This document shows positions 1 to 64,000 of a DNA stretch of 64,000 nt, piece by piece. A program made the position numbers and the translations under genes. Numbering within the stretch: the first letter of the stretch is position 1; each line of letters starts with the position of its first letter. The DNA comes from Gammaproteobacteria bacterium (GTDB lineage Bacteria; Pseudomonadota; Gammaproteobacteria; Pseudomonadales; Pseudomonadaceae), in contig JAHJYA010000045.1 of the NCBI GenBank assembly GCA_018826895.1, positions 1 to 64,000 on the forward strand, read 5' to 3'. The notes under the pieces were generated by a model that was given only the letters and a program-made list of their open reading frames with translations, made no database searches and was not told where the DNA came from.

Positions 1-656
1 AGCAGGCCATCGGAAATATCCAGCGCCGCCGTGGCCCGCCCGCGCAGGGCCTGACCCAGGTCAAGCTGCGGCATTGGCGACCAATAACGCGCCAGCAGCG
101 CTTCGGCATGCACCCCGTCGGCCGGCACCTGCCCCAGCACCAGCGGCAACGCCGCCGCTGCCTCGCCGAGCGCACCGCCGACACACAGCAGGTCGCCAAG
201 CTGGGCGCCAGCGCGGGTCAGCGCCTGACCACGGGGCACACGGCCAAATACCGTCAGGGTCAGGCTCAGCGGACCACGGGTGGTATCGCCGCCGATCAGG
301 CGCAAGCCGCAGCGCGCAGCCATGCAGTCCAGGCCACGGGCAAACGCCTGCAGCCAGTCAGCATCGGCTTCCGGTAGGGTCAGAGCGAGGGTAAAGCCAA
401 TGGGCGTGGCACCCATGGCGGCGAGATCGCTGGCCGATACGCCCAGCGCACGCTGACCGAGCAGGAAAGGGTCGGCCTGCTGGGGAAAATGCACGCCCAC
501 CACCAGGGTATCGGTGGAAATGGCCAGTTGCTCGTCGCCGGCGAGTTCGAGCAGCGCACAATCATCGCCAATGCCCAGCGCCACACCCGCAGCCCCCTGC
601 GCACAGGGCGCGGCGGCGAAGTAGCGGCGAATCAGCTCGAACTCACCCAACGGCAT
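1..656 (-). CDS. thiL: Thiamine-monophosphate kinase, 3'-truncated by window edge
   Basis: ThiL phosphorylates thiamine monophosphate to thiamine pyrophosphate, the last step of the pathway, in the cytosol. About 218 N-terminal residues are visible, beginning [14 protein letters not shown]; the C-terminus lies beyond base 1. The metal and nucleotide motifs of the AIR synthase/ThiL fold are readable: GIGDDCALL near residue 27, STDTLVVGVHF, and a later LIGGDTTRGPL. The start ATG shares one base with the nusB stop (TGATG), so translation is probably coupled to nusB. It is the last visible gene of the riboflavin-nusB operon, as in other pseudomonads. Confidence 0.93.
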   Translation of the reverse strand, partial: MPLGEFELIRRYFAAAPCAQGAAGVALGIGDDCALLELAGDEQLAISTDTLVVGVHFPQQADPFLLGQRALGVSASDLAAMGATPIGFTLALTLPEADADWLQAFARGLDCMAARCGLRLIGGDTTRGPLSLTLTVFGRVPRGQALTRAGAQLGDLLCVGGALGEAAAALPLVLGQVPADGVHAEALLARYWSPMPQLDLGQALRGRATAALDISDGL

Positions 657-1141
657 CAGCGCTTGAACGCGCGAACTTCTTCGGCCCGCAGTTGCGGTGC
701 CAGCTTGTCCAGCACGCCGTTGACGAACTTGTGCCCGTCAGTGGCGCCGAAGACCTTGGCCAGCTCGATACCTTCGTTGATCACCACGCGGTACGGCACG
801 TCGATGCGTTGCTTCAACTCGAAGGTCGACAGGCGCAGGATCGCCAGCTCGACCGGGTCGATCTCGGCCAGCGGACGGTCGAGCAGCGGCTCGAAGGCGC
901 CGTCGATGTCGCTCTTGTTGCGCGCCACGCCGTAGAGAATCTCGTGGAAGTAGGCGCCGTCGACCTTGTCGAAGTCATTGTCGACGCGGAACTGCGCTTC
1001 CAGCTCGTTCAGGCTCTGCCCGGCCATGTGCCAGGAATACAGCGCCTGCATGGCCAGGGTGCGCGCCTCGCGACGCGCCAGGGTCTTGGCGCTGGGGCCT
1101 TTCTTGGCAGCTTGCGGCTGCTTGCCGTCGGCCTGGCTCAC
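656..1141 (-). CDS. nusB: Transcription antitermination factor NusB
   Basis: A 161-residue protein of usual NusB length. NusB binds boxA RNA together with S10 (NusE) and supports rRNA antitermination. The first 20 residues are a charged Lys/Ala-rich extension; the all-helical core starts at [19 protein letters not shown] and ends with [17 protein letters not shown], both typical of the family. The start overlaps the ribH stop by four bases (ATGA) and the stop overlaps thiL by one base, so it is translated as part of the rib operon. Confidence 0.97.
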
Positions 1142-1614
1142 TTGGCCTCCAACTGCGCCAGCAGGCTGACCATTTCCAGAGCCGACAGAGCCGCTTCGGC
1201 GCCTTTATTGCCGGCCTTGGTGCCGGAGCGCTCGATGGCCTGTTCGATCGAATCGACAGTCAATACGCCGAACGCAACCGGTACGCCGAATTCCATGGAG
1301 ACCTGAGCCAGGCCCTTGGTGCACTCACCGGCCACGTACTCGAAATGCGGGGTGCCGCCACGGATCACGGCGCCCAGGGCAATGATCGCGTCGAAGTCGC
1401 CACGCTGCGCGACCTTTTGCGCCACCAGCGGAATCTCGAAAGCACCCGGCGCGCGGATGATGGTGATGTCGTTCTCGCTCACGCCGTGGCGTACCAGGGC
1501 ATCGACGGCGCCGCTGACCAGGCTTTCGACGACGAAGCTGTTGAAGCGGCCGACCACCAGGGCAAAGCGGCCTTTGGGGGCGATGAAGGTACCTTCGATG
1601 GTCTTCAGGGTCAT
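1138..1614 (-). CDS. ribH: 6,7-dimethyl-8-ribityllumazine synthase
   Basis: Condenses 5-amino-6-ribitylaminouracil with 3,4-dihydroxy-2-butanone 4-phosphate to give lumazine, the penultimate step of riboflavin synthesis; members form 60-mer or smaller shells. Family motifs present: [15 protein letters not shown] near the N-terminus, [13 protein letters not shown], and [16 protein letters not shown], which carries the catalytic His. The frame is open to 1656, but [10 protein letters not shown] at 1614 gives the normal 158-residue length. Four-base overlap with nusB downstream. Confidence 0.96.
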
Positions 1615-1729
1615 TTCGAGTTCTCGCAGTGTGTAAAGAGCCAGGGCGCTGTGCACCCCGAAATAAGCATTCTGTCTGTCGCCAGGCCCGCCCTTGATGG
1701 GTCAGGCCTGTGCCGAGCGTAGCCGGCTG

Positions 1730-2809
1730 TCAATCAGCGGGCAGGTATTCTACAACTTCCAGGTCGAAGCCGGATATCGCGTTGAACTTCATCGGCGAAC
1801 TCATCAAGCGCATCTTGCGCACGCCGAGGTCGCGCAGAATCTGCGAACCGGCACCCACGGTGCTGTAAGTTGCCGGGTTGGACGGCTGCTGACGACCAAG
1901 CAGGGCCAGCAGCTCCGGGCCAGTGAGCGGGTTGCCGAGCAGCAGCACCACGCCACTGCCGGCTTTGGCCACCTCGGCCATGGCCGCGCGCATGCTCCAG
2001 CGCCCCGGCTGGTTGACCAGAAACAGGTCACGCAGCGGGTCCATATTGTGCACCCGTACCAGGGTCGGTTCTTCGGCGCAGACGGTGCCCAGGGTCAGGG
2101 CCATGTGCGCAGTGTTTTCCACGCCGTCGCGGTAGGTCACCAGGTTGAACTGACCCAACTCGGTGTCCAGGGGCTGCTCGCTGACGCGCTCGACCGTGCG
2201 CTCGTGGATCAGGCGGTAGTGGATCAGGTCGGCGATGGTGCCGATCTTCAGGCCATGCAGTTCGGCAAAGGCTTCCAGCTCCGGACGACGGGCCATGGTG
2301 CCGTCGTCGTTCATGATCTCGCAGATCACCCCGCTCGGCTCGAAGCCGCCCATGCGTGCCAGGTCGCAGGCTGCTTCGGTGTGGCCGGCACGGGCCAGCA
2401 CGCCACCGGCCTGGGCCATCAGCGGAAAGATATGCCCAGGGCTGACGATATCGTCGGCCACGGCACCTTTGGCCACAGCGGCCTGCACGGTGCGCGCACG
2501 ATCAGCGGCGGAAATACCGGTGGTGACGCCTTCGGCGGCCTCGATGGAAACGGTGAACTTAGTGCCAAAACCGGAGCCGTTGCGCGGTGCCATCAGCGGC
2601 AGTTTGAGCAGTTCGCAGCGCTCGCGGGTCATCGGCATGCAGATCAGGCCACGGGCAAAGCGCGCCATGAAGTTGATGTGCTCGGCGGTGACGCATTCCG
2701 AGGCGATGATGATGTCGCCTTCGTTCTCGCGGTCTTCGTCATCCATGAGGATGACCATCTTGCCGGCGCGGATGTCTTCGATCAGTTCTTCAGCGGTATT
2801 GAGTGCCAT
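1730..2809 (-). CDS. ribB: 3,4-dihydroxy-2-butanone 4-phosphate synthase with degenerate GTP cyclohydrolase II domain (RibBX type)
   Basis: A 359-residue protein. Residues 1-200 are a complete DHBP synthase (makes the four-carbon unit from ribulose 5-phosphate): acidic motif [10 protein letters not shown] near residue 23, and [16 protein letters not shown]. Residues 205-359 align with GTP cyclohydrolase II, but where active enzymes carry the zinc cysteines and RCDC the sequence reads [16 protein letters not shown], without cysteines. The second domain should therefore lack cyclohydrolase activity, as described for RibBX hybrids; a separate RibA would be needed elsewhere. It starts 12 bp after ribE ends. 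Confidence 0.93.
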
Positions 2810-2821
2810 CGGGCAGTGTCC

Positions 2822-3484
2822 TTAATTCTTCAGGTAGCCGTGTTCGGCGAGAAAACCTTCGGTCAGGCTGGAAGCCTTGGGCTCTGCGGCCTTGTCACCG
2901 AGCAGCAGGCGCTCCAGGTAACGTGCCAGCAGGTCAACCTCAAGGTTGACCTTATGCCCGGGGCGGTAGTCGAGCATGATGGTTTCGGCCAGGGTATGCG
3001 GCACGATGGTCAGCTCGAATTCCGCGCCATTCACGGCATTGACCGTCAGGCTGGTGCCATCGACGGTGATCGAACCCTTGTGCGCGATGTACTTGGCCAG
3101 CTCCTTCGGCGCACGCACGGTGAACTGCCAGGCACGGGCGTTTTCCGCCAGGGCGACGATCTCGCCGACCCCGTCGACATGGCCGCTGACCAGGTGCCCG
3201 CCGAGGCGACTGGTCGGCGTCAGGGCCTTTTCCAGGTTGACCTTGCTGCCGGTCTTGAGGTCGACGAAGGCGGTTCGCGCCAAGGTTTCGCGGCTGACAT
3301 CAGCCCAAAAACCGTCGCCGGGCAGCTCGACTGCGGTCAGGCACACGCCATTGACCGCAATGCTGTCGCCGAGCTTGACGTCGCCCAGATCGAGCTTGCC
3401 GGTGGCTACATACAGGCGCCAGTCACCACCCTTGGGGGTAATTGCGCGGATGCTGCCGATGGACTCGATTATGCCGGTGAACAT
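2822..3484 (-). CDS. ribE: Riboflavin synthase, alpha subunit
   Basis: A 220-residue protein of two similar lumazine-binding barrels. It dismutates two lumazine molecules to riboflavin. It begins with the diagnostic [10 protein letters not shown]; first barrel has [10 protein letters not shown] and [12 protein letters not shown], second has [12 protein letters not shown]. First gene after the FMN riboswitch. Its own ribosome site (GGAG, about 5 bases before the ATG) lies inside the end of a short upstream reading frame that overlaps the start by 16 bases. P. aeruginosa annotation sometimes names this gene ribC. Confidence 0.96.
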
Positions 3485-3561
3485 GGCGCCTCCGCGGACA
3501 AAACCCAGTCGCCGAGCACGCGCAAGCGGCCTACGGCAGTGAGGGAATACTGATGGGACAT
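3469..3561 (-). CDS. Putative 30-residue leader peptide overlapping the ribE start
   Basis: A short frame beginning MSHQYSLTAVGRLRVLG and ending in TAA at 3471-3469, 13 bases inside ribE in another frame. It has a strong Shine-Dalgarno (AGGAG) eight bases before its ATG, better placed than that of ribE. That site is the 3' arm of a perfect 7-bp hairpin. Seen: frame, ribosome site, hairpin, overlap. Inferred: its translation opens the ribE start, so riboswitch control of this site would control ribE by coupling. Conservation is unknown. Confidence 0.5.
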   Translation of the reverse strand: MSHQYSLTAVGRLRVLGDWVLSAEAPCSPA

Positions 3562-3571
3562 CGTTCGAACT

Positions 3572-3591
3572 CCTGTTTAATGAAAAACAGG
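3572..3591 (-). promoter_or_regulatory. Shine-Dalgarno-sequestering hairpin of the rib leader
   Basis: On the minus strand CCTGTTT-TTCATT-AAACAGG forms a perfect 7-bp stem with a 6-base loop. The 3' arm contains part of the AGGAG ribosome site for the leader frame at 3561. It lies between the FMN aptamer and that start. No T-run follows, so it fits translational rather than transcriptional control. The antisequestering partner in the aptamer was not identified. Confidence 0.55.
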
Positions 3592-3650
3592 GCGTGTTGG
3601 ATCGATAGGGATCATTCCGGCAGGCAAGCGCAGGCCGGGGTCTACAAATC

Positions 3651-3796
3651 CCGCTCTCTCTTTATCCGGACTGTAACCGTCGGCCCCGGGATCACACCGG
3701 GTCTGCTGACCTTGCCAGCGTGGCAAGCGCTCGCGGGCTAGACGCGTTGCGCGTCATTACCGCCGGTGGGGAATTGCGCCCCGCCCTGAGAACGTT
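3651..3796 (-). promoter_or_regulatory. FMN riboswitch (RFN element)
   Basis: On the minus strand the conserved blocks of the RFN aptamer occur in order: CTCAGGGCGGGG, AATTCCCCACCGGCGGTAAT, AGCCCGCGAGCG, GGTCAGCAGACCCGG, CCGACGGTTACAGTCCGGAT and a final AGAGAGAG. FMN binding represses riboflavin genes. Here it sits between ribD (ends 3876) and ribE (starts 3484), so it governs ribE-ribBX-ribH-nusB-thiL and not ribD. About 165 bases separate it from ribE; they hold the hairpin and leader frame. Boundaries are good to about 10 bases. Confidence 0.93.
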
Positions 3797-3875
3797 GTGG
3801 CCACCGCAGTGGCCGGTAAGCGTTTTACCACATTTGCCTGCTGGCTGTACCGCACCGCAGACGCTGACCCAGCAG

Positions 3876-4991
3876 TCAGCTCGGCGACGGCACGGCGATG
3901 ATGCGCCAGTCGTCACCCACCGCGCGCATATCGACGATGGTCAACTGTGGCGCCTCGGCCATGCGCGCCAGCGGCAGGTCGAGCAACGGCCTCGCGCCGG
4001 AACCGAGAAACTTCGGCGCCATAAACAACTGGTACTCATCGACCAACCGCTGCCGGGCAAAGGCGCCCGCCAGCCGCGGCCCGGCCTCCACCAGCACTTC
4101 ATTGGCGCCGCGCCGCGCCAGCTCCAGCAGCAGCTTGCGCAGGTCAACATGCCCATTGCTGCTGGCCACGGCCAATAGTTCGTGTCCATCGTCGGCATAG
4201 CGATCACGCGAGGCGGCCGCCGCACAGGTCGCGACCAGGGCCGGGCCGGCCTGGAAGAACGCCGCGCTCAGCGGCACGCGCAGGCGGCCATCGACCAGCA
4301 CACGCTGGGGCGGCCGGCTGGCGGCGAGAAAACTCAATTCGGGGTTCAGACCCAACTCATCGGGGCGCACGGTCAGGCGGGCGTTATCCGCCAACACGGT
4401 ATCCGCACCGCTGAGCACTACGCTGGAGCGCGCGCGCAAACGCTGCACCGCAGCACGCGCCGCAGGCCCGGTGATCCACTGGCTTTCGCCGCTGGCCATG
4501 GCGGTACGCCCGTCCAGGCTCATCGCCAGCTTGACCCGTACAAACGGCAGGCCCTGCTCCATACGCTTGATAAAGCCAGGGTTGAGTGCCCGCGCTTCGG
4601 CCTCCAGCACCCCGCTCTGGACGGCAATGCCGGCGTGCATCAGGCGCAGCAGGCCGTTGCCGGCCACCTCGGGGTTGGGGTCCTGCATGGCCGCGACCAC
4701 CCGGGTGACGCCGGCAGCGACCAGTGCATCGGCACAAGGCGGCGTGCGGCCATGGTGGCTGCAGGGTTCCAGGGTGACGTAGGCCGTGGCGCCACGGGCC
4801 TTATCACCGGCATGGCGCAGGGCGTGCACCTCGGCGTGGGGCTCGCCGGCGCGCACATGCCAGCCTTCGCCGACGATCTGCCCGTCGCGCACGATGACGC
4901 AGCCGACGCGGGGATTGGGGTGGGTGGAGTACAGGCCCTTGCGCGCCAATTCCAGGGCGCGCGCCATAAAGGCGTGGTCGTTACCGCCCAT
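3876..4991 (-). CDS. ribD: Riboflavin biosynthesis protein RibD (deaminase/reductase)
   Basis: A 371-residue bifunctional enzyme that deaminates then reduces the pyrimidine intermediate made from GTP. The N-terminal deaminase has the zinc motif HAEVHAL near residue 52 and PCSHHGRTPPCADAL near 76. The C-terminal reductase starts near residue 148 with RVKLAMSLDGRTAMASGES and contains LVEAGPRLAGAF. Its ATG shares one base with the nrdR stop, so the two form an operon. The FMN riboswitch lies downstream of ribD, so ribD itself is not under it. Confidence 0.96.
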   Translation of the reverse strand: MGGNDHAFMARALELARKGLYSTHPNPRVGCVIVRDGQIVGEGWHVRAGEPHAEVHALRHAGDKARGATAYVTLEPCSHHGRTPPCADALVAAGVTRVVAAMQDPNPEVAGNGLLRLMHAGIAVQSGVLEAEARALNPGFIKRMEQGLPFVRVKLAMSLDGRTAMASGESQWITGPAARAAVQRLRARSSVVLSGADTVLADNARLTVRPDELGLNPELSFLAASRPPQRVLVDGRLRVPLSAAFFQAGPALVATCAAAASRDRYADDGHELLAVASSNGHVDLRKLLLELARRGANEVLVEAGPRLAGAFARQRLVDEYQLFMAPKFLGSGARPLLDLPLARMAEAPQLTIVDMRAVGDDWRIIAVPSPS

Positions 4992-5455
4992 CAGGATTGC
5001 GCAGGTTCGCGGGACAACCGGTCGATTTCCTCGCGGAACTCGTTGAGGTCCTGGAAGCGTCGATAGACCGAAGCGAAGCGGATATAGGCGACTTCATCGA
5101 GTTTCTGCAACTCGGTCATCACCAGCTCACCGAGCACCAGCGACTTGATTTCGCGCTCGCCGGTGGCACGCAGCTTGTGCTTGATGTGGGCGATGGCCGC
5201 TTCCAGGCGCTCAATACTCACCGGGCGTTTTTCCAGGGCCCGCTGCATGCCGGCGCGCAGCTTGTCTTCATCGAACGGCTGACGGCTGCCGTCCTGCTTG
5301 ATCAGGCGGGGCATCACCAGCTCGGCGGTCTCGAAGGTGGTGAAGCGTTCACCACAGGCCAGGCACTCGCGCCGACGGCGCACCTGCTCGCCCTCGGCGA
5401 CCAGCCGGGAGTCGATCACCTTGGTGTCATTGGCAGCGCAGAAAGGACAGTGCAT
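4991..5455 (-). CDS. nrdR: Transcriptional repressor NrdR
   Basis: A 154-residue regulator of ribonucleotide reductase genes. The N-terminal zinc ribbon has two Cys pairs (MHCPFCAAN and CLACGERF), followed by an ATP-cone domain from about residue 48 ([18 protein letters not shown]). NrdR binds (d)NTPs through the cone and represses nrd promoters at NrdR boxes. It is the first gene of the nrdR-ribD pair and is divergent from the lipoprotein gene at 5569. Confidence 0.97.
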
Positions 5456-5568
5456 AGGAAAGCGAGGGCCAGAAAGTTCGAGGCGTCATGGTAGCGCATC
5501 CCACCGGCAAGACAAGCCAGCGCCTTTGCGGTATACAGACGCGCGCCCCCATTGAAGAACGCGAGCCC

Positions 5569-6042
5569 ATGCTGATCGATCTGAACACCTTTCGCCGCGC
5601 CCTGCGCGCCCTCGCCCTGCTTGGCTTTGCCGCCACACTGCTGGCTTGTTCCAGCGAGCCTTCGCAGCCGCAACCTGCCGCCGTGCCAGTCACACCTGCG
5701 GCCCTCCCGGCGCCAGTCGAGGTGGAAACCGACTACCGCCACGCCCTTAGCGGCCAATTGCTGGATGTGCCAGCCAATGCGGTGGTCGAACTGGCGCTGC
5801 TGCAGGTCGACGAACGCGGCCGCCCCCTGGGCCTGCTGGGTAATATCCAGGTGCGCAGCAACGGCGCCGCCCTGCCCTTTCGCCTGCCGTTCAACCCGCA
5901 GGCAGTGAAGGCCGAGCGGCGCGTCGAACTGCACGGCCGCGCCCATCTCGATGGCCGTTTGATTCTGCGTCTGACGCCGCAAACCATCACTGGTACCGAC
6001 AGCCAGGACCTCGGGGCCCTGCGCCTGGTCAGCGCCCCATGA
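5569..6042 (+). CDS. YbaY-family lipoprotein
   Basis: A 157-residue protein with an N-terminal signal and the lipobox LLAC at about residues 23-26, so it should be lipidated and held in the envelope. The rest resembles the YbaY/META-like beta domain (Gln-rich linker, then a conserved YRHALSGQLLDVPANAVVELALL segment in two parts). Function unknown. The frame is open from 5488, but the ATG at 5569 places the hydrophobic signal correctly. It overlaps the next gene by four bases. Confidence 0.8.
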   Translation: MLIDLNTFRRALRALALLGFAATLLACSSEPSQPQPAAVPVTPAALPAPVEVETDYRHALSGQLLDVPANAVVELALLQVDERGRPLGLLGNIQVRSNGAALPFRLPFNPQAVKAERRVELHGRAHLDGRLILRLTPQTITGTDSQDLGALRLVSAP

Positions 6043-6695
6043 CGCCACCCGGCGCCCTGCAAACGGCGCTGGGCAAGCTGCTTGGCGATGCCCGTTTGAG
6101 CGCCACGGCGCTGCCGGGCACCGACCTGCAGCTGTGGCTGATCGATGCAGCGAATATGGACCGCGCCTTCAACCCCGAAGAAACCCGACGCATCCTCGAG
6201 GAGCCGCCCTACTGGTGCTTCTGCTGGGCCAGCGGCCTGGTCCTGGCACGCTGGCTGGCGGCCCATCCCGAATGGGTGCGCGGCAAGCGGGTACTGGACT
6301 TTGGCGCCGGTTCAGGGGTGGCCGCCATCGCCGCGGCCAAGGCAGGGGCGATGGAAGTAGTAGCCTGCGACCTCGACCCGCTGGCCCTCGACGCCTGCCG
6401 GGCGAATGCCGAACTGAATGGGGTGACTCTGAGTTACTCAGCGGATTTTTTTGCCGAGACCGACCGCTTCGATCTGATCCTGGTGGCCGATGTGCTCTAT
6501 GACCGCGCCAACCTGCCGTTGCTTGACCAGTTTCTCAGCCGCGGCCGCGAAGCCCTGGTGGCCGACTCACGGGTACGCGATTTTCGCCACCCGCTGTATC
6601 GCCAGTTGGCCATGCACGAGGCCAGCACCTGGCCGGATCTGGCCGAGTCTGCCGAATTTTGCCATGTGAGCCTGTACCATGCTCAGCGGGTTTAA
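6039..6695 (+). CDS. Class I SAM-dependent methyltransferase
   Basis: A 218-residue protein. Motif I of the Rossmann methyltransferase fold is clear (RVLDFGAGSGVAAIAAAK, about residues 84-101), followed by motif II acid VACDLDPLA and a DLILVADVLYDR segment. N-terminal PPYWCFCWASG and the overall layout resemble the lysine methyltransferase branch that includes ETFB methyltransferases. The substrate cannot be told from sequence. Its ATG overlaps the lipoprotein stop (ATGA), so the two are co-translated. Confidence 0.78.
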   Translation: MTPPGALQTALGKLLGDARLSATALPGTDLQLWLIDAANMDRAFNPEETRRILEEPPYWCFCWASGLVLARWLAAHPEWVRGKRVLDFGAGSGVAAIAAAKAGAMEVVACDLDPLALDACRANAELNGVTLSYSADFFAETDRFDLILVADVLYDRANLPLLDQFLSRGREALVADSRVRDFRHPLYRQLAMHEASTWPDLAESAEFCHVSLYHAQRV

Positions 6696-6767
6696 CCGGC
6701 GCCTTGATTTCGCCGCACTTCAACCACACTTACTAGTGCTAAGACTTTTCGCCCAACGAGACCGACC

Positions 6768-7640
6768 ATGAGCGACTCCCCCTATATCTTCAACGTCAGC
6801 GGCGCCGCTCAGTTCGAGCAGCTGGTGATCGAGAACTCCTTCCACAAGCCAGTACTGGTGGATTTCTGGGCCGAATGGTGTGCGCCGTGCAAGGCGCTGA
6901 TGCCGGTTCTGGCGCAGATCACTGAGGGCTATCAGGGCGAGCTGCTGCTGGCCAAGGTCGACTGCGATGTGGAGCAGGACATCGTCGCGCGCTTCGGCAT
7001 TCGCAGCCTGCCGACCGTGGTGCTGTTCAAGGATGGCCAGCCGGTCGACGGCTTCTCCGGCGCGCAGCCCGAGTCGGCGATTCGCGCCCTGCTGCAACCC
7101 CATGTTGCCGAGCCGCCGGCACCGCAAGCCGACTTGCTGGAAGCAGCCAAAGCGCTGTACGCCGAGGGCCGCAGTGGCGATGCCGAACAGCTGCTGACCC
7201 AGTTGCTTGGCGAGAACAGTGACAACCCATCGGCGCTAATCCTCTACGCCCGCTGCCTGGCCGAACGCGGTGAGCTGGACGAAGCCGAACGGGTGCTGGG
7301 CGCAGTGAGCGGTGACGAACACAAACAGGCCCTGGCCGGTGCGCGGGCGCAACTGACCTTCCTGCGCCAGGCCGCCGACCTGCCCGAAGTCGCCAGCCTG
7401 AAAACCCGCCTGGCCCAGCAGCCAGAAGACGATGAAGCAACCTACCAACTGGCCGTGCAGCAACTTGCCCGCCAACAGTACGACGCCGCCCTGGACGGGC
7501 TGCTGCGCCTGTTCGTGCGCAACCGCACTTACGCCGACGGCCTACCGCACAAAACCCTGCTGCAAGTCTTCGAGCTGCTGGGCAATGATCACCCACTGGT
7601 GACCCAGTACCGTCGCCGCCTGTACCAGGCAATTTATTAA
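6768..7640 (+). CDS. cnoX: Chaperedoxin CnoX (thioredoxin-TPR, YbbN)
   Basis: A 290-residue protein with a thioredoxin domain (residues 1-110, active site WCAPCKAL) and a C-terminal TPR region (about 120-290, repeats such as AKALYAEGRSGDAEQLL). CnoX proteins hold unfolding proteins under oxidative stress and pass them to GroEL and DnaK. The two Cys of the CxxC motif are present, unlike E. coli CnoX, so it may also have redox activity. A separate transcription unit: 72 bp after the methyltransferase and followed by a REP palindrome and a terminator. Confidence 0.9.
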   Translation: MSDSPYIFNVSGAAQFEQLVIENSFHKPVLVDFWAEWCAPCKALMPVLAQITEGYQGELLLAKVDCDVEQDIVARFGIRSLPTVVLFKDGQPVDGFSGAQPESAIRALLQPHVAEPPAPQADLLEAAKALYAEGRSGDAEQLLTQLLGENSDNPSALILYARCLAERGELDEAERVLGAVSGDEHKQALAGARAQLTFLRQAADLPEVASLKTRLAQQPEDDEATYQLAVQQLARQQYDAALDGLLRLFVRNRTYADGLPHKTLLQVFELLGNDHPLVTQYRRRLYQAIY

Positions 7641-7677
7641 GCGGGCGTTGCGCTGAAACGCAGACCTGTTGCGTCGC

Positions 7678-7739
7678 TGTAGGAGCGAATTTATTCGCGA
7701 TGGCGTCGCGAAAGCATCGCGAATAAATTCGCTCCTACA
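7678..7739. repeat. REP-type palindrome
   Basis: A 62-bp near-perfect inverted repeat: TGTAGGAGCGAATTTATTCG at the left end is mirrored by its complement at the right end around a short centre. The TGTAGGAGC...GCTCCTACA ends are typical of Pseudomonas REP elements. It lies between convergent genes cnoX and the cio operon. Confidence 0.85.
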
Positions 7740-7803
7740 TAAGCCAGATCGGGGCATTACAAACCAACCGGGGCACTGACACACCACTAAGGTGTAGCCA
7801 ATA

Positions 7804-7842
7804 AAAAACGCCGCGATCCCTTGAGGGTATCGCGGCGTTTTT
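7804..7842. terminator. Bidirectional intrinsic terminator
   Basis: Arms AAAAACGCCGCGAT and ATCGCGGCGTTTTT (14 bp) around an 11-base loop, with A and T tracts on both sides. It can stop transcription from cnoX and from the convergent cio operon. Confidence 0.88.
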
Positions 7843-7862
7843 CGTTCAGCGGCCGAGGCAGT

Positions 7863-8006
7863 TTATGGCGTGCCCATGCCCGCAGCCTGCATAAACTGGC
7901 GCAGCAGCCAGGACACCAGCCCCAGCGCCAACACACTGCCGGTCCAGATCAGCACCAGCCAACCCAGGCGCTGCCAAAACGGTTTTTTCTCGGTGTGCTC
8001 GTCCAT
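7863..8006 (-). CDS. DUF2474 small membrane protein, oxidase-associated
   Basis: A 47-residue protein (MDEHTEKKPFWQRLGWLV...) with one transmembrane helix at about residues 15-36 after a basic N-terminus. It lies 10 bp after cioB. DUF2474 proteins typically follow cyanide-insensitive bd-type oxidase genes and resemble in size the small CydX/CydZ subunits, so it is probably an accessory subunit of the oxidase; that role is inferred. Confidence 0.82.
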   Translation of the reverse strand: MDEHTEKKPFWQRLGWLVLIWTGSVLALGLVSWLLRQFMQAAGMGTP

Positions 8007-8016
8007 CACGAAGCCC

Positions 8017-9030
8017 TCAATGGTAGCCGTCTTCTTCCGTCACCTTGCCGCGGAATACGTAGTAGCTCCAGGCGGTGTACATCAGGATGAAGGGGATGAT
8101 CAGCAGCGCGCCGACCAGCATAAAGCCCTGGCTCTGCGGCGGTGCGGCGGCCTCCCAGATGGTCACTGACGGCGGGATGATGTACGGCCACAGGCTGATG
8201 CCCAAACCGCTGTAACCGAGGAAGATCAGCACCAGGGTAAGGATAAACGGGCTGATATTGGCGTTGCGCGCGATGGCGCGCAGCAACGCCCAGGTCGCCA
8301 GCAACACCAGCACCGGCACCGGCATAAACAGCAGCAGGTTGGGCATGCTGAACCAGCGCTCGGCAATCGGGCTGTGCGCCAACGGCGTCCACAGGCTGAC
8401 CAGCGCGGTAACGCCGAGCACCACGAACACCAGCGGCCGGGCCAGGTCGTGCATCTGCTGTTGCAGGCGGCCTTCGGTTTTCATGATCAGCCAAGTACAG
8501 CCGAGCAGCGCATAGGCGGCGATCAACGCCACGCCACAGAACAGCGAGAACGGAGTAAACCAGTCGAAGGCGCCGCCGACGAACTTGCGCTCCACCACCT
8601 GGAAGCCATCGATAAAGGCACCCAGCGCCACCCCCTGGAAGAAGGTCGCAGTCAGCGAGCCGCCGATAAACGCCTTGTCCCACAGGTGACGCTTCTCGGC
8701 CTTGGCCTTGAAGCGAAACTCGAAAGCCACACCACGGAAGATCAGCCCCAGCAGCATAAAAATCAGCGGCAAATAGAGCGCACTGAGCACCACCGAGTAG
8801 GCCAGGGGGAAGGCGCCGAACAGGCCAGCGCCGCCGAGTACCAGCCAGGTTTCGTTACCGTCCCAGACCGGCGCTACGGTGTTCATCATCACATCGCGCT
8901 CGCGCTCGCTTTTGACGAACGGGAAGAGGATGCCAATGCCCAGGTCGAAGCCATCCATCACCACGTACATCATGATGCTGAAGATGATGATGACGGCCCA
9001 GATAAACGGCAGATCAATACCCATGTTCAA
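8017..9030 (-). CDS. cioB: Cyanide-insensitive terminal oxidase subunit II
   Basis: A 337-residue CydB-family inner membrane protein, eight to nine transmembrane helices. It begins MNMGIDLPFIWAVIIIFSI, has the family signature MYVVMDGFDLGIG (residues 21-33) and VWDGNETWLVLGG (about 54-66). With CioA it forms a bd-type quinol oxidase that reduces oxygen without pumping protons. Start overlaps the cioA stop by four bases. Confidence 0.95.
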   Translation of the reverse strand: MNMGIDLPFIWAVIIIFSIMMYVVMDGFDLGIGILFPFVKSERERDVMMNTVAPVWDGNETWLVLGGAGLFGAFPLAYSVVLSALYLPLIFMLLGLIFRGVAFEFRFKAKAEKRHLWDKAFIGGSLTATFFQGVALGAFIDGFQVVERKFVGGAFDWFTPFSLFCGVALIAAYALLGCTWLIMKTEGRLQQQMHDLARPLVFVVLGVTALVSLWTPLAHSPIAERWFSMPNLLLFMPVPVLVLLATWALLRAIARNANISPFILTLVLIFLGYSGLGISLWPYIIPPSVTIWEAAAPPQSQGFMLVGALLIIPFILMYTAWSYYVFRGKVTEEDGYH

Positions 9031-10466
9031 TTCCTCTCGCCCAGGTCGTCGCTTTGACCTTCTTCGAAGCTTTCATCGGCTGCTGACAGCGGCCGCGCCG
9101 GGGTACGCTTCTGGCCGGGGCCACCGGCGCCCTCTTCCTTGCCTTCGTTGATCACCGGGCCTTTGCGCACCAGGCGCATCACGTAGCTGATACCGGCGCC
9201 AAACAAGGCGAAGTAGACCACCACGAACAACGCCAGGGTCAGGCTCATCTGCGCAAAGCTGTGCCCTGACGAAGCATCGGCGGTGCGCATCAGGCCGTGG
9301 ACAATCCAGGGCTGGCGACCGATTTCAGTGGTGTACCAGCCGGCGAGGATCGCGATGACTCCCGATGGGCCCATCCACAGCGCCATATAGAGGAACGCGC
9401 GGTTCTCGTAGAGGCGCCCGCGCAGGCGCAGCCACAGGCTCCACAGGCCGGTCAAAATCATCAGCATGCCCAGCGCGACCATCACCCGGAAGGTCCAGAA
9501 GACGATGGTCGAGTTGGGCCGGTCTTCCTTGGCGAACTCTTTGAGCGCCGGTACCTGTTTGTCCAGGCTGTGGGTCAGGATCAGGCTGCCCAGAGCCGGA
9601 ATTTCGATCTTGAAGCGGGTCTCTTCACGCTCCATGTCCGGCCAGCCGAAGAGGATCAGCGGAGTCGGCTCGTCACCGACGTTTTCCCAGTGGCCTTCGA
9701 TCGCGGCGATTTTCGCCGGCTGGTACTTGAGCGTATTGAGGCCGTGGAAGTCGCCGATCACCGCTTGCACTGGCGCCACCAGCAGGGCCATCCACATGGC
9801 CATCGACAGCATCTTGCGGATCGCCGGGTTGTCACGCCCGCGCAGCAGGTGCCAGGCCGCCGAGGCGCCGACGAAGAATGCAGTGGCGAGGAACGCCGCC
9901 GTGGCCATATGCGCCAGGCGATAGGGGAACGAGGGGTTGAACACCACAGCAAACCAGTCGGTGGGGATAACGCGCCCATCGATGATCTCGAAGCCCTGGG
10001 GCGTGTGCATCCAGCTGTTGGAGGCGAGAATCCAGAACGTCGAGATCAGCGTGCCGACGGCCACCATCACCGTGGAGAAGAAGTGCAGGCCAGGCCCTAC
10101 GCGGTTCCAGCCGAACAGCATGACGCCGAGGAAGCCCGCCTCGAGGAAGAAGGCGGTGAGCACTTCATAGGTCAGCAGCGGCCCGGTGACCGCGCCGGCA
10201 AAATCGGAGAACGCGCTCCAGTTGGTGCCGAACTGGTAGGCCATGACCAGGCCGGAGACCACGCCCATGCCGAAGTTCACCGCGAAGATCTTCGCCCAGA
10301 AGTGGTAGAGGTCGCGGTACACCTCTTCGCGGGTTTTCAGCCACAGGCCTTCAAGCACAGCCAGGTAGCTGGCCAGACCGATGGTGATGGCAGGGAAGAC
10401 GATGTGAAACGAGATGGTGAAGGCGAACTGGATTCGTGCCAGGTCTAACGCCTCTAAGCCGAACAT
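9027..10466 (-). CDS. cioA: Cyanide-insensitive terminal oxidase subunit I
   Basis: A 479-residue CydA-family quinol oxidase subunit. Heme-ligand regions are readable: ARIQFAFTISFHIVFPA (His about residue 21), FPYRLAHMATAAFLA, and the C-terminal GWYTTEIGRQPWIVHGLMRT. The quinol-binding Q loop is short, as in the cyanide-insensitive CIO branch rather than E. coli CydA. The C-terminal 40 residues are charged and cytoplasmic. An ANR-type site lies 145 bp upstream. Confidence 0.94.
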   Translation of the reverse strand: MFGLEALDLARIQFAFTISFHIVFPAITIGLASYLAVLEGLWLKTREEVYRDLYHFWAKIFAVNFGMGVVSGLVMAYQFGTNWSAFSDFAGAVTGPLLTYEVLTAFFLEAGFLGVMLFGWNRVGPGLHFFSTVMVAVGTLISTFWILASNSWMHTPQGFEIIDGRVIPTDWFAVVFNPSFPYRLAHMATAAFLATAFFVGASAAWHLLRGRDNPAIRKMLSMAMWMALLVAPVQAVIGDFHGLNTLKYQPAKIAAIEGHWENVGDEPTPLILFGWPDMEREETRFKIEIPALGSLILTHSLDKQVPALKEFAKEDRPNSTIVFWTFRVMVALGMLMILTGLWSLWLRLRGRLYENRAFLYMALWMGPSGVIAILAGWYTTEIGRQPWIVHGLMRTADASSGHSFAQMSLTLALFVVVYFALFGAGISYVMRLVRKGPVINEGKEEGAGGPGQKRTPARPLSAADESFEEGQSDDLGERN

Positions 10467-10610
10467 AGAGCATCCTCGTTCAAGTTAATTCGGAGCACAG
10501 CCATGTGCACGCTCCGGGAGTTGGAGCGCAATCGGGCTCGATTGTTCTTGTTTTATTACTATCGACGGGCTCGCCAGTGGCGGCCACAGCATGAACAGTC
10601 ACTGCGCTGA

Positions 10611-10624
10611 CTGATCTGGATCAA
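10611..10624 (-). promoter_or_regulatory. Candidate ANR/FNR box upstream of cioA
   Basis: On the minus strand TTGATCCAGATCAG matches the TTGAT-N4-ATCAA ANR/FNR consensus at 9 of 10 fixed bases. ANR is known to repress cioAB in P. aeruginosa. Position about 145 bp before the cioA start fits a promoter-proximal operator, but the promoter itself was not located. Confidence 0.6.
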
Positions 10625-10733
10625 TCATGAGCAAATGATACGGCGCACAGACCGCACCAACGCTGTGGTCATTTGTCGCGCGAATGCCAGCACGGCCTGC
10701 TTCCGTACCGAGGAAAATGATAGGCTGCTACCT

Positions 10734-11025
10734 AGGATCTGTTCCCGTTTCGTCGCAAGCCGCGTTGCTGCGAAAAATCTCGCAAGGCCGGGCGGCGTTC
10801 CGCTAGGCGGAGGACGCAGGTAATGGTTGTTCCCTTGCCAAGTCCTCCAACACCGCATGGCGAGATTTTGCGCGCAACCCGCAGGGCCGGGCCAGTTTTA
10901 GCGCGATGCTGCATTTCTCGATGGCTCATTTAGCTCACTAAACTTCGCATCTCGTGCCTTGCCTCGCGCTAAAACGCGCTAAAACTGGCTCCGGCGCGGC
11001 CGCGACGAAACGGGAACAGACCCTA
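10734..11025. repeat. Dispersed structured repeat with 19-bp inverted ends
   Basis: The ends carry TCTGTTCCCGTTTCGTCGC at 10738-10756 and its exact complement at 11002-11020. Nested inside are further inverted pairs: GCCAGTTTTAGCGCG (10891-10905) with its complement (10975-10989), and GCGAAAAATCTCGC (10770-10783) with a 12/14 partner at 10859-10872. No convincing coding frame. The end sequence recurs alone at 20564 and 25351. It fills most of the 596-bp gap between cioA and the MFS gene; the rest of that gap holds only the ANR box. Confidence 0.75.
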
Positions 11026-11062
11026 CCTCCCCTACCTTGCGCCCTCACGCTAAGCGATCGCC

Positions 11063-12298
11063 ATGTCCGTCCACGGTACTTTGCTGCTGCGCCACCATCG
11101 CCCCTTTATCGCCTTCTGGCTGGCGCGCGTCTTTACCGCCAGCGGCTTCCAGATGCTCACTGTGGCCATTGGTTGGCAGATGTACAGCCTCACCGGCAGC
11201 GTGCTCGACCTTGGCCTGGTCGGCCTGATCGAGTTCCTGCCGAAGATCCTGTTTATCCTGATCACCGGCCATGTGGCCGATCGCTTTGACCGGCGCAAGG
11301 TCGCGGCGCTGTGCCAGAGCGCTCAGGGCCTGGTCGCGCTGGGGTTGCTGATCGGCACCACGGTCGACGGCATCAGCCGCGAGACGATCTTCCTGATCGC
11401 TTTTTTACTCGGCACCGCCCGCGCCTTCGAGATGCCGACCACCCAGGCACTGCTGCCGAATATCGTGCCGCCGGGGCTGTTCCCGGCTGCCGTAGCGGCC
11501 TCCGCTTCGGCGATGCAGAGCGCCACCATAGTCGCGCCCGCCCTCGGCGGCCTGCTCTACGCCCTCGGCGCCGGCTGGGTCTATGGCCCGGCCACGCTGC
11601 TGTACGTGATTGCCTTGAGTTTGATGCTGAGCCTGCCGGCGCAGCAGAAACCGCTGAAACAGAAGATATCCGTGGAGTCGCTGCTGGCCGGCTTTCGCTT
11701 TATCCGCAGCCGCGCGGATGTGTTCGGCGCGGTGTCGATGGACATGGTTGCCGTACTGCTCGGCGGCGCCACGGCGCTGCTGCCGGTGTTCGCCAAGGAC
11801 ATCCTGCTCACCGGCCCCTGGGGCCTGGGCTTGCTGCGCTCGGCGCCGGCGGTGGGCGCCTTGCTGATGTCGATCTACCTGGCGCGCCACCCCATCGAGC
11901 GGCGGGTGGGCCCGGTGATGTTCACCTCAGTGGCGATTTTCGGCGTGGCGACCATCGGCTTCGGCCTGTCCACTTCACTGTGGTTCAGCCTGGCGACCCT
12001 GGTGCTGCTGGGCGCGGCCGACATGATCAGCATGGTCATCCGCGGCGCCTTCGTGCAGTTGCAGACGCCAGACGAAATGCGCGGCCGGGTCGGCGCGGTA
12101 AACGGCTTGTTCATCGGTGCCTCCAACCAGCTCGGCGACTTCCGTGCCGGGCTCACCGCCAGTTGGTTCGGCACCGTGCCAGCGGTGCTGATCGGCGGCG
12201 TTGGCGCCATCGTCGTCACGGGCCTGTGGATCAAGCTGTTCCCAACCCTGGCGCGCCGCGACCATATGCACAGCCCCGTTCAGGAAAATAAGCCCTAA
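11063..12298 (+). CDS. MFS transporter, EntS/MFS_3-like
   Basis: A 411-residue integral membrane protein with about 12 predicted helices. The loop 2-3 MFS signature is seen as GHVADRFDRRKVAALC (about residues 69-84), and LQTPDEMRGRVGAVNGLF in the second half is typical of the branch that contains the enterobactin exporter EntS. Direction is probably export; substrate unknown. It is convergent with the molybdenum hydroxylase operon, overlapping it by four bases, and starts 38 bp after the inverted-end repeat. Confidence 0.82.
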   Translation: MSVHGTLLLRHHRPFIAFWLARVFTASGFQMLTVAIGWQMYSLTGSVLDLGLVGLIEFLPKILFILITGHVADRFDRRKVAALCQSAQGLVALGLLIGTTVDGISRETIFLIAFLLGTARAFEMPTTQALLPNIVPPGLFPAAVAASASAMQSATIVAPALGGLLYALGAGWVYGPATLLYVIALSLMLSLPAQQKPLKQKISVESLLAGFRFIRSRADVFGAVSMDMVAVLLGGATALLPVFAKDILLTGPWGLGLLRSAPAVGALLMSIYLARHPIERRVGPVMFTSVAIFGVATIGFGLSTSLWFSLATLVLLGAADMISMVIRGAFVQLQTPDEMRGRVGAVNGLFIGASNQLGDFRAGLTASWFGTVPAVLIGGVGAIVVTGLWIKLFPTLARRDHMHSPVQENKP

Positions 12299-14499
12299 AG
12301 CAGCTTATCCAGGGTGATCGGCAAATCACGCACGCGTTTGCCGGTGGCGTGATAGACCGCGTTGGCCACCGCCGCCGCGACCCCGACAATGCCGATTTCC
12401 CCGACGCCCTTGGAGCCTAGGCTGTTGACCACGCTGTCCGGCTCATCGACGAACAGCACCTCGATGGCCGGGTTATCGGCATGCACCGGTAGGTGGTACT
12501 CGGCCAGGCTGTGGTTCATGTAACGGCCCAGGTTGTGGTCGATCAGGGTTTCCTCGTGCAGGGCCTGGCCAATACCCCAGACCACACCACCGAGAATCTG
12601 GCTACGCGCCGTCTTAGGGTTGATCACCCGGCCGGCGGCGATGGCACTGACCACCCGACTGACCTGCACGGTGCCCAGGGCTTCATCTACCCGCACTTCA
12701 ACAAACACCGCCGAATGGGTCGCCGTGGCATAGGCATCGCGGGCTTTGCTGGGCTGCGCCTCGACCTCGGCCTGCAGCTCACCCACCTGGCCGACCAGTT
12801 CGCTCAACGCCAGCCGACACGCGGGGTCGTCGACGCGCTGCAATGCACCGTCGACGAAGGCTACCTGCGCTAATGCCAGCCCGGCAAAGGGCGAGTCGGG
12901 GCGCTGCGTAGCAGCCTCAAGGATCTTCTCCTTGAGCGCCTCGCAGGCCTGCTGCACTGCACTGCCGACAGAGGAGACGGTGAAGGAGCCCCCTTGCAGC
13001 GGCGCCTTGGGCAGGCTCGAATCACCGAGTTGAAAACGCACCCGCGCCATCGGCAGGCCCAGGCTGGTGGCGGCAATCTGGGTCATCACCGTGTAGGTGC
13101 CGGTGCCGATATCGGTGGTCGCGCTGCTGACCTGCAAACTGCCATTGGCCGCCAGGCAGGCGCGGGCGCTGGCCGGTTGTTGCATGGCCTCCCAGACGCC
13201 AGTGGCCATGCCCCAACCGATCAGCGTATGGCCATCGCGCAGGCTGCGCGGTGCCAAGGGACGGGCATCCCAGCCAAAGCGCGCGGCGCCCTCGGCGTAG
13301 CAGGCGTCCAGGGCTTTGCTCGAATAGGGCTTGCCGCTGTTCTGGTTGAGCGCGCTGTAGTTGTTCAGGCGCAGCTGCAGCGGGTCGATGGCCACGGCGT
13401 AAGCCAGTTCATCCATCGCGCATTCCAGGGCATATACGCCCAGGGTCGCCCCCGGCGCTCGCATGTCCAGGGGCGTGTAAACGTCCAGCGGTACCAGTTG
13501 ATAGTCCAGCTGCACGTTGTCGCAGTGATAGAGCATGCCCGACCACTCGACCACGTGCTCGGTGAAGTCTTCAAAGCGCGAAGTCTGCGCGGTCGCCCCA
13601 TGGCGCAGCGCCTGCAGGCGGCCATCGGCGCCCGCACCGAGCTGCAGGTGCTGCACCGTGCGCGGGCGATAGCCGAAGGTGAACATCTGCTGGCGCGTCA
13701 GGCTGACGCGCACCGAGCGGCGCAGCTTGAGTGCCGCCATCACGGCGAGCGCCAATTGGTATTGCGGACGCAGGCCGGAGCCAAAGGCGCCGCCGACAAA
13801 GGCCGCGAGTACCCGCACTTTTCCCTTGAGGCCGAACACGTCTTCGACGTACTGCTGGCTGTTCTGCGTGCCCTGGGTCTTGTCGTGGATAGTCAGGTGA
13901 CCGTCGTCGCCATACAACACCGTGGAGGCGTGCGGCTCCATCGGGTTGTGGTGCTCCACCGGCGAGCTGTAGCGCGCCTCGATCCCCAGCAGCGCACCGG
14001 CAAGCACGCCCTGGGCGTCGCCGCGCGGCGCGGGCAGTTCGGCGGGCGCAGTGTGGGCACGCGCCAGATCGGCCAGCAGATCGGTACGGTGCGGGGTTTG
14101 CTGGTACTCGACCCGCACCAGGCTGGCGGCGTATTGGGCCAGTTGCAAGCTATCGGCCACCACCAGAGCAAGCGGTTGCCCGCTGTAGAGGATGTGCGCA
14201 TTGAACAGCGGGCGAAACGCGGCGCCGTCGGCGGCATCGGCATCCGCGTAGGCGTCGTCTTCGCAGGCCAAGGGTGGGCGGTTTTCGTGGGTCAGTACTG
14301 CCACCACGCCCGGCACGGCCAGGGCAGCACTGGCGTCGATATGACGGATCTGCCCGCTGGCGATGGCACTGCAGACCACGCTGCCGTGGAGCAGATCAGG
14401 CGCTGCATATTCGCCGGCATAACGCGCCTGGCCGGTGACTTTCTGCGGCCCGTCGACACGGTCCAGGGGCTGACCCTGGGGGGATTGGCGTGCGCTCAT
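12295..14499 (-). CDS. Molybdenum hydroxylase large (molybdopterin) subunit, PaoC-like
   Basis: A 734-residue member of the xanthine dehydrogenase/aldehyde oxidase family. It has the aldehyde oxidase a/b hammerhead domain (about 20-125) and the cofactor domain with FVGGAFGSG and a C-terminal SKGVGEIGIVG containing the catalytic Glu. Size and order match E. coli PaoC (732 residues), which oxidises aromatic aldehydes in the periplasm, but the substrate here is unknown. Starts four bases inside the FAD subunit gene. Confidence 0.88.
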   Translation of the reverse strand: MSARQSPQGQPLDRVDGPQKVTGQARYAGEYAAPDLLHGSVVCSAIASGQIRHIDASAALAVPGVVAVLTHENRPPLACEDDAYADADAADGAAFRPLFNAHILYSGQPLALVVADSLQLAQYAASLVRVEYQQTPHRTDLLADLARAHTAPAELPAPRGDAQGVLAGALLGIEARYSSPVEHHNPMEPHASTVLYGDDGHLTIHDKTQGTQNSQQYVEDVFGLKGKVRVLAAFVGGAFGSGLRPQYQLALAVMAALKLRRSVRVSLTRQQMFTFGYRPRTVQHLQLGAGADGRLQALRHGATAQTSRFEDFTEHVVEWSGMLYHCDNVQLDYQLVPLDVYTPLDMRAPGATLGVYALECAMDELAYAVAIDPLQLRLNNYSALNQNSGKPYSSKALDACYAEGAARFGWDARPLAPRSLRDGHTLIGWGMATGVWEAMQQPASARACLAANGSLQVSSATTDIGTGTYTVMTQIAATSLGLPMARVRFQLGDSSLPKAPLQGGSFTVSSVGSAVQQACEALKEKILEAATQRPDSPFAGLALAQVAFVDGALQRVDDPACRLALSELVGQVGELQAEVEAQPSKARDAYATATHSAVFVEVRVDEALGTVQVSRVVSAIAAGRVINPKTARSQILGGVVWGIGQALHEETLIDHNLGRYMNHSLAEYHLPVHADNPAIEVLFVDEPDSVVNSLGSKGVGEIGIVGVAAAVANAVYHATGKRVRDLPITLDKLL

Positions 14500-15482
14500 G
14501 GCTGTACTCCTGCAGTCGCATCCATCAGGGCGCGAATGATGGCGCGCCGCGCCAGTTCGATCTTGAAGCCGTTATGCGCCAGCGGCACCGCGCCTTCGAG
14601 CACCCGCTCGGCAGCACGGGCAAAGCGCTCGTCGCTGGGCGCCTGGCCCTGCAGCAGGGCTTCGGCTGCCGGCACGCGCCAGGGTTTATGGGCCACCCCG
14701 CCGAGGGCGATGCGCGCCTCGCGAACCTGGCCATCGACGATATCCAGCGCCACCGCCACCGACACCAGGGCAAAGGCGTAAGACGCCCGGTCACGTAGTT
14801 TTAGGTAATGGCTGTGACCCGCGAAGCCATTGGCCGGCAGCTCGACCGCCAGGATCAACTCATCGTCGGCCAGGTGGGTATCACGCTCAGGGCTGTCGCC
14901 GGGCAGGCGGTGGAAATCAGCAAAGGCGATACGCCGCTCGCCGGATGGCCCGACCACGCAGACCTGCGCCTCCAGGGCGGCCAGCGCCACGCAGAGGTCG
15001 GATGGGTGCACCGCGACGCAGGCCTCACTGGCACCGAGAATCGCGTGAATACGGTTAAGCCCCTCACGCGCTGGGCAGCCACTGCCGGGTTCGCGCTTGT
15101 TGCAGGGCACCGCCGGGTCGTAAAAGTAGTAGCAGCGCGTGCGTTGCAACAGGTTGCCGCCGGTGCTGGCCATGTTGCGCAGCTGCGGTGAAGCACCGGC
15201 CAGCAGCGCCTGGCTGAGCAACGGGTAGCGCTGCTCAATCAGCGGGTGCCAGGCCAGTTCGGCATTACTGACCAAGGCACCGATACGCACGCCGCCATCG
15301 GCAGTGGTCGTCACCTCACGCAGCGGCAGACCGGTGATGTCGATCAACTGCGTAGGACGCGCGACATTTTCCTTCATCAGGTCGAGCAGATTGGTGCCCC
15401 CGGCGATAAAGCGCGCTTCGGGGCCCATCATGCGTACGGCCTCATCAATCGCGGCGGGCTTGCTGTAGGTAAAGGGCGTCAT
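14496..15482 (-). CDS. Molybdenum hydroxylase FAD-binding subunit, PaoB-like
   Basis: A 328-residue FAD-binding subunit with the two family motifs RFIAGGTNLLDLMKEN (about 24-39) and ASTGGNLLQRTRCYYF (about 109-124). The segment after the second motif keeps Cys residues (RCYYF, VPCNKRE, SGCPAREG) in the region where PaoB binds an extra iron-sulfur cluster, so this subunit may do so too. Overlaps both neighbours by four bases, giving a strict three-gene operon. Confidence 0.88.
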   Translation of the reverse strand: MTPFTYSKPAAIDEAVRMMGPEARFIAGGTNLLDLMKENVARPTQLIDITGLPLREVTTTADGGVRIGALVSNAELAWHPLIEQRYPLLSQALLAGASPQLRNMASTGGNLLQRTRCYYFYDPAVPCNKREPGSGCPAREGLNRIHAILGASEACVAVHPSDLCVALAALEAQVCVVGPSGERRIAFADFHRLPGDSPERDTHLADDELILAVELPANGFAGHSHYLKLRDRASYAFALVSVAVALDIVDGQVREARIALGGVAHKPWRVPAAEALLQGQAPSDERFARAAERVLEGAVPLAHNGFKIELARRAIIRALMDATAGVQP

Positions 15483-15991
15483 GCCACACCCTCCCCACGG
15501 CAGACCGGCAAGGCCTCCTCAATGGCCGCCTGGATATTGCTGTAAGCGCCACAGCGACACAGGTTGCCGCTCATCCACTCGCGAATTTCAGCGCCTGTGC
15601 TGGCGCGCCCTTCGTTGGCCAGGGCCACGGCGGAGCAGATCTGCCCCGGCGTGCAGTAGCCGCATTGAAAGGCATCATGGCGCACAAAGGCCGCCTGCAT
15701 CGGGTGCAAGGTGTCGCCGTCAGCGAGGCCTTCGATGGTGGTCAACTCAGCGCCGTCCTGCATCACGGCCAGGGCTAGACAGCTGTTGATGCGCTGGCCG
15801 TTGCGCAGCACGGTGCAGGCACCACACTGCCCATGGTCGCAGCCTTTTTTGCTGCCGGTCAGTTGCAGCTGTTCACGCAACAGGTCGAGCAGCGTGGTCC
15901 AGGGCTGCACATCGAGGGTGCGTCGCTGGCCATTGAGGGTCAGGGTGATGCGATGCAGGGCGAGAGGTTCGCCGGATGATGTCGCGCTCAT
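15479..15991 (-). CDS. Molybdenum hydroxylase 2Fe-2S subunit, PaoA-like
   Basis: A 170-residue iron-sulfur subunit carrying two 2Fe-2S clusters: plant-type CDHGQCGACTV and C-terminal CGYCTPGQIC with GNLCRCGAY. Passes electrons from the Mo cofactor to FAD. The frame is open to 16426, but the ATG at 15991 has GAGG upstream and gives MSATSS..., the usual length. Unlike E. coli PaoA no twin-arginine signal is visible, so a cytoplasmic location is likely. No PaoD/XdhC-type chaperone gene lies alongside. Confidence 0.87.
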   Translation of the reverse strand: MSATSSGEPLALHRITLTLNGQRRTLDVQPWTTLLDLLREQLQLTGSKKGCDHGQCGACTVLRNGQRINSCLALAVMQDGAELTTIEGLADGDTLHPMQAAFVRHDAFQCGYCTPGQICSAVALANEGRASTGAEIREWMSGNLCRCGAYSNIQAAIEEALPVCRGEGVA

Positions 15992-16275
15992 GGGGGGCCT
16001 CACGGTCGAGTTCATTAGCGGCTGCGCAGTGGACTGCGTCTTCGGGTCCGCTGCCGTGTCGTTGCCATCGCGACGGACCTTGCAGGTACGACTTTTCTGC
16101 AGCGGCAAACGTTCAGGTTTCCGGATGGCTAGAAATGGGCCAGACGGTCGCCAGGCCAGCAGAGCGCGCAGACTCGTCCTTACTGACGCCTCGTGTAGAA
16201 ACACAGGATGACCACTCATCACGGCCTGTTTCCACTGATGGGGGCAGAGGCCGGCACGCTTGTCTTTTCGTGTAG
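15992..16275. other. Intergenic region upstream of the molybdenum hydroxylase operon
   Basis: 284 bp between the YajL-like gene and the 2Fe-2S subunit gene, both on the minus strand. It should hold the operon promoter, but I see no clear promoter, operator or coding frame. Confidence 0.4.
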
Positions 16276-16827
16276 CTAGGCCAGCATGGCCTCGGCCACC
16301 TGCCGGCGCACGCCTCTGCCGCGCAGCTGTTCGACCAGTGTCAGGGCAAACGCCAGGGCGCTGCCAGGCCCCTGGCTGGTGATGCAGTTGCCATCCACCA
16401 CCACGGCCTGATCGACGTAGCTGCAACCGCTCAGGCGATCATCGAAGTTCGGGTGACAGGTCATGCGCCGTTGTTTCAGTACGCCATAGTGCTGCAGCGC
16501 CACCGCCGGCGACGCGCAGATGGCGGCGAACAGCTTGCCGGCCTTGGCCTGCTGGCGCACCCGCTCGGCCAAGGGCTCATGGTCGGCCAGACGCTGGGCA
16601 CCCGGCATGCCGCCGGGCAGTACGATCAGGTCGAACTCCTGCGCCAGCACATCGACCAGCATGGCGTCGGCCGTCAGCCGGGTACCGCGGGCACAGGTGA
16701 TCATGCGCCGGGCCTCGATACTGGCCACCACGACTTCGATATCGGCGCGCCGCAGCACGTCGATCAGGGTCACGCATTCGAGGTCTTCAACCCCATCGGC
16801 GACGGTGATTACAGCGCGTGCGGTCAT
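16276..16827 (-). CDS. DJ-1/PfpI family protein, YajL-like
   Basis: A 183-residue class I glutamine amidotransferase-like protein. The reactive Cys sits in the nucleophile elbow FAAICASPAVAL (about residue 103), with the supporting acid in ADGVEDLECV near the N-terminus, as in YajL/DJ-1. Proposed roles are chaperone or protein/nucleotide deglycase activity under oxidative or glyoxal stress. Start MTARAVITVADG has a strong AAGGAG ribosome site; the frame is open further upstream to 16950 but that part looks non-coding. Confidence 0.85.
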   Translation of the reverse strand: MTARAVITVADGVEDLECVTLIDVLRRADIEVVVASIEARRMITCARGTRLTADAMLVDVLAQEFDLIVLPGGMPGAQRLADHEPLAERVRQQAKAGKLFAAICASPAVALQHYGVLKQRRMTCHPNFDDRLSGCSYVDQAVVVDGNCITSQGPGSALAFALTLVEQLRGRGVRRQVAEAMLA

Positions 16828-17069
16828 GTCCAACTCCTTATCCAGACGGGGGCTAGTGTCGTGAGACGAATCAAATGCGGTCAATGCCAGGCTGCGTAGG
16901 AGGTGCAGGGTGGCGTTCCGCTTTAACCGCGACACTCTCAGTGTTTTCAAGGATTATCGCGAGAGGCTAAGCGCCCCCTTCGCTTCTAGCTTCTACAAAT
17001 AGAGATCCATTCCTTGTGTCGTGGTACTAGGCCGTGCGCACCATGCAGCCGGTTGCCTGCGCTGCGCCG

Positions 17070-17777
17070 TTACGCCAACACCTCCAGCCGACGCACTACC
17101 CGCACCTCATCTGGGCTGATATCCACGCCATAGGCCAGCACTTCGACGCCGGCCAAGCGCGCCTCGCGCAACGCCGCCGCGTATTGCGGGTCAATTTCCT
17201 CGGCGGCGCGCACGGCGCTGATACCGGAGAGATTCACGCAATACAGTTGCACCGCGCGTACTCCAGCGCGGGCCAGCGCCGCCAGCTCGCGCAGGTGCTT
17301 TGCGCCACGCTCGGTGCGCGCATCGGGGAAGGCCGCCACGCTGCTGTCGGCAAAGCCCAGGGTGACGCTCTTGACCTCGACGAAGGCCGTGCCACTGGGG
17401 TATTCCAGGCAGAAGTCCACCCGGCTGCGCTCCTGACCATAAGGCACTTCGCGGCGTAATCCGGTGAAGCCGTTCAGTTCACTGATCACCCCGGCGCGCA
17501 GCGCCTCCTCCACCAAGGTATTGGCTCGCGCAGTGTTGATCAGCGCCAGGCGACCGTGGGGCGTCTCGCCGACTTCCCAGGTGCCCGGTAGCTTGCGTTT
17601 GGGATCATTGGAGCGGCTGAACCAGACCGCAGCACCCTCGCTCATGCAATTGAGCATCGAGCCGGTATTTGGACAATGCAGGGTCAACAACTCGCCGGTT
17701 GAAGTTTCGATATCGGCGAGAAAGCGCTTGTAGCGGCGCAGCAAGCGCCCCTGCTGCAGCGGCGGCTCAAATTTCAC
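17070..17777 (-). CDS. sfsA: SfsA family protein
   Basis: A 235-residue protein of normal SfsA length. Motifs: [15 protein letters not shown] near the N-terminus and SRVDFCLEY...FVEVKSVTL, a PD-(D/E)XK-like nuclease core. E. coli SfsA was named for sugar fermentation stimulation; the biochemical role is unsettled but the fold suggests nucleic acid binding or cleavage. Its start lies 11 bases inside the aminotransferase gene, so they are co-transcribed, and it is upstream of dksA as in other pseudomonads. Confidence 0.92.
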
Positions 17778-18948
17778 GGGCGCGCCAGCTCTTCAGCCCA
17801 CGGGCGATGCGCTCGACCGCCTGCTCCAGGCGCGGCAGGTCCTGGGTGTAGGCGAAACGGACATGGTGCGCAGCCTGGTAGCGACCGAAATCCAGGCCTG
17901 GGGTGAAGGCCACATGCTCGGTTTCCAGAAAGTGCTGGCAGAAGCTAAAGGCATCGCCACCAAAGGCGCTGATGTCTGCATATAAATAGAAGGCGCCTTC
18001 CGGCTCCACTGCAATGCCAAAACCAAGCGCGCGCAATGCTGGCAGGAGGTAGTCACGGCGCGCGGCGAAGGCATGTCGACGCTGTTCGAGAATTTCCAGG
18101 GTCGCGGGCTCGAAGCAGGCCAGTGCGGCGTGCTGGGCCATGCTCGGCGCGCTGATGTAGAGATTTTGCGCGAGCTTCTCCAGATCGGCCACCGCCGCCT
18201 GCGGTGCCACCAGCCAGCCGAGGCGCCAACCGGTCATGCCGAAATACTTGGAAAAACTATTGAGCACGAAGGCGTCGTCATCCACCTCCAACACACTGGC
18301 GGCGTCGCAGCCATAAGTTAGGCCGTGGTATATCTCATCGACCACCAAGTGCCCGCCTCGGGCCTTGAGCGCCTGGGACAGCCCAGCCAACTGCTCGCGG
18401 CTGAGCAGCGTACCGGTCGGGTTGGCCGGTGAGGCGACCAGGGCGCCGACGCTGTCGCTATCCCAATGCCGCTCGATCAGCTCGGGGGTGAGTTGGTAAC
18501 GCGCCTCGGGGCCAACCGGCACCAGTTGCGCCGCGCCCTCGACCAAGCGCAGAAAGTGCCGGTTGCACGGGTAACCCGGATCGGCCAGCAACCAGTGCTT
18601 GCCCGGATCGACCAGCAGGCTGGTGGCCAATAACAATGAACCCGAGCCACCGGGGGTGATCAGAATGCGCTCGGCATCAACCTGCACGCCGTAACGCTGG
18701 GCGTAAAACCCGGCAATGGCTTCACGCAGGGCGGGCAAACCACGGGCCGCGGTATAGCGCGTATGGCCAGCCGCCAGGGCAGCCTGGCCAGCGGCAATGA
18801 TAGGCGCGGCGGTGGTGAAATCCGGCTCGCCGATCTCCAGGTGAATCACATCATGCCCATCGGCCTGCAACTGATTGGCGCGGGCCAACAAGGCCATGAC
18901 GTGGAACGGCTCGATGGCGCGACTGCGGGCACTGTAGGTCGTGGGCAT
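17767..18948 (-). CDS. PLP-dependent class I/II aminotransferase
   Basis: A 393-residue fold-type I aminotransferase. The PLP lysine is in [15 protein letters not shown] (about residue 235), with the GEPDF motif at about 42-46 and [11 protein letters not shown]. The C-terminal Arg region is present. The amino donor and acceptor cannot be decided; aspartate or alanine aminotransferase-like activity is likely. Divergent from dksA, with the same neighbour order as in P. aeruginosa. Confidence 0.88.
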
Positions 18949-19143
18949 GAAAGGGCCTTGAAATGGGTCGAGTCGCGGATTCTACCCAAGGCCTGGGGGA
19001 AACGGCAGCAACCTCGACAACCGGGAGTGGCGCGGCAGGTGTTGTTCTGGTAAGTTCGCCCGCTTGCAGCCGCAGGGCCGAGTATTAACGGCAAGGGATA
19101 GTATCCTGCGCAGTGGATTAGAGAGAGTGAGAGGCGGTCATCC

Positions 19144-19587
19144 ATGCCCACCAAAGCAAAAGCAACTAGCAGCCAACTGACTCGTGGTTTCGAGCCCTAT
19201 AAAGAAACAAAGGGCGAGGAATACATGGGTGAGCCGATGCGCGCCCACTTCACCGGCATCCTCAATAAGTGGAAGCTGGAACTGATGCAGGAAGTCGACC
19301 GTACCGTGCACCACATGCAGGACGAGGCAGCCAACTTCCCCGATCCAGCTGATCGCGCCAGCCAGGAAGAGGAATTCAGCCTCGAACTGCGCGCCCGCGA
19401 CCGTGAACGCAAGTTGATCAAGAAAATCGACGAAACCCTGCAACTGATCGAAGACAACGATTACGGCTGGTGCGACTCCTGTGGTGTAGAGATCGGCATT
19501 CGCCGCCTCGAAGCCCGCCCGACCGCAACCCTGTGCATCGACTGCAAGACCCTGGCGGAAATCAAGGAAAAGCAGATCGGTTCCTGA
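19144..19587 (+). CDS. dksA: RNA polymerase-binding transcription factor DksA
   Basis: A 147-residue DksA. The coiled coil spans about residues 35-105 with acidic tip residues in [11 protein letters not shown], followed by the four-Cys zinc finger [12 protein letters not shown] and CIDCKT. DksA enters the RNA polymerase secondary channel and, with ppGpp, represses rRNA and activates amino acid genes. The cysteines are intact, so this is the zinc-type paralogue. A terminator follows. Confidence 0.97.
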
Positions 19588-19630
19588 TTGGCCGTGCAGT
19601 ACATCGCGCCAGGCTTCGGCCTGACGACCC

Positions 19631-19660
19631 ACAAGGGGTGCTTCGGCACCCCTTGTTGTT
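19631..19660 (+). terminator. Intrinsic terminator after dksA
   Basis: AAGGGGTGC-TTCG-GCACCCCTT, a 9-bp stem with a stable TTCG loop, followed by GTTGTTT. It lies 45 bp after the dksA stop and 18 bp before gluQ. Confidence 0.85.
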
Positions 19661-19678
19661 TCTATCTAAGGTGTGCCC

Positions 19679-20566
19679 ATGAACCGTCCGCCCTACATCG
19701 GCCGCTTCGCCCCCACACCCAGCGGCTATTTGCATTTTGGCTCGCTGGTCGCCGCACTCGCCTCCTACCTCGACGCCCGCGCCGTGGGCGGCCGCTGGCT
19801 GGTGCGCATGGAAGACCTTGACCCGCCCCGCGAAGTGCCGGGCGCCCAGGCGGCGATCCTGCAGACCCTTGAAGCCTATGGCTTCGAGTGGGACGCCGAG
19901 GTGGTCTGCCAGAGCCAGCGCACCGACGTCTACGCCGACGTGCTGCAGCGCTGGCTCGAACAGGGCCTGGCCTATGCCTGCACCTGTTCACGCAAGCAGC
20001 TCGAAGGCAGCAATGGCCTTTACCCCGGCACCTGCCGTGAGCAGCACCACAGCTTGAGCGATGCCGCGATTCGCCTGCGTGTGCCGGCGCTGCGCTATGG
20101 GTTCGAAGACCGCGTGCAGGGAACCTTTGCGCAAGACCTGGCCCGTGACGTGGGCGATTTCGTGATTCGCCGCCGCGATGGCCTGCATGCCTACCAGCTC
20201 GCCGTGGTGCTGGACGACGCCTGGCAGGGCATCACCGATGTGGTGCGCGGCGCCGACCTGCTCGATTCCACGCCACGACAACTCTATCTGCAGGAGCTGC
20301 TTGGCCTACCCCAGCCACGCTACCTGCACGTACCACTGTTAACCCAGCCCGACGGCCACAAGCTGGGCAAGACCTATCGCTCACCAGCGCTCCCAGCCGA
20401 GCAGGCCAGCGCCCTGCTACTGCGCGCCTTGCGCGCACTGGGCCAGGACAGTGATGCGCACCTCGCCCAGGCGCGCCCCGCTGAGGTGCTGGCCTGGGCG
20501 ACAACACGCTGGGACGCCAGCCGTATTCCACGCAGCGCCAACCTGGCCGAAGCCAGCCTGGATTAG
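19679..20566 (+). CDS. gluQ: Glutamyl-Q tRNA(Asp) synthetase
   Basis: A 295-residue truncated glutamyl-tRNA synthetase that attaches Glu to queuosine in tRNA-Asp. Catalytic signatures are RFAPTPSGYLHFGSL (HIGH region) and HKLGKTYR (KMSKS region); the zinc site has CTCSRKQLE and PGTCREQ. The anticodon-binding domain of GltX is absent, as expected. Start ATG at 19679 chosen over GTG at 19673 because AAGG lies seven bases before it. Its stop codon TAG is the first triplet of a dispersed repeat. Confidence 0.94.
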   Translation: MNRPPYIGRFAPTPSGYLHFGSLVAALASYLDARAVGGRWLVRMEDLDPPREVPGAQAAILQTLEAYGFEWDAEVVCQSQRTDVYADVLQRWLEQGLAYACTCSRKQLEGSNGLYPGTCREQHHSLSDAAIRLRVPALRYGFEDRVQGTFAQDLARDVGDFVIRRRDGLHAYQLAVVLDDAWQGITDVVRGADLLDSTPRQLYLQELLGLPQPRYLHVPLLTQPDGHKLGKTYRSPALPAEQASALLLRALRALGQDSDAHLAQARPAEVLAWATTRWDASRIPRSANLAEASLD

Positions 20567-20587
20567 AGTCTGTCCCCGTTTCGTCGC
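20564..20587 (+). repeat. Single end of the dispersed GTTTCGTCGC repeat
   Basis: TAGAGTCTGTCCCCGTTTCG followed by TCGC matches the ends of the element at 10734-11025 with two differences in the conserved core and flank. The inverted partner is not present nearby. It begins exactly at the gluQ stop codon. Confidence 0.65.
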
Positions 20588-20661
20588 ACACGAACCAAAC
20601 GAGAGAAGGCCCTCGGTCTGCTATCCTGCGCGCCTCTTTTATCCGCACCACAGGACACGCC

Positions 20662-21189
20662 ATGAAAGCCCAACTCCACGAACTGATCAGCAAAATTAGC
20701 TCGGGCTGCATGGCCGAAGACGAGATTGCCCGCATCGCCGACGAAGCCGCCCAGGCCTATGCCGACCCGGCAGTGTTCCTGGGGGCCAACCCGGACATCA
20801 ACTACGACGACAGCTTCCCTATCCCCCTGGGTGAATGGGTGGTGGTCGGCAGCCTGCCGGAGACCGTGCTGTTCCAAGCCGACAGCTATGAAGCCTTGTT
20901 CCAGCAAATCACCGAATCCTTCGGCCCAGAGGTCAGCTTCGTGCTCAAGGCCAAGCAACTGGCCAAGACCGATGCGCTCAAGGCGCTCAACCGTATTCAG
21001 GTGCAGCTCTCCAGCCTCTCGCCGGAAACCAGCGGCTATGTCCTGGTGGACTTCAGCGAACCGCTGGACGACGAACTCCAGGCTGTATTGGTGTACACCA
21101 GCGACCTGCCACGGGTGCTGGAGTTGGCCGTAGAAATCGGCCTATACGCCGCACCTGCCTATGAGTCGCTCAAAGCCGCCCAGGAATAA
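20662..21189 (+). CDS. Conserved hypothetical protein
   Basis: A 175-residue acidic soluble protein with no signal peptide or membrane helix and no domain I recognise. It contains a hydrophobic strand pattern (FPIPLGEWVVVGSLPETVLF; YVLVDFSEPLDDELQAVLVY) suggesting an alpha/beta fold. Coding is supported by a ribosome site (AGGA) before the ATG and by codon usage like its neighbours. It is 18 bp upstream of the cupin gene, so the two are probably one operon. Confidence 0.7.
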   Translation: MKAQLHELISKISSGCMAEDEIARIADEAAQAYADPAVFLGANPDINYDDSFPIPLGEWVVVGSLPETVLFQADSYEALFQQITESFGPEVSFVLKAKQLAKTDALKALNRIQVQLSSLSPETSGYVLVDFSEPLDDELQAVLVYTSDLPRVLELAVEIGLYAAPAYESLKAAQE

Positions 21190-21207
21190 AACTGAACGGG
21201 AGGCCCC

Positions 21208-21882
21208 ATGCGCCTGAACGCCGATTTCAGCCAACCGGTGGTGATCCGCCCCGGCGACAGCCCTTGGCTGGCCTCCCCCATGGCCGGGGTCGAACGCTGC
21301 CTGCTCGACCGCATTGGCGACGAGGTGGCCCGCGCCACCTCCCTGGTGCGCTATGCGCCCGGATCACACTTCAGCGAGCACCAGCACCCCGGTGGGGAGG
21401 AATACCTGGTGCTGGAGGGTGTATTTTCCGACGCCCGTGGCGATTACCCGGCCGGCACCTACGTGCGCAACCCGATTGGCAGCGCCCATGCGCCATTCAG
21501 CGAGGCTGGTTGCACGATTTTCGTCAAACTCTACCAATTCGCCCCTGATGACTGCAGCCCAGCGGTCATCGACACCGCCCGCGCCCAGTGGACGCTAGGT
21601 TCGACTCTGGGGCTTGATGTCTTGCCCCTGCATCAGCACGGCTATGAGCAGGTCAGCCTGCTGCGCTGTGCGCCTGGCAGTCATTTCACCCAGCCAGGGA
21701 ATGGTCGCGGTGAAGAAATTCTAGTGCTCGAGGGCTGCTTTCAGGACGACCATGGTAACTACCCAGCAGGCACCTGGATGCGTATCCCGCAGCGTATAGC
21801 ACGCCGCTGCTACAGCGAGAGCGGCTGCCTGATCTGGATGAAAACCGGACACCTGCCAATGATTTCGGGAGCTGCCAGCTGA
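21208..21882 (+). CDS. Two-domain cupin (ChrR-like)
   Basis: A 224-residue protein made of two ChrR-type cupin domains. The first (about 35-115) has metal-binding residues in FSEHQHPGGEEYLVLEG; the second (about 140-215) has the same frame, FTQPGNGRGEEILVLEG, but lacks the His pair, so only the first should bind metal. No N-terminal zinc anti-sigma domain is present, so it is not a full ChrR. Catalytic or sensory role unknown. Strong ribosome site GGGAGG. Confidence 0.8.
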   Translation: MRLNADFSQPVVIRPGDSPWLASPMAGVERCLLDRIGDEVARATSLVRYAPGSHFSEHQHPGGEEYLVLEGVFSDARGDYPAGTYVRNPIGSAHAPFSEAGCTIFVKLYQFAPDDCSPAVIDTARAQWTLGSTLGLDVLPLHQHGYEQVSLLRCAPGSHFTQPGNGRGEEILVLEGCFQDDHGNYPAGTWMRIPQRIARRCYSESGCLIWMKTGHLPMISGAAS

Positions 21883-22055
21883 GCGGTCGCCTGGCAACGT
21901 TCTGCGTACCGTACTATCGTGGCACCTAGCCAGTGCGGGTGCATACGCGATCTGCCCGTTGCAGTGCCATGGATGAAGGCCACTCCCCCAAGTACCTTTA
22001 CGGACGTGCCCAGTTAGGCGAACCGTAAGCCAGTAAGGCATTTCAGGAGACGCCG

Positions 22056-23255
22056 ATGCTCAACCCTACCCCGCACGAGCAACTCGAGGCGGCACTGGGC
22101 GAGCGCCAGTACCGTTTGCGCTTTCCCGATGATCTGGAGAAGCGCTTCGAGGCCGATACTGGCGACCAGCGCTCGCAGATGCTGTTTATATCAGGCGTGA
22201 TTTGCCTGCTGATTTACGACTCTTTTCTTATCGCCGACTACCTGCTGCGCCCCACTCAACTCTGGAGCATTGCCGCTTTACGCCTTGGCCTGGTCAGTGG
22301 ATTCGGCCTGCTGGCCCTGCTATGGGTTCGCCGCGGGCTGCCTTGTTTCTATCGGGAGGGCAGTCTGGCGCTGATTATTGTGCTGGGCATGGCCACTTCG
22401 GGGCTGATCTTTTCGTTCTCGCCGCTGCCCATTGCGATGTTCGACCCCTTCTCCTTCTGCCTGATTCTGCTAGCCGGCAATATCGTCGTGGCCCTGCGTT
22501 TCAAATTCGCGCTGCTCTCCACCCTGGCCTGCCTGCTGATCATGGCGCTGTATATCGTGCCCAATACACTGATACCGCTGGAAGCCAAGACTTTTGCGCT
22601 GTTGGTTACCCTGGGTACGGCAGTTTTCACCTTATTCGCCAACTATCGCCTCGAAGTCAGCGAGCGCAACAACTACCTGCTGCTGTTGCGCGAGCGCCTG
22701 CGCGCCAGCCTGATGCACGAAAGCAATCAGGTACTGACGCATATATCGCAAACGGACTCGCTCACCCAATTGCCTAACCGACGCCGCTTCGACGAGGTGT
22801 ATCAGCGTCTCTGGCAAGAGGCAGCACAGCGAGCGCGGCACATTGGTGTGCTGATGATCGATATCGATCACTTCAAACGCTACAACGACCATTACGGCCA
22901 TCAGCAGGGTGATATCTGCCTGGCCACCGTAGCCGCCGCCATAGAGTCCCAGCGCCGCGCCCAGGATCTGGTCGCGCGCCTGGGCGGAGAGGAATTCGCT
23001 GTACTGCTTACCGATACCGACCTGGACACCGCCGTGCAGATCGCCGAGCGCATCCGCAGCGCCATTGAGGTCCTGGGACTAGAGCATGGTGCATCCGGCG
23101 AGCGGACAATGGTGACAGTGAGCATTGGCGTGGCGCTGACGGTACCAACGCCCCAGACCACCCCGGCCTGGCTGATGCGCCAGGCTGATGAAGCGCTCTA
23201 TGCGGCCAAAGGCAGTGGCCGTAATTGCGTGCAGATAGCGGCCAGTTCAGGCTGA
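22056..23255 (+). CDS. Membrane diguanylate cyclase (GGDEF)
   Basis: A 399-residue protein. Residues 1-210 hold about six hydrophobic segments, an unassigned MASE-like sensor. The GGDEF domain begins near 225 (SQTDSLTQLPNRRRFDE) with active site LGGEEFAVLL and an RAQD inhibitory site five residues before it. It should make c-di-GMP from two GTP and be product-inhibited. The signal sensed is unknown. Convergent with the lipase gene, only five bases apart. Confidence 0.9.
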   Translation: MLNPTPHEQLEAALGERQYRLRFPDDLEKRFEADTGDQRSQMLFISGVICLLIYDSFLIADYLLRPTQLWSIAALRLGLVSGFGLLALLWVRRGLPCFYREGSLALIIVLGMATSGLIFSFSPLPIAMFDPFSFCLILLAGNIVVALRFKFALLSTLACLLIMALYIVPNTLIPLEAKTFALLVTLGTAVFTLFANYRLEVSERNNYLLLLRERLRASLMHESNQVLTHISQTDSLTQLPNRRRFDEVYQRLWQEAAQRARHIGVLMIDIDHFKRYNDHYGHQQGDICLATVAAAIESQRRAQDLVARLGGEEFAVLLTDTDLDTAVQIAERIRSAIEVLGLEHGASGERTMVTVSIGVALTVPTPQTTPAWLMRQADEALYAAKGSGRNCVQIAASSG

Positions 23256-23260
23256 ACCGG

Positions 23261-24148
23261 TCAGAGGCCTGCCTCGTATAGCCGCCGCGCATGGGCGACA
23301 AACAGCCCGACCGGATCAGCGCCTTTACCGACCAGACCGAAACTCTGGTTGACGATATCGAAGTGATCCAGCGGAAAATCGTCGCCAATCACCGTGCCCA
23401 GGTGTGAGCTATAGCGACCAACCATGCCGTCGCACTGCCCCGCTTCGCGCTGAAAAGTGCGGGCGAATAACCGACACGCCCGGTTGGGGCCGTCGAAGCG
23501 GTTGCCGCCGCGGTCGGTGAGCCCTGGTTGCAAGGTGCCGGACCAGGAGTAGTAGCGCACACCATTGACCTCGGCCGGTCCTTCACCGCCCCAGGTCTCG
23601 GGCAAGCCCTGGGGAAAACGTGCGTTGAACGCCGCCACCCCTTCGCTGGTCAGCGAGCCCTCGGCGGCCGCCACATCCACTGGCAACCGCGGCCCACGAT
23701 AGCCGGTTTCCAACCAACCCATGCAGCGCGCCAGCACACACAATAACGCACCCAATAGGCGACCGCGCCAACTGTCGAGCGGCGCTTTACGGGCGAGAAA
23801 ATCCGCCAGTTCCGAGCCATGATTGGGCCCGGCCACCGAGGTTACCGAGGCCACCCAATCGGGGCGCAGAGCCGCGGCGTAGCGCGCCGTCAATGCGCCC
23901 TGGCTATGGCCGATCAGATGCACCCGCGGTGCGCCCGTTTCGCGCATGACTTCGGCAATGCGCTCAAGCAACTGTTCGCCGCGCACCTCCGTGGCGTTAA
24001 TTGGCGAAACCAGCACAGCCCGCACTTGTGCGCCTTCGCGGCGCAGCGCGCGAATGATGCCGTACCAGTAGGAATACCCTAGCAACCGGACAAAGCCGAG
24101 CAGACCGGGAACCAGGATCAACGGATAACGCGGAGTTGCCGGGCGATG
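23261..24148 (-). CDS. Triacylglycerol lipase/esterase, alpha/beta hydrolase
   Basis: A protein of about 295 residues resembling Pseudomonas family I lipases. It has the oxyanion segment LILVPGLLGF, the nucleophile elbow LIGHSQGALTARY and a C-terminal DHFDIVNQ around the catalytic His. With the start at 24148 (AGGGA upstream) there is no signal peptide; the longer frame to 24217 does not add one. No lif foldase gene is adjacent. It may be an intracellular esterase; substrate chain length cannot be inferred. Confidence 0.78.
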   Translation of the reverse strand, partial: HRPATPRYPLILVPGLLGFVRLLGYSYWYGIIRALRREGAQVRAVLVSPINATEVRGEQLLERIAEVMRETGAPRVHLIGHSQGALTARYAAALRPDWVASVTSVAGPNHGSELADFLARKAPLDSWRGRLLGALLCVLARCMGWLETGYRGPRLPVDVAAAEGSLTSEGVAAFNARFPQGLPETWGGEGPAEVNGVRYYSWSGTLQPGLTDRGGNRFDGPNRACRLFARTFQREAGQCDGMVGRYSSHLGTVIGDDFPLDHFDIVNQSFGLVGKGADPVGLFVAHARRLYEAGL

Positions 24149-24301
24149 CATAGAAGCGTCCCTGTCATAAAGGAGGTGGGCGAAAGGCAGCGGCATGTCC
24201 TGTATCAGGACGGTCAATGGACACTATCAGAACGCTCAACTTCTTATATTTCACACAGCCCCTAGCATAGGCCTCCTGAACCACCCTGTGAGGACTTCAT
24301 C

Positions 24302-24445
24302 ATGAAACGCGCACTTGCACTCAGCCTGATGCTCAGCCTGCTTGCGCCCTATGCTCTGGCCATGCCCAGCCGCCAGCCCCTACCCCTGCTCGGTGAAGTC
24401 ATCGACTCCCAGGTGAGCAGCGAGGCACTGCCCTCAGCCCAGTGA
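24302..24445 (+). CDS. Small secreted protein, 47 residues
   Basis: A short frame starting MKRALALSLMLSLLAPYALA, a textbook Sec signal peptide with cleavage after ALA, leaving a 27-residue mature peptide with Pro and acidic residues and no Cys. A GAGGA ribosome site lies about six bases before the ATG. Its last 12 bases overlap the convergent AEC gene. No family recognised. Signal and ribosome site support a real gene; expression is unknown. Confidence 0.6.
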   Translation: MKRALALSLMLSLLAPYALAMPSRQPLPLLGEVIDSQVSSEALPSAQ

Positions 24446-25330
24446 GAGCATCCATAGCGGCAGCGTCAACGCCGCCAGCACGGTGGACAGAAACACTGCC
24501 GAACTGACCTGCCGAGTGTCTTCAGGCGTCTTGGCGAACGCCAGAATGTTTACCCCGCTCGGGCAGGCCGCCAGCAGCACCAGCACCATCCGCGCCGAGT
24601 CGTTGAGGCCGGGCAGCCAGGCGCTGAACCACCATACCAGCGCCGGGAACAGCACCAGTTTGGCCAGCGTCACGCCCAGCGCGGTAGGGCTGGGGCGCAG
24701 GCGATAGCGCGATAGGCTGACGCCCAGCACGATCAGCGCACAGGGCAGCGCGGCCTGGGACAGCCAGGTGATCATCCGCCACAGCGGCTCCGGCACATTC
24801 AGGCCGGACAGGTTGAGCAGCGCGCCCAGGGCCAGACCAATGATCATCGGGTTGGCCAGGTTCTTCAGCAGCGCCAGCCCGTTGACCCGCTCCCGCCCAC
24901 CAAAGGCGGCGTACAGGCTGTGCAGGGAAAACAGCGTCAGGCTGTGAAATACCAGAATGGCGAACACATACACCAGCCCCTGGGGCCCCATCAGGCTGGT
25001 GACCAGAGGAATGCCCACCAGCACGTTGTTGGAAAATGCCGCCGTCAGCCCCAGCGGGGTCGCCTGGCCGCGCTGCAGATGCACCACTAGGTTGACCGAG
25101 GCAAACACCAGCAGCACCGGCACGAAATAGGCTACCAACAACAAGGGCGACAGCCCTTCACCGAGCGGGGCCTTGGCGATGCCGGCAAACAACAGGGTCG
25201 GCATAAACAGCTTGAAGGTAATGGCCGCCAGCCCAGCGGCCGACTCACCGCTCAACGCGTTGCGCCAACCCAGCAGGTAGCCCAGCACTATCAACGCGAA
25301 AATCGGCAGAATCGCCTGGATAACCACCAT
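24434..25330 (-). CDS. AEC family transporter
   Basis: A 298-residue membrane protein of the auxin efflux carrier family, about ten helices in two halves (FALIVLGYLLGWRN near the start; FSNNVLVGIPLVTSLMG; ACPSGVNILAFAK in the second half). Bacterial members carry malate, malonate or other organic acids; the substrate here is unknown. The frame is open to 25408, but residues before 25330 run into the dispersed repeat; the ATG at 25330 has AAGGAG eleven bases before it. Confidence 0.87.
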   Translation of the reverse strand: MVVIQAILPIFALIVLGYLLGWRNALSGESAAGLAAITFKLFMPTLLFAGIAKAPLGEGLSPLLLVAYFVPVLLVFASVNLVVHLQRGQATPLGLTAAFSNNVLVGIPLVTSLMGPQGLVYVFAILVFHSLTLFSLHSLYAAFGGRERVNGLALLKNLANPMIIGLALGALLNLSGLNVPEPLWRMITWLSQAALPCALIVLGVSLSRYRLRPSPTALGVTLAKLVLFPALVWWFSAWLPGLNDSARMVLVLLAACPSGVNILAFAKTPEDTRQVSSAVFLSTVLAALTLPLWMLSLG

Positions 25331-25350
25331 CAGCCGCCATGCTCCTTGAC

Positions 25351-25382
25351 TAGGGTCTGTTCCCGTTTCGTTCGCGGCCGCG
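25351..25382 (+). repeat. Single end of the dispersed GTTTCGTCGC repeat
   Basis: TAGGGTCTGTTCCCGTTTCG followed by TTCGCGGCCGCG matches the right end of the element at 10734-11025 (read on the other strand) over about 32 bases with one inserted T. The inward sequence then diverges. It lies in the divergent gap between the AEC and osmE genes; the remaining 180 bp is GC-rich with no feature I can name. Confidence 0.7.
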
Positions 25383-25560
25383 CCGCGGCCCCTATGCCAA
25401 CGCACCAAATCGTCTGCAAGGCGCGCTCTTTAGGGGGCGCCAGGATAAACCGCGGCGCAACGGCCACGCGACCGTTAGCGCGGAAAAATAAGCGCAACTT
25501 TCGCCCGCGCGCCGGGCTCCAAGGTTTATCCCTCCCCACGTGCAAGAAAAGGAAGCCTCC

Positions 25561-25914
25561 ATGTACAAGCAATCACTGGGTGTCGTCTGTGTGCTGGCCA
25601 CCCTGGCTGGCTGTGCGGGCAAACCGGAAAACCCGATCGACTACCTGACCTACCGCAATGAACCGCTGGTCAAACAGATCGAACTGGACATGAGCAAGGC
25701 CCGCGTCAGCGAACTGGCTGGCCCATCTTCCAGCGAAATGCGCCGCACCCTGCTGCCGGGTACCTGCAACAACTACGTCCTTAACAAGGATGGTCATCAG
25801 CAGCCGTATTACGTCAGCTTCAACTCGGCAGACCGGGTCGATGGCAAAGGCTTCATGACCTGCGAGCAGATGGAAATCAACGCCCGCGAACGGGCTCGCG
25901 GTAACGGCCTGTAA
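25561..25914 (+). CDS. osmE: Osmotically inducible lipoprotein OsmE-like
   Basis: A 117-residue lipoprotein with lipobox LAGC (Cys at about residue 18) and a SmpA/OmlA-like fold: DMSKARVSELAGPSSSE is the typical repeat of the family. Length equals E. coli OsmE. Probably anchored to the outer membrane and induced by osmotic or stationary stress; regulation is not visible. ATG at 25561 preferred over the upstream in-frame start because the signal then begins properly (MYKQSLGVVCVL). Confidence 0.85.
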   Translation: MYKQSLGVVCVLATLAGCAGKPENPIDYLTYRNEPLVKQIELDMSKARVSELAGPSSSEMRRTLLPGTCNNYVLNKDGHQQPYYVSFNSADRVDGKGFMTCEQMEINARERARGNGL

Positions 25915-25932
25915 GCCGCACTGCGCACAAGC

Positions 25933-25960
25933 AAACGCCGCACCCCAGGGTGCGGCGTTT
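25933..25960 (+). terminator. Intrinsic terminator after osmE
   Basis: AAACGCCGCACC-CCAG-GGTGCGGCGTTT, a perfect 12-bp stem ending in a T run, 18 bp after the osmE stop. Confidence 0.88.
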
Positions 25961-25974
25961 TGCATTGCGGGGTG

Positions 25975-26163
25975 AACAGGCCGTTGAAAAACGTAGGCGA
26001 GGCAGCCAGCGCAATACCGATGGCGGCCCCACAAAAACAGGCGAAAAACGGACTGGGCTCGCACTCGAGGTTACGAGTTGTAAATGAGCATTTTGAGACG
26101 CCGCGTCCCGGCCTGTTTTTAACGCAGCGATGGCAACGTAGGTAGTTTTTCAACAGCCTGTTA
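25975..26163. mobile_element. MITE-like element with 19-bp inverted ends
   Basis: The left end AACAGGCCGTTGAAAAAC and the complement of the right end AACAGGCTGTTGAAAAAC match at 17 of 18 bases. The 189 bp between carry no transposase, only short open frames. The CAGGCYGTTGAAAAA ends resemble insertion sequence termini, so it looks like a non-autonomous mobile element. It abuts the stop codon of desB. Confidence 0.65.
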
Positions 26164-26164
26164 A

Positions 26165-27238
26165 TCAGCTCGCCGTGCTGGGCAGGCGATACACCCAAAT
26201 ACGGCGCATCACACTGGCGAACTGCCGGGCCAGGCTACCGCTGTTGTAGACCTGGCCATAGCGTGTAGCGATGGCCTGTACCTCCCGCGCCAGGCTGGCG
26301 TAGCGGCGCGCCGGTAGGTCCGGGAACAGGTGGTGCTCGATCTGGTGACTGAGATTGCCGGTAAGGATATGAAACAGCCGCCCGCCTGCCAGGTTGCTGG
26401 AGCCGCGCAACTGGCGCAAGTACCAATGCCCGCGCGTTTCCCCCACCAGGCTGTCGGCGCTGAACACCGCGGCTCGCTCGGTGAAGTGACCGCAGAAGAT
26501 CACCATAAAGGTCCACAGGTTGCGCAGCAGATTGGCCAACAGGTTACCGCTCAACACGGCCAATGCGTTGGCACCCAGCAGCACGGCCAACAATGGAAAA
26601 AACAGGTAATCCTTACCCCACTGTCGCAGCAGCTTGGCGGCAAAGACCTTGAGCAGCGGGCGCACCTCGTCGAAGGCCAGTTTGCCCTTGGCGACCTTGT
26701 CCAGGCGCAGATGCTGGATCGCCACCGCGTACTGGAACAGCAGCGCCTGCAGCGTCACCCACAGCGGCTGCCAGCGATAAAAAGGCTTCCAGCGCTGCTC
26801 GGGGAATAGCCGCACCACGCCATAACCGACGTCATCATCCATGCCCAGCACGTTGGTGTAGGTGTGGTGAATATGGTTATGGGTGTGCCGCCAGAAGTCG
26901 CTCGGCCCGGCGATGTCCCACTCATAACTGCGCCCGGCCAGGCTGGGGTCGTTCATCCAGTCGTACTGGCCGTGCATCACGTTGTGGCCCAGCTCCATGT
27001 TCTCGATAATCTTGCCCAGAGCCAACAGCAGCGCGCCAAGCAGCCAGGTCGGCGGAAACCAGCCGGCCATCAGCAGCACCCGGCCGCTCCAGCAGCACGC
27101 CCGTACGGCCGCGCGCACGCGGCGGATATAACGCGCGTCCGCAGCGCCGAGGTCGGCCAGGGTACGCTGGCGCAGCGCGTCGAGTTCCGCGCCAAAAGCC
27201 TCCAGCTCGGAGGCAGACAGGGTTTTATCCATGCGCAT
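26165..27238 (-). CDS. desB: Acyl-CoA delta-9 fatty acid desaturase
   Basis: A 357-residue membrane desaturase. The three histidine boxes that bind di-iron are present: HNVMH (about 85), HTHNHIHH (about 120) and HQIEHH (about 305). Hydrophobic pairs lie around residues 45-75 and 190-235. In P. aeruginosa the homologue desaturates acyl-CoA from exogenous saturated fatty acids and works with the neighbouring reductase under DesT control. Start 27238 (MRMDKTLSAS) has GAGAG upstream; the longer frame runs into the reductase gene. Confidence 0.9.
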   Translation of the reverse strand: MRMDKTLSASELEAFGAELDALRQRTLADLGAADARYIRRVRAAVRACCWSGRVLLMAGWFPPTWLLGALLLALGKIIENMELGHNVMHGQYDWMNDPSLAGRSYEWDIAGPSDFWRHTHNHIHHTYTNVLGMDDDVGYGVVRLFPEQRWKPFYRWQPLWVTLQALLFQYAVAIQHLRLDKVAKGKLAFDEVRPLLKVFAAKLLRQWGKDYLFFPLLAVLLGANALAVLSGNLLANLLRNLWTFMVIFCGHFTERAAVFSADSLVGETRGHWYLRQLRGSSNLAGGRLFHILTGNLSHQIEHHLFPDLPARRYASLAREVQAIATRYGQVYNSGSLARQFASVMRRIWVYRLPSTAS

Positions 27239-27251
27239 TGCGGTGCTCTCT

Positions 27252-28373
27252 CTAGAGGTCGATTTCGACATCACCCACTGGGGCGCTGACGCACAGGCGG
27301 ATGGGTTGACCGGGCTCACGCAGCACAGCGCCACTGCGCAGGTCGCGCACCGCACCGCCAAGCAGCAGGCAGGTGCAACTGGCGCAAATGCCCTGGCGAC
27401 AGCCGAACGCCGGGCGCAACCCCTCGGCTTCGGCCTGCTCCAGCAGGCTGCGCTGGTTATCCCCGGTCGCCTGCTGGTGACTGCGGGCGAAACGCAGGCT
27501 CACGGCCTGATGAGCGTCTTGTACTGCCGGCAGGTGCGGCGGCGTGAACGCCTCAAACTGCAGCGCTTCGCCAAGCCCGGCGATCTGGGCCCAGGCACTG
27601 ACCCGCTCGACAAAACCGGCCGGGCCACAAGCCAGCACCTGATCTGCCGTAACCCCGAGCTGATCCAGGTGTGCGGCGGCAAAGCGCCCACGGGCCGTGC
27701 CGTCTGCCGCCTTGCAGGCTGGATCAGTGAACACCGCGTGCACCTGCACGTTGGTGTAGCGTTGCTGCAGCTGCTCGAGCAATTCGACAAAGGCGCGCTG
27801 CCCGGGCGTGCGTACGTAATGCAGCAGCGTGACTGGTGCACTAAACCCTTGGGCCAGCGCCTCGCGCAGCACGCCTAACAGCGCCGTGATGCCACTGCCG
27901 GCAGCCAGTAGCAGCACGCCCTGGGCCTGGCTCGGCCAGTGCAGCGCACCGGCGACTGTGCCGATCTCCACGGTATCGCCGACCGCCAGGCGCTCGACCA
28001 GCAGCGCTGAGACCCGGCCGCCATCCTTGCGCTGCACGGCAATCTCCAGGCGACCATCGGCGTTGCTGGCAGTCAGGCTGTAGCTGCGGCTCAGGCGTAC
28101 ACCGTCCACCTCCAGATAAAGCTGCAGGTGCTGCCCAGGCCGCGCGCCCTGCCAGTGGCCATTGGCGTGCAGGGTCAGCGCCAGCATGTCGTCGGCCACC
28201 CAGCGCCGCTCCAACACCTGCGCCATCACCCGCTGCACCTTGAGCAACGGATGCACCACACCCAGGCAAGCGTCCAGATCGCTGCCGCGCAACCAACCGC
28301 CGTCCACTGCAACACGCAGCGGACGCAATGCCGGCGTCAACCGGCGCACCCATGCCAGGGGAATCAGCTTCAT
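27252..28373 (-). CDS. Ferredoxin-NAD(P) reductase with C-terminal 2Fe-2S domain, desaturase partner
   Basis: A 373-residue electron-transfer protein: flavin domain with RSYSLTAS (about 117), NAD(P) domain with LLAAGSGITALLGVL, and a plant-type ferredoxin domain at the end, CRQGICASCTCLL plus a later Cys. It would pass electrons from NADPH to the di-iron desaturase encoded 13 bp downstream; the same pairing exists in P. aeruginosa (PA4889-PA4888). First gene of the operon, divergent from desT. Confidence 0.9.
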   Translation of the reverse strand: MKLIPLAWVRRLTPALRPLRVAVDGGWLRGSDLDACLGVVHPLLKVQRVMAQVLERRWVADDMLALTLHANGHWQGARPGQHLQLYLEVDGVRLSRSYSLTASNADGRLEIAVQRKDGGRVSALLVERLAVGDTVEIGTVAGALHWPSQAQGVLLLAAGSGITALLGVLREALAQGFSAPVTLLHYVRTPGQRAFVELLEQLQQRYTNVQVHAVFTDPACKAADGTARGRFAAAHLDQLGVTADQVLACGPAGFVERVSAWAQIAGLGEALQFEAFTPPHLPAVQDAHQAVSLRFARSHQQATGDNQRSLLEQAEAEGLRPAFGCRQGICASCTCLLLGGAVRDLRSGAVLREPGQPIRLCVSAPVGDVEIDL

Positions 28374-28397
28374 GCTCAGCTCTTAGGGGATAAGTCC

Positions 28398-28415
28398 AGT
28401 GGACAACTGTTCACT
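28398..28415. promoter_or_regulatory. Candidate DesT operator
   Basis: AGTGGACAACTGTTCACT is an 18-bp imperfect palindrome (14 of 18 positions symmetric) 24 bp before the reductase start, in the desT divergent gap. DesT and its relative FabR bind 18-bp palindromes with AGTGAAC-like half sites, and DesT in P. aeruginosa controls this operon. Position and symmetry support the assignment; binding is inferred. Confidence 0.6.
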
Positions 28416-28525
28416 AGATTGGCAGCGCCGCCCTTTTCAGTCAACAGTCGTACACCAAAACCGGTTCGACGCCTCCCGAGTGCCTTTGTTAAAGTGCGGC
28501 GCACTGCCACGGACAAGGTCTTGCA

Positions 28526-29170
28526 ATGCAGCCGCGCGCCGAACAAAAACTGCAAACCCGTCATGCGCTGATGGACGCCGCACGCAACCTGATGGACAGC
28601 GGTCGCGGCTTTGGCAGCCTCAGCCTGCGCGAGGTCGCACGCACTGCCGGCATCGTACCCACCGGCTTTTACCGGCACTTTCAGGACATGGACGAACTCG
28701 GCCTGGCGCTGGTCGCCGAGGTGGGCGAAACCTTCCGTGAAGCGATCCGCCAGGTTCGCCACCATGAGCTGGAGCTGGGCGGCCTGATCGACGCCTCGGT
28801 GCGCATCTTCCTCGACGCCGTGGCCGCCAACCGCGCGCAATTTCTGTTTCTTGCCCGAGAACAGTACGGCGGCTCCCTGCCGGTACGCCTGGCCCTGGGC
28901 GCGCTGCGCGAGCGCATTACTGCCGACCTGATTGCCGACCTGACGCTGATGCCCAAACTGCAGCACCTGGACAGCCGCGCCCAGGCGCACCTGGCCGACC
29001 TGGTGGTCAAGACCGTGTTCGCCACCCTGCCCGAACTGATCGACCCACCCCGCGAAACCCTACCGGCACACCTCACGCCGCAAGCGAAGATGATCGAGCA
29101 ACTGCGCTTTATCTTTATCGGTGCAAAACATTGGCAGGGCCTGGGGCATGGCAATGCCAGCAATCCGTAA
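28526..29170 (+). CDS. desT: TetR-family regulator of unsaturated fatty acid genes
   Basis: A 214-residue TetR repressor. The helix-turn-helix lies at about residues 30-55 (SLREVARTAGIVPTGFYRHF). The C-terminal half is the acyl-CoA-sensing domain. In P. aeruginosa DesT senses the ratio of saturated to unsaturated acyl-CoA and represses desCB/desB accordingly. Divergent from the reductase-desB operon with a palindrome between them. Confidence 0.9.
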   Translation: MQPRAEQKLQTRHALMDAARNLMDSGRGFGSLSLREVARTAGIVPTGFYRHFQDMDELGLALVAEVGETFREAIRQVRHHELELGGLIDASVRIFLDAVAANRAQFLFLAREQYGGSLPVRLALGALRERITADLIADLTLMPKLQHLDSRAQAHLADLVVKTVFATLPELIDPPRETLPAHLTPQAKMIEQLRFIFIGAKHWQGLGHGNASNP

Positions 29171-29333
29171 AACGCACCTTAATAGTGCAAAAACATTCAT
29201 CGCGCACCAGTAAAAACCTGACCAACGCCCCAACTCTTGCCACAGCCGGCGTGCAGCCCGCACCAGGACGGCGCTTCAGCGCCTTGGCAAGGCACTTGCT
29301 CTGTCTGTCCCATTGATCTGCCGGAAAGTCCCC

Positions 29334-29834
29334 ATGCTTGTGATTCATCGCCGCACCGCCGCCCAGCCCACGTGGGATGCCGAACTGCACCTGACCTTCG
29401 AGGCCCGCAGTAAATCGCGCCTGCGCTGCTTCAGCGCCAGCGGCGAGGAAGTCGGCCTGTTTCTAGAGCGCGGCCAGCCCGCCCTGCAGGACGGCGAATG
29501 CCTGCAAGCCGAAGACGGCCGCATCGTGCGGGTGGTCGCCCGCCCAGAGCAACTGCTGCACGTCACCTGCAGCAGCCCGTTCGAGCTGATGCGCGCTGCC
29601 TATCACCTGGGCAACCGTCATGTGGCCCTGCAACTGGGTGACGGCTGGCTGCGCCTGCCGGATGACTACGTGCTCAAAGCCATGCTCGAACAGCTCGGCG
29701 CCGAGGTCAGCACGGTCGAAGCGCCTTATCAGCCTGAACAAGGCGCCTACGGCGGCGGCCATCACCACTCGCACGCCGGTGACGCCGAATTCAGCTATGC
29801 CCCGCGTCTGCATCAGTTCGGTGCACGCAAATGA
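29334..29834 (+). CDS. ureE: Urease accessory protein UreE
   Basis: A 166-residue nickel metallochaperone. The N-terminal peptide-binding domain (1-75) and C-terminal metal domain (GNRHVALQL, LEQLGAEV) are complete, and the tail has a His-rich GGGHHHSHAGD that binds nickel. UreE delivers nickel to UreG/UreF for urease assembly. ATG at 29334 chosen; the upstream TTG adds seven unlikely residues. First gene of ureEFG; the structural genes ureABC are not in the window. Confidence 0.95.
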   Translation: MLVIHRRTAAQPTWDAELHLTFEARSKSRLRCFSASGEEVGLFLERGQPALQDGECLQAEDGRIVRVVARPEQLLHVTCSSPFELMRAAYHLGNRHVALQLGDGWLRLPDDYVLKAMLEQLGAEVSTVEAPYQPEQGAYGGGHHHSHAGDAEFSYAPRLHQFGARK

Positions 29835-29855
29835 CCGCTGCCGCGCAGGCTGATC

Positions 29856-30554
29856 ATGGCTACTGAGCATCTCGGCAACCCCAACCGTGCCTGGGCGCTG
29901 CTGCGCCTGGCCAGCCCGCAGTTACCGATTGGCGGCTACAGCTATTCCCAAGGCCTGGAAATGGCAGTCGAGCAGGGCCTGGTGGCAGACGAAGCCTCGG
30001 CAGCGCGCTGGCTGAGCGACCAGTTGCTGCTCAACCTGGCGCGCTTCGAGGCCCCCCTGCTGCTCGCCCATTGCCAGGCCGCGCATGCCAGCGACTGGAC
30101 AGAGTTGCAGGAACTCGTCGGCCAACATCGCGCTAGCCGCGAAACCCGCGAACTGCGCCTGGAAAGCCGGCAGATGGGTTATTCACTCAAACAACTGCTC
30201 GATGGCCTGCCGGAACTGGAACAGCAGGTTCGTGAGCAGCTTGAGGCAGTCGAGGAACCCGGACTTGCCCTGGGCTGGGCGCTGGCCGCACGCACCTGGC
30301 AAATCAGCCCGCAAGACGCCCTGGCGGCCTGGCTCTGGGGCTGGCTGGAAAACCAGCTGGCGGTGCTGATGAAGACTCTGCCCCTGGGCCAACAGGCGGC
30401 TCAGCGCCTGACCTCGCAACTGCTGCCGACCCTCGATACGGCGCAGCGCGAGGCCCAGGCCTGCCCGCCACAACACTGGGGCAGCGCGGCCTTCGGCCTG
30501 GCCCTAGCGAGCATGGCCCATGAACGCCAATACAGCCGGCTGTTCCGCTCGTGA
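29856..30554 (+). CDS. ureF: Urease accessory protein UreF
   Basis: A 232-residue all-helical protein with the family start LLRLASPQLPIGGYSYSQGLE. UreF joins UreD and UreG on apo-urease and gates GTP-dependent nickel insertion. It begins 21 bp after ureE. A 274-bp gap containing a REP palindrome separates it from ureG, which is unusual for this operon. Confidence 0.95.
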   Translation: MATEHLGNPNRAWALLRLASPQLPIGGYSYSQGLEMAVEQGLVADEASAARWLSDQLLLNLARFEAPLLLAHCQAAHASDWTELQELVGQHRASRETRELRLESRQMGYSLKQLLDGLPELEQQVREQLEAVEEPGLALGWALAARTWQISPQDALAAWLWGWLENQLAVLMKTLPLGQQAAQRLTSQLLPTLDTAQREAQACPPQHWGSAAFGLALASMAHERQYSRLFRS

Positions 30555-30604
30555 GCCTTTTTTTAGGCGATGTCCCCAAACCCTGTGCACGGTGCCGATG
30601 CTTT

Positions 30605-30695
30605 TGTGGGAGCCGCGCCCCGCGGCGAATGCCATGGGCAACGCCGACATCACTGAATGCCTGCAATCGCTTCGCCCCGAGGCGGGGCTCCTACA
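30605..30695. repeat. REP-type palindrome between ureF and ureG
   Basis: Left end TGTGGGAGCCGCGCCCCGCG and right end CGAGGCGGGGCTCCTACA are inverted. Same class as the palindromes at 7678 and 60682. It breaks the ureEFG run and may lower downstream transcription. Confidence 0.75.
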
Positions 30696-30828
30696 CCTGT
30701 ACGGTCATTCATTCCGGCGCTGCGTTATGGCCTGCACAGGTTTGCAACAGCCTAATGGGGCATAGCATTTTACTGTCGGCCGCCAAACGGCGACCGGCCC
30801 TGACATGATCGATGGGAGAAACAACCTG

Positions 30829-31443
30829 ATGAACAGCCAACCCCTGCGTGTCGGCATCGGCGGTCCGGTCGGTTCCGGCAAGACCGCCCTGACCCTGGCG
30901 CTGTGCCTGGCCCTGCGCGAACGCTACAACCTGGCCGTGGTCACCAACGACATCTACACCCAGGAAGACGCCCAGTTTCTGGTGCGCAACGAGGCCCTGG
31001 CGCCGGAGCGGATCATCGGCGTGGAGACCGGCGGCTGCCCGCACACAGCTATCCGCGAAGACGCCTCGATCAACCTGGAAGCGGTCGATCAGCTCAACCG
31101 GCGCTTTCCCGGCCTTGACCTGATCATCGTCGAGTCGGGCGGCGACAACCTTTCGGCCACCTTCAGCCCGGAGCTGTCGGACCTGACCATCTATGTGATC
31201 GACGTGTCGGCCGGCGACAAGCTGCCGCGCAAGGGCGGTCCAGGCATCTGCAAGTCCGACCTGCTGGTGATCAACAAGGTCGATCTGGCCCCGCTGGTCG
31301 GCGCCTCCCTGGAAGTGATGGAGCGCGACACCCTGAAGATGCGCGGCGATAAGCCCTTCGTCTTCAGCAACCAGAAAATCGGCCAGGGTCTGGAACAGAT
31401 CATCGCCTTTATCGAACGCCACGGCATGCTCAACGCCGCCTGA
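30829..31443 (+). CDS. ureG: Urease accessory GTPase UreG
   Basis: A 204-residue SIMIBI-class GTPase. P-loop [13 protein letters not shown] (about 8-20), nickel-binding CPH motif in [13 protein letters not shown] (about 66-78), switch region [15 protein letters not shown], and base motif NKVD. It powers nickel loading of urease. ATG at 30829 has GGGAG ten bases upstream and gives the standard length; the ATG at 30805 would add eight residues. Confidence 0.96.
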
Positions 31444-31467
31444 CCCCAGCCCCTCAAGGAGAGACTC

Positions 31468-32040
31468 ATGAACCTGCGCAAATCCCTTATCGCTCTCGGC
31501 CTGATGCTCAGCCCGGCGCTGGCTTTCGCCCACCCAGGCCATGACCATTCCGGCCTGATGGCTGGCCTGGCCCACCCGGTATTTGGTCTGGACCACCTGC
31601 TGGCCATGCTCGCAGTCGGCCTGTGGGCCGCGCAGCAATCCGGCGCGGCGCGCTGGGCGCTGCCGCTGACCTTCGTCGCCAGCATGCTGATCGGTGGCCT
31701 ACTGGGCTTTGGCGGCCTGGAAATCCCGCTGATGGAAACCGGCATTGCCGCCTCGGTCCTTGCATTTGGTCTGCTGGTCGCGGTGGCCGTGCGCCTGCCG
31801 ATGGTCGTTGCGCTGGGTCTGACCGCACTGTTCGCCCTGACCCACGGCGTCGCACACGGCCTGGAACTGCCGAACCTGGCTAGCCCCTGGACCTATGCCA
31901 TCGGCTTCCTGGTCGCCACTGCAGCCCTGCATGGCGCCGGCTATGCCCTGGTGCGCAGCTTGCCCCGTGCCGCGGCCCCGTTGGTGCGCGTAGCGGGCGC
32001 CGCCTCGGCCCTGACCGGCGTTTGGCTGCTGGCCAGCTGA
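31468..32040 (+). CDS. HupE/UreJ family nickel permease
   Basis: A 190-residue membrane protein with a cleavable signal (residues 1-21, ending AFA), then HPGHDHSG and the metal motif HPVFGLDHLLAMLAVGLWA, and about six helices. HupE/UreJ proteins take up nickel or cobalt. Placed 25 bp after ureG with a strong AAGGAG site, so it supplies nickel to the urease maturation pathway. Hydrophobic throughout; no soluble domain. Confidence 0.92.
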   Translation: MNLRKSLIALGLMLSPALAFAHPGHDHSGLMAGLAHPVFGLDHLLAMLAVGLWAAQQSGAARWALPLTFVASMLIGGLLGFGGLEIPLMETGIAASVLAFGLLVAVAVRLPMVVALGLTALFALTHGVAHGLELPNLASPWTYAIGFLVATAALHGAGYALVRSLPRAAAPLVRVAGAASALTGVWLLAS

Positions 32041-32050
32041 CCCAACGTGT

Positions 32051-32073
32051 GCCCCGGCGTCATGCGCCGGGGC
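32051..32073 (+). terminator. GC-rich hairpin after the nickel permease gene
   Basis: GCCCCGGCG-TCATG-CGCCGGGGC, a 9-bp stem 10 bp after the stop codon, without a following T run. Possible weak or Rho-assisted terminator. Confidence 0.55.
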
Positions 32074-32144
32074 AACGCTGTACAAAAATCACTCAACCGA
32101 CGCTACACCTTGGTACTGCTGGGCTGCAGCGCGACATGCGCAGC

Positions 32145-32521
32145 TTATCCACAGATCGCCCCACAAGCCTCGGGGATAACCCGCCCTGCGACCGCGGCAA
32201 GTGCTTGAATAATCTGCGATTTATCTTGACAGCAGCAACGTGCCGGTAGGCCACCGAATCCTGATCATAAAGTAACCATCCCGCTACAAGCCACGCTGTT
32301 ACTGGGCTGCAGGTAGCTGCCCAATGGTTATCCACAGCCCTGCACACACGCAATGGGGATAAGCGTTGCGCCCCCCCGCTCCCCCACCTGAGATCATCGA
32401 TCAAAAAACAACCAGACAGCGCAACGCCTAGTGCTGCAGAGCCTGCAGCGGCTTGCTCCCATGATATCCACAGCCGGCCCCACAGCGATTGGGGGTAAAC
32501 CGCAACCACCACTGTGAATAA
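32145..32521. promoter_or_regulatory. Cluster of DnaA boxes in three 35-bp paired modules
   Basis: Within the 540-bp gap between ureJ and azurin, a forward DnaA box is followed after exactly 17 bases by a reversed box-like 9-mer, three times: TTATCCACA (32145) with CGGGGATAA (32171); TTATCCACA (32328) with TGGGGATAA (32354); ATATCCACA (32464) with TGGGGGTAA (32490). A further reversed consensus box TGTGAATAA lies at 32513. The first two modules are also preceded by CTGGGCTGCAG at 32119 and 32303. No dnaA, rpmH or dnaN is near, so it is not the standard oriC. A DnaA-titration or reactivation site, or a family of non-coding repeats, is possible. Confidence 0.6.
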
Positions 32522-32533
32522 CTCGCGCCCAGC

Positions 32534-32561
32534 AAAAAGCCGCTTACAAGAAGCGGCTTTT
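32534..32561 (-). terminator. Intrinsic terminator of azurin gene
   Basis: On the minus strand AAAAGCCGCTT-CTTGT-AAGCGGCTTTT, an 11-bp stem followed by T, 19 bp after the azurin stop. Confidence 0.9.
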
Positions 32562-32580
32562 GTCCCTGCAGGCGTCTGGT

Positions 32581-33030
32581 TCAGTCGACCAGTTTCAGAT
32601 TGCCTTTCATCAGCGCGACATGCCCTGGGAAGGAGCAGAAGAACTGGTAGGCTTCGCCGGCAGTCAGCTTGGCGACATCGAAGGTCACCGAGTCAGATTC
32701 GCCACCACCAATCATTTTGGTGTGTGCGATCACACGGGTATCACCGTCTTTCAGGTAGCCCTTGTCCAGGCCGGCACCGATGCCGTCAGCGGCGATGGCT
32801 GGCGCGTCTGCGGTCTTGCTCAGCACCCAGTTATGGCCCATGGAGGCCTTGGGCAGAGAACCCGAATGCTTGAGGTTGACGGTGAAGGTCTTGCAGCTCT
32901 TGCTGACCGCGATCTCTTTGGTATCGAAGGTCATCTGGTCTGTGGCTTGCACATCTACAGCACACTCGGCAGCGAGCAGAGGGGCACTGGAGAGGGCGAG
33001 CAACGATGCGACAACAAACTTGCGAATCAT
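32581..33030 (-). CDS. azu: Azurin, blue copper protein
   Basis: A 149-residue periplasmic electron carrier with a 20-residue signal (ending PLLAA) and a mature domain starting AECAVDVQ. Copper ligands are in order: His in MGHNWVLS, then Cys, His and Met in [14 protein letters not shown]. The disulfide pair is also kept (AEC and SKSC). Azurin carries electrons to oxidases or peroxidases and nitrite reductase partners. A single gene with its own terminator; no ANR box was found in the 200 bp upstream. Confidence 0.97.
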
Positions 33031-33435
33031 GTGAGTCTCCTGGGCAGTGAGGCAAATGGCCTCGTCCTCTAGATTGCACCGCGAGCGCCTCAGTTCCTAT
33101 GCCCTGCGGCAACAGGCCGCGCCCAGTGGCGTTGTCTGATAAATGCTCCTGGATAAAGAAATACATCGCACCCTTGGAGCCTCCCCAGGTCAGCTGTAAT
33201 GCCCGTGGTGTCTATCGTTGCGATGTACACAATCAACGGTGCAGAGCGCCGAGCAAGGCGTAGAGTCGCGACACGAACTCAGGAACAACGGCCATGTTTA
33301 TCAATGATCTGTTACACAGTTTGCTCGCGGCCTATGCCGGCGGCGCCAGCGGTAGCACGCTCGACTGACTCACATAGGCAAACCGGGCAACCTCGCTACC
33401 CTGCTGCGCGACATTCGCACAACCGGGAGTTAACG
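33031..33435. other. Intergenic region between azurin and the LOG pseudogene
   Basis: About 400 bp between divergent genes. Besides the tiny frame at 33294 I see no promoter that can be named, no RNA gene and no repeat. Confidence 0.4.
33294..33368 (+). CDS. Tiny open frame, 24 residues, doubtful
   Basis: Begins [20 protein letters not shown] and ends in TGA. AGGAA lies about eight bases before the ATG. The composition looks like the N-terminus of a larger protein cut short, next to a pseudogene. No family recognised; it could be a remnant or chance frame. Confidence 0.25.
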
Positions 33436-33991
<556 letters not shown>

Positions 33992-34079
33992 TCCACTGCC
34001 AAGCCCTGATTCGGCATACTCAAGCTAACAAACGCCCTGCAGCCGGGTCTGACCCTCAACCCTTTTAAGGATTACCCCC

Positions 34080-35000
34080 ATGGCCGGCGCTAGCCTGTTG
34101 ACCCTGCTCGATGACATCGCCACGGTGCTGGACGATGTCGCGTTAATGACCAAAGTGGCGGCGAAGAAGTCCGCGGGGGTGCTCGGCGATGACCTCGCCC
34201 TGAACGCACAACAGGTGACCGGCGTGCGCGCCGATCGCGAGTTACCGGTGGTATGGGCGGTGGCCAAGGGTTCCTTACGCAACAAGGCAATCCTGGTGCC
34301 GGCGGCGTTGCTGATCAGCGCCATTGCCCCCTGGGCCGTCACACCGCTGCTGATGCTCGGCGGCGCCTTTCTCTGTTACGAGGGCTTTGAAAAGCTTGCC
34401 CATCGTTACCTGCATTCCGCCGCCGAAGATACAGATGCAGAGCAGCGCCTGCGTGCGGCAGCGGCAGATGAACACGTCGATCTGGTGGCGTTCGAGCAGG
34501 ACAAGATTCGCGGCGCGGTACGTACCGACTTCATTCTATCGGCCGAGATCATCGCCATTACCCTGGGCATAGTCGCGGGTGCGGCGTTTTTCTCCCAGGT
34601 GGTGGTGCTGGTGGGTATCGCACTGCTGATGACCGTGGGCGTGTATGGCCTGGTGGCGGGTATCGTCAAACTCGACGATGCCGGCCTGTACCTCAGCCAG
34701 CGCGGCAGCAGGTCTGCCCAGGCCATCGGCCATGGCATTCTCGCCACCGCGCCCTACCTGATGAAAACCCTCTCGGTGGTCGGCACCGCGGCGATGTTTA
34801 TGGTCGGCGGCGGCATCCTGACCCACGGCATCGCGCCCGTGCATCACGCCATTGAGCAGGTGGCCGCAGCTGCCGGCAACGGTCTGCTGACGGCCATCAT
34901 CCCCACGCTACTCAGCGCCCTTTTCGGCGTCCTTGCCGGCGCCGTGGTGCTGGCGCTGGTGGGCGGCGGCAGCCGACTATGGCGCGCCGTGCGTACCTAA
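34080..35000 (+). CDS. DUF808 family inner membrane protein (YedI-like)
   Basis: A 306-residue protein starting [20 protein letters not shown], diagnostic of DUF808. The N-terminal 70 residues are soluble; hydrophobic segments follow at about 82-115, 155-200 and 230-300. Function unknown; inner membrane location by family. Convergent with the transglutaminase gene, overlapping it by four bases. Confidence 0.88.
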
Positions 35001-35899
35001 ACTGGGGCAGCCAGCGGCAGCACCGTCACCTCGACTTCCGGGTCGTGGCTGCCGCCACCAAGAATCACCCCGCGCAGCGGCGAGACATCGGCAAAATCCC
35101 GGCCCCAGGCCAGGGTGATGTGTTCCAACGCCGGTAGCACATTGTTGGTTGGGTCGAAGTCAACCCAACCCTGGCGTGGGCAATACACCGAGATCCAGGC
35201 GTGGGAGGCATCGGCACCGATCAGCCGCGGCTGGCCGGGTGGCGGTTGGGTCAGCAGGTAGCCGCTGACGTAACGCGCGGACAAGCCCCGCGAGCGCAGG
35301 CAGGCGAGCATCAGGTGGGCGAAGTCCTGGCACACCCCGCGGCGCTCTTCGAGCACCTGCAACAATGGCGTCGCCACCTGGGTGGCGGCGGCGTCGAAGG
35401 TGAACTCGGTGAAGATCTTCTCCATCAGCGCACGCACCGCCAGCAGCAGCGGGCGCCCAGCCGGGAAGCAGTCCTCGGCATAGTCGACGAAGGCCTGCTT
35501 CAAGCGCACATAGGGCGACTCGAAGCGAAAGCGAGCGGCCTCCAGTAGTGGCCCCGGCAAAGGCCGCCCACTGTAGGTCAGCAGCGCGCAGGCACGCTCC
35601 CAGGGCGGGGAATCTTCGAGCGTCAGGGCAGCACGCGCCAGCACCTCGACCTGCAGCCGCGCGCTGACCTTGAGCTCGTCGTGTGGACGCTCGAACACCA
35701 GGCGGGTCAGCGGGTTGCCATGCACGTCGAGGGCATCGCGGCGCTGGCACGGCTGCGGGCCGACCTCCAGTTGGCGCAGATGGCAGCGCTGCCAGGCGCA
35801 GTCGCGCGGCCACAAGTGGGCCAACTGCTGGGCCAGGGAAACCGGCGCCGAATAGCGGTAATGGGTGTCGTGCAGAATCTGGTAGTGCGCGCTGGTCAT
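34997..35899 (-). CDS. Transglutaminase-like protein, short form
   Basis: A 300-residue protein with the bacterial transglutaminase N-terminal domain (1-85, [20 protein letters not shown]) and a transglutaminase-like core. The catalytic triad is seen: Cys in [13 protein letters not shown], His in [10 protein letters not shown] and Asp in WVDFDPTNN. The enzyme probably cleaves or exchanges amide bonds. Last gene of a three-gene set with the ATP-grasp/alpha-E fusion (four-base overlap) and the long transglutaminase. No signal peptide, so cytoplasmic. Confidence 0.88.
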
Positions 35900-38391
35900 G
35901 AAGACTGGGTCCGCTGGCTGGCATCGACGTGAACGAAAAAACGCAGCCCCAGGCGATCGGACGTCTCGCTGGCCGCCTGGGCAATGGCTTCCAGCCGTTC
36001 TGCCAGACCGTCGAGCACGGCGTCCACACCTTCGCTGCCAAACAGCGGGTTTTCCAGGCTACTCAGCTGAAAGGCCGACAACTGCTGCTCAAGCGTCGCC
36101 AGGGCCTGTTCCTCGGGCAGCTCAAAACGCTCACCCAGACGCTGCAGCGAGCGCAGCAGCGTGCGCAGTTGAAACAGCACGGCATGGGGGTTCTGCTCAT
36201 CCAGTAACAACAGGTCGAGCACCGGAATCAGCTGCGCCGAGGCCAGGTAACGGGTGCGGTAGGTGATGCTGCTGTTGCCCAGTTCGAGCAGCCACTCCAG
36301 CGCGGACTGGTCCTGCGCCGCGCCGCTGCGCAGAAAGCCGGCGACGCTGTCGCAGATAAACTGCAGGCGCTCGATGCAGCGCCCGATCATCAGAAAGCGC
36401 CAGCCATCGTCGCGAGTCATGTCGTCCAGGGCGAAGCCCGACAGCGCGGCCAGTGACATCAGCAGGCGGTTGAGAAAGTCCAGCAGGTCGCCGAAGTCGC
36501 CGTGCTCGGCATCCAGCTCCTGGGCCTCGCGCTGCAACTCCACCAGGGCTTGCCAGTTGGCCTGGGACAGCTTGCCGCGCACGCTGCCGGCGGTCCATTG
36601 CAGGCGCTGCAGGTTGGCCCGCAGGCTGGCCGGCCACTCCTCGCCAAGCAGGGCCTCGAGCAGGCGCTCATCCATCTCGCCGCTGTCCGCCTCGGGTAGC
36701 AGGCCCAGGCGCTCGCCCAGCACCAGTGCGGTCTGCAAGGCCTGGGGATCGTCATCGTCGTCGACGTAGCGCGCCAGCATGATGCGCAGTAGCCGCGCGC
36801 TGTCTTCACAGCGCTCGCTGTAGCGACCGAACCAGAACAGGTTCTCGACCATGCGCGATGGCAGGAAGGGGTCGCTGCGCACCAGATCGGCGACGCCCAA
36901 TGGCCGCAGCCACTGCCAGGGTTCACCACTGACCTGGCGCTCGCTGAGCACCCAGGTGTCCTTGCTCGCACCGCCGCGCTGCATCGACACCACCTCGGCG
37001 TCGGCGTCAGCCGCCACCCGGGTCAAGCCGCCCGGCATGACCCGGTAGCCGTCGGCGCTGGCCACGGCAAACACGCGCATGCCGATGGCCCGCGGCTGCA
37101 ACGTACCCTCCTCGGCGTGCCACACCGGCGCCTGGGACAGTTGCGCCAGGGCCTGGGCCACATAGGCGTAAGGGCGCGCGCGCAGGCGCTCACTGAGGGC
37201 TTCGCGCTGCGCCGCGTCAAGGTCGCGACCAAACACCGGGGTGAAGCTCTGGGACGGAAAGGTCGGGCGAATCAGCAACTCCGGCAGTTTCTTCAGCGCC
37301 GCTTCGAGGACTGGCGGCTCGCCGCACCACCAACTGGCGATGCTCGGCAGTAGCAGCGGCGTACCCAGCAGCTTCTCGGCGATGGCCGGCAGAAAACCCG
37401 GCAACCCCGGCGACTCCAGCATGCCACTGCCCAGGGCATTGGCTACCAGCACGCGGCCCTGGCGCACTGCCTCAAGCAAGCCTGGCACGCCCAGGGCGGA
37501 GTCGGTGCGCAGCTCCAGCGGGTCGCAGAAGTCGTCATCCAGACGGCGCAATACCGCATGCACACGGCGCAGACCGGCCAGGGTTTTGAGGTAGACAGTG
37601 GCGTCGCGCACCGTCAGGTCGCTGCCCTCGACCAACGGATAACCGAGCTGGCGCGCCAGGTACAGGTGCTCGAAATAGCTTTCGTTGAAACGCCCCGGCG
37701 TCAGCAGCACCACCAGCGGCGGCTCGCCATCGGCCGGGGCCTGACGCGCCAGGGTGTCCTGCAGGGTGCGGAAGAAGCCGGCCAAGTGCTGCACGCCGAG
37801 GTCGCGGTACAGGTCCGGGAAGGCGCGCGAGAGAATTTGCCGGTTCTCCAGCGCGTAACCGGCGCCCGAAGGCGCCTGGGTACGATCGGCAGTGACCCAC
37901 CAACGGCCATCGGGCGCACGCGCCAGGTCCACCGCATACAGGTGCAGGTAGGTGCCGCCAGGCGGCTGTACGCCCTGGCACGGCCACAGGTAGTTGTTGT
38001 GGCCAAATACCAGCTCCGGCGGCAGCAGGCCATCGGCCAACAACTGTTGCGGCCCGTAGACATCGGCTAGCACAGCATTCAGCAGGCTGGCGCGCTGGGC
38101 CACACCGGCAGCGATCTGCTGCCACTCGTGGGCGGGAATCAGGTTGGGCAGCAGGTCAAGTTCCCAGGGGCGGTCAGCGCCTTCCGGGTCGGCATAGACA
38201 TTGTAGGTCACGCCGTTTTCCTGAATCTGCCGGGCCAGCAGCGCTTGCCGCTGATTCAGCTGCGCAGTGCTGCTTCGTTGCAATTGGGCGAACAGCCGGC
38301 GCCAGTGCGGCCGCACCTGGCCCTGGGCGTCGAGCAGTTCATGGTAGGCCGCCTCGGGCAGCGGGTAGTCGGCAAGCAAGTCTGGCATCAA
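35896..38391 (-). CDS. Circularly permuted ATP-grasp / alpha-E domain fusion
   Basis: An 831-residue protein. Residues about 70-480 are the circularly permuted ATP-grasp (VYADPEGADRPWELDLLP; LTPGRFNESYFEHLYLAR; PSIASWWCGEP), and about 500-815 the all-helical alpha-E domain (SRMVENLFWFGRYSERCEDSARL; DDMTRDDGWRFLMIGRCIERL). In many bacteria these are two adjacent genes; here they are one. ATP-grasp ligases of this clade are predicted to form peptide-like bonds, with linked transglutaminases as the hydrolases; the substrate is unknown. A 107-bp gap with a 9-bp inverted repeat (38433-38472) lies upstream. Confidence 0.88.
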   Translation of the reverse strand: MMPDLLADYPLPEAAYHELLDAQGQVRPHWRRLFAQLQRSSTAQLNQRQALLARQIQENGVTYNVYADPEGADRPWELDLLPNLIPAHEWQQIAAGVAQRASLLNAVLADVYGPQQLLADGLLPPELVFGHNNYLWPCQGVQPPGGTYLHLYAVDLARAPDGRWWVTADRTQAPSGAGYALENRQILSRAFPDLYRDLGVQHLAGFFRTLQDTLARQAPADGEPPLVVLLTPGRFNESYFEHLYLARQLGYPLVEGSDLTVRDATVYLKTLAGLRRVHAVLRRLDDDFCDPLELRTDSALGVPGLLEAVRQGRVLVANALGSGMLESPGLPGFLPAIAEKLLGTPLLLPSIASWWCGEPPVLEAALKKLPELLIRPTFPSQSFTPVFGRDLDAAQREALSERLRARPYAYVAQALAQLSQAPVWHAEEGTLQPRAIGMRVFAVASADGYRVMPGGLTRVAADADAEVVSMQRGGASKDTWVLSERQVSGEPWQWLRPLGVADLVRSDPFLPSRMVENLFWFGRYSERCEDSARLLRIMLARYVDDDDDPQALQTALVLGERLGLLPEADSGEMDERLLEALLGEEWPASLRANLQRLQWTAGSVRGKLSQANWQALVELQREAQELDAEHGDFGDLLDFLNRLLMSLAALSGFALDDMTRDDGWRFLMIGRCIERLQFICDSVAGFLRSGAAQDQSALEWLLELGNSSITYRTRYLASAQLIPVLDLLLLDEQNPHAVLFQLRTLLRSLQRLGERFELPEEQALATLEQQLSAFQLSSLENPLFGSEGVDAVLDGLAERLEAIAQAASETSDRLGLRFFVHVDASQRTQSS

Positions 38392-38498
38392 GGTCTCGGC
38401 AGCAGATCATCGGTACGCGGCCCTTGCGACGCACGCCCGTGCGCGCCCATTAAGGGGCATCGACACGGGCGTGGCCGGGCTTCTATGCGGGGCGCCAC

Positions 38499-41400
38499 TC
38501 AGCTGTGGCGCAAATCCAGGGTCATTGGGCTCTCATTATGGCTGATCGCCAGCAAAGGCGGGCGTTTGCCTGGCGTATGGCCGACGCGGAAGAAACGCGC
38601 CAGGCGCCGACTCTCGGCCTCGTAGGCGTTGACCGGCAAGCTGTCGTAGTTGCGCCCGCCTGGGTGGGCGACATGATACTGGCAACCGCCCAGGGAGCGG
38701 TTCATCCAGGTGTCGACCAGGTCAAAGATCAGCGGCGCATGCACGCCGATAGTCGGCTGTAGGCAGTTGGCCGGCTGCCAGGCACGGTAGCGCACACCGC
38801 CGACGAACTCGCCGACCTTGCCAGTAGGCCGCAAGGGCACTGGTACACCATTGCAGGTCAACACGTAGCGGTCAGCCGGCAGGCCATTGAGTTTGACCTG
38901 CAGACGCTCCAGGGACGAGTCGACGTAGCGCACCGTGCCGCCTGGTGCGCCCTCCTCACCCAGTACATGCCAAGGCTCCAGGGCCTGACGCAGCTCCAGG
39001 TCGATACCCTTGACGGTGAAATCGCCGGCCTTGGGAAAGCGAAACTCCAGGTGCGGGGCAAACCATTCGCTGCGCAGGCGATAGCCGAAGCTACCCAGTT
39101 CCTGCAGCACGTCGGCGAAATCCTGCTCGATGAAATGCGGCAACAGGAACCGGTCATGCAGCTCGGTACCCCAGCGAACCAGGCGTGGCGGGGTATAGGG
39201 CTCCTGCCAGAAGCGCGCGACCAGTGCCCGCAGCAGCAACTGCTGGGCCAGGCTCATCTGCGCATGGGGCGGCATCTCGAATGCGCGCAATTCGAGCAGG
39301 CCCAAGCGCCCGGAGGCGGAATCCGGCGAATACAGCTTATCGATGCAGAACTCGGCGCGGTGGGTGTTACCGGTGACATCCACCAACAGATTGCGCAGCA
39401 GGCGGTCGACCAGCCAGGGCGGGCACTCGCGATCCTGCTCGGGGAACTGGGCAAAGGCCACCTCCAGCTCGTAGAGCGCATCGTTGCGTGCTTCATCCAC
39501 CCGTGGCGCCTGGGAGGTCGGACCGATAAACAGGCCGGAGAACAGGTAGGACAACGACGGGTGGTTGTGCCAATAGCTGATCAGGCTGCGCAATAGATCG
39601 GGACGGCGCAGGAACGGTGAATCTGCCGGCGTGGCACCACCGAGGACAAAGTGGTTGCCGCCGCCGGTGCCGGTGTGGCGACCGTCGATCATGAACTTCT
39701 CGCTGGTCAGGCGACACTGGCGGGCCTGCTCATAGAGAAATTCGGTGCGTTCGACCAGTTCGCTCCAGCTAGCAGCCGGGTGGATGTTGACCTCGATCAC
39801 GCCCGGATCCGGGGTCACCCTGAAGTACGCCAGGCGCGGGTCGCTCGGCGGCTCGTAGCCTTCGAGAATCACCGGGCAGTCCAGCTCGGCGGCGCTGGCC
39901 TCGATGGCCACCACCAGTTCCAGGTAGGCCTCCAGGGTGGTCAGCGGCGGCATGAACAAGTACAGCTTGCCGTCCCGCGGCTCGGCACAGAGCGCGGTGC
40001 GCACGATATCGGCTGCTGATTGTTTGAGCGCTGGTTTGCTGCGGGTGCTGGCCTTGCCATTCCATACACCACGCAACTGGCGCTGCAACTGGGTCACCGC
40101 CGGCAGCGGGGCGAAGGACTGGGACGGGTCGGCCGGGGTGACATAGGGGTAGTCGGCCTCCTTGACCCAGGGCTGCGAATCCAGTGGCAAACGGAAGCCA
40201 ATCGCCGAATCCCCTGGGATCAGACGGCAATGCCCGTCACGCAGGAACCAGGGCCCGCTGATCCAGTTTTGCTCATCACTGTCACGGGCCAGCGGCAGGA
40301 TATGGCCAACCACCTTGTCCAGGCCCTGCTCGAATACCCGGCGCAAGCGCTCGCGCTCCAGCGGGTCGGCCAGACGCGGGTCTTCGGCGGTGACGTTGAT
40401 CGGCAAACGCCGCTCGCGCCACAGGTAATAGAAGCGGTCCTCATAGGCCGGAATGCGGTGCGCCGGGTCAACCCCCAGGCGCCGCGCCAGGATCTCGAGA
40501 AAGCGTGCTGCCAGTGCAGCATCGACCCCATAGTCGCGCTGCTCATCGGCATACAGGCGCGCGTCCTGCCACACCGGCTGGCCGTCACGGCGCCAGAAGC
40601 AGTTCAGCGACCAGCGCGGCAACTGCTCGCCCGGGTACCACTTGCCCTGGCCGAAGTGCACCAGCGCCTTGGGCGCGTAATGCTCGCGCAGGCGATGGAA
40701 CAGGTCGGCGGACAGACGGCGTTTGTTTGGCCCCAGGGCGGCGGTGTTCCACTCGTCATCGTCGGGGTAATCGAGGGCGACGAAGGTGGGCTCGCCGCCC
40801 ATGGTCAGGCGTACATCATGGCGCTGCAGGTCTTCGTCGATGCGCTCGCCCAGGCTACAGATCGCCTGCCACTGCGCCTCGCTGTAAGGCCGGGTGACCC
40901 GCGGCGCTTCCCAGATACGCTCGATGCTCATGCTGTGGCTGAACTCGCACTCGCACTCATCCACACCGCCACTGATCGGCGCCGCCGACGACGGCTCGGG
41001 GCTGCAGGCCAGCGGGATATGACCTTCGCCAGCGAACAAGCCGCTGGTCGGGTCGAGGCCGATCCAGCCAGCGCCCGGCAGATACACCTCGCACCAGGCG
41101 TGCAGGTCGGTGAAATCCACCTCGGTGCCGGACGGGCCGTCGAGGGATTTGACGTCAGCGGTTAGTTGGATCAGGTAACCGGAAACAAAGCGCGCCGCCA
41201 GCCCCAGGTGGCGAAATAGCTGCACCAGTAGCCAGGCCGAATCGCGGCACGAGCCGGAGGCATTCGCCAGGGTTTCTTCCGGCGTCTGCACGCCCGGTTC
41301 CATACGGATCAGATAGCCGATGTCGGTCGACAGGCGCTGGTTCAGGCCGACCAGAAAATCCGCGCTGGGCGTTGGCGTGCGGCTGATGCCTGCCAGGTAC

Positions 41401-41786
41401 TTGGCAAACAGCGGCGTCGCCGGCAGCTTGACCAAATAAGGCGCCAGCTCGCGCTGCTCGCCCTCGGTGTAGGCGAAGGGAATACGCTCGGCATAGGGCT
41501 CGAGGAAAAAATCGAACGGGTTGAACACCGCCATCTCGGCGACCAGGTCGACCTCGACCTTGAACTCGCGGGTCTTCTCGGGGAACACCAGGCGGGCGAG
41601 GAAGTTGCCCTGGGGGTCCTGCTGCCAGTTGACGAAGTGCTCGCCCGGCTCGACATGCAGGGCATAAGAAAGAATACGGGTACGGCTGTGGGGTGCCGGA
41701 CGCAGCCGGACGATTTGCGGGCCGAGGTTGACGTCACGGTCATAGCGGTAGTGCGTCACATGGTGCAAGGCGATATGGATCGACAC
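38499..41786 (-). CDS. Long transglutaminase-like protein with DUF2126
   Basis: A 1095-residue protein. It starts at GTG 41786 (AGGAGG six bases upstream; the frame is open to 41921). N-terminal transglutaminase domain, about 1-290: RYDRDVNLGPQIVRLRPAPH, catalytic Cys in GSCRDSAWLLVQL, His in DLHAWCEVYLPG, Asp in GLDPTSGL. The rest is DUF2126, with MGGEPTFVALDYPDDDEWN and the ATP-grasp/amidoligase-like region GRHTGTGGGNHFVLGGA. First gene of the set; role unknown, predicted peptide modification. Confidence 0.88.
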   Translation of the reverse strand: MSIHIALHHVTHYRYDRDVNLGPQIVRLRPAPHSRTRILSYALHVEPGEHFVNWQQDPQGNFLARLVFPEKTREFKVEVDLVAEMAVFNPFDFFLEPYAERIPFAYTEGEQRELAPYLVKLPATPLFAKYLAGISRTPTPSADFLVGLNQRLSTDIGYLIRMEPGVQTPEETLANASGSCRDSAWLLVQLFRHLGLAARFVSGYLIQLTADVKSLDGPSGTEVDFTDLHAWCEVYLPGAGWIGLDPTSGLFAGEGHIPLACSPEPSSAAPISGGVDECECEFSHSMSIERIWEAPRVTRPYSEAQWQAICSLGERIDEDLQRHDVRLTMGGEPTFVALDYPDDDEWNTAALGPNKRRLSADLFHRLREHYAPKALVHFGQGKWYPGEQLPRWSLNCFWRRDGQPVWQDARLYADEQRDYGVDAALAARFLEILARRLGVDPAHRIPAYEDRFYYLWRERRLPINVTAEDPRLADPLERERLRRVFEQGLDKVVGHILPLARDSDEQNWISGPWFLRDGHCRLIPGDSAIGFRLPLDSQPWVKEADYPYVTPADPSQSFAPLPAVTQLQRQLRGVWNGKASTRSKPALKQSAADIVRTALCAEPRDGKLYLFMPPLTTLEAYLELVVAIEASAAELDCPVILEGYEPPSDPRLAYFRVTPDPGVIEVNIHPAASWSELVERTEFLYEQARQCRLTSEKFMIDGRHTGTGGGNHFVLGGATPADSPFLRRPDLLRSLISYWHNHPSLSYLFSGLFIGPTSQAPRVDEARNDALYELEVAFAQFPEQDRECPPWLVDRLLRNLLVDVTGNTHRAEFCIDKLYSPDSASGRLGLLELRAFEMPPHAQMSLAQQLLLRALVARFWQEPYTPPRLVRWGTELHDRFLLPHFIEQDFADVLQELGSFGYRLRSEWFAPHLEFRFPKAGDFTVKGIDLELRQALEPWHVLGEEGAPGGTVRYVDSSLERLQVKLNGLPADRYVLTCNGVPVPLRPTGKVGEFVGGVRYRAWQPANCLQPTIGVHAPLIFDLVDTWMNRSLGGCQYHVAHPGGRNYDSLPVNAYEAESRRLARFFRVGHTPGKRPPLLAISHNESPMTLDLRHS

Positions 41787-42035
41787 AGTGGGCCTCCTGC
41801 GAGCCTGGGCGATGGATGAAGGCGCGCAAGACTTATGCCAGCGCGCGGCAGCCGGCGTTATGCGGAATGCCCGTGTATACGCGCACCATAGCAGCGCTAA
41901 CGCATGCCCCATAGCTGACATGGCGCACCAAAATACAGCAACAGACCCAGCTAGCCGCGCACCTGTCCGCTTCCACGCTACGCAGGGTGACGCGCTTCCG
42001 TTACCATCACCGGCATTCCCGTGACGAGAAACGGC

Positions 42036-42212
42036 ATGTACATCTATCGATTGGTGCTGATCCTGGTGGTGGGCATCTACCTGTTCTCCCCGGCCATCAT
42101 GGACTGGTGGATCGACCCCAGCGGCGCCTGGTACCGGCCCTATCTACTGTGGCTGATCCTGATCGTCGTGACCTTTATCCTGCAGAGCCAGCGTGATGCC
42201 GATGAACTCTGA
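42036..42212 (+). CDS. Small membrane protein upstream of cbrA
   Basis: A 58-residue protein with two hydrophobic segments (about 6-22 and 38-53) separated by MDWWIDPSGAWYRPY. It lies 57 bp before cbrA; a short unnamed gene occupies the same position in P. aeruginosa. A GTG at 42021 would add five residues. Function unknown; it may act with CbrA. Confidence 0.75.
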   Translation: MYIYRLVLILVVGIYLFSPAIMDWWIDPSGAWYRPYLLWLILIVVTFILQSQRDADEL

Positions 42213-42269
42213 GCCCGTTCGGCGAACCGCCGTGCATGCCGATAACGCTTTCTTCGCCGAGCCAACCTG

Positions 42270-45224
42270 ATGCTGACGAGCTTTAGCCTGAGCCAGCTGA
42301 TACTGATCAGCGCGGCCTACCTGCTGGTGCTGTTCGGCGTTGCCTGGATCAGCGAACGTGGGCTGATCCCCCGTTGGATTATTCGCCACCCTCTGACTTA
42401 CACCCTGTCGCTGGGCGTTTATGCCAGCGCCTGGGCGTTCTACGGCACGGTTGGCCTTGCCTACCAATATGGCTACGGCTTCCTCGCCAGCTACCTCGGG
42501 GTGTCCGGTGCCTTTCTGCTGGCGCCGGTGCTGCTCTACCCGATTCTGCGCATTACCCGCACTTACCAGCTCTCGTCCCTGGCGGACCTGTTCGCCTTTC
42601 GCTTTCGCAGCACCTGGGCCGGCGCCCTGACCACGCTGTTTATGCTGATCGGCGTGCTGCCACTGCTGGCTCTGCAGATCCAGGCGGTGGCCGACTCGAT
42701 CGGCATCCTCACCCGCGAGCCGGTGCAGGAGCGCGTGGCCCTGGCGTTCTGCGGCCTGATCATCCTCTTCACCATCCTGTTCGGCGCCCGCCATATCGCC
42801 ACCCGCGAAAAACACGAGGGCCTGGTCTTCGCCATCGCCTTCGAGTCGGTGGTCAAGCTGGTGGCGCTGGCAATCATCGGCCTGTACGCCCTCTACGGCG
42901 TGTTCGACGGCCCGCAGGACCTGGAACGCTGGCTGGTACAGAACCAACTGGCCCTGAACAGCCTGCACACGCCGCTGCAGGAAGGCCCGTGGCGCACCCT
43001 GCTACTGGTGTTCTTCGCCTCGGCTATCGTCATGCCGCACATGTACCACATGACCTTTACCGAGAACCTCAATCCGCGCGCCATGGTCAGCGCCAGCTGG
43101 GGTTTGCCGCTGTTTCTGCTGCTGATGAGCCTGGCCGTGCCGCTGATTCTCTGGGCCGGGCTGAAACTCGGTGCCACCACCAACCCGGAATACTTCACCC
43201 TGGGCCTGGGCATTGCGGTGGACAGCCAGACCCTGGCGCTGGTTGCCTACGTGGGCGGGCTTTCGGCCTCCAGCGGGCTGATCATCGTCACCACCCTGGC
43301 GCTCTCGGGGATGATGCTCAACCACCTGGTGCTGCCGCTCTATCAGCCGCCAGCCGAAGGCAATATCTACCGCTGGCTGAAGTGGACGCGCCGCGCGCTG
43401 ATCGTCGCGGTGATCATGGCCGGCTATGGTTTCTACCTGCTGCTCGGCGCCGAACAGGACCTGGCCAACCTGGGCATTGTCGCCTTCGTTGCCACCCTGC
43501 AGTTCCTCCCCGGCGTGCTCTCGGTGCTGTACTGGCCGACCGCCAACCGGCGCGGTTACATTGCCGGCCTGCTCGCCGGCATCGGCGTCTGGCTGGTCGG
43601 CATGCTGCTGCCGATGCTGGGCAACGTGCAGGGCTTCTACCTGCCGGCACTGGACCTGGTGTACGTGCTCGATGACAGCAGCTGGCACCTGGCAGCCATC
43701 GCCTCGCTGGCGACCAACGTGCTGGTGTTCACCCTGGTGTCACTGTTTACCGAAGCCAGCCCGGAAGAAAAAAGCGCCGCTGAGGCCTGCGCCGTGGACA
43801 ACGTGCGTCGCCCGCAACGCCGCGAACTGGTGGCCCTGTCGCCCCAGGAATTCGCCGCTCAGCTGGCCAAGCCGCTCGGTGCCAAGACCGCCCAGCGCGA
43901 AGTGGAACAGGCGCTGCGCGACCTGCACCTACCCTTCGATGAAAACCGCCCTTACGCCCTACGCCGTCTGCGCGACCGTATCGAAGCCAACCTGTCTGGG
44001 CTGATGGGCCCCAGTGTGGCCCAGGACATTGTCGAGACCTTTCTGCCGTACAAATCGGGCAGCGAAACCTACGTCACCGAAGACATCCACTTTATCGAAA
44101 GCCGCCTGGAGGATTACCACTCGCGCCTCACCGGCCTGGCGGCCGAGCTCGACACCCTGCGCCGCTACCACCGGCAGACGTTGCAGGAACTGCCCATGGG
44201 CGTCTGCTCCCTGGCCAGAGACTTCGAGATCCTCATGTGGAACAAGGCCATGGAAGAGCTGACCGAAGTACCTGCGCACCGCGTGGTCGGCTCACGCCTG
44301 ACAGCGCTCAGCGAACCCTGGCGCGGCCTGCTGCAGCAATTTATCGCCATGCCCGACCAACATCTGCACAAGCAGCGCCTGTCGCTCGATGGCCAGATTC
44401 GCTGGCTCAACCTGCACAAAGCCGCCATCGACGAGCCACTGACGCCCGGTAACAGCGGCCTGGTGCTGCTGGTCGAAGACCTCACCGAAACCCAGTACCT
44501 GGAAGACAAGCTGGTGCACTCCGAACGCCTGGCGAGCATCGGTCGCCTCGCCGCCGGGGTGGCCCATGAGATTGGCAACCCGATCACCGGCATCGCCTGC
44601 CTGGCGCAGAACCTGCGCGAAGAACGCGAGGAAGACCCGGAACTGACGGAAATCAGTCAGCAGATCATCGAGCAGACCAAACGCGTCTCGCGCATCGTCC
44701 AGTCGCTGATGAGCTTCGCTCACTCCGGCAGCCACCAGCACAGCGACGAGGCCGTATGCCTGGCCCAGGTCGCCCAGGAAGCGATCGCCTTGCTGGGGCT
44801 CAACCGGCGCAGCGTCGAGGTGCAGTTTTTCAACCTCTGCGACGCCGACCACTGGGTCTGCGGCGATCCGCAACGCCTGGCCCAGGTGCTGATCAACCTG
44901 CTGTCCAACGCCCGCGACGCCTCGCCGCCCGGCGCGGCGATCCGCGTACGCAGCGAAGCCAGCGAGCACACCGTCGATCTGATCGTCGAAGACGAAGGCA
45001 GTGGTATTCCCAAGGCGATCATGGACCGCTTGTTCGAGCCGTTCTTCACCACCAAGGATCCTGGCAAGGGCACCGGACTGGGCCTCGCGCTGGTCTATTC
45101 CATCGTGGAAGAGCATTATGGACAGATAACAATCGACAGCCCGGCCGACGCCGAGCACCAGCGTGGCACTCGCATTCGGGTGACCCTGCCGCGGCATGTC
45201 GAGGCGACGTCCATAGCGAACTGA
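42270..45224 (+). CDS. cbrA: Sensor histidine kinase CbrA with SLC5 transporter domain
   Basis: A 984-residue hybrid sensor. Residues 1-500 form about 13 helices of a sodium/solute symporter (SLC5) domain, followed by a linker/STAC region (about 510-560), a PAS domain (about 615-730), HisKA with the phospho-His in [16 protein letters not shown] (about 770) and HATPase with [10 protein letters not shown] and [11 protein letters not shown]. CbrA controls carbon-nitrogen balance with CbrB; the SLC5 part can transport histidine in other pseudomonads. 35 bp before cbrB. Confidence 0.95.
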
Positions 45225-45259
45225 ACCTGCGACCTGAGACCGTCGAGAGACCTTAATTA

Positions 45260-46681
<1,422 letters not shown>

Positions 46682-46705
46682 AGCGGTGATAGGGCGCACA
46701 CAGTT

Positions 46706-46731
46706 TGTTACCGCTCAAACACCTCGTAACA
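46706..46731. promoter_or_regulatory. CbrB upstream activating site for crcZ
   Basis: TGTTAC-N14-GTAACA, an exact inverted pair, 99 bp upstream of the sigma-54 promoter. CbrB is known to bind TGTTAC/GTAACA palindromes upstream of crcZ. A further half site GGTAACGAG follows near 46747. Confidence 0.75.
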
Positions 46732-46829
46732 AAAGCCGGGTCTTATGGTAACGAGAACTCAGCTTTTTTAGGCCTACACACTGTCACCCACAGCAGCCAA
46801 GCCTTTGATTTAAAAGGATTCACAAAAAC

Positions 46830-46845
46830 TGGCACGGCTTCTGCT
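46830..46845 (+). promoter_or_regulatory. Sigma-54 promoter of crcZ
   Basis: TGGCACGGCTTCTGCT has the -24 GG and -12 GC separated by exactly 10 bases, as required by RpoN. Expected transcription start is about 11-13 bases after the GC, near 46856. Confidence 0.8.
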
Positions 46846-46855
46846 TTATATCTGG

Positions 46856-47235
46856 CATAACAACAATAACAAGCAATGCATCACACACAATAAAAACAAA
46901 ACGCAACGGCTCTAGCACAATAAGAACAAGACGGCAGAGGCGCAGCTAACTGATTCTTTTGGAGAGGAATGGCTTTTTTGGGGTTCGCCCCACACCAGAC
47001 CGAGAACAATAAAACTGTCCTGAGACAGCACCCGTACTGGTAAGACCGCAAGGTAAAAAGCACTGTCAGCATCCAAAGAAATCCGTTTGCTATTGACTCC
47101 CCTTTGGGAGGTCTCCGGAAGCACGGCGCTTCCAGGAACGGGCAATTCAACAAGAACAACAAGCCCGCAATAACAATAAAATGAAGCACGCATTACTTAG
47201 AGGGGAGCTTAGGCTCCCCTCAGTGCTTTCTGGCG
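46856..47235 (+). ncRNA. crcZ: CrcZ small RNA (Hfq/Crc decoy)
   Basis: Located between cbrB and pcnB, the invariant position of crcZ, and driven by the sigma-54 promoter just upstream. The A-rich AANAANAA motifs that bind Hfq with Crc occur about six times: near 46858, 46890, 46918, 47004, 47148 and 47169 (for example AACAACAATAACAAG and AACAAGAACAACAAG). It sequesters Hfq/Crc and so relieves catabolite repression when poor carbon sources activate CbrB. The end is set by the hairpin at 47201; length about 380 bases is an estimate. Confidence 0.88.
47201..47228 (+). terminator. Terminator of CrcZ
   Basis: AGGGGAGC-TTAG-GCTCCCCT, a perfect 8-bp stem, then CAGTGCTTTCTGG with a short T run. It lies 132 bp upstream of pcnB. 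Confidence 0.75.
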
Positions 47236-47352
47236 TTTGACGCCTGTCTTCCCTCCCGTCCTACACCATCCCGCGACACAATGCTAGAATCCGCGCCACT
47301 CTTGTGGTCAGCGTTTACTTCTGGCCGGTCATTCCGTCAAACAGTGCATCCC

Positions 47353-48753
47353 ATGCTGAAAAAGCTGTTCAAGTCATTCCGTTCCCCGCTGCGCCGCGCC
47401 CAGACCAAAAGTACGCCTCAGGTACTCAGCAGCAGCCAGCACCCGATCAAGCGCAGTGAGATCAGTCGCTACGCCATCAGCGTGGTCGAACGTCTGCAAC
47501 AAGCCGGTTACCAGGCCTACCTGGTCGGCGGCTGCGTACGCGACCTGCTGCTGGATATCGACCCCAAGGATTTCGACGTTGCCACCAGTGCTACGCCCGA
47601 ACAGGTGCGCGCCGAGTTCCGCAATGCACGCATCATCGGCCGGCGTTTCAAGCTGGTTCACGTGCACTTTGGCCGGGAAATCATCGAGACGGCGACCTTC
47701 CGCGCCAATCACCCACAGGATGACGAGGAAGAGGACAGCCACCTGTCCTCACGCAATGAAAGCGGCCGCATCCTGCGTGACAACGTCTATGGCACCTTGG
47801 AAGACGACGCCCAGCGCCGTGACTTCACCATCAATGCGCTCTACTACGACCCGGTGACCGAACGCATCCTGGACTACGCCAACGGCGCCCATGACATCCA
47901 CAACCACCTGGTACGCCTGATTGGCGACCCAACACAGCGCTACCAGGAAGACCCGGTGCGCATGCTGCGCGCCGTGCGTTTTGCCGCCAAGCTCGACTTC
48001 GATATCGAAAAACACAGCGCCGCGCCTATCTACAAACTGGCTCCGCTGCTGGCCGGTGTGCCAGCCGCGCGCCTGTTCGACGAAGTGCTCAAGCTGTTTC
48101 TCAGCGGCTACGCCATCTATACCTATGAGCTGCTGGTCGATTACGGCCTGTATGGCCAGTTGTTCCCGGCCAGCGCCGCCGCGCTCAAGCAGAACCCGGA
48201 CTACACCGACACCCTGATTCGCAATGCCCTGAGCAATACCGACCTGCGCATTCAGCAGGGCAAGACAGTCACGCCGGCCTTCCTCTTTGCCGCCCTGCTC
48301 TGGCCCGCCCTGCCGGCACGAGTGATTCGCCTGCAAGAGCGCGGCATGCCACCGATTCCGGCCATGCAGGAAGCTGCCCACGAGCTGATCAGCGAGCAAG
48401 TCCAGCGCATTGCCGTACCCAAGCGCTTTACCCTGCCGATCCGCGAGATCTGGGACATGCAGGAGCGCCTGCCACGGCGCAGCGGCAAACGCGCCGACTT
48501 GCTGCTGGAAAACCCGCGCTTTCGCGCCGGCTATGACTTCCTGCTGCTGCGTGAAAGCGCCGGCGAGCAGACCGGCGGCCTGGGTGACTGGTGGACCGAC
48601 TATCAGGACGCCAACGACAGCGAACGCCGCGGCATGATCCGCGACCTCAGCAGCAAGGACGACAGCCCCAGCGCCCCACGCAAGCGCCGGCGCAGCGGTA
48701 GCAAACGCAAACGCAGCGGCGCCGATGGCGCAGCACAGCCTGCCGCTGACTGA
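47353..48753 (+). CDS. pcnB: Poly(A) polymerase I
   Basis: A 466-residue class II nucleotidyltransferase that adds poly(A) tails and so marks RNAs for decay. Catalytic motifs: YLVGGCVRDLLLDIDPKDFD (carboxylates) and DDAQRRDFTINALYYD, then RRxRF-like PVRMLRAVRFAAK. The C-terminal tail is Lys/Arg-rich (KRRRSGSKRKRSG), as in E. coli. ATG at 47353 (MLKKLFKSF) gives the family start; the frame is open to 47281. Its stop overlaps folK (TGATG). Confidence 0.93.
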   Translation: MLKKLFKSFRSPLRRAQTKSTPQVLSSSQHPIKRSEISRYAISVVERLQQAGYQAYLVGGCVRDLLLDIDPKDFDVATSATPEQVRAEFRNARIIGRRFKLVHVHFGREIIETATFRANHPQDDEEEDSHLSSRNESGRILRDNVYGTLEDDAQRRDFTINALYYDPVTERILDYANGAHDIHNHLVRLIGDPTQRYQEDPVRMLRAVRFAAKLDFDIEKHSAAPIYKLAPLLAGVPAARLFDEVLKLFLSGYAIYTYELLVDYGLYGQLFPASAAALKQNPDYTDTLIRNALSNTDLRIQQGKTVTPAFLFAALLWPALPARVIRLQERGMPPIPAMQEAAHELISEQVQRIAVPKRFTLPIREIWDMQERLPRRSGKRADLLLENPRFRAGYDFLLLRESAGEQTGGLGDWWTDYQDANDSERRGMIRDLSSKDDSPSAPRKRRRSGSKRKRSGADGAAQPAAD

Positions 48754-49253
48754 TGGAACGCGTGTATATCGGCCTGGGCAGCAACCTGGCCGAACCCCTG
48801 GCGCAATTGCGCGACGCCTTCGAGGCGTTGGCGCAATTGCCGGGCACTCAACTGGTGGCCAGCTCATCCCTGTATGCCAGTGATCCTCTCGGTCCGCCTG
48901 ACCAGCCGCGCTACGTCAATGCCGTCGCCGCCCTGGATACGAGCCTAACGCCCCTGCAACTGCTCGATGCGTTGCAGGGCATCGAGCAACGCCAGGGTCG
49001 CCAGCGTAAAGCCGAGCGCTGGGGGCCGCGCACCCTCGACCTGGATATCCTGTTGTTTGGCCAGCGCCTGATCGATGAGCCGCGTTTGGTTGTGCCGCAT
49101 TACCACCTGCACGCCCGCGCCTTCGTCCTTTACCCGCTGGCCGAGCTGACCCCCGACCTACACCTACCCGACGGCCGCACGCTACCCACGCTACTGGCCG
49201 CCTGTCCGTTCGCCGGCCTGGAGCGACTCGCGAGTCTACCCACAAGCCGGTAA
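48753..49253 (+). CDS. folK: HPPK: 6-hydroxymethyl-dihydropterin pyrophosphokinase
   Basis: A 166-residue enzyme that transfers pyrophosphate from ATP to hydroxymethyldihydropterin in folate synthesis. N-terminal VYIGLGSNLAEPLAQLRDA and the ATP/pterin signature WGPRTLDLDILLFG are intact. Its start shares a base with the pcnB stop; panB follows 157 bp later. Confidence 0.95.
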   Translation: MERVYIGLGSNLAEPLAQLRDAFEALAQLPGTQLVASSSLYASDPLGPPDQPRYVNAVAALDTSLTPLQLLDALQGIEQRQGRQRKAERWGPRTLDLDILLFGQRLIDEPRLVVPHYHLHARAFVLYPLAELTPDLHLPDGRTLPTLLAACPFAGLERLASLPTSR

Positions 49254-49410
49254 CGCCCGTAACAGGACGGTAACACCCGCAATTGACTTCGAGCGGCCCC
49301 ATCAGGACTATAGGCGTCCCGTTGCCCCGCACCGGTGCAAACCGAGGCCATTGCAGGCCAAATTGAAGCAGCCCAGAAGCTGACAGAACGCCTGAGTGAG
49401 GACGATTTTC

Positions 49411-50211
49411 ATGCCTGACATTACCCTGACCACCCTGCAGAGTCTCAAGCAGAATGGCGAGAAAATCGCCATGCTAACCTGCTACGACGCCACTTTCGCC
49501 CATGCTGCCTGCCAGGCTGGGGTTGATGTGCTGCTGGTTGGCGACTCCCTGGGCATGGTTCTGCAGGGGCACGACAGCACCCTGCCAGTCAGTGTCGAGG
49601 ACATGGCCTACCACACCGCCTGCGTAAAGCGCGGTAACCAGGGCGCACTGATTCTCGCCGACCTGCCGTTCATGGCCTACGCCACCACCGAACAAGCACT
49701 GCGCAGCAGCGCTGCACTGATGCAGGCCGGCGCACACATGATCAAACTCGAAGGCGCTGCCTGGCTGGCCGAACCGATCCGCCTGCTGGCCGAGCGCGGC
49801 GTGCCGGTGTGCGCGCACCTGGGCCTGACCCCGCAGGCGGTGAATATCCTCGGTGGCTATAAGGTCCAGGGCCGCCAGGAAGCCCAGGCACGGCAGATGC
49901 GTGCCGACGCCATGGCCCTGGAACAGGCCGGCGCGGCCATGCTGTTGCTCGAGTGCGTGCCCAGCGAACTGGCGGCGGAAATCACTCAGGCGGTGAAGAT
50001 CCCCGTGATCGGTATCGGCGCCGGTGTCGCCACCGACGGCCAGGTGCTGGTGCTGCACGATATGCTCGGCTTATCCCTGAGCGGGCGCGCGCCCAAGTTC
50101 GTGAAAAACTTCATGGCCGGCCAGAGCAGCATTCAGGACGCGCTGCGCGCCTACGTCACAGAAGTGAAGGCGCAGACCTTCCCCACCGCCGAACACGGAT
50201 TCAACGCATGA
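49411..50211 (+). CDS. panB: Ketopantoate hydroxymethyltransferase
   Basis: A 266-residue enzyme that adds a hydroxymethyl group to alpha-ketoisovalerate, first step of pantothenate synthesis. Motifs: [35 protein letters not shown] and the ending [14 protein letters not shown] at 49411 chosen (GAGG upstream) over GTG 49396. Overlaps panC by four bases (ATGA). Confidence 0.96.
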
Positions 50212-51068
50212 ATACGGTCAAGACTGTCCGCGAATTGCGCGCTGCGGTCGCCCAGGCGCGTGCCGAGGGCAAACAGGTCGGCTTTGTGCCGACCATGGGC
50301 AACCTGCACGCCGGGCATGCCGCACTGGTGGAGAAAGCCGCCCAGCGCGTCGACTTCGTGGTCGCGAGCATTTTCGTCAACCCACTGCAGTTCGGCGCTG
50401 GCGAAGACCTGGACAAGTACCCACGCACCCTGGCCGCCGACCAGGAGCGCCTGCTCGCCGCAGGCTGCCAGTTGCTATTTACCCCCAGTGTCGAGGAAAT
50501 GTACCCCGAAGGTATGCAGGGGCAGACCCGCGTCAGCGTTCAGGGCGTCTCCGAAGGTTTGTGCGGCGCCAGCCGCCCCGGGCATTTCGAGGGCGTCGCC
50601 ACCGTGGTGACCAAACTATTCAACATGGTCCAGCCGGACCTGGCGATCTTTGGCGAGAAGGACTTCCAGCAACTGGCGGTGATCCGCACCCTGGTGCGCG
50701 ACCTGAACATGCCGATTCAGGTGATCGGTGAACCGACCGTGCGCGCCGCAGACGGTCTCGCCCTGTCCTCGCGCAACGGTTACCTGAGTGCCGAACAGCG
50801 CGCCCTGGCGCCCGTGCTGTACCAGACCCTGGCGCAGATTGGCGACGCCCTGCAGGTTGGCGGGCGTGACTTCGTCGCGCTGCTCAGTGCGGCCCGTGAG
50901 CGCATCGAAACGGCCGGGCTGCGCCTCGACTACCTGGAAATTCGCGAGGCCGAAAGCCTGCGTCAGGCCACGGCGCTGGACCATAACCTGGTCATTCTGG
51001 TTGCCGCCTATTTGGGCAACACCCGCCTGATCGACAACCTCTGCGTTACCCTCGCCACGGACGCCTGA
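50208..51068 (+). CDS. panC: Pantothenate synthetase
   Basis: A 286-residue enzyme that joins pantoate and beta-alanine with ATP. The HIGH-like motif [17 protein letters not shown] and the loop [11 protein letters not shown] and [12 protein letters not shown] are present. Translation is coupled to panB. In P. aeruginosa panD lies directly after panC; here a terminator and pgi follow instead. Confidence 0.96.
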
Positions 51069-51076
51069 GTACGACC

Positions 51077-51098
51077 ACCGCCCTGTCACCAGGGCGGT
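51077..51098 (+). terminator. Hairpin after panC
   Basis: ACCGCCCT-GTCACC-AGGGCGGT, an 8-bp stem nine bases after the panC stop; followed by TTACA rather than a long T run, so it is a moderate terminator. Confidence 0.65.
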
Positions 51099-51266
51099 TA
51101 CACGGCAGCGCTTGCTCTGCCCCGCCCTGCCCCAGTTACACTGAGAGTGATCGGAGCCTTGCATGGCATCGGCCGTACCCGCGCGAAAGAATTCGGACCT
51201 TTTCGCCCTGGCGCTGCCTAATACCCTGTTCCCGCTCCCGCACGTCGCACAAGGAAACGAGCTCAG

Positions 51267-52931
51267 ATGGCGTATTACCAGCACCCTCTCGATGTGACCC
51301 GCCTGCCGACCTGGCAAGCCCTGCAAGCCCACCGCGATAGCCTGCAGCACTTCAGCATGCGCGAAGCCTTCGCCGCCGATAACACGCGCTTCGACAGCCT
51401 GTCGCTGAGCAGCTGCGGGCTGTTTCTCGACTACTCGAAGAATCTGATCACCACGCAGACCCGCGAAATGCTGGTCAGCCTGGCCCGCGAAGCCGGCCTG
51501 GAACGCGCCATCGAGGCGCTGTTCGACGGCGAGCTGATCAATGCCTCGGAAGGCCGCCCGGCCTTGCACACCGCCCTGCGTCGGCCGTTCGGCGATCGCC
51601 TGCTGGTCAACGGTGAAAATGTCATGCCCGACGTGCACCGCGTGCTCAACCAGATGACCGAGCTGGTGGGGCGCATCCATGACGGCCTGTGGCGCGGCTA
51701 CACGGAAAAGCCGATCACCGACGTGGTCAACATCGGCATCGGCGGCTCCTTCCTTGGCCCGCAACTGGTCTCTGAAGCGCTGCTACCCTTCGCCCAGCGC
51801 GGCGTGCGCTGCCATTACCTGGCCAATATCGACGGCAGCGAGTTCCACGAGCTGTCGGCCAAGCTGCACGCCGAGACCACCCTGTTTATCGTCTCGTCGA
51901 AGTCCTTCAACACCTTGGAAACCCTGAAGAATGCCCAGGCTGCGCGCCAGTGGTACCTGGCCCAGGGCGGCACCGAGGCGCAGCTGTATCGCCACTTCAT
52001 CGCCGTGTCGAGCAACCTCGAAGCAGCCGTGGCATTCGGCATCCATGAGGAAAACGTGTTCCCGATGTGGGACTGGGTCGGCGGTCGTTACTCGCTGTGG
52101 TCGGCCATCGGCCTGCCGATTGCCTTGGCCATCGGCATGTCCAACTTCAAGGAGCTGCTGTCTGGCGCCTACAGCATGGATCAGCATTTCAGAAGCGCGC
52201 CCTTCGAGGAAAATATGCCGGTCCTGATGGCCCTGCTGGGCATCTGGTACGGTAATTTCTGGGGCGCACAGAGCCAGGCGATCCTGCCGTACGACCATTA
52301 CCTGCGCAATATCACCAAGCACCTGCAGCAGTTGGACATGGAGTCCAACGGCAAGAGCGTGCTGCAGGATGGCACACCCGTGCACTGCGCCACTGGGCCG
52401 GTGATCTGGGGCGGCGTGGGCTGTAATGGCCAGCATGCCTACCACCAGTTATTGCACCAGGGCACTCAGTTGATTCCGGCCGACTTTATCGTGCCGGTGG
52501 TCAGCTATAACCCAGTGTCCGACCATCACCAGTGGCTCTACGCCAACTGCCTGTCGCAGAGCCAGGCGCTGATGCTCGGCAAGACTCTCGAAGAGGCCTG
52601 TGCCGAGCTGCGCAGCAAAGGCATGGCCGAAGACGAGGTGCAACGCCTGGCACCGCACAAGGTGATTCCTGGCAACCGGCCGAGCAACACCCTGGTGCTT
52701 GAGCGCATCAGCCCGCGCCGCCTCGGCGCGCTGGTGGCGCTGTACGAGCACAAGGTCTTCGCCCAGAGCGCTATCTGGGGCATCAATGCCTTTGACCAGT
52801 GGGGCGTGGAGCTGGGCAAAGAGCTCGGCAAAGGCGTTTACTCGCGCATGGTCGGCAGCGAGGAAAGTGGCGCCGAAGACGGCTCCACCCAGGGTCTGAT
52901 CGACTACTTCCGCGGTCGCCACCGCGGCTGA
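51267..52931 (+). CDS. pgi: Glucose-6-phosphate isomerase
   Basis: A 554-residue enzyme interconverting glucose 6-phosphate and fructose 6-phosphate. Family signatures are [54 protein letters not shown] and [14 protein letters not shown]. Its own transcription unit, 198 bp after panC. Pseudomonads use it mainly for gluconeogenesis and the cyclic Entner-Doudoroff route. Confidence 0.97.
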
Positions 52932-53004
52932 CGAAGGGCTGCGGTCCTCACGGGCCGCAGCTGCTACCCTGCAACATCGCGGACACAACAAGAAGGAAGC
53001 CGCC

Positions 53005-54942
<1,938 letters not shown>

Positions 54943-55078
54943 CAGGCCTTATCGGTGACGACCGGCCTACGTAACGTAGGGTGCGCCGTGCGCACCTAGG
55001 AGCCTTATTCGGCCACAGCCCCTCAATGCGGCATGCTTTTACTTGAAGCTTGCCGCTCAAGGCCTGAAGCTAGCGCCA

Positions 55079-55957
55079 ATGGAATGGCTCCGCTCCCACA
55101 TTGAAACCCAGGTGCTCAGCCTTAGCGGCATCGCCCTTGGGCAGATCGATTTTACCCAACCCCCTGGCGACCCCGGCCTGTTCGGCCCGGATGCGGTGTG
55201 CTGGCGCGTGCACGGCGACTTCACCAGCATGTTGGTCGGTGGCATCAGCGCGTTGTTGCTGCAGGCCTTGCACCCGCTGGCCCTGGCCGGGGTGTGGGAC
55301 CACTCGAACTTTCGCCAGGACCTGCTCGGACGTCTGCGCCGCACCGGACAATTTATCTCCGGCACCACCTTCGCCGCGCGCGCCGACGCCGACTGGCTGA
55401 TCGACAAGGTGCGGCGAATTCACCTCGGCGTGACCGGCACCGCGCCAGACGGCCGGCCCTATGCCGCCAGTGATCCGGCGCTGCTGACCTGGGTGCATGT
55501 CGCCGAAGTGCAGAGCTTTCTCCAGGCCCACCTGCGTTACCACAACCCAGGCCTGGCTGCCGCCGAGCAGGACCGCTACTACGATGAAGTCGCGCTGATC
55601 GCCGAGCGCCTCGGCGCCGCCCAGGTACCGCGCTCGCAGGCGGCAGTGGCGGCGTATCTGCAGCATGCTCGCGGCGACCTGTATGCCGACGCACGCAGCC
55701 ATGAAATCCTGCGGATTCTGCGCAACGCGCCGGCGCCCAGCGCCCTGGCGCAACCGGTAGGCGCCTTGCTGGTCCAGGCCGGGATCGAACTGCTGCCGGA
55801 CTGGGCACAGGCAGCCTACGGCCAGTCATTCTCGCCCCTGCGCAGCAGGCTGATTCGCCAAGGCGTAAACCGCCTCGCACCCACACTACGCTGGGCGATA
55901 CGTAACGGCGCCACACAAAAGGCGCACCAGCGCATGGGCCTGGCGCCGCGCACCTGA
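55079..55957 (+). CDS. DUF2236 protein, oxygenase MpaB family
   Basis: A 292-residue protein with the DUF2236 core: VCWRVHGDFTSMLVGGISAL, HPLALAGVWDHS and RRIHLGVTGTAPDGRPYAA, which include the conserved His and Arg residues that bind heme b in characterised MpaB/latex-clearing-type proteins. A role as a heme oxygenase-like enzyme is inferred. No signal peptide. ATG at 55079 preferred over the TTG at 55043. Confidence 0.8.
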   Translation: MEWLRSHIETQVLSLSGIALGQIDFTQPPGDPGLFGPDAVCWRVHGDFTSMLVGGISALLLQALHPLALAGVWDHSNFRQDLLGRLRRTGQFISGTTFAARADADWLIDKVRRIHLGVTGTAPDGRPYAASDPALLTWVHVAEVQSFLQAHLRYHNPGLAAAEQDRYYDEVALIAERLGAAQVPRSQAAVAAYLQHARGDLYADARSHEILRILRNAPAPSALAQPVGALLVQAGIELLPDWAQAAYGQSFSPLRSRLIRQGVNRLAPTLRWAIRNGATQKAHQRMGLAPRT

Positions 55958-56009
55958 GCAGTGCGCTTTATTGCTAAACTGCGCGACCTCCCCTTACGAG
56001 CTGCCGTGC

Positions 56010-57026
56010 ATGTTGCCTCTCGACCAGGCGCTGCGCGCCGCCCTTGCCCAGCGCGCGCCGCTGCTCGCAACCCTGCATGCCCAGGGCACCAACTGCTACC
56101 GCCTGTTCCACGGCAGCCAGGAAGGCGCAGGCGGGCTCACCGTCGACCGTTACGGTGCGCAATTGCTGGTGCAGAGCTTTCACCAGACGCTGCCGCGCGA
56201 CACCCTGCTGCACCTGGCGAGCCTATGCGAAGAAGCCTTGGGCATGCCCCTGCTGCTGGTCTACAACGACCGCTCCCAGGGCAACTCGCGGATCGACCGC
56301 AGCGACCCGGTGTACCAGGCCGAAGACGCCGCACTGGTTGACCTGGTCGGCCAGGAGTGGGGGCTGAACTACCGGGTGCGTGGCCGTCATGCAGGACAGG
56401 ACCCGTTGCTGTTTCTCGACCTGCGCAACGCCCGTGGCTGGGTCAAGGCGCACAGCGCCGGCAAGTCGGTGCTCAACCTGTTCGCCTATACCTGCGGCGT
56501 CGGCCTCGCCGCTGCAGCAGGCGACGCCCGTGAGGTGGTTAACCTCGACTTCGCCGAAGGCAACCTGGCGGTCGGCCGCGAGAACGGCGCGCTGAACCCG
56601 GAGCTGGCGCCCATGCAGTTCATCCAGAGCGATTACTTCCCGGCGATCCGCCAATTCGCCGGCCTGCCGATCGCTCAGCGCCGCGGGCACAAACTGCCGC
56701 CCTATCCACGCCTGGCTGCGCGCAGCTTCGATCTGGTGTTCCTCGACCCACCGGCCTGGGCCAAGAGTGCCTTCGGCACCGTCGATTTATTGCGCGACTA
56801 CCAGAGCCTGCTCAAACCGGCGATTCTCGCTACCGCCGAAGACGGCGTGCTGATCTGCTGCAACAACCTGGCAAAGGTCGCCCTGGCGCCCTGGCGCGAA
56901 CAGGTGCTGCGCTGCGCGGAGAAAATCGGCCGACCGGTGCGCGACTGCCAGGTGCTGGCCCCGGCTGACGACTTTCCCTCACAGGATGGCCAGCCGCCGC
57001 TGAAGACACTGATCCTGCAGTTCTGA
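56010..57026 (+). CDS. Class I SAM-dependent RNA methyltransferase-like protein
   Basis: A 338-residue protein of the RlmI/RlmK-type methyltransferase group. SAM motif I: SVLNLFAYTCGVGLAAAAG; catalytic region: FDLVFLDPPAWAKSAFG. Residues 30-100 resemble the central RlmI domain (GGLTVDRYGAQLLVQSFHQ) but the N-terminal PUA domain is missing. A 23S rRNA cytosine methyltransferase role is possible but not shown. ATG at 56010 gives MLPLDQALRAAL. Confidence 0.8.
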   Translation: MLPLDQALRAALAQRAPLLATLHAQGTNCYRLFHGSQEGAGGLTVDRYGAQLLVQSFHQTLPRDTLLHLASLCEEALGMPLLLVYNDRSQGNSRIDRSDPVYQAEDAALVDLVGQEWGLNYRVRGRHAGQDPLLFLDLRNARGWVKAHSAGKSVLNLFAYTCGVGLAAAAGDAREVVNLDFAEGNLAVGRENGALNPELAPMQFIQSDYFPAIRQFAGLPIAQRRGHKLPPYPRLAARSFDLVFLDPPAWAKSAFGTVDLLRDYQSLLKPAILATAEDGVLICCNNLAKVALAPWREQVLRCAEKIGRPVRDCQVLAPADDFPSQDGQPPLKTLILQF

Positions 57027-57102
57027 GCCGCCGGCACTGGCTGCGGAACTGCACACTCGTGCCATACTCCAAGGCACTTCGTCAGGACACAGATGCCCCG
57101 CC

Positions 57103-60021
57103 ATGTACAAAGGAATGAAGCGCCTCGTCAGCGCCCTGTTGCTCGCCGTGCTGCTCTACAGCCTGCTTGGTTTTCTGATCCTGCCCGGCATCGCCCTGCG
57201 TATCGCCAACCAGCAATTGGCCCAGTACAGCAGCGTACCGGCCAGCCTTGAGCGGCTGCAGTTCAATCCCTTCAGTCTCGAGCTGAGCCTGTGGGGGCTG
57301 CGTATCGGCGAGGCCCAGGCACCCCAGCTGGCATTCGCGCGGCTGCACGCCAATCTGCAGCTCGACAGCCTGTGGCGCGGCGCACTGCATCTGGCTGACG
57401 TGGAACTGCAGCAGCCCCAGGTCGAGCTGCGCTTTGCCAAAGACGGCACACTCAACCTGGCACAGCTGTTCAAGCTGCCGCCCAGCGCTGAACCCGCCGC
57501 CCCCGCAACTGAGACGCCCAGCGACCCCTTCCCTCTGCAACTCGACCGCCTGCAGCTGAGCGGCGGCAACCTGTATCTGCAAGACCTGCGCCCCAGTAGC
57601 CCGGTCGAACTGCGCTACGACGACCTTGCGTTCGAGCTGCATAACCTCAGTACGCGCAGCGCTGACGACGCCGAAATGACGTTGGTCGCCAGCGGCCCGG
57701 ATGGCGGACGCCTCGACTGGAGCGGTACTTTCGGCCTGACGCCAATCCGCTCCAGCGGCAGTCTGAAGATCAGCGATGGGCCACTGCACAGCCTCTGGCC
57801 CTATGTCAGCGATGCTGTCCCCCTGACCCTGGCCGAAGGCGCCATCGACCTGGCCGCCGATTATCAACTGAGCCTGGCCGAAGGTACCCAGCTGGTGCTC
57901 AACGGCATCCAGATCAAACTCGCCCCCTTTGCCCTGCAGACCACCGATGGTCGCCCGCTGCTCAAACTGGCCAGCCTGGAGGTCGCTGACAGCAGCCTGG
58001 ACCTGGCCAAGCGTCAGGTCAGCATCGGCAAGGTGCGCAGCCAGCAACTGGAAACCTGGGCAGCGCGTGAAGCCGATGGCGAGCTGGACTGGCAGAAGCT
58101 GTTCTCCGCCGAGCCAAGCGCCCCGGCTACAGCCAACAACGCAACGGTTGCACCAACCACTGCGACCGATACCGAGGCAATCACGGCCCAGGCGGAAGCT
58201 CCCTGGCAGGTGCGCCTGCGCGATATGCAGCTGCGAGATAGCCATGTACACCTGGCCGATCGTGGACCTGAGCAAGCCGTCACACTCGACCTCGGCCCGC
58301 TCAATCTGAGCGTGCAAGACTTCGACAGCAGCGGCACCTCGCCCTTCAACCTGCAGCTCGATACCGGCGTCGGCAAACAGGGCCGTCTGAGCGCCGAAGG
58401 GCAGGTACAGCTGACGCCGACTACGGCCCAGCTCAAGGTCAGCACCCAGGATATCGACCTGCGCGTGGCCCAGGCCTATCTGAGCCCGTTTGTCCGCCTG
58501 GAACTGCGCAGCGGCCTGCTCGGCAGCGACCTGGATGTGAGCCTGGAAAGCACCGAGCCTTTGGCCCTCAGGGTTACCGGTACTGCGCGAATCAGTCAGC
58601 TACATACCCTCGACACCCTCAAGGAGCGCGACTTCGTACGCTGGAAGCAGCTCGACCTGACAGGCCTGAACTACCGCCACGGCGAGTTGCTCAGCATCGA
58701 CGCAGTGCGCCTGGAGCAGCCCTATGGGCGCTTTATCATCAACGAAGACCTGACCACCAACGCCAGTGAACTGCTGATTGCCCAGGCCGAGCCTGCAGCG
58801 CCCAGCGAAGGCCCACCGCTCGGCGTGCGCATCGGCCAGGTGGATATCCACGATGGCTCGGCCAACTTCGCCGACTTCAGCCTGACGCCCAACTTTGCCA
58901 CCGCCGTGCAGCAGCTCAATGGCCGCATCGGCACCCTCGACAACCGCGCGGCCAAACCCGCCAGCGTAAATATTGCCGGCAAGGTCGACCGCTACGCACC
59001 GGTGAGCATCAAGGGCAGTCTCAACCCGTTCGACCCGCTGGCCAGCCTGGATATCGCCACCCAGTTCAAGCAGGTCGAACTGACCACCTTGACGCCCTAC
59101 TCAGGCAAGTTCGCCGGCTACCGTATCCGCAAAGGCCGGCTCAACCTGGATCTGCGCTACCGCATTCGCAACGGTCAGCTGGACGCCGAAAACAAGGTGG
59201 TAGTCGAACAACTGCAGTTGGGCGAGAAGGTCGACAGCCCGAGCGCGGTGGACCTGCCCATCCGCCTGGCGGTTGCTCTGCTCAAGGATACCGACGGCAA
59301 GATTGCCCTCGAGTTGCCACTCAAGGGCGACCTCAACAGCCCCGACTTCGATGTCATGCCGATTGTCTGGCAAACCTTGCGCAACCTGGTGCTGCGCGCT
59401 GCCCAGGCCCCCTTCAAGTTTATCGGCGGCCTGGTCAGCGGTGGTGGCGCCGAGGTGGACCTGAGCAGCGTGCCCTTCGCACCCGGTAGCGACGAGCTGG
59501 ACGCCGACGCACGCAGCCGCCTGGATACCCTGTCGGCCGCGCTCAAGGCGCGCCCGACCTTACGCCTGGAAATCGAAGGGATGAGCGCAGCGCAGGACGG
59601 CCCAGTTCTCGCGGCACAACGCCTGGAGCGCGAATACCAGCGTACCTACTACGCCATCCTGCAGCGCCGCGGCGACAAAGTACCGGCCAGCGCCGGCGAG
59701 CTGCAGGTAGCCGATGACGAGAAACCCGCCTTGCTCGAGGGAATTTACCGCGCCCGCCTCAAGCAACAGCCGCCTGCCGAGTGGGCCGAGCTGGACGATG
59801 ATCAGCGCACCGAGCAGTTACAAACAGCGCTCCTGCAATCCTGGGGCGCCAGTGAACTGATGCAGCGCCAGCTTGCCCAAGCCAGAGGCGCACGCATCAA
59901 GGAATACCTGGTCGACCAGGGCGGGCTCGAAGACATGCGCCTTTACCTACTGGATGTCCGCCTCGGCCAGGCCGAAGCGGATGGCCGTATAGCCACGCCA
60001 CTGCACTTGGACAGCGAGTAA
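57103..60021 (+). CDS. DUF748 / AsmA-like envelope protein
   Basis: A 972-residue protein with one N-terminal membrane helix (about 8-30), repeating beta-rich AsmA/DUF748 segments across 40-800 (LQFNPFSLELSLWGLRI; VDIHDGSANFADFSL) and a short OmpA-like motif near 785 (PGSDELDADARSRLDTL). AsmA-like proteins are thought to span the periplasm and carry phospholipids. It matches the position of a large DUF748 gene in P. aeruginosa. Four bp before the first DUF2845 gene. Confidence 0.85.
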   Translation: MYKGMKRLVSALLLAVLLYSLLGFLILPGIALRIANQQLAQYSSVPASLERLQFNPFSLELSLWGLRIGEAQAPQLAFARLHANLQLDSLWRGALHLADVELQQPQVELRFAKDGTLNLAQLFKLPPSAEPAAPATETPSDPFPLQLDRLQLSGGNLYLQDLRPSSPVELRYDDLAFELHNLSTRSADDAEMTLVASGPDGGRLDWSGTFGLTPIRSSGSLKISDGPLHSLWPYVSDAVPLTLAEGAIDLAADYQLSLAEGTQLVLNGIQIKLAPFALQTTDGRPLLKLASLEVADSSLDLAKRQVSIGKVRSQQLETWAAREADGELDWQKLFSAEPSAPATANNATVAPTTATDTEAITAQAEAPWQVRLRDMQLRDSHVHLADRGPEQAVTLDLGPLNLSVQDFDSSGTSPFNLQLDTGVGKQGRLSAEGQVQLTPTTAQLKVSTQDIDLRVAQAYLSPFVRLELRSGLLGSDLDVSLESTEPLALRVTGTARISQLHTLDTLKERDFVRWKQLDLTGLNYRHGELLSIDAVRLEQPYGRFIINEDLTTNASELLIAQAEPAAPSEGPPLGVRIGQVDIHDGSANFADFSLTPNFATAVQQLNGRIGTLDNRAAKPASVNIAGKVDRYAPVSIKGSLNPFDPLASLDIATQFKQVELTTLTPYSGKFAGYRIRKGRLNLDLRYRIRNGQLDAENKVVVEQLQLGEKVDSPSAVDLPIRLAVALLKDTDGKIALELPLKGDLNSPDFDVMPIVWQTLRNLVLRAAQAPFKFIGGLVSGGGAEVDLSSVPFAPGSDELDADARSRLDTLSAALKARPTLRLEIEGMSAAQDGPVLAAQRLEREYQRTYYAILQRRGDKVPASAGELQVADDEKPALLEGIYRARLKQQPPAEWAELDDDQRTEQLQTALLQSWGASELMQRQLAQARGARIKEYLVDQGGLEDMRLYLLDVRLGQAEADGRIATPLHLDSE

Positions 60022-60024
60022 AGA

Positions 60025-60321
60025 ATGCGGATTAAACGATGTCTCTACCTACTGGCCCTGTGCTTACTGGCGAGCGGGGCACAGGCCAGCACCATGCGCT
60101 GCGGCAGCCAACTGATTGGTCTGGGCGACCGCATGTTCGAGGTGCAGCGCAAGTGCGGTGAGCCCGCCGCACGCGACTTGATCGGCTATACCCTGGGCCC
60201 TAATGAGCGCCGTGAGGCGGTTATCGAAGAATGGGTATATGGCCCGAGTAACGGCATCTATCACTACCTGCGTTTCGAAGCCAACCGCCTGACCAACATC
60301 AGCAGCGAGCGTAGCCGCTGA
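60025..60321 (+). CDS. DUF2845 small secreted protein, copy 1
   Basis: A 98-residue protein with a signal peptide (1-19, SGAQA) and a DUF2845 domain: MRCGSQLIGLGDRMFEVQRK, CGEPAARD, EEWVYGPSNGIYHYLRFE. Two Cys (RCGS and KCGE) could form a disulfide. Function unknown. Overlaps the next, paralogous gene by one base (TGATG). Confidence 0.85.
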   Translation: MRIKRCLYLLALCLLASGAQASTMRCGSQLIGLGDRMFEVQRKCGEPAARDLIGYTLGPNERREAVIEEWVYGPSNGIYHYLRFEANRLTNISSERSR

Positions 60322-60629
60322 TGCATCTCTTCGGCCCGCTAACCGTCCTACTGCTCGGCCTGCTTGCCGTCAGTACGGCCCAGGCAGCAAGCCTGCGCTG
60401 TGGCAGCGCGCTGATTACCCGCGACGACAGCACCCAAGAGGTGCTGAGCAAATGTGGCGAGCCGATTAGCCGCGATTTTCTTGGCTACCGCGAACGCCTG
60501 GACATCTACGGTTTTCACAACGAAATAGCGATCGAGGAATGGACCTACGGGCCGCGCAATGGCATGTACCACTTCCTGCGCTTCGAAGCCGGTCGGCTGG
60601 TCAGTATCGGCAGCAAACGCGGCAACTGA
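60321..60629 (+). CDS. DUF2845 small secreted protein, copy 2
   Basis: A 102-residue paralogue of the preceding gene, with its own signal (ending TAQA) and LRCGSALITRDDSTQEVLSK, CGEPISRD, EEWTYGPRNGMYHFLRFE. The two copies share the Cys pair and the final EEW-YGP-NG-YH-LRFE pattern, showing a tandem duplication. Function unknown; periplasmic by signal. Confidence 0.85.
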   Translation: MHLFGPLTVLLLGLLAVSTAQAASLRCGSALITRDDSTQEVLSKCGEPISRDFLGYRERLDIYGFHNEIAIEEWTYGPRNGMYHFLRFEAGRLVSIGSKRGN

Positions 60630-60681
60630 CAAACCGCTGAACGGCTGCTAGTGTCGCGCCACAGAAGAGTCTGGCGCTTTC

Positions 60682-60760
60682 TGTGGGAGGGGCTTTAGCC
60701 GCGATTGACCTCGAAAGCGCTGACAGTATCGCGGCTAAAGCGGAGCGCCGCCCGCCCACA
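60682..60760. repeat. REP-type palindrome
   Basis: TGTGGGAGGGGCTTTAGCCG at the left, ATCGCGGCTAAAGC and CCCGCCCACA at the right form a long interrupted inverted repeat with GGCTTTAGCCGCGAT as its core, typical of Pseudomonas REP elements. Confidence 0.75.
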
Positions 60761-60845
60761 CAAGGATCCTCACCATGCTGCGCTGTTCAGCGCCCCAGCA
60801 GCGGCCATGCCGTGTTCTGTCGCATGACGCACTGGACACGCCCTC

Positions 60846-62300
60846 ATGCTGATCATTCCTGCCGAGCACCCGCTGGACTGGAAGAAGCCGCCGGTAATGA
60901 CCCTGCTGCTGATCCTGCTCAACGTGCTCGTCTACCTGCTCTACCAGGGCGGCGACGAGCAACGCGAACAGCAGGCGGTGCAGACCTACCTCGACGGCGG
61001 TTTGCTCAGTCGCGAGCGCGAGTTGTTTATCGACGCCTTCGTGAGCCGGCATGACCTTGATGCCGACGAGCAACGCTATATCGAACGCATGGCCGGCACC
61101 GCGCTGACGCGTCTGGTGCTCTATGACCTGCAGTTCGAGCATGACCTGCATCAACGCACGGACTACCAGGCCGACCCGCAGTGGCAAGCCGCGCGCCAGC
61201 ACGCCGAGGCGGCCCGCGATAAGGTCAGCAGCATCCGGTTCGGCTTCATCCCGGCCCGCTTCACGGTCGAAGGCCTGGTAGGCGCAATGTTCCTGCATGG
61301 CAGCATCGACCACCTGGTCGGCAACATGCTGTTCCTGTTTATCTTCGGCTTCGCCCTGGAAATCGCTCTAGGCCGCTGGCTGTACCTGGGCCTCTACCTG
61401 GCCACGGGTATCGCCTCGCACCTGCTGTGGTGGTTGCTCGACCCAGTGTGGATCAGCGGTGTTGGTGCATCCGGGGCGGTGTCCGGGCTGATGGGCATGT
61501 ACATCGGCCTCTATGGCCTGCGGCGGATCAACTTTTTCTACTGGCTGGGGCCGTTTTTCGGCTACCTGCGCGCCCCGGCCCTGTGGATCTTGCCGGTGTG
61601 GCTGGGCAAGGAGCTATACGGCCTGCTGTGGGCCAAGGACAACGTCAATTACTACGCTCACCTGGGTGGCCTGGGCGCCGGCTACCTGGGCATCTGGCTA
61701 CCACAGGTGCTCGGGCGCCTGAAGGTCAACCAGGCCTACCTCGACAAAGAACAGCCCGACGCAGCCTTCACCCGTGAACTCGCCAGCCTCGACCAGGTGC
61801 TCGAGCGTTTTGATCTGGAAGCCGCCGCGGCCCGAGGCCTGGATCTGCTGAGCCGCTATCCAGGGCGCCTGGCCCTGCTGCAGCGCCTCTACCCACTGGC
61901 GCTCAACCGCCGCGACAAGGCCCTGCTAAGCCCCGTACTGCAGCAACTCCTGCGCCTGCCGGAAAGTGCTGACAGCCTGCCACTGCTACAACGCCTGGCC
62001 CGCGACAGCGCCGCCCCCCAACACCGGATACTGCAGCACCCCAGCGTGCAGGCCCACCTGTTGCAGCGCCTGCTACGTGCCGGCCAGGGCCAGCAGGCCA
62101 TTGCCTGCTGGCGGCACCTGTGCGCCGCCCCAAAAGCCCCTGACAACCTGCCCGTCCTGACCCTGATGCTGGCCAAGCAGGTCGGTAACCAGGGCGACAA
62201 GGCCACCCTAGCCGAGCTGGCGAGCCTGCTGCACAGCCGCTACCCCGACAGCGAACAAACCCGGCAACTGGAACAGTTGAGGGCACACCTGGCGCGTTGA
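60846..62300 (+). CDS. Rhomboid intramembrane serine protease with C-terminal repeat region
   Basis: A 484-residue protein. Rhomboid core: first helix at about 17-38, then a long hydrophilic loop (about 40-140), then HLVGNMLFLFIFGFAL, the catalytic Ser in SGVGASGAVSGLMGMY and the catalytic His in NYYAHLGGLGAGYLG. Residues 300-484 are helical, TPR-like. Dyad and Asn are all present, so it should be active. Substrates unknown. A terminator follows. Confidence 0.87.
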   Translation: MLIIPAEHPLDWKKPPVMTLLLILLNVLVYLLYQGGDEQREQQAVQTYLDGGLLSRERELFIDAFVSRHDLDADEQRYIERMAGTALTRLVLYDLQFEHDLHQRTDYQADPQWQAARQHAEAARDKVSSIRFGFIPARFTVEGLVGAMFLHGSIDHLVGNMLFLFIFGFALEIALGRWLYLGLYLATGIASHLLWWLLDPVWISGVGASGAVSGLMGMYIGLYGLRRINFFYWLGPFFGYLRAPALWILPVWLGKELYGLLWAKDNVNYYAHLGGLGAGYLGIWLPQVLGRLKVNQAYLDKEQPDAAFTRELASLDQVLERFDLEAAAARGLDLLSRYPGRLALLQRLYPLALNRRDKALLSPVLQQLLRLPESADSLPLLQRLARDSAAPQHRILQHPSVQAHLLQRLLRAGQGQQAIACWRHLCAAPKAPDNLPVLTLMLAKQVGNQGDKATLAELASLLHSRYPDSEQTRQLEQLRAHLAR

Positions 62301-62310
62301 ACACACAACA

Positions 62311-62342
62311 AAAAGCCCCACCGGCAAGCCGGTGGGGCTTTT
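62311..62342 (+). terminator. Strong intrinsic terminator after the rhomboid gene
   Basis: AAAAGCCCCACCGGC-AA-GCCGGTGGGGCTTTT, a perfect 15-bp stem with A and T flanks, 11 bp after the stop; it could also act on minus-strand transcripts of the BON gene. Confidence 0.92.
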
Positions 62343-62555
62343 GCTAAAACATACATCCTGCCAAACCGGCGGATGCTGATCCATTCCAGGATCAGGCGCG
62401 AGCATCCTGCTGCATCCTTGCCGTCTCACTAACGCTACGACAGCCTTGTCGATCACGCCCCCGTCCATGGGGGACGCCTCCTGGCGAACGTGATAAGCGT
62501 GCTGAGACGCGCCTCAAACCTGCCGTGCGGCGCCATGGGCATCCGCCAGGCGGTA

Positions 62556-62921
62556 TTAGTCGGCCGCTTTCAGGCCATCAGCGGACACCGCGGTCACGCC
62601 TTTGATTTCCTTGGCCTTGGCAATCGCCAGGTCACGCTCGGCGTCGCTAGCGACTACACCAGAAAGGGCAACAACACCCTTGTTGGTTTCAACCTTGATA
62701 TCCATGCCGCTGAGGCTGTCTTCAGCAAGGAAAGTGGATTTGACCTTGCCAGTGATCCAGGTGTCAGACACGGCTTCCTCAGCCTTGTCCATGGTTGTAT
62801 TGGCAGCCAGCACAGTGGACTGCAGGGTCGGCGTTTCCGCGAAGGCAGCGCTGGCCATCGACAGGCTCAGGGCGGCAGCAGTGGCAGTGGCAACAAAAAC
62901 GTTATTGATCGAGTTCTTCAT
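62556..62921 (-). CDS. BON-domain periplasmic protein (OsmY-like)
   Basis: A 121-residue protein with a signal peptide (about 1-29, ending AAFA) and one BON domain (SDTWITGKVKSTFLAED, GVVALSGVVASDAERDLAI). BON domains bind phospholipid; OsmY-like proteins act in osmotic or envelope stress. ATG at 62921 with AGGAG upstream. An A/T-rich 60-bp stretch (62998-63062), unlike the GC-rich surroundings, lies upstream and may be its promoter. Confidence 0.87.
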   Translation of the reverse strand: MKNSINNVFVATATAAALSLSMASAAFAETPTLQSTVLAANTTMDKAEEAVSDTWITGKVKSTFLAEDSLSGMDIKVETNKGVVALSGVVASDAERDLAIAKAKEIKGVTAVSADGLKAAD

Positions 62922-63114
62922 GGTTCGACTCCTAGGTTCTGAATAATCCGCCGCCATTCCTGGCCGCAGTCTCCCCTAGGTAATTGCATGCGGCATGCCA
63001 GCCCACACACAAAATAAAACACATAAATATCAACAACTTACAAACAAACAAAAACAGCTTAGCCGTGCAAACTGCATGCTGCAGCGTAAAACGCCGGGCA
63101 ATTTGCATGGCGCC

Positions 63115-64000
63115 TTACGCTGTCTTCTCAAGTCGGTCCAGGGTCGCCTCAAGCACCGCTACCTCGCCCAATAACGACGATTGCGGATAGCGCTGGCGAA
63201 TGAACTGCAACAACTGACGGGCCGGCCCCAACTCCCCCAGGTACTCGGCAAAGCCACGCGCTGCAAGCAGATAGGCACGCGCAATATGCGGGTAATCGGG
63301 GAAGCGCCGGTGCAGGTTGCGCAACAGGCTCAACGCCTCACGGGGCTTATGCCGCTGCAGCAGGGCCGCAGCGAGACGCTCGCACACCAGGGCATCATCC
63401 GGCAGGTAATCGGCCTGCAGCTGACGCGCGTTGAGCAGCGCAGTCACCGCCTGGGGCTCGCTCATCCGGCTCGCCAGCGGCAGGTAATGAGCCAGGTGGC
63501 GCAGGCAGCGCTCGCGGGCGCCGAGACCGTAAAGCAGTTGGTGGAAGCGCTCATTGAGCGCCAGGTCATCCGGCGCGCGCTGCAGGGCCAGGGTCAGAAT
63601 TTCCAAGGCCTGCTCAAGCTGGCCTTCCTTGATTCGCACCTGCGCATCGGCCAGCGCCTTGCGCCGCAGAAACTCTGCGGCCGGGTAGGCTGCCTGGCCC
63701 TCTTCGTCGGCGATCACATAACCCAGGGCCGCCTGATACTGGAATACGGCATAGCCCATCATGGCGCACATGACCACGCCGAAATAACCGAACAGAAAGG
63801 CCGCCACCGGCAACAGCACCACACGCGGCAAACCACCGGCCAGCATCATCGTCACCCAGCTCGGCGACTGCCAGAGCATAAACAGAAAGGCGCAGAGGAT
63901 CAGATAACGCCAGCCCATGGCACTGATCACCTGACCGACTTGCTCCGGACTCAGCGCGGCGCCGAGCTGCTTGTCCAGCGCCAGGCGAATAATACTGGCC
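63115..64000 (-). CDS. Membrane/TPR-repeat protein, N-terminus beyond window
   Basis: At least 294 residues; the frame stays open to base 64000, so the start is outside. Visible part: two hydrophobic segments (about 28-46 and 55-85 of the visible sequence) then TPR-like helical repeats (RIKEGQLEQALEILTLALQ; LLQRHKPREALSLLRNLHRR). It resembles membrane-anchored TPR proteins that organise protein complexes; no specific family recognised. Convergent neighbours are absent on the left; the BON gene is on the same strand. Confidence 0.7.
   Translation of the reverse strand, partial: ASIIRLALDKQLGAALSPEQVGQVISAMGWRYLILCAFLFMLWQSPSWVTMMLAGGLPRVVLLPVAAFLFGYFGVVMCAMMGYAVFQYQAALGYVIADEEGQAAYPAAEFLRRKALADAQVRIKEGQLEQALEILTLALQRAPDDLALNERFHQLLYGLGARERCLRHLAHYLPLASRMSEPQAVTALLNARQLQADYLPDDALVCERLAAALLQRHKPREALSLLRNLHRRFPDYPHIARAYLLAARGFAEYLGELGPARQLLQFIRQRYPQSSLLGEVAVLEATLDRLEKTA

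What the first reader, a model, noticed from the sequence alone, without database searches (positions are those of the whole stretch)
32119..32521. Three evenly built 35-bp DnaA-box modules in a 540-bp non-coding gap
Three forward boxes (two exact TTATCCACA, one with a single change) are each followed after exactly 17 bp by a reversed, GC-shifted box (GGGGATAA or GGGGGTAA). A further reversed consensus box closes the run. The identical spacing argues against chance and suggests protein pairs bound on one face of the DNA. There is no dnaA/rpmH neighbour. A DnaA-titrating (datA-like) or DnaA-reactivating (DARS-like) site, or a structured non-coding repeat family that happens to contain the boxes, would all be new for this locus.
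Basis: partly seen in the sequence, partly recalled or inferred. Interest (0 to 1): 0.7.

Follow-up and report, generated by a model that had tools for sequence, protein, structure and literature searches.

The report
Tandem DARS-like DnaA recharging sites
This gap in a likely Pseudomonas genome holds three tandem copies of a DNA element that matches E. coli DARS1, a site that recharges the replication-starting protein DnaA, and similar arrays lie in a belt around dnaA in related genomes, where they likely help to time chromosome copying.

Summary
Each module, read on the minus strand, is a 35-bp set of three DnaA boxes (I >, 5 bp, II <, 3 bp, III <), the exact geometry of the E. coli DARS1 and DARS2 cores. 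It heads a gapless ~103-bp unit: core, a weak dyad centred at position 65 (same centre in E. coli DARS1), and a Fis consensus at 86-100, met strictly at that column in 55 of 74 units picked by core alone. A profile built without E. coli finds DARS1 (E 1.5e-10) and DARS2 (E 2.9e-5), nothing at datA or oriC. Own genome: 12 strong units at three loci, a 13th by the wider profile. All 53 single-contig genomes searched in the genus have 5-21 units; 291 of the 295 best-scoring (of 653) lie 5-20% of the chromosome from dnaA. I file them as DARS-family elements in a new arrayed, Fis-associated form. DnaA recharging is predicted, not shown. datA-like titration remains the main rival: the belt lies where E. 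coli has datA rather than DARS, and boxes I and II are weak.

The parts
32145..32179 (-). Unit 1 DARS-type core: box III 32145-32153, box II 32157-32165, box I 32171-32179
   Evidence: sequence; geometry compared with E. coli DARS1/2; R2 hit 32076-32179, 60.4 bits
32100..32130 (-). Unit 1 dyad region (unit positions 50-80)
   Evidence: dyad centre 65 in alignment A3
32080..32094 (-). Unit 1 Fis-consensus site (unit positions 86-100), GAGTGATTTTTGTAC
32328..32362 (-). Unit 2 DARS-type core: box III 32328-32336, box II 32340-32348, box I 32354-32362
   Evidence: R2 hit 32260-32362, 62.7 bits
32283..32313 (-). Unit 2 dyad region
32263..32277 (-). Unit 2 Fis-consensus site GGTTACTTTATGATC
32464..32498 (-). 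Unit 3 DARS-type core: box III 32464-32472 (ATATCCACA), box II 32476-32484, box I 32490-32498
   Evidence: R2 hit 32396-32498, 65.7 bits
32419..32449 (-). Unit 3 dyad region
32399..32413 (-). Unit 3 Fis-consensus site GGTTGTTTTTTGATC
32513..32521 (-). Extra reversed DnaA box TTATTCACA, not part of the repeated unit
31468..32040 (+). HupE/UreJ gene whose 3' end faces the array
   Evidence: Pfam PF04955, E 1e-61
32581..33030 (-). Azurin-family gene whose 3' end faces the array (convergent with HupE)
   Evidence: Pfam PF00127, E 6.9e-25

Best explanation
The three modules are DARS-family elements in tandem, each a DARS-type three-box core joined at fixed distance to a dyad and a Fis-consensus site, and they likely recharge inactive ADP-DnaA to ATP-DnaA. 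Shown here: the repeat, the geometry, the gapless unit, the profile match to E. coli DARS1/DARS2, the copy number and the belt around dnaA. Inferred from E. coli work: ADP-DnaA would bind strong box III and weak boxes II and I; the head-to-head contact of DnaA on boxes I and II would loosen ADP; Fis bound about 50 bp away would bend or hold the complex in growing cells; released apo-DnaA would take ATP and raise initiation potential at oriC. Several weak units per array, on both chromosome arms near the origin, would give a dose that doubles soon after each initiation.
For: Box geometry 9-5-9-3-9 with box I opposed, identical to E. coli DARS1 and DARS2 cores; a review names same spacing and opposed box I as the common DARS feature (PMC5742627, passages). 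Gapless 106-bp alignment of 66 units. Degenerate Fis consensus strict at column 86 in 55 of 66 aligned units, next best column 3; shuffled flanks give at most 3. Recount without hand selection: 65 of 86 non-redundant units, and 55 of 74 when loci fetched by gap DNA are left out, next best column 4 in both. In named Pseudomonas/Stutzerimonas units found by a core-only pattern, 75 of 87 at column 86 and 10 of 87 at 87. Profile R3, built without E. coli, hits DARS1 at 36.2 bits (E 1.5e-10) and DARS2 at 19.3 bits (E 2.9e-5), with no hit in 19 kb around datA and oriC; R2, built from the genus alone, hits DARS1 only (E 2.4e-4). Dyad centre 65 shared with E. coli DARS1. 53 of 53 single-contig genomes have units; 291 of 295 listed units lie at 0.05-0.20 from dnaA. 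The array lies between convergent genes; transcription through DARS impairs it in E. coli (PMC5010248, passages).
Against: No binding or ADP-release data. Boxes I and II are weak: against TTATCCACA, box I has 2-3 mismatches in 55 of 66 units and box II 3-5 in 58 of 66, while E. coli DARS1 has strong I and II; part of this contrast comes from my picking units with a model trained on strong box III and CCCC box I. The strict core model R1 does not find DARS1 at all and gives a weak partial hit near datA (E 0.029). The narrower published Fis consensus is met at column 86 in only 23 of 66 and in one of the three window units. The dyad is weak on average (40% complementary positions at centre 65, against 39% at the Fis centre 93 and 34% at the next). 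No IHF consensus in register from -249 to +285 (at most 7 of 86 units at one column with 1 mismatch allowed, 3 of 86 units with an exact site), unlike DARS2. The belt sits nearer oriC than E. coli DARS1 or DARS2. R3 was trained mostly on units found with R2, so it is not a fully independent profile.
Confidence: 0.7

Rival explanations
1. A datA-like or titration belt: the arrays mainly hold DnaA (or drive ATP hydrolysis) after the origin-near region is copied, lowering free or ATP-DnaA.
For: Belt at 0.05-0.20 from dnaA for 291 of 295 listed units, where E. coli has datA (about 0.10 by coordinates); each aligned unit has one near-perfect high-affinity box (box III 0-1 mismatch in 66 of 66, partly by selection); 5-21 units per genome. 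[quoted passage not shown] coli as a titration feature (PMC12371093, abstract and passages).
Against: R2 and R3 find no match in the 10 kb around datA; only the strict core model R1 gives a weak partial hit there (E 0.029). Pure titration does not need an opposed box I, a fixed dyad or a Fis site in register. No IHF site in register, which datA needs.
Confidence: 0.2
2. A DnaA- and Fis-bound control region for the neighbouring genes.
For: DnaA and Fis are also transcription factors (recall; a listed review, PMC8203912, says so for DnaA, abstract start).
Against: Both neighbours point into the gap with their 3' ends; 0 promoter-like sites in 31900-32700; the same unit occurs beside different genes.
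Confidence: 0.03
3. A structured non-coding RNA or generic intergenic repeat that happens to carry DnaA boxes.
For: Many copies per genome; a weak inverted repeat inside the unit; one terminator-like site inside unit 3, at chance level (1 found, 0.9 expected).
Against: RNAalifold finds 0 pairs on A3; no Rfam family above threshold in the gap; the most conserved columns are the DnaA boxes, with the Fis consensus in register; listed copies are confined to a belt.
Confidence: 0.05

Closest known systems
E. coli DARS1 (bioD-uvrB)
   Same: Identical three-box geometry; dyad at the same centre (position 65); profile match over about 91 bp (R3 E 1.5e-10; R2 E 2.4e-4); non-coding.
   Different: Strong boxes I and II and weak III; here box III is strong and I and II weak. 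Here tandem units, a Fis consensus in register (none at that place in DARS1), several loci per genome, nearer to oriC. The strict core model R1 does not reach it.
E. coli DARS2 (ygdT-mutH)
   Same: Identical core geometry; R3 match over 65 positions (E 2.9e-5); DnaA core plus nucleoid-protein sites, Fis among them; a second box cluster of like geometry in the same region (weak R3 hit, E 0.0041).
   Different: No R2 match; DARS2 needs IHF and Fis sites, with IHF nearest the core (PMC4245941, passages); no IHF site in register here.
E. coli datA
   Same: DnaA-box cluster about 10% of the chromosome from oriC.
   Different: No R2 or R3 match; no IHF site in register here; different box order.

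Membership tests
DARS (DnaA-reactivating sequence) | Core of three DnaA boxes with one fixed spacing, box I opposed to II and III | tested here: met
   9-5-9-3-9 in all three window units and in E. coli DARS1/DARS2; boxes I and II are weak here
DARS (DnaA-reactivating sequence) | Sequence relationship to proven DARS | tested here: met
   R3 to DARS1 E 1.5e-10, DARS2 E 2.9e-5; R2 to DARS1 E 2.4e-4, none to DARS2; strict core model R1 misses both
DARS (DnaA-reactivating sequence) | Regulatory flank beside the core | tested here: met
   gapless flank to about position 102 with a weak dyad and a Fis consensus; that it regulates is not shown
DARS2 type | IHF and Fis sites both present | tested here: not met
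   Fis consensus in register yes, IHF consensus in register no within -249 to +285; so not filed as DARS2
DARS (DnaA-reactivating sequence) | Binds ADP-DnaA and releases ADP; raises ATP-DnaA in cells | not testable with these tools
   needs purified proteins and mutants
DARS (DnaA-reactivating sequence) | Conserved distance from oriC, as in E. coli (0.21 and 0.33) | tested here: inconclusive
   distance conserved (291 of 295 listed units at 0.05-0.20 from dnaA) but nearer oriC than in E. coli
datA | DnaA boxes with an IHF site between them | tested here: not met
   no IHF site in register; R2 and R3 do not match datA, R1 gives a weak partial hit
datA | Stimulates DnaA-ATP hydrolysis | not testable with these tools
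   needs purified proteins
Structured RNA family | Conserved paired structure or Rfam match | tested here: not met
   0 pairs; only Rfam hit in 32000-32640 up to E 1 is 18.1 bits against a threshold of 60, outside the units

The most novel reading that the evidence does not exclude
Pseudomonas controls DnaA through a distributed, Fis-gated belt of 5-21 weak DARS units in several mirror-placed arrays 5-20% of the chromosome from oriC, so that recharging capacity doubles soon after each initiation and is read as a copy-number signal, in place of E. coli's two single sites; the same ~103-bp element would be an ancestral replication timer across the class.
Probability: 0.35. Interest if true: 0.85.

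Novelty: new variant of a known kind. Interest (0 to 1): 0.7.

Why it matters
How bacteria other than E. coli's near relatives recharge DnaA is open; the passages read here describe DARS in E. coli and in relatives near it. A tandem, Fis-associated, multi-locus form found in 53 of 53 single-contig genomes examined of the genus, with profile matches in 227 of 274 genomes of the class, would turn DARS from an enteric speciality into a widespread system, and gives defined 106-bp fragments to test.

Tried and rejected
Exact pattern searches undercount: they need near-perfect boxes. Core model R1 was useful for the genus (199 of 199 genomes at the lax E 1) but misses E. coli DARS1. R2 gave nothing at DARS2; only the wider R3 did. 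Nucleotide search with the whole gap found mostly azurin and module-sized pieces: 27 of 57 genomes, own included, at E 0.001, so the gap as a whole is not conserved in that sample. IHF sites were looked for and not found in register. RNA structure: none. The minus-strand ORF 32093-32512 has no Pfam match and is taken as spurious. Three near-identical hits (L019, L020, L022), one of them beside an ORF that I recall as IS3-like, look like a chance palindrome and were left out of the unit alignment. Rows dropped before counts: of 86 non-redundant modules 11 scored under 31 and 9 more were left out by hand, giving the 66 of A3; some A3 units came from loci fetched with gap DNA, so I recounted the Fis test on all 86 and on the 74 not so fetched. 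In one search one 34-base entry was mistyped; that alignment was replaced. Literature: nine searches of the held open library; in those that pair DARS terms with Pseudomonas no title or abstract start among the papers listed (30 of 56) reports DARS in Pseudomonas. Subscription papers, including the original DARS paper, were not seen, and supplements were not read.

Full report
What is there. The gap between hupE/ureJ (31468-32040, +) and an azurin-family gene (32581-33030, -) holds three modules at 32145-32179, 32328-32362 and 32464-32498. Both genes point into the gap, so it is not an ordinary promoter region; a promoter scan finds 0 sites and one terminator-like site at chance level. The window carries CrcZ, an sRNA family that Rfam calls Pseudomonas, and the same units occur in many named Pseudomonas records; the genus of the window is inferred from this.

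Geometry. Read on the minus strand, each module is box I (forward), 5 bp, box II (reversed), 3 bp, box III (reversed): 35 bp. E. coli DARS1 and the DARS2 core have exactly this layout in the sequence fetched here, and a review states that same spacing and opposed box I are the common feature of DARS1 and DARS2 (PMC5742627, passages seen). Allowing any spacer of 10-24 bases, 65 of 70 exact-pattern hits, in 52 of 199 genomes of the genus, are 35 bp long, and the reversed-pattern control gives none. Many of these hits are shared by descent.

A longer unit. A score on the 35-bp core gave 188 modules, 86 of them non-redundant in their flanks. I aligned 66 over 106 bp (11 scored too low, 9 were left out by hand); the alignment has no gaps. 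Beyond the core there is a weak dyad centred at position 65 (40% complementary positions, against 39% at the Fis centre and 34% at the next) and, at 86-100, a Fis consensus. The degenerate form GNNYRNNWNNYRNNC is met at column 86 in 55 of 66 units, at the next best column in 3; with shuffled flanks the best column never exceeds 3 in 200 trials. Since some loci had been fetched with gap DNA, I recounted: 65 of all 86 units, and 55 of the 74 from loci fetched by core alone, with 4 at the next best column in both. The narrower form GnnYAnnnnnTRnnC printed in PMC8682772 (passages) is met at column 86 in 23 of 66 and 28 of 86. All three window units meet the first form and one the second. A Fis site footprinted in P. 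putida, Fis-A7, looks alike (PMC5612765, passages). In core-selected units from named records, 75 of 87 from Pseudomonas and Stutzerimonas meet the first form at column 86 and 10 at 87; outside these genera 4 and 3 of 15. The units show no common RNA fold, and the gap has no Rfam match above threshold. No IHF consensus sits in register from -249 to +285.

Relation to E. coli DARS. Profile R2 (genus units only) finds DARS1 as its single hit in 31 kb of E. coli around DARS1, DARS2, datA and oriC (16 bits, E 2.4e-4). Profile R3, built from 30 units, of which 25 come from genomes or records outside the genus by kinship or label and none from E. coli, finds DARS1 (36.2 bits, E 1.5e-10), the DARS2 core (19.3 bits, E 2.9e-5) and weakly the second DARS2 cluster (E 0.0041), and nothing at datA or oriC. 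Its non-genus members were found with R2 or by a core pattern, so R3 is a bridge, not an independent sample. Against this, the strict core model R1 misses DARS1 and DARS2 and gives a 10-bit partial hit near datA (E 0.029). The dyad of DARS1 (GCAAGC/GCTTGC) has the same centre, 65 (by counting).

Copies and places. By R2 the own genome (88% complete) has 12 strong units: three here, seven on contig C131, two on C88; R3 adds one on C67 (42.5 bits), where R2 has E 0.003. R2 finds units at E 0.001 in 53 of 53 single-contig genomes of the genus searched, 5 to 21 each, 653 in all; the two outputs list the best 295 of these, from 51 genomes. Of the 295, 291 lie at 0.05-0.20 of the chromosome from dnaA; of the other four, one is in G014 and three in G029. 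The 358 weaker units were not listed and not placed. Some chromosome lengths were known only to 0.1 Mb. Among the 51 genomes, 37 have inner arrays on both arms (about -0.08 and +0.10) with box I towards dnaA, 42 have an outer site (about -0.13 or +0.12) of opposite orientation on at least one arm, and 19 show all four among their listed units; overall box I is nearer dnaA in 218 of 295. Two genomes, G182 and G159, look inverted around oriC and keep similar distances. Much of this is shared gene order and not independent evidence.

Where the window lies. Its contig is not placed on a chromosome. PcnB, 15 kb from the array, lies at 0.12-0.23 from dnaA in 35 of 35 genomes given to that call, out of the 53 (median 0.158). 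The three with the most similar PcnB (G137, G163, G184; 87-88%) each carry three units nearby or beside azurin: in G137 about 1 kb from the transglutaminase gene that lies 2.5 kb from the array in the window, in G163 beside azurin but some 215 kb from PcnB, in G184 about 8 kb from a homologue of the window gene at 34080-35000. Their distance to dnaA is about 0.18 (and by arithmetic). G041, next in PcnB identity, showed no unit in the 19 kb fetched.

How wide. In a draw of 274 genomes of the class, own included, R2 has a match at E 1e-4 in 99 and R3 in 227 (188 of 222 genera); R3 includes units from this same draw, and 47 of 274 have none. Passages that I read place DARS in E. coli and near relatives, with a review extending DARS2 to some beta- and gammaproteobacteria (PMC5742627, PMC8682772, PMC5010248).

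Mechanism. I think each unit gathers ADP-DnaA on box III and then on weak boxes II and I, where the head-to-head contact known from E. coli would release ADP, with Fis as growth-phase co-factor. This is inference. The main doubt is that boxes I and II are weak (partly an effect of how units were picked) and that the belt sits where E. coli keeps datA (about 0.10) rather than DARS2 (0.21) or DARS1 (0.33), figures worked out from coordinates. Arrays of units may offset weak boxes. The proposed tests separate reactivation, hydrolysis and titration.

Noticed in passing
L063:814-1945 (own genome, contig C131): Seven tandem units in about 1.1 kb, the largest array of the own genome, next to an ORF that looks like a glycine-betaine oxygenase reductase (name from recall).
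   Followed up: partly
L261:7973-8184 (own genome, contig C88): A pair of units, the third locus of the own genome.
   Followed up: no
G000:C67:47713-47815 (own genome): A unit seen strongly by R3 (42.5 bits) but only weakly by R2 (E 0.003); perhaps a single-copy unit closer to the class-wide type.
   Followed up: no
unit positions 50-80, e.g. window 32419-32449: A weak GC-rich dyad (consensus arms GCTGCAGGCC and GGCNTGCAG) of unknown binder, same centre in E. coli DARS1.
   Followed up: partly
unit positions 36-44: A partly conserved stretch after box III (often NTGTTCGC) that could be a fourth weak DnaA box.
   Followed up: no
L104:4156-4257 and 5869-5970: Two full units in an AT-rich MAG contig labelled Alphaproteobacteria; label or range of the element is in doubt.
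   Followed up: no
G029: The one single-contig genome with listed arrays at 0.35-0.37 from dnaA; a large rearrangement or assembly error is possible.
   Followed up: no
window 46857-47250 and 3649-3797: CrcZ sRNA and an FMN riboswitch, both ordinary.
   Followed up: no
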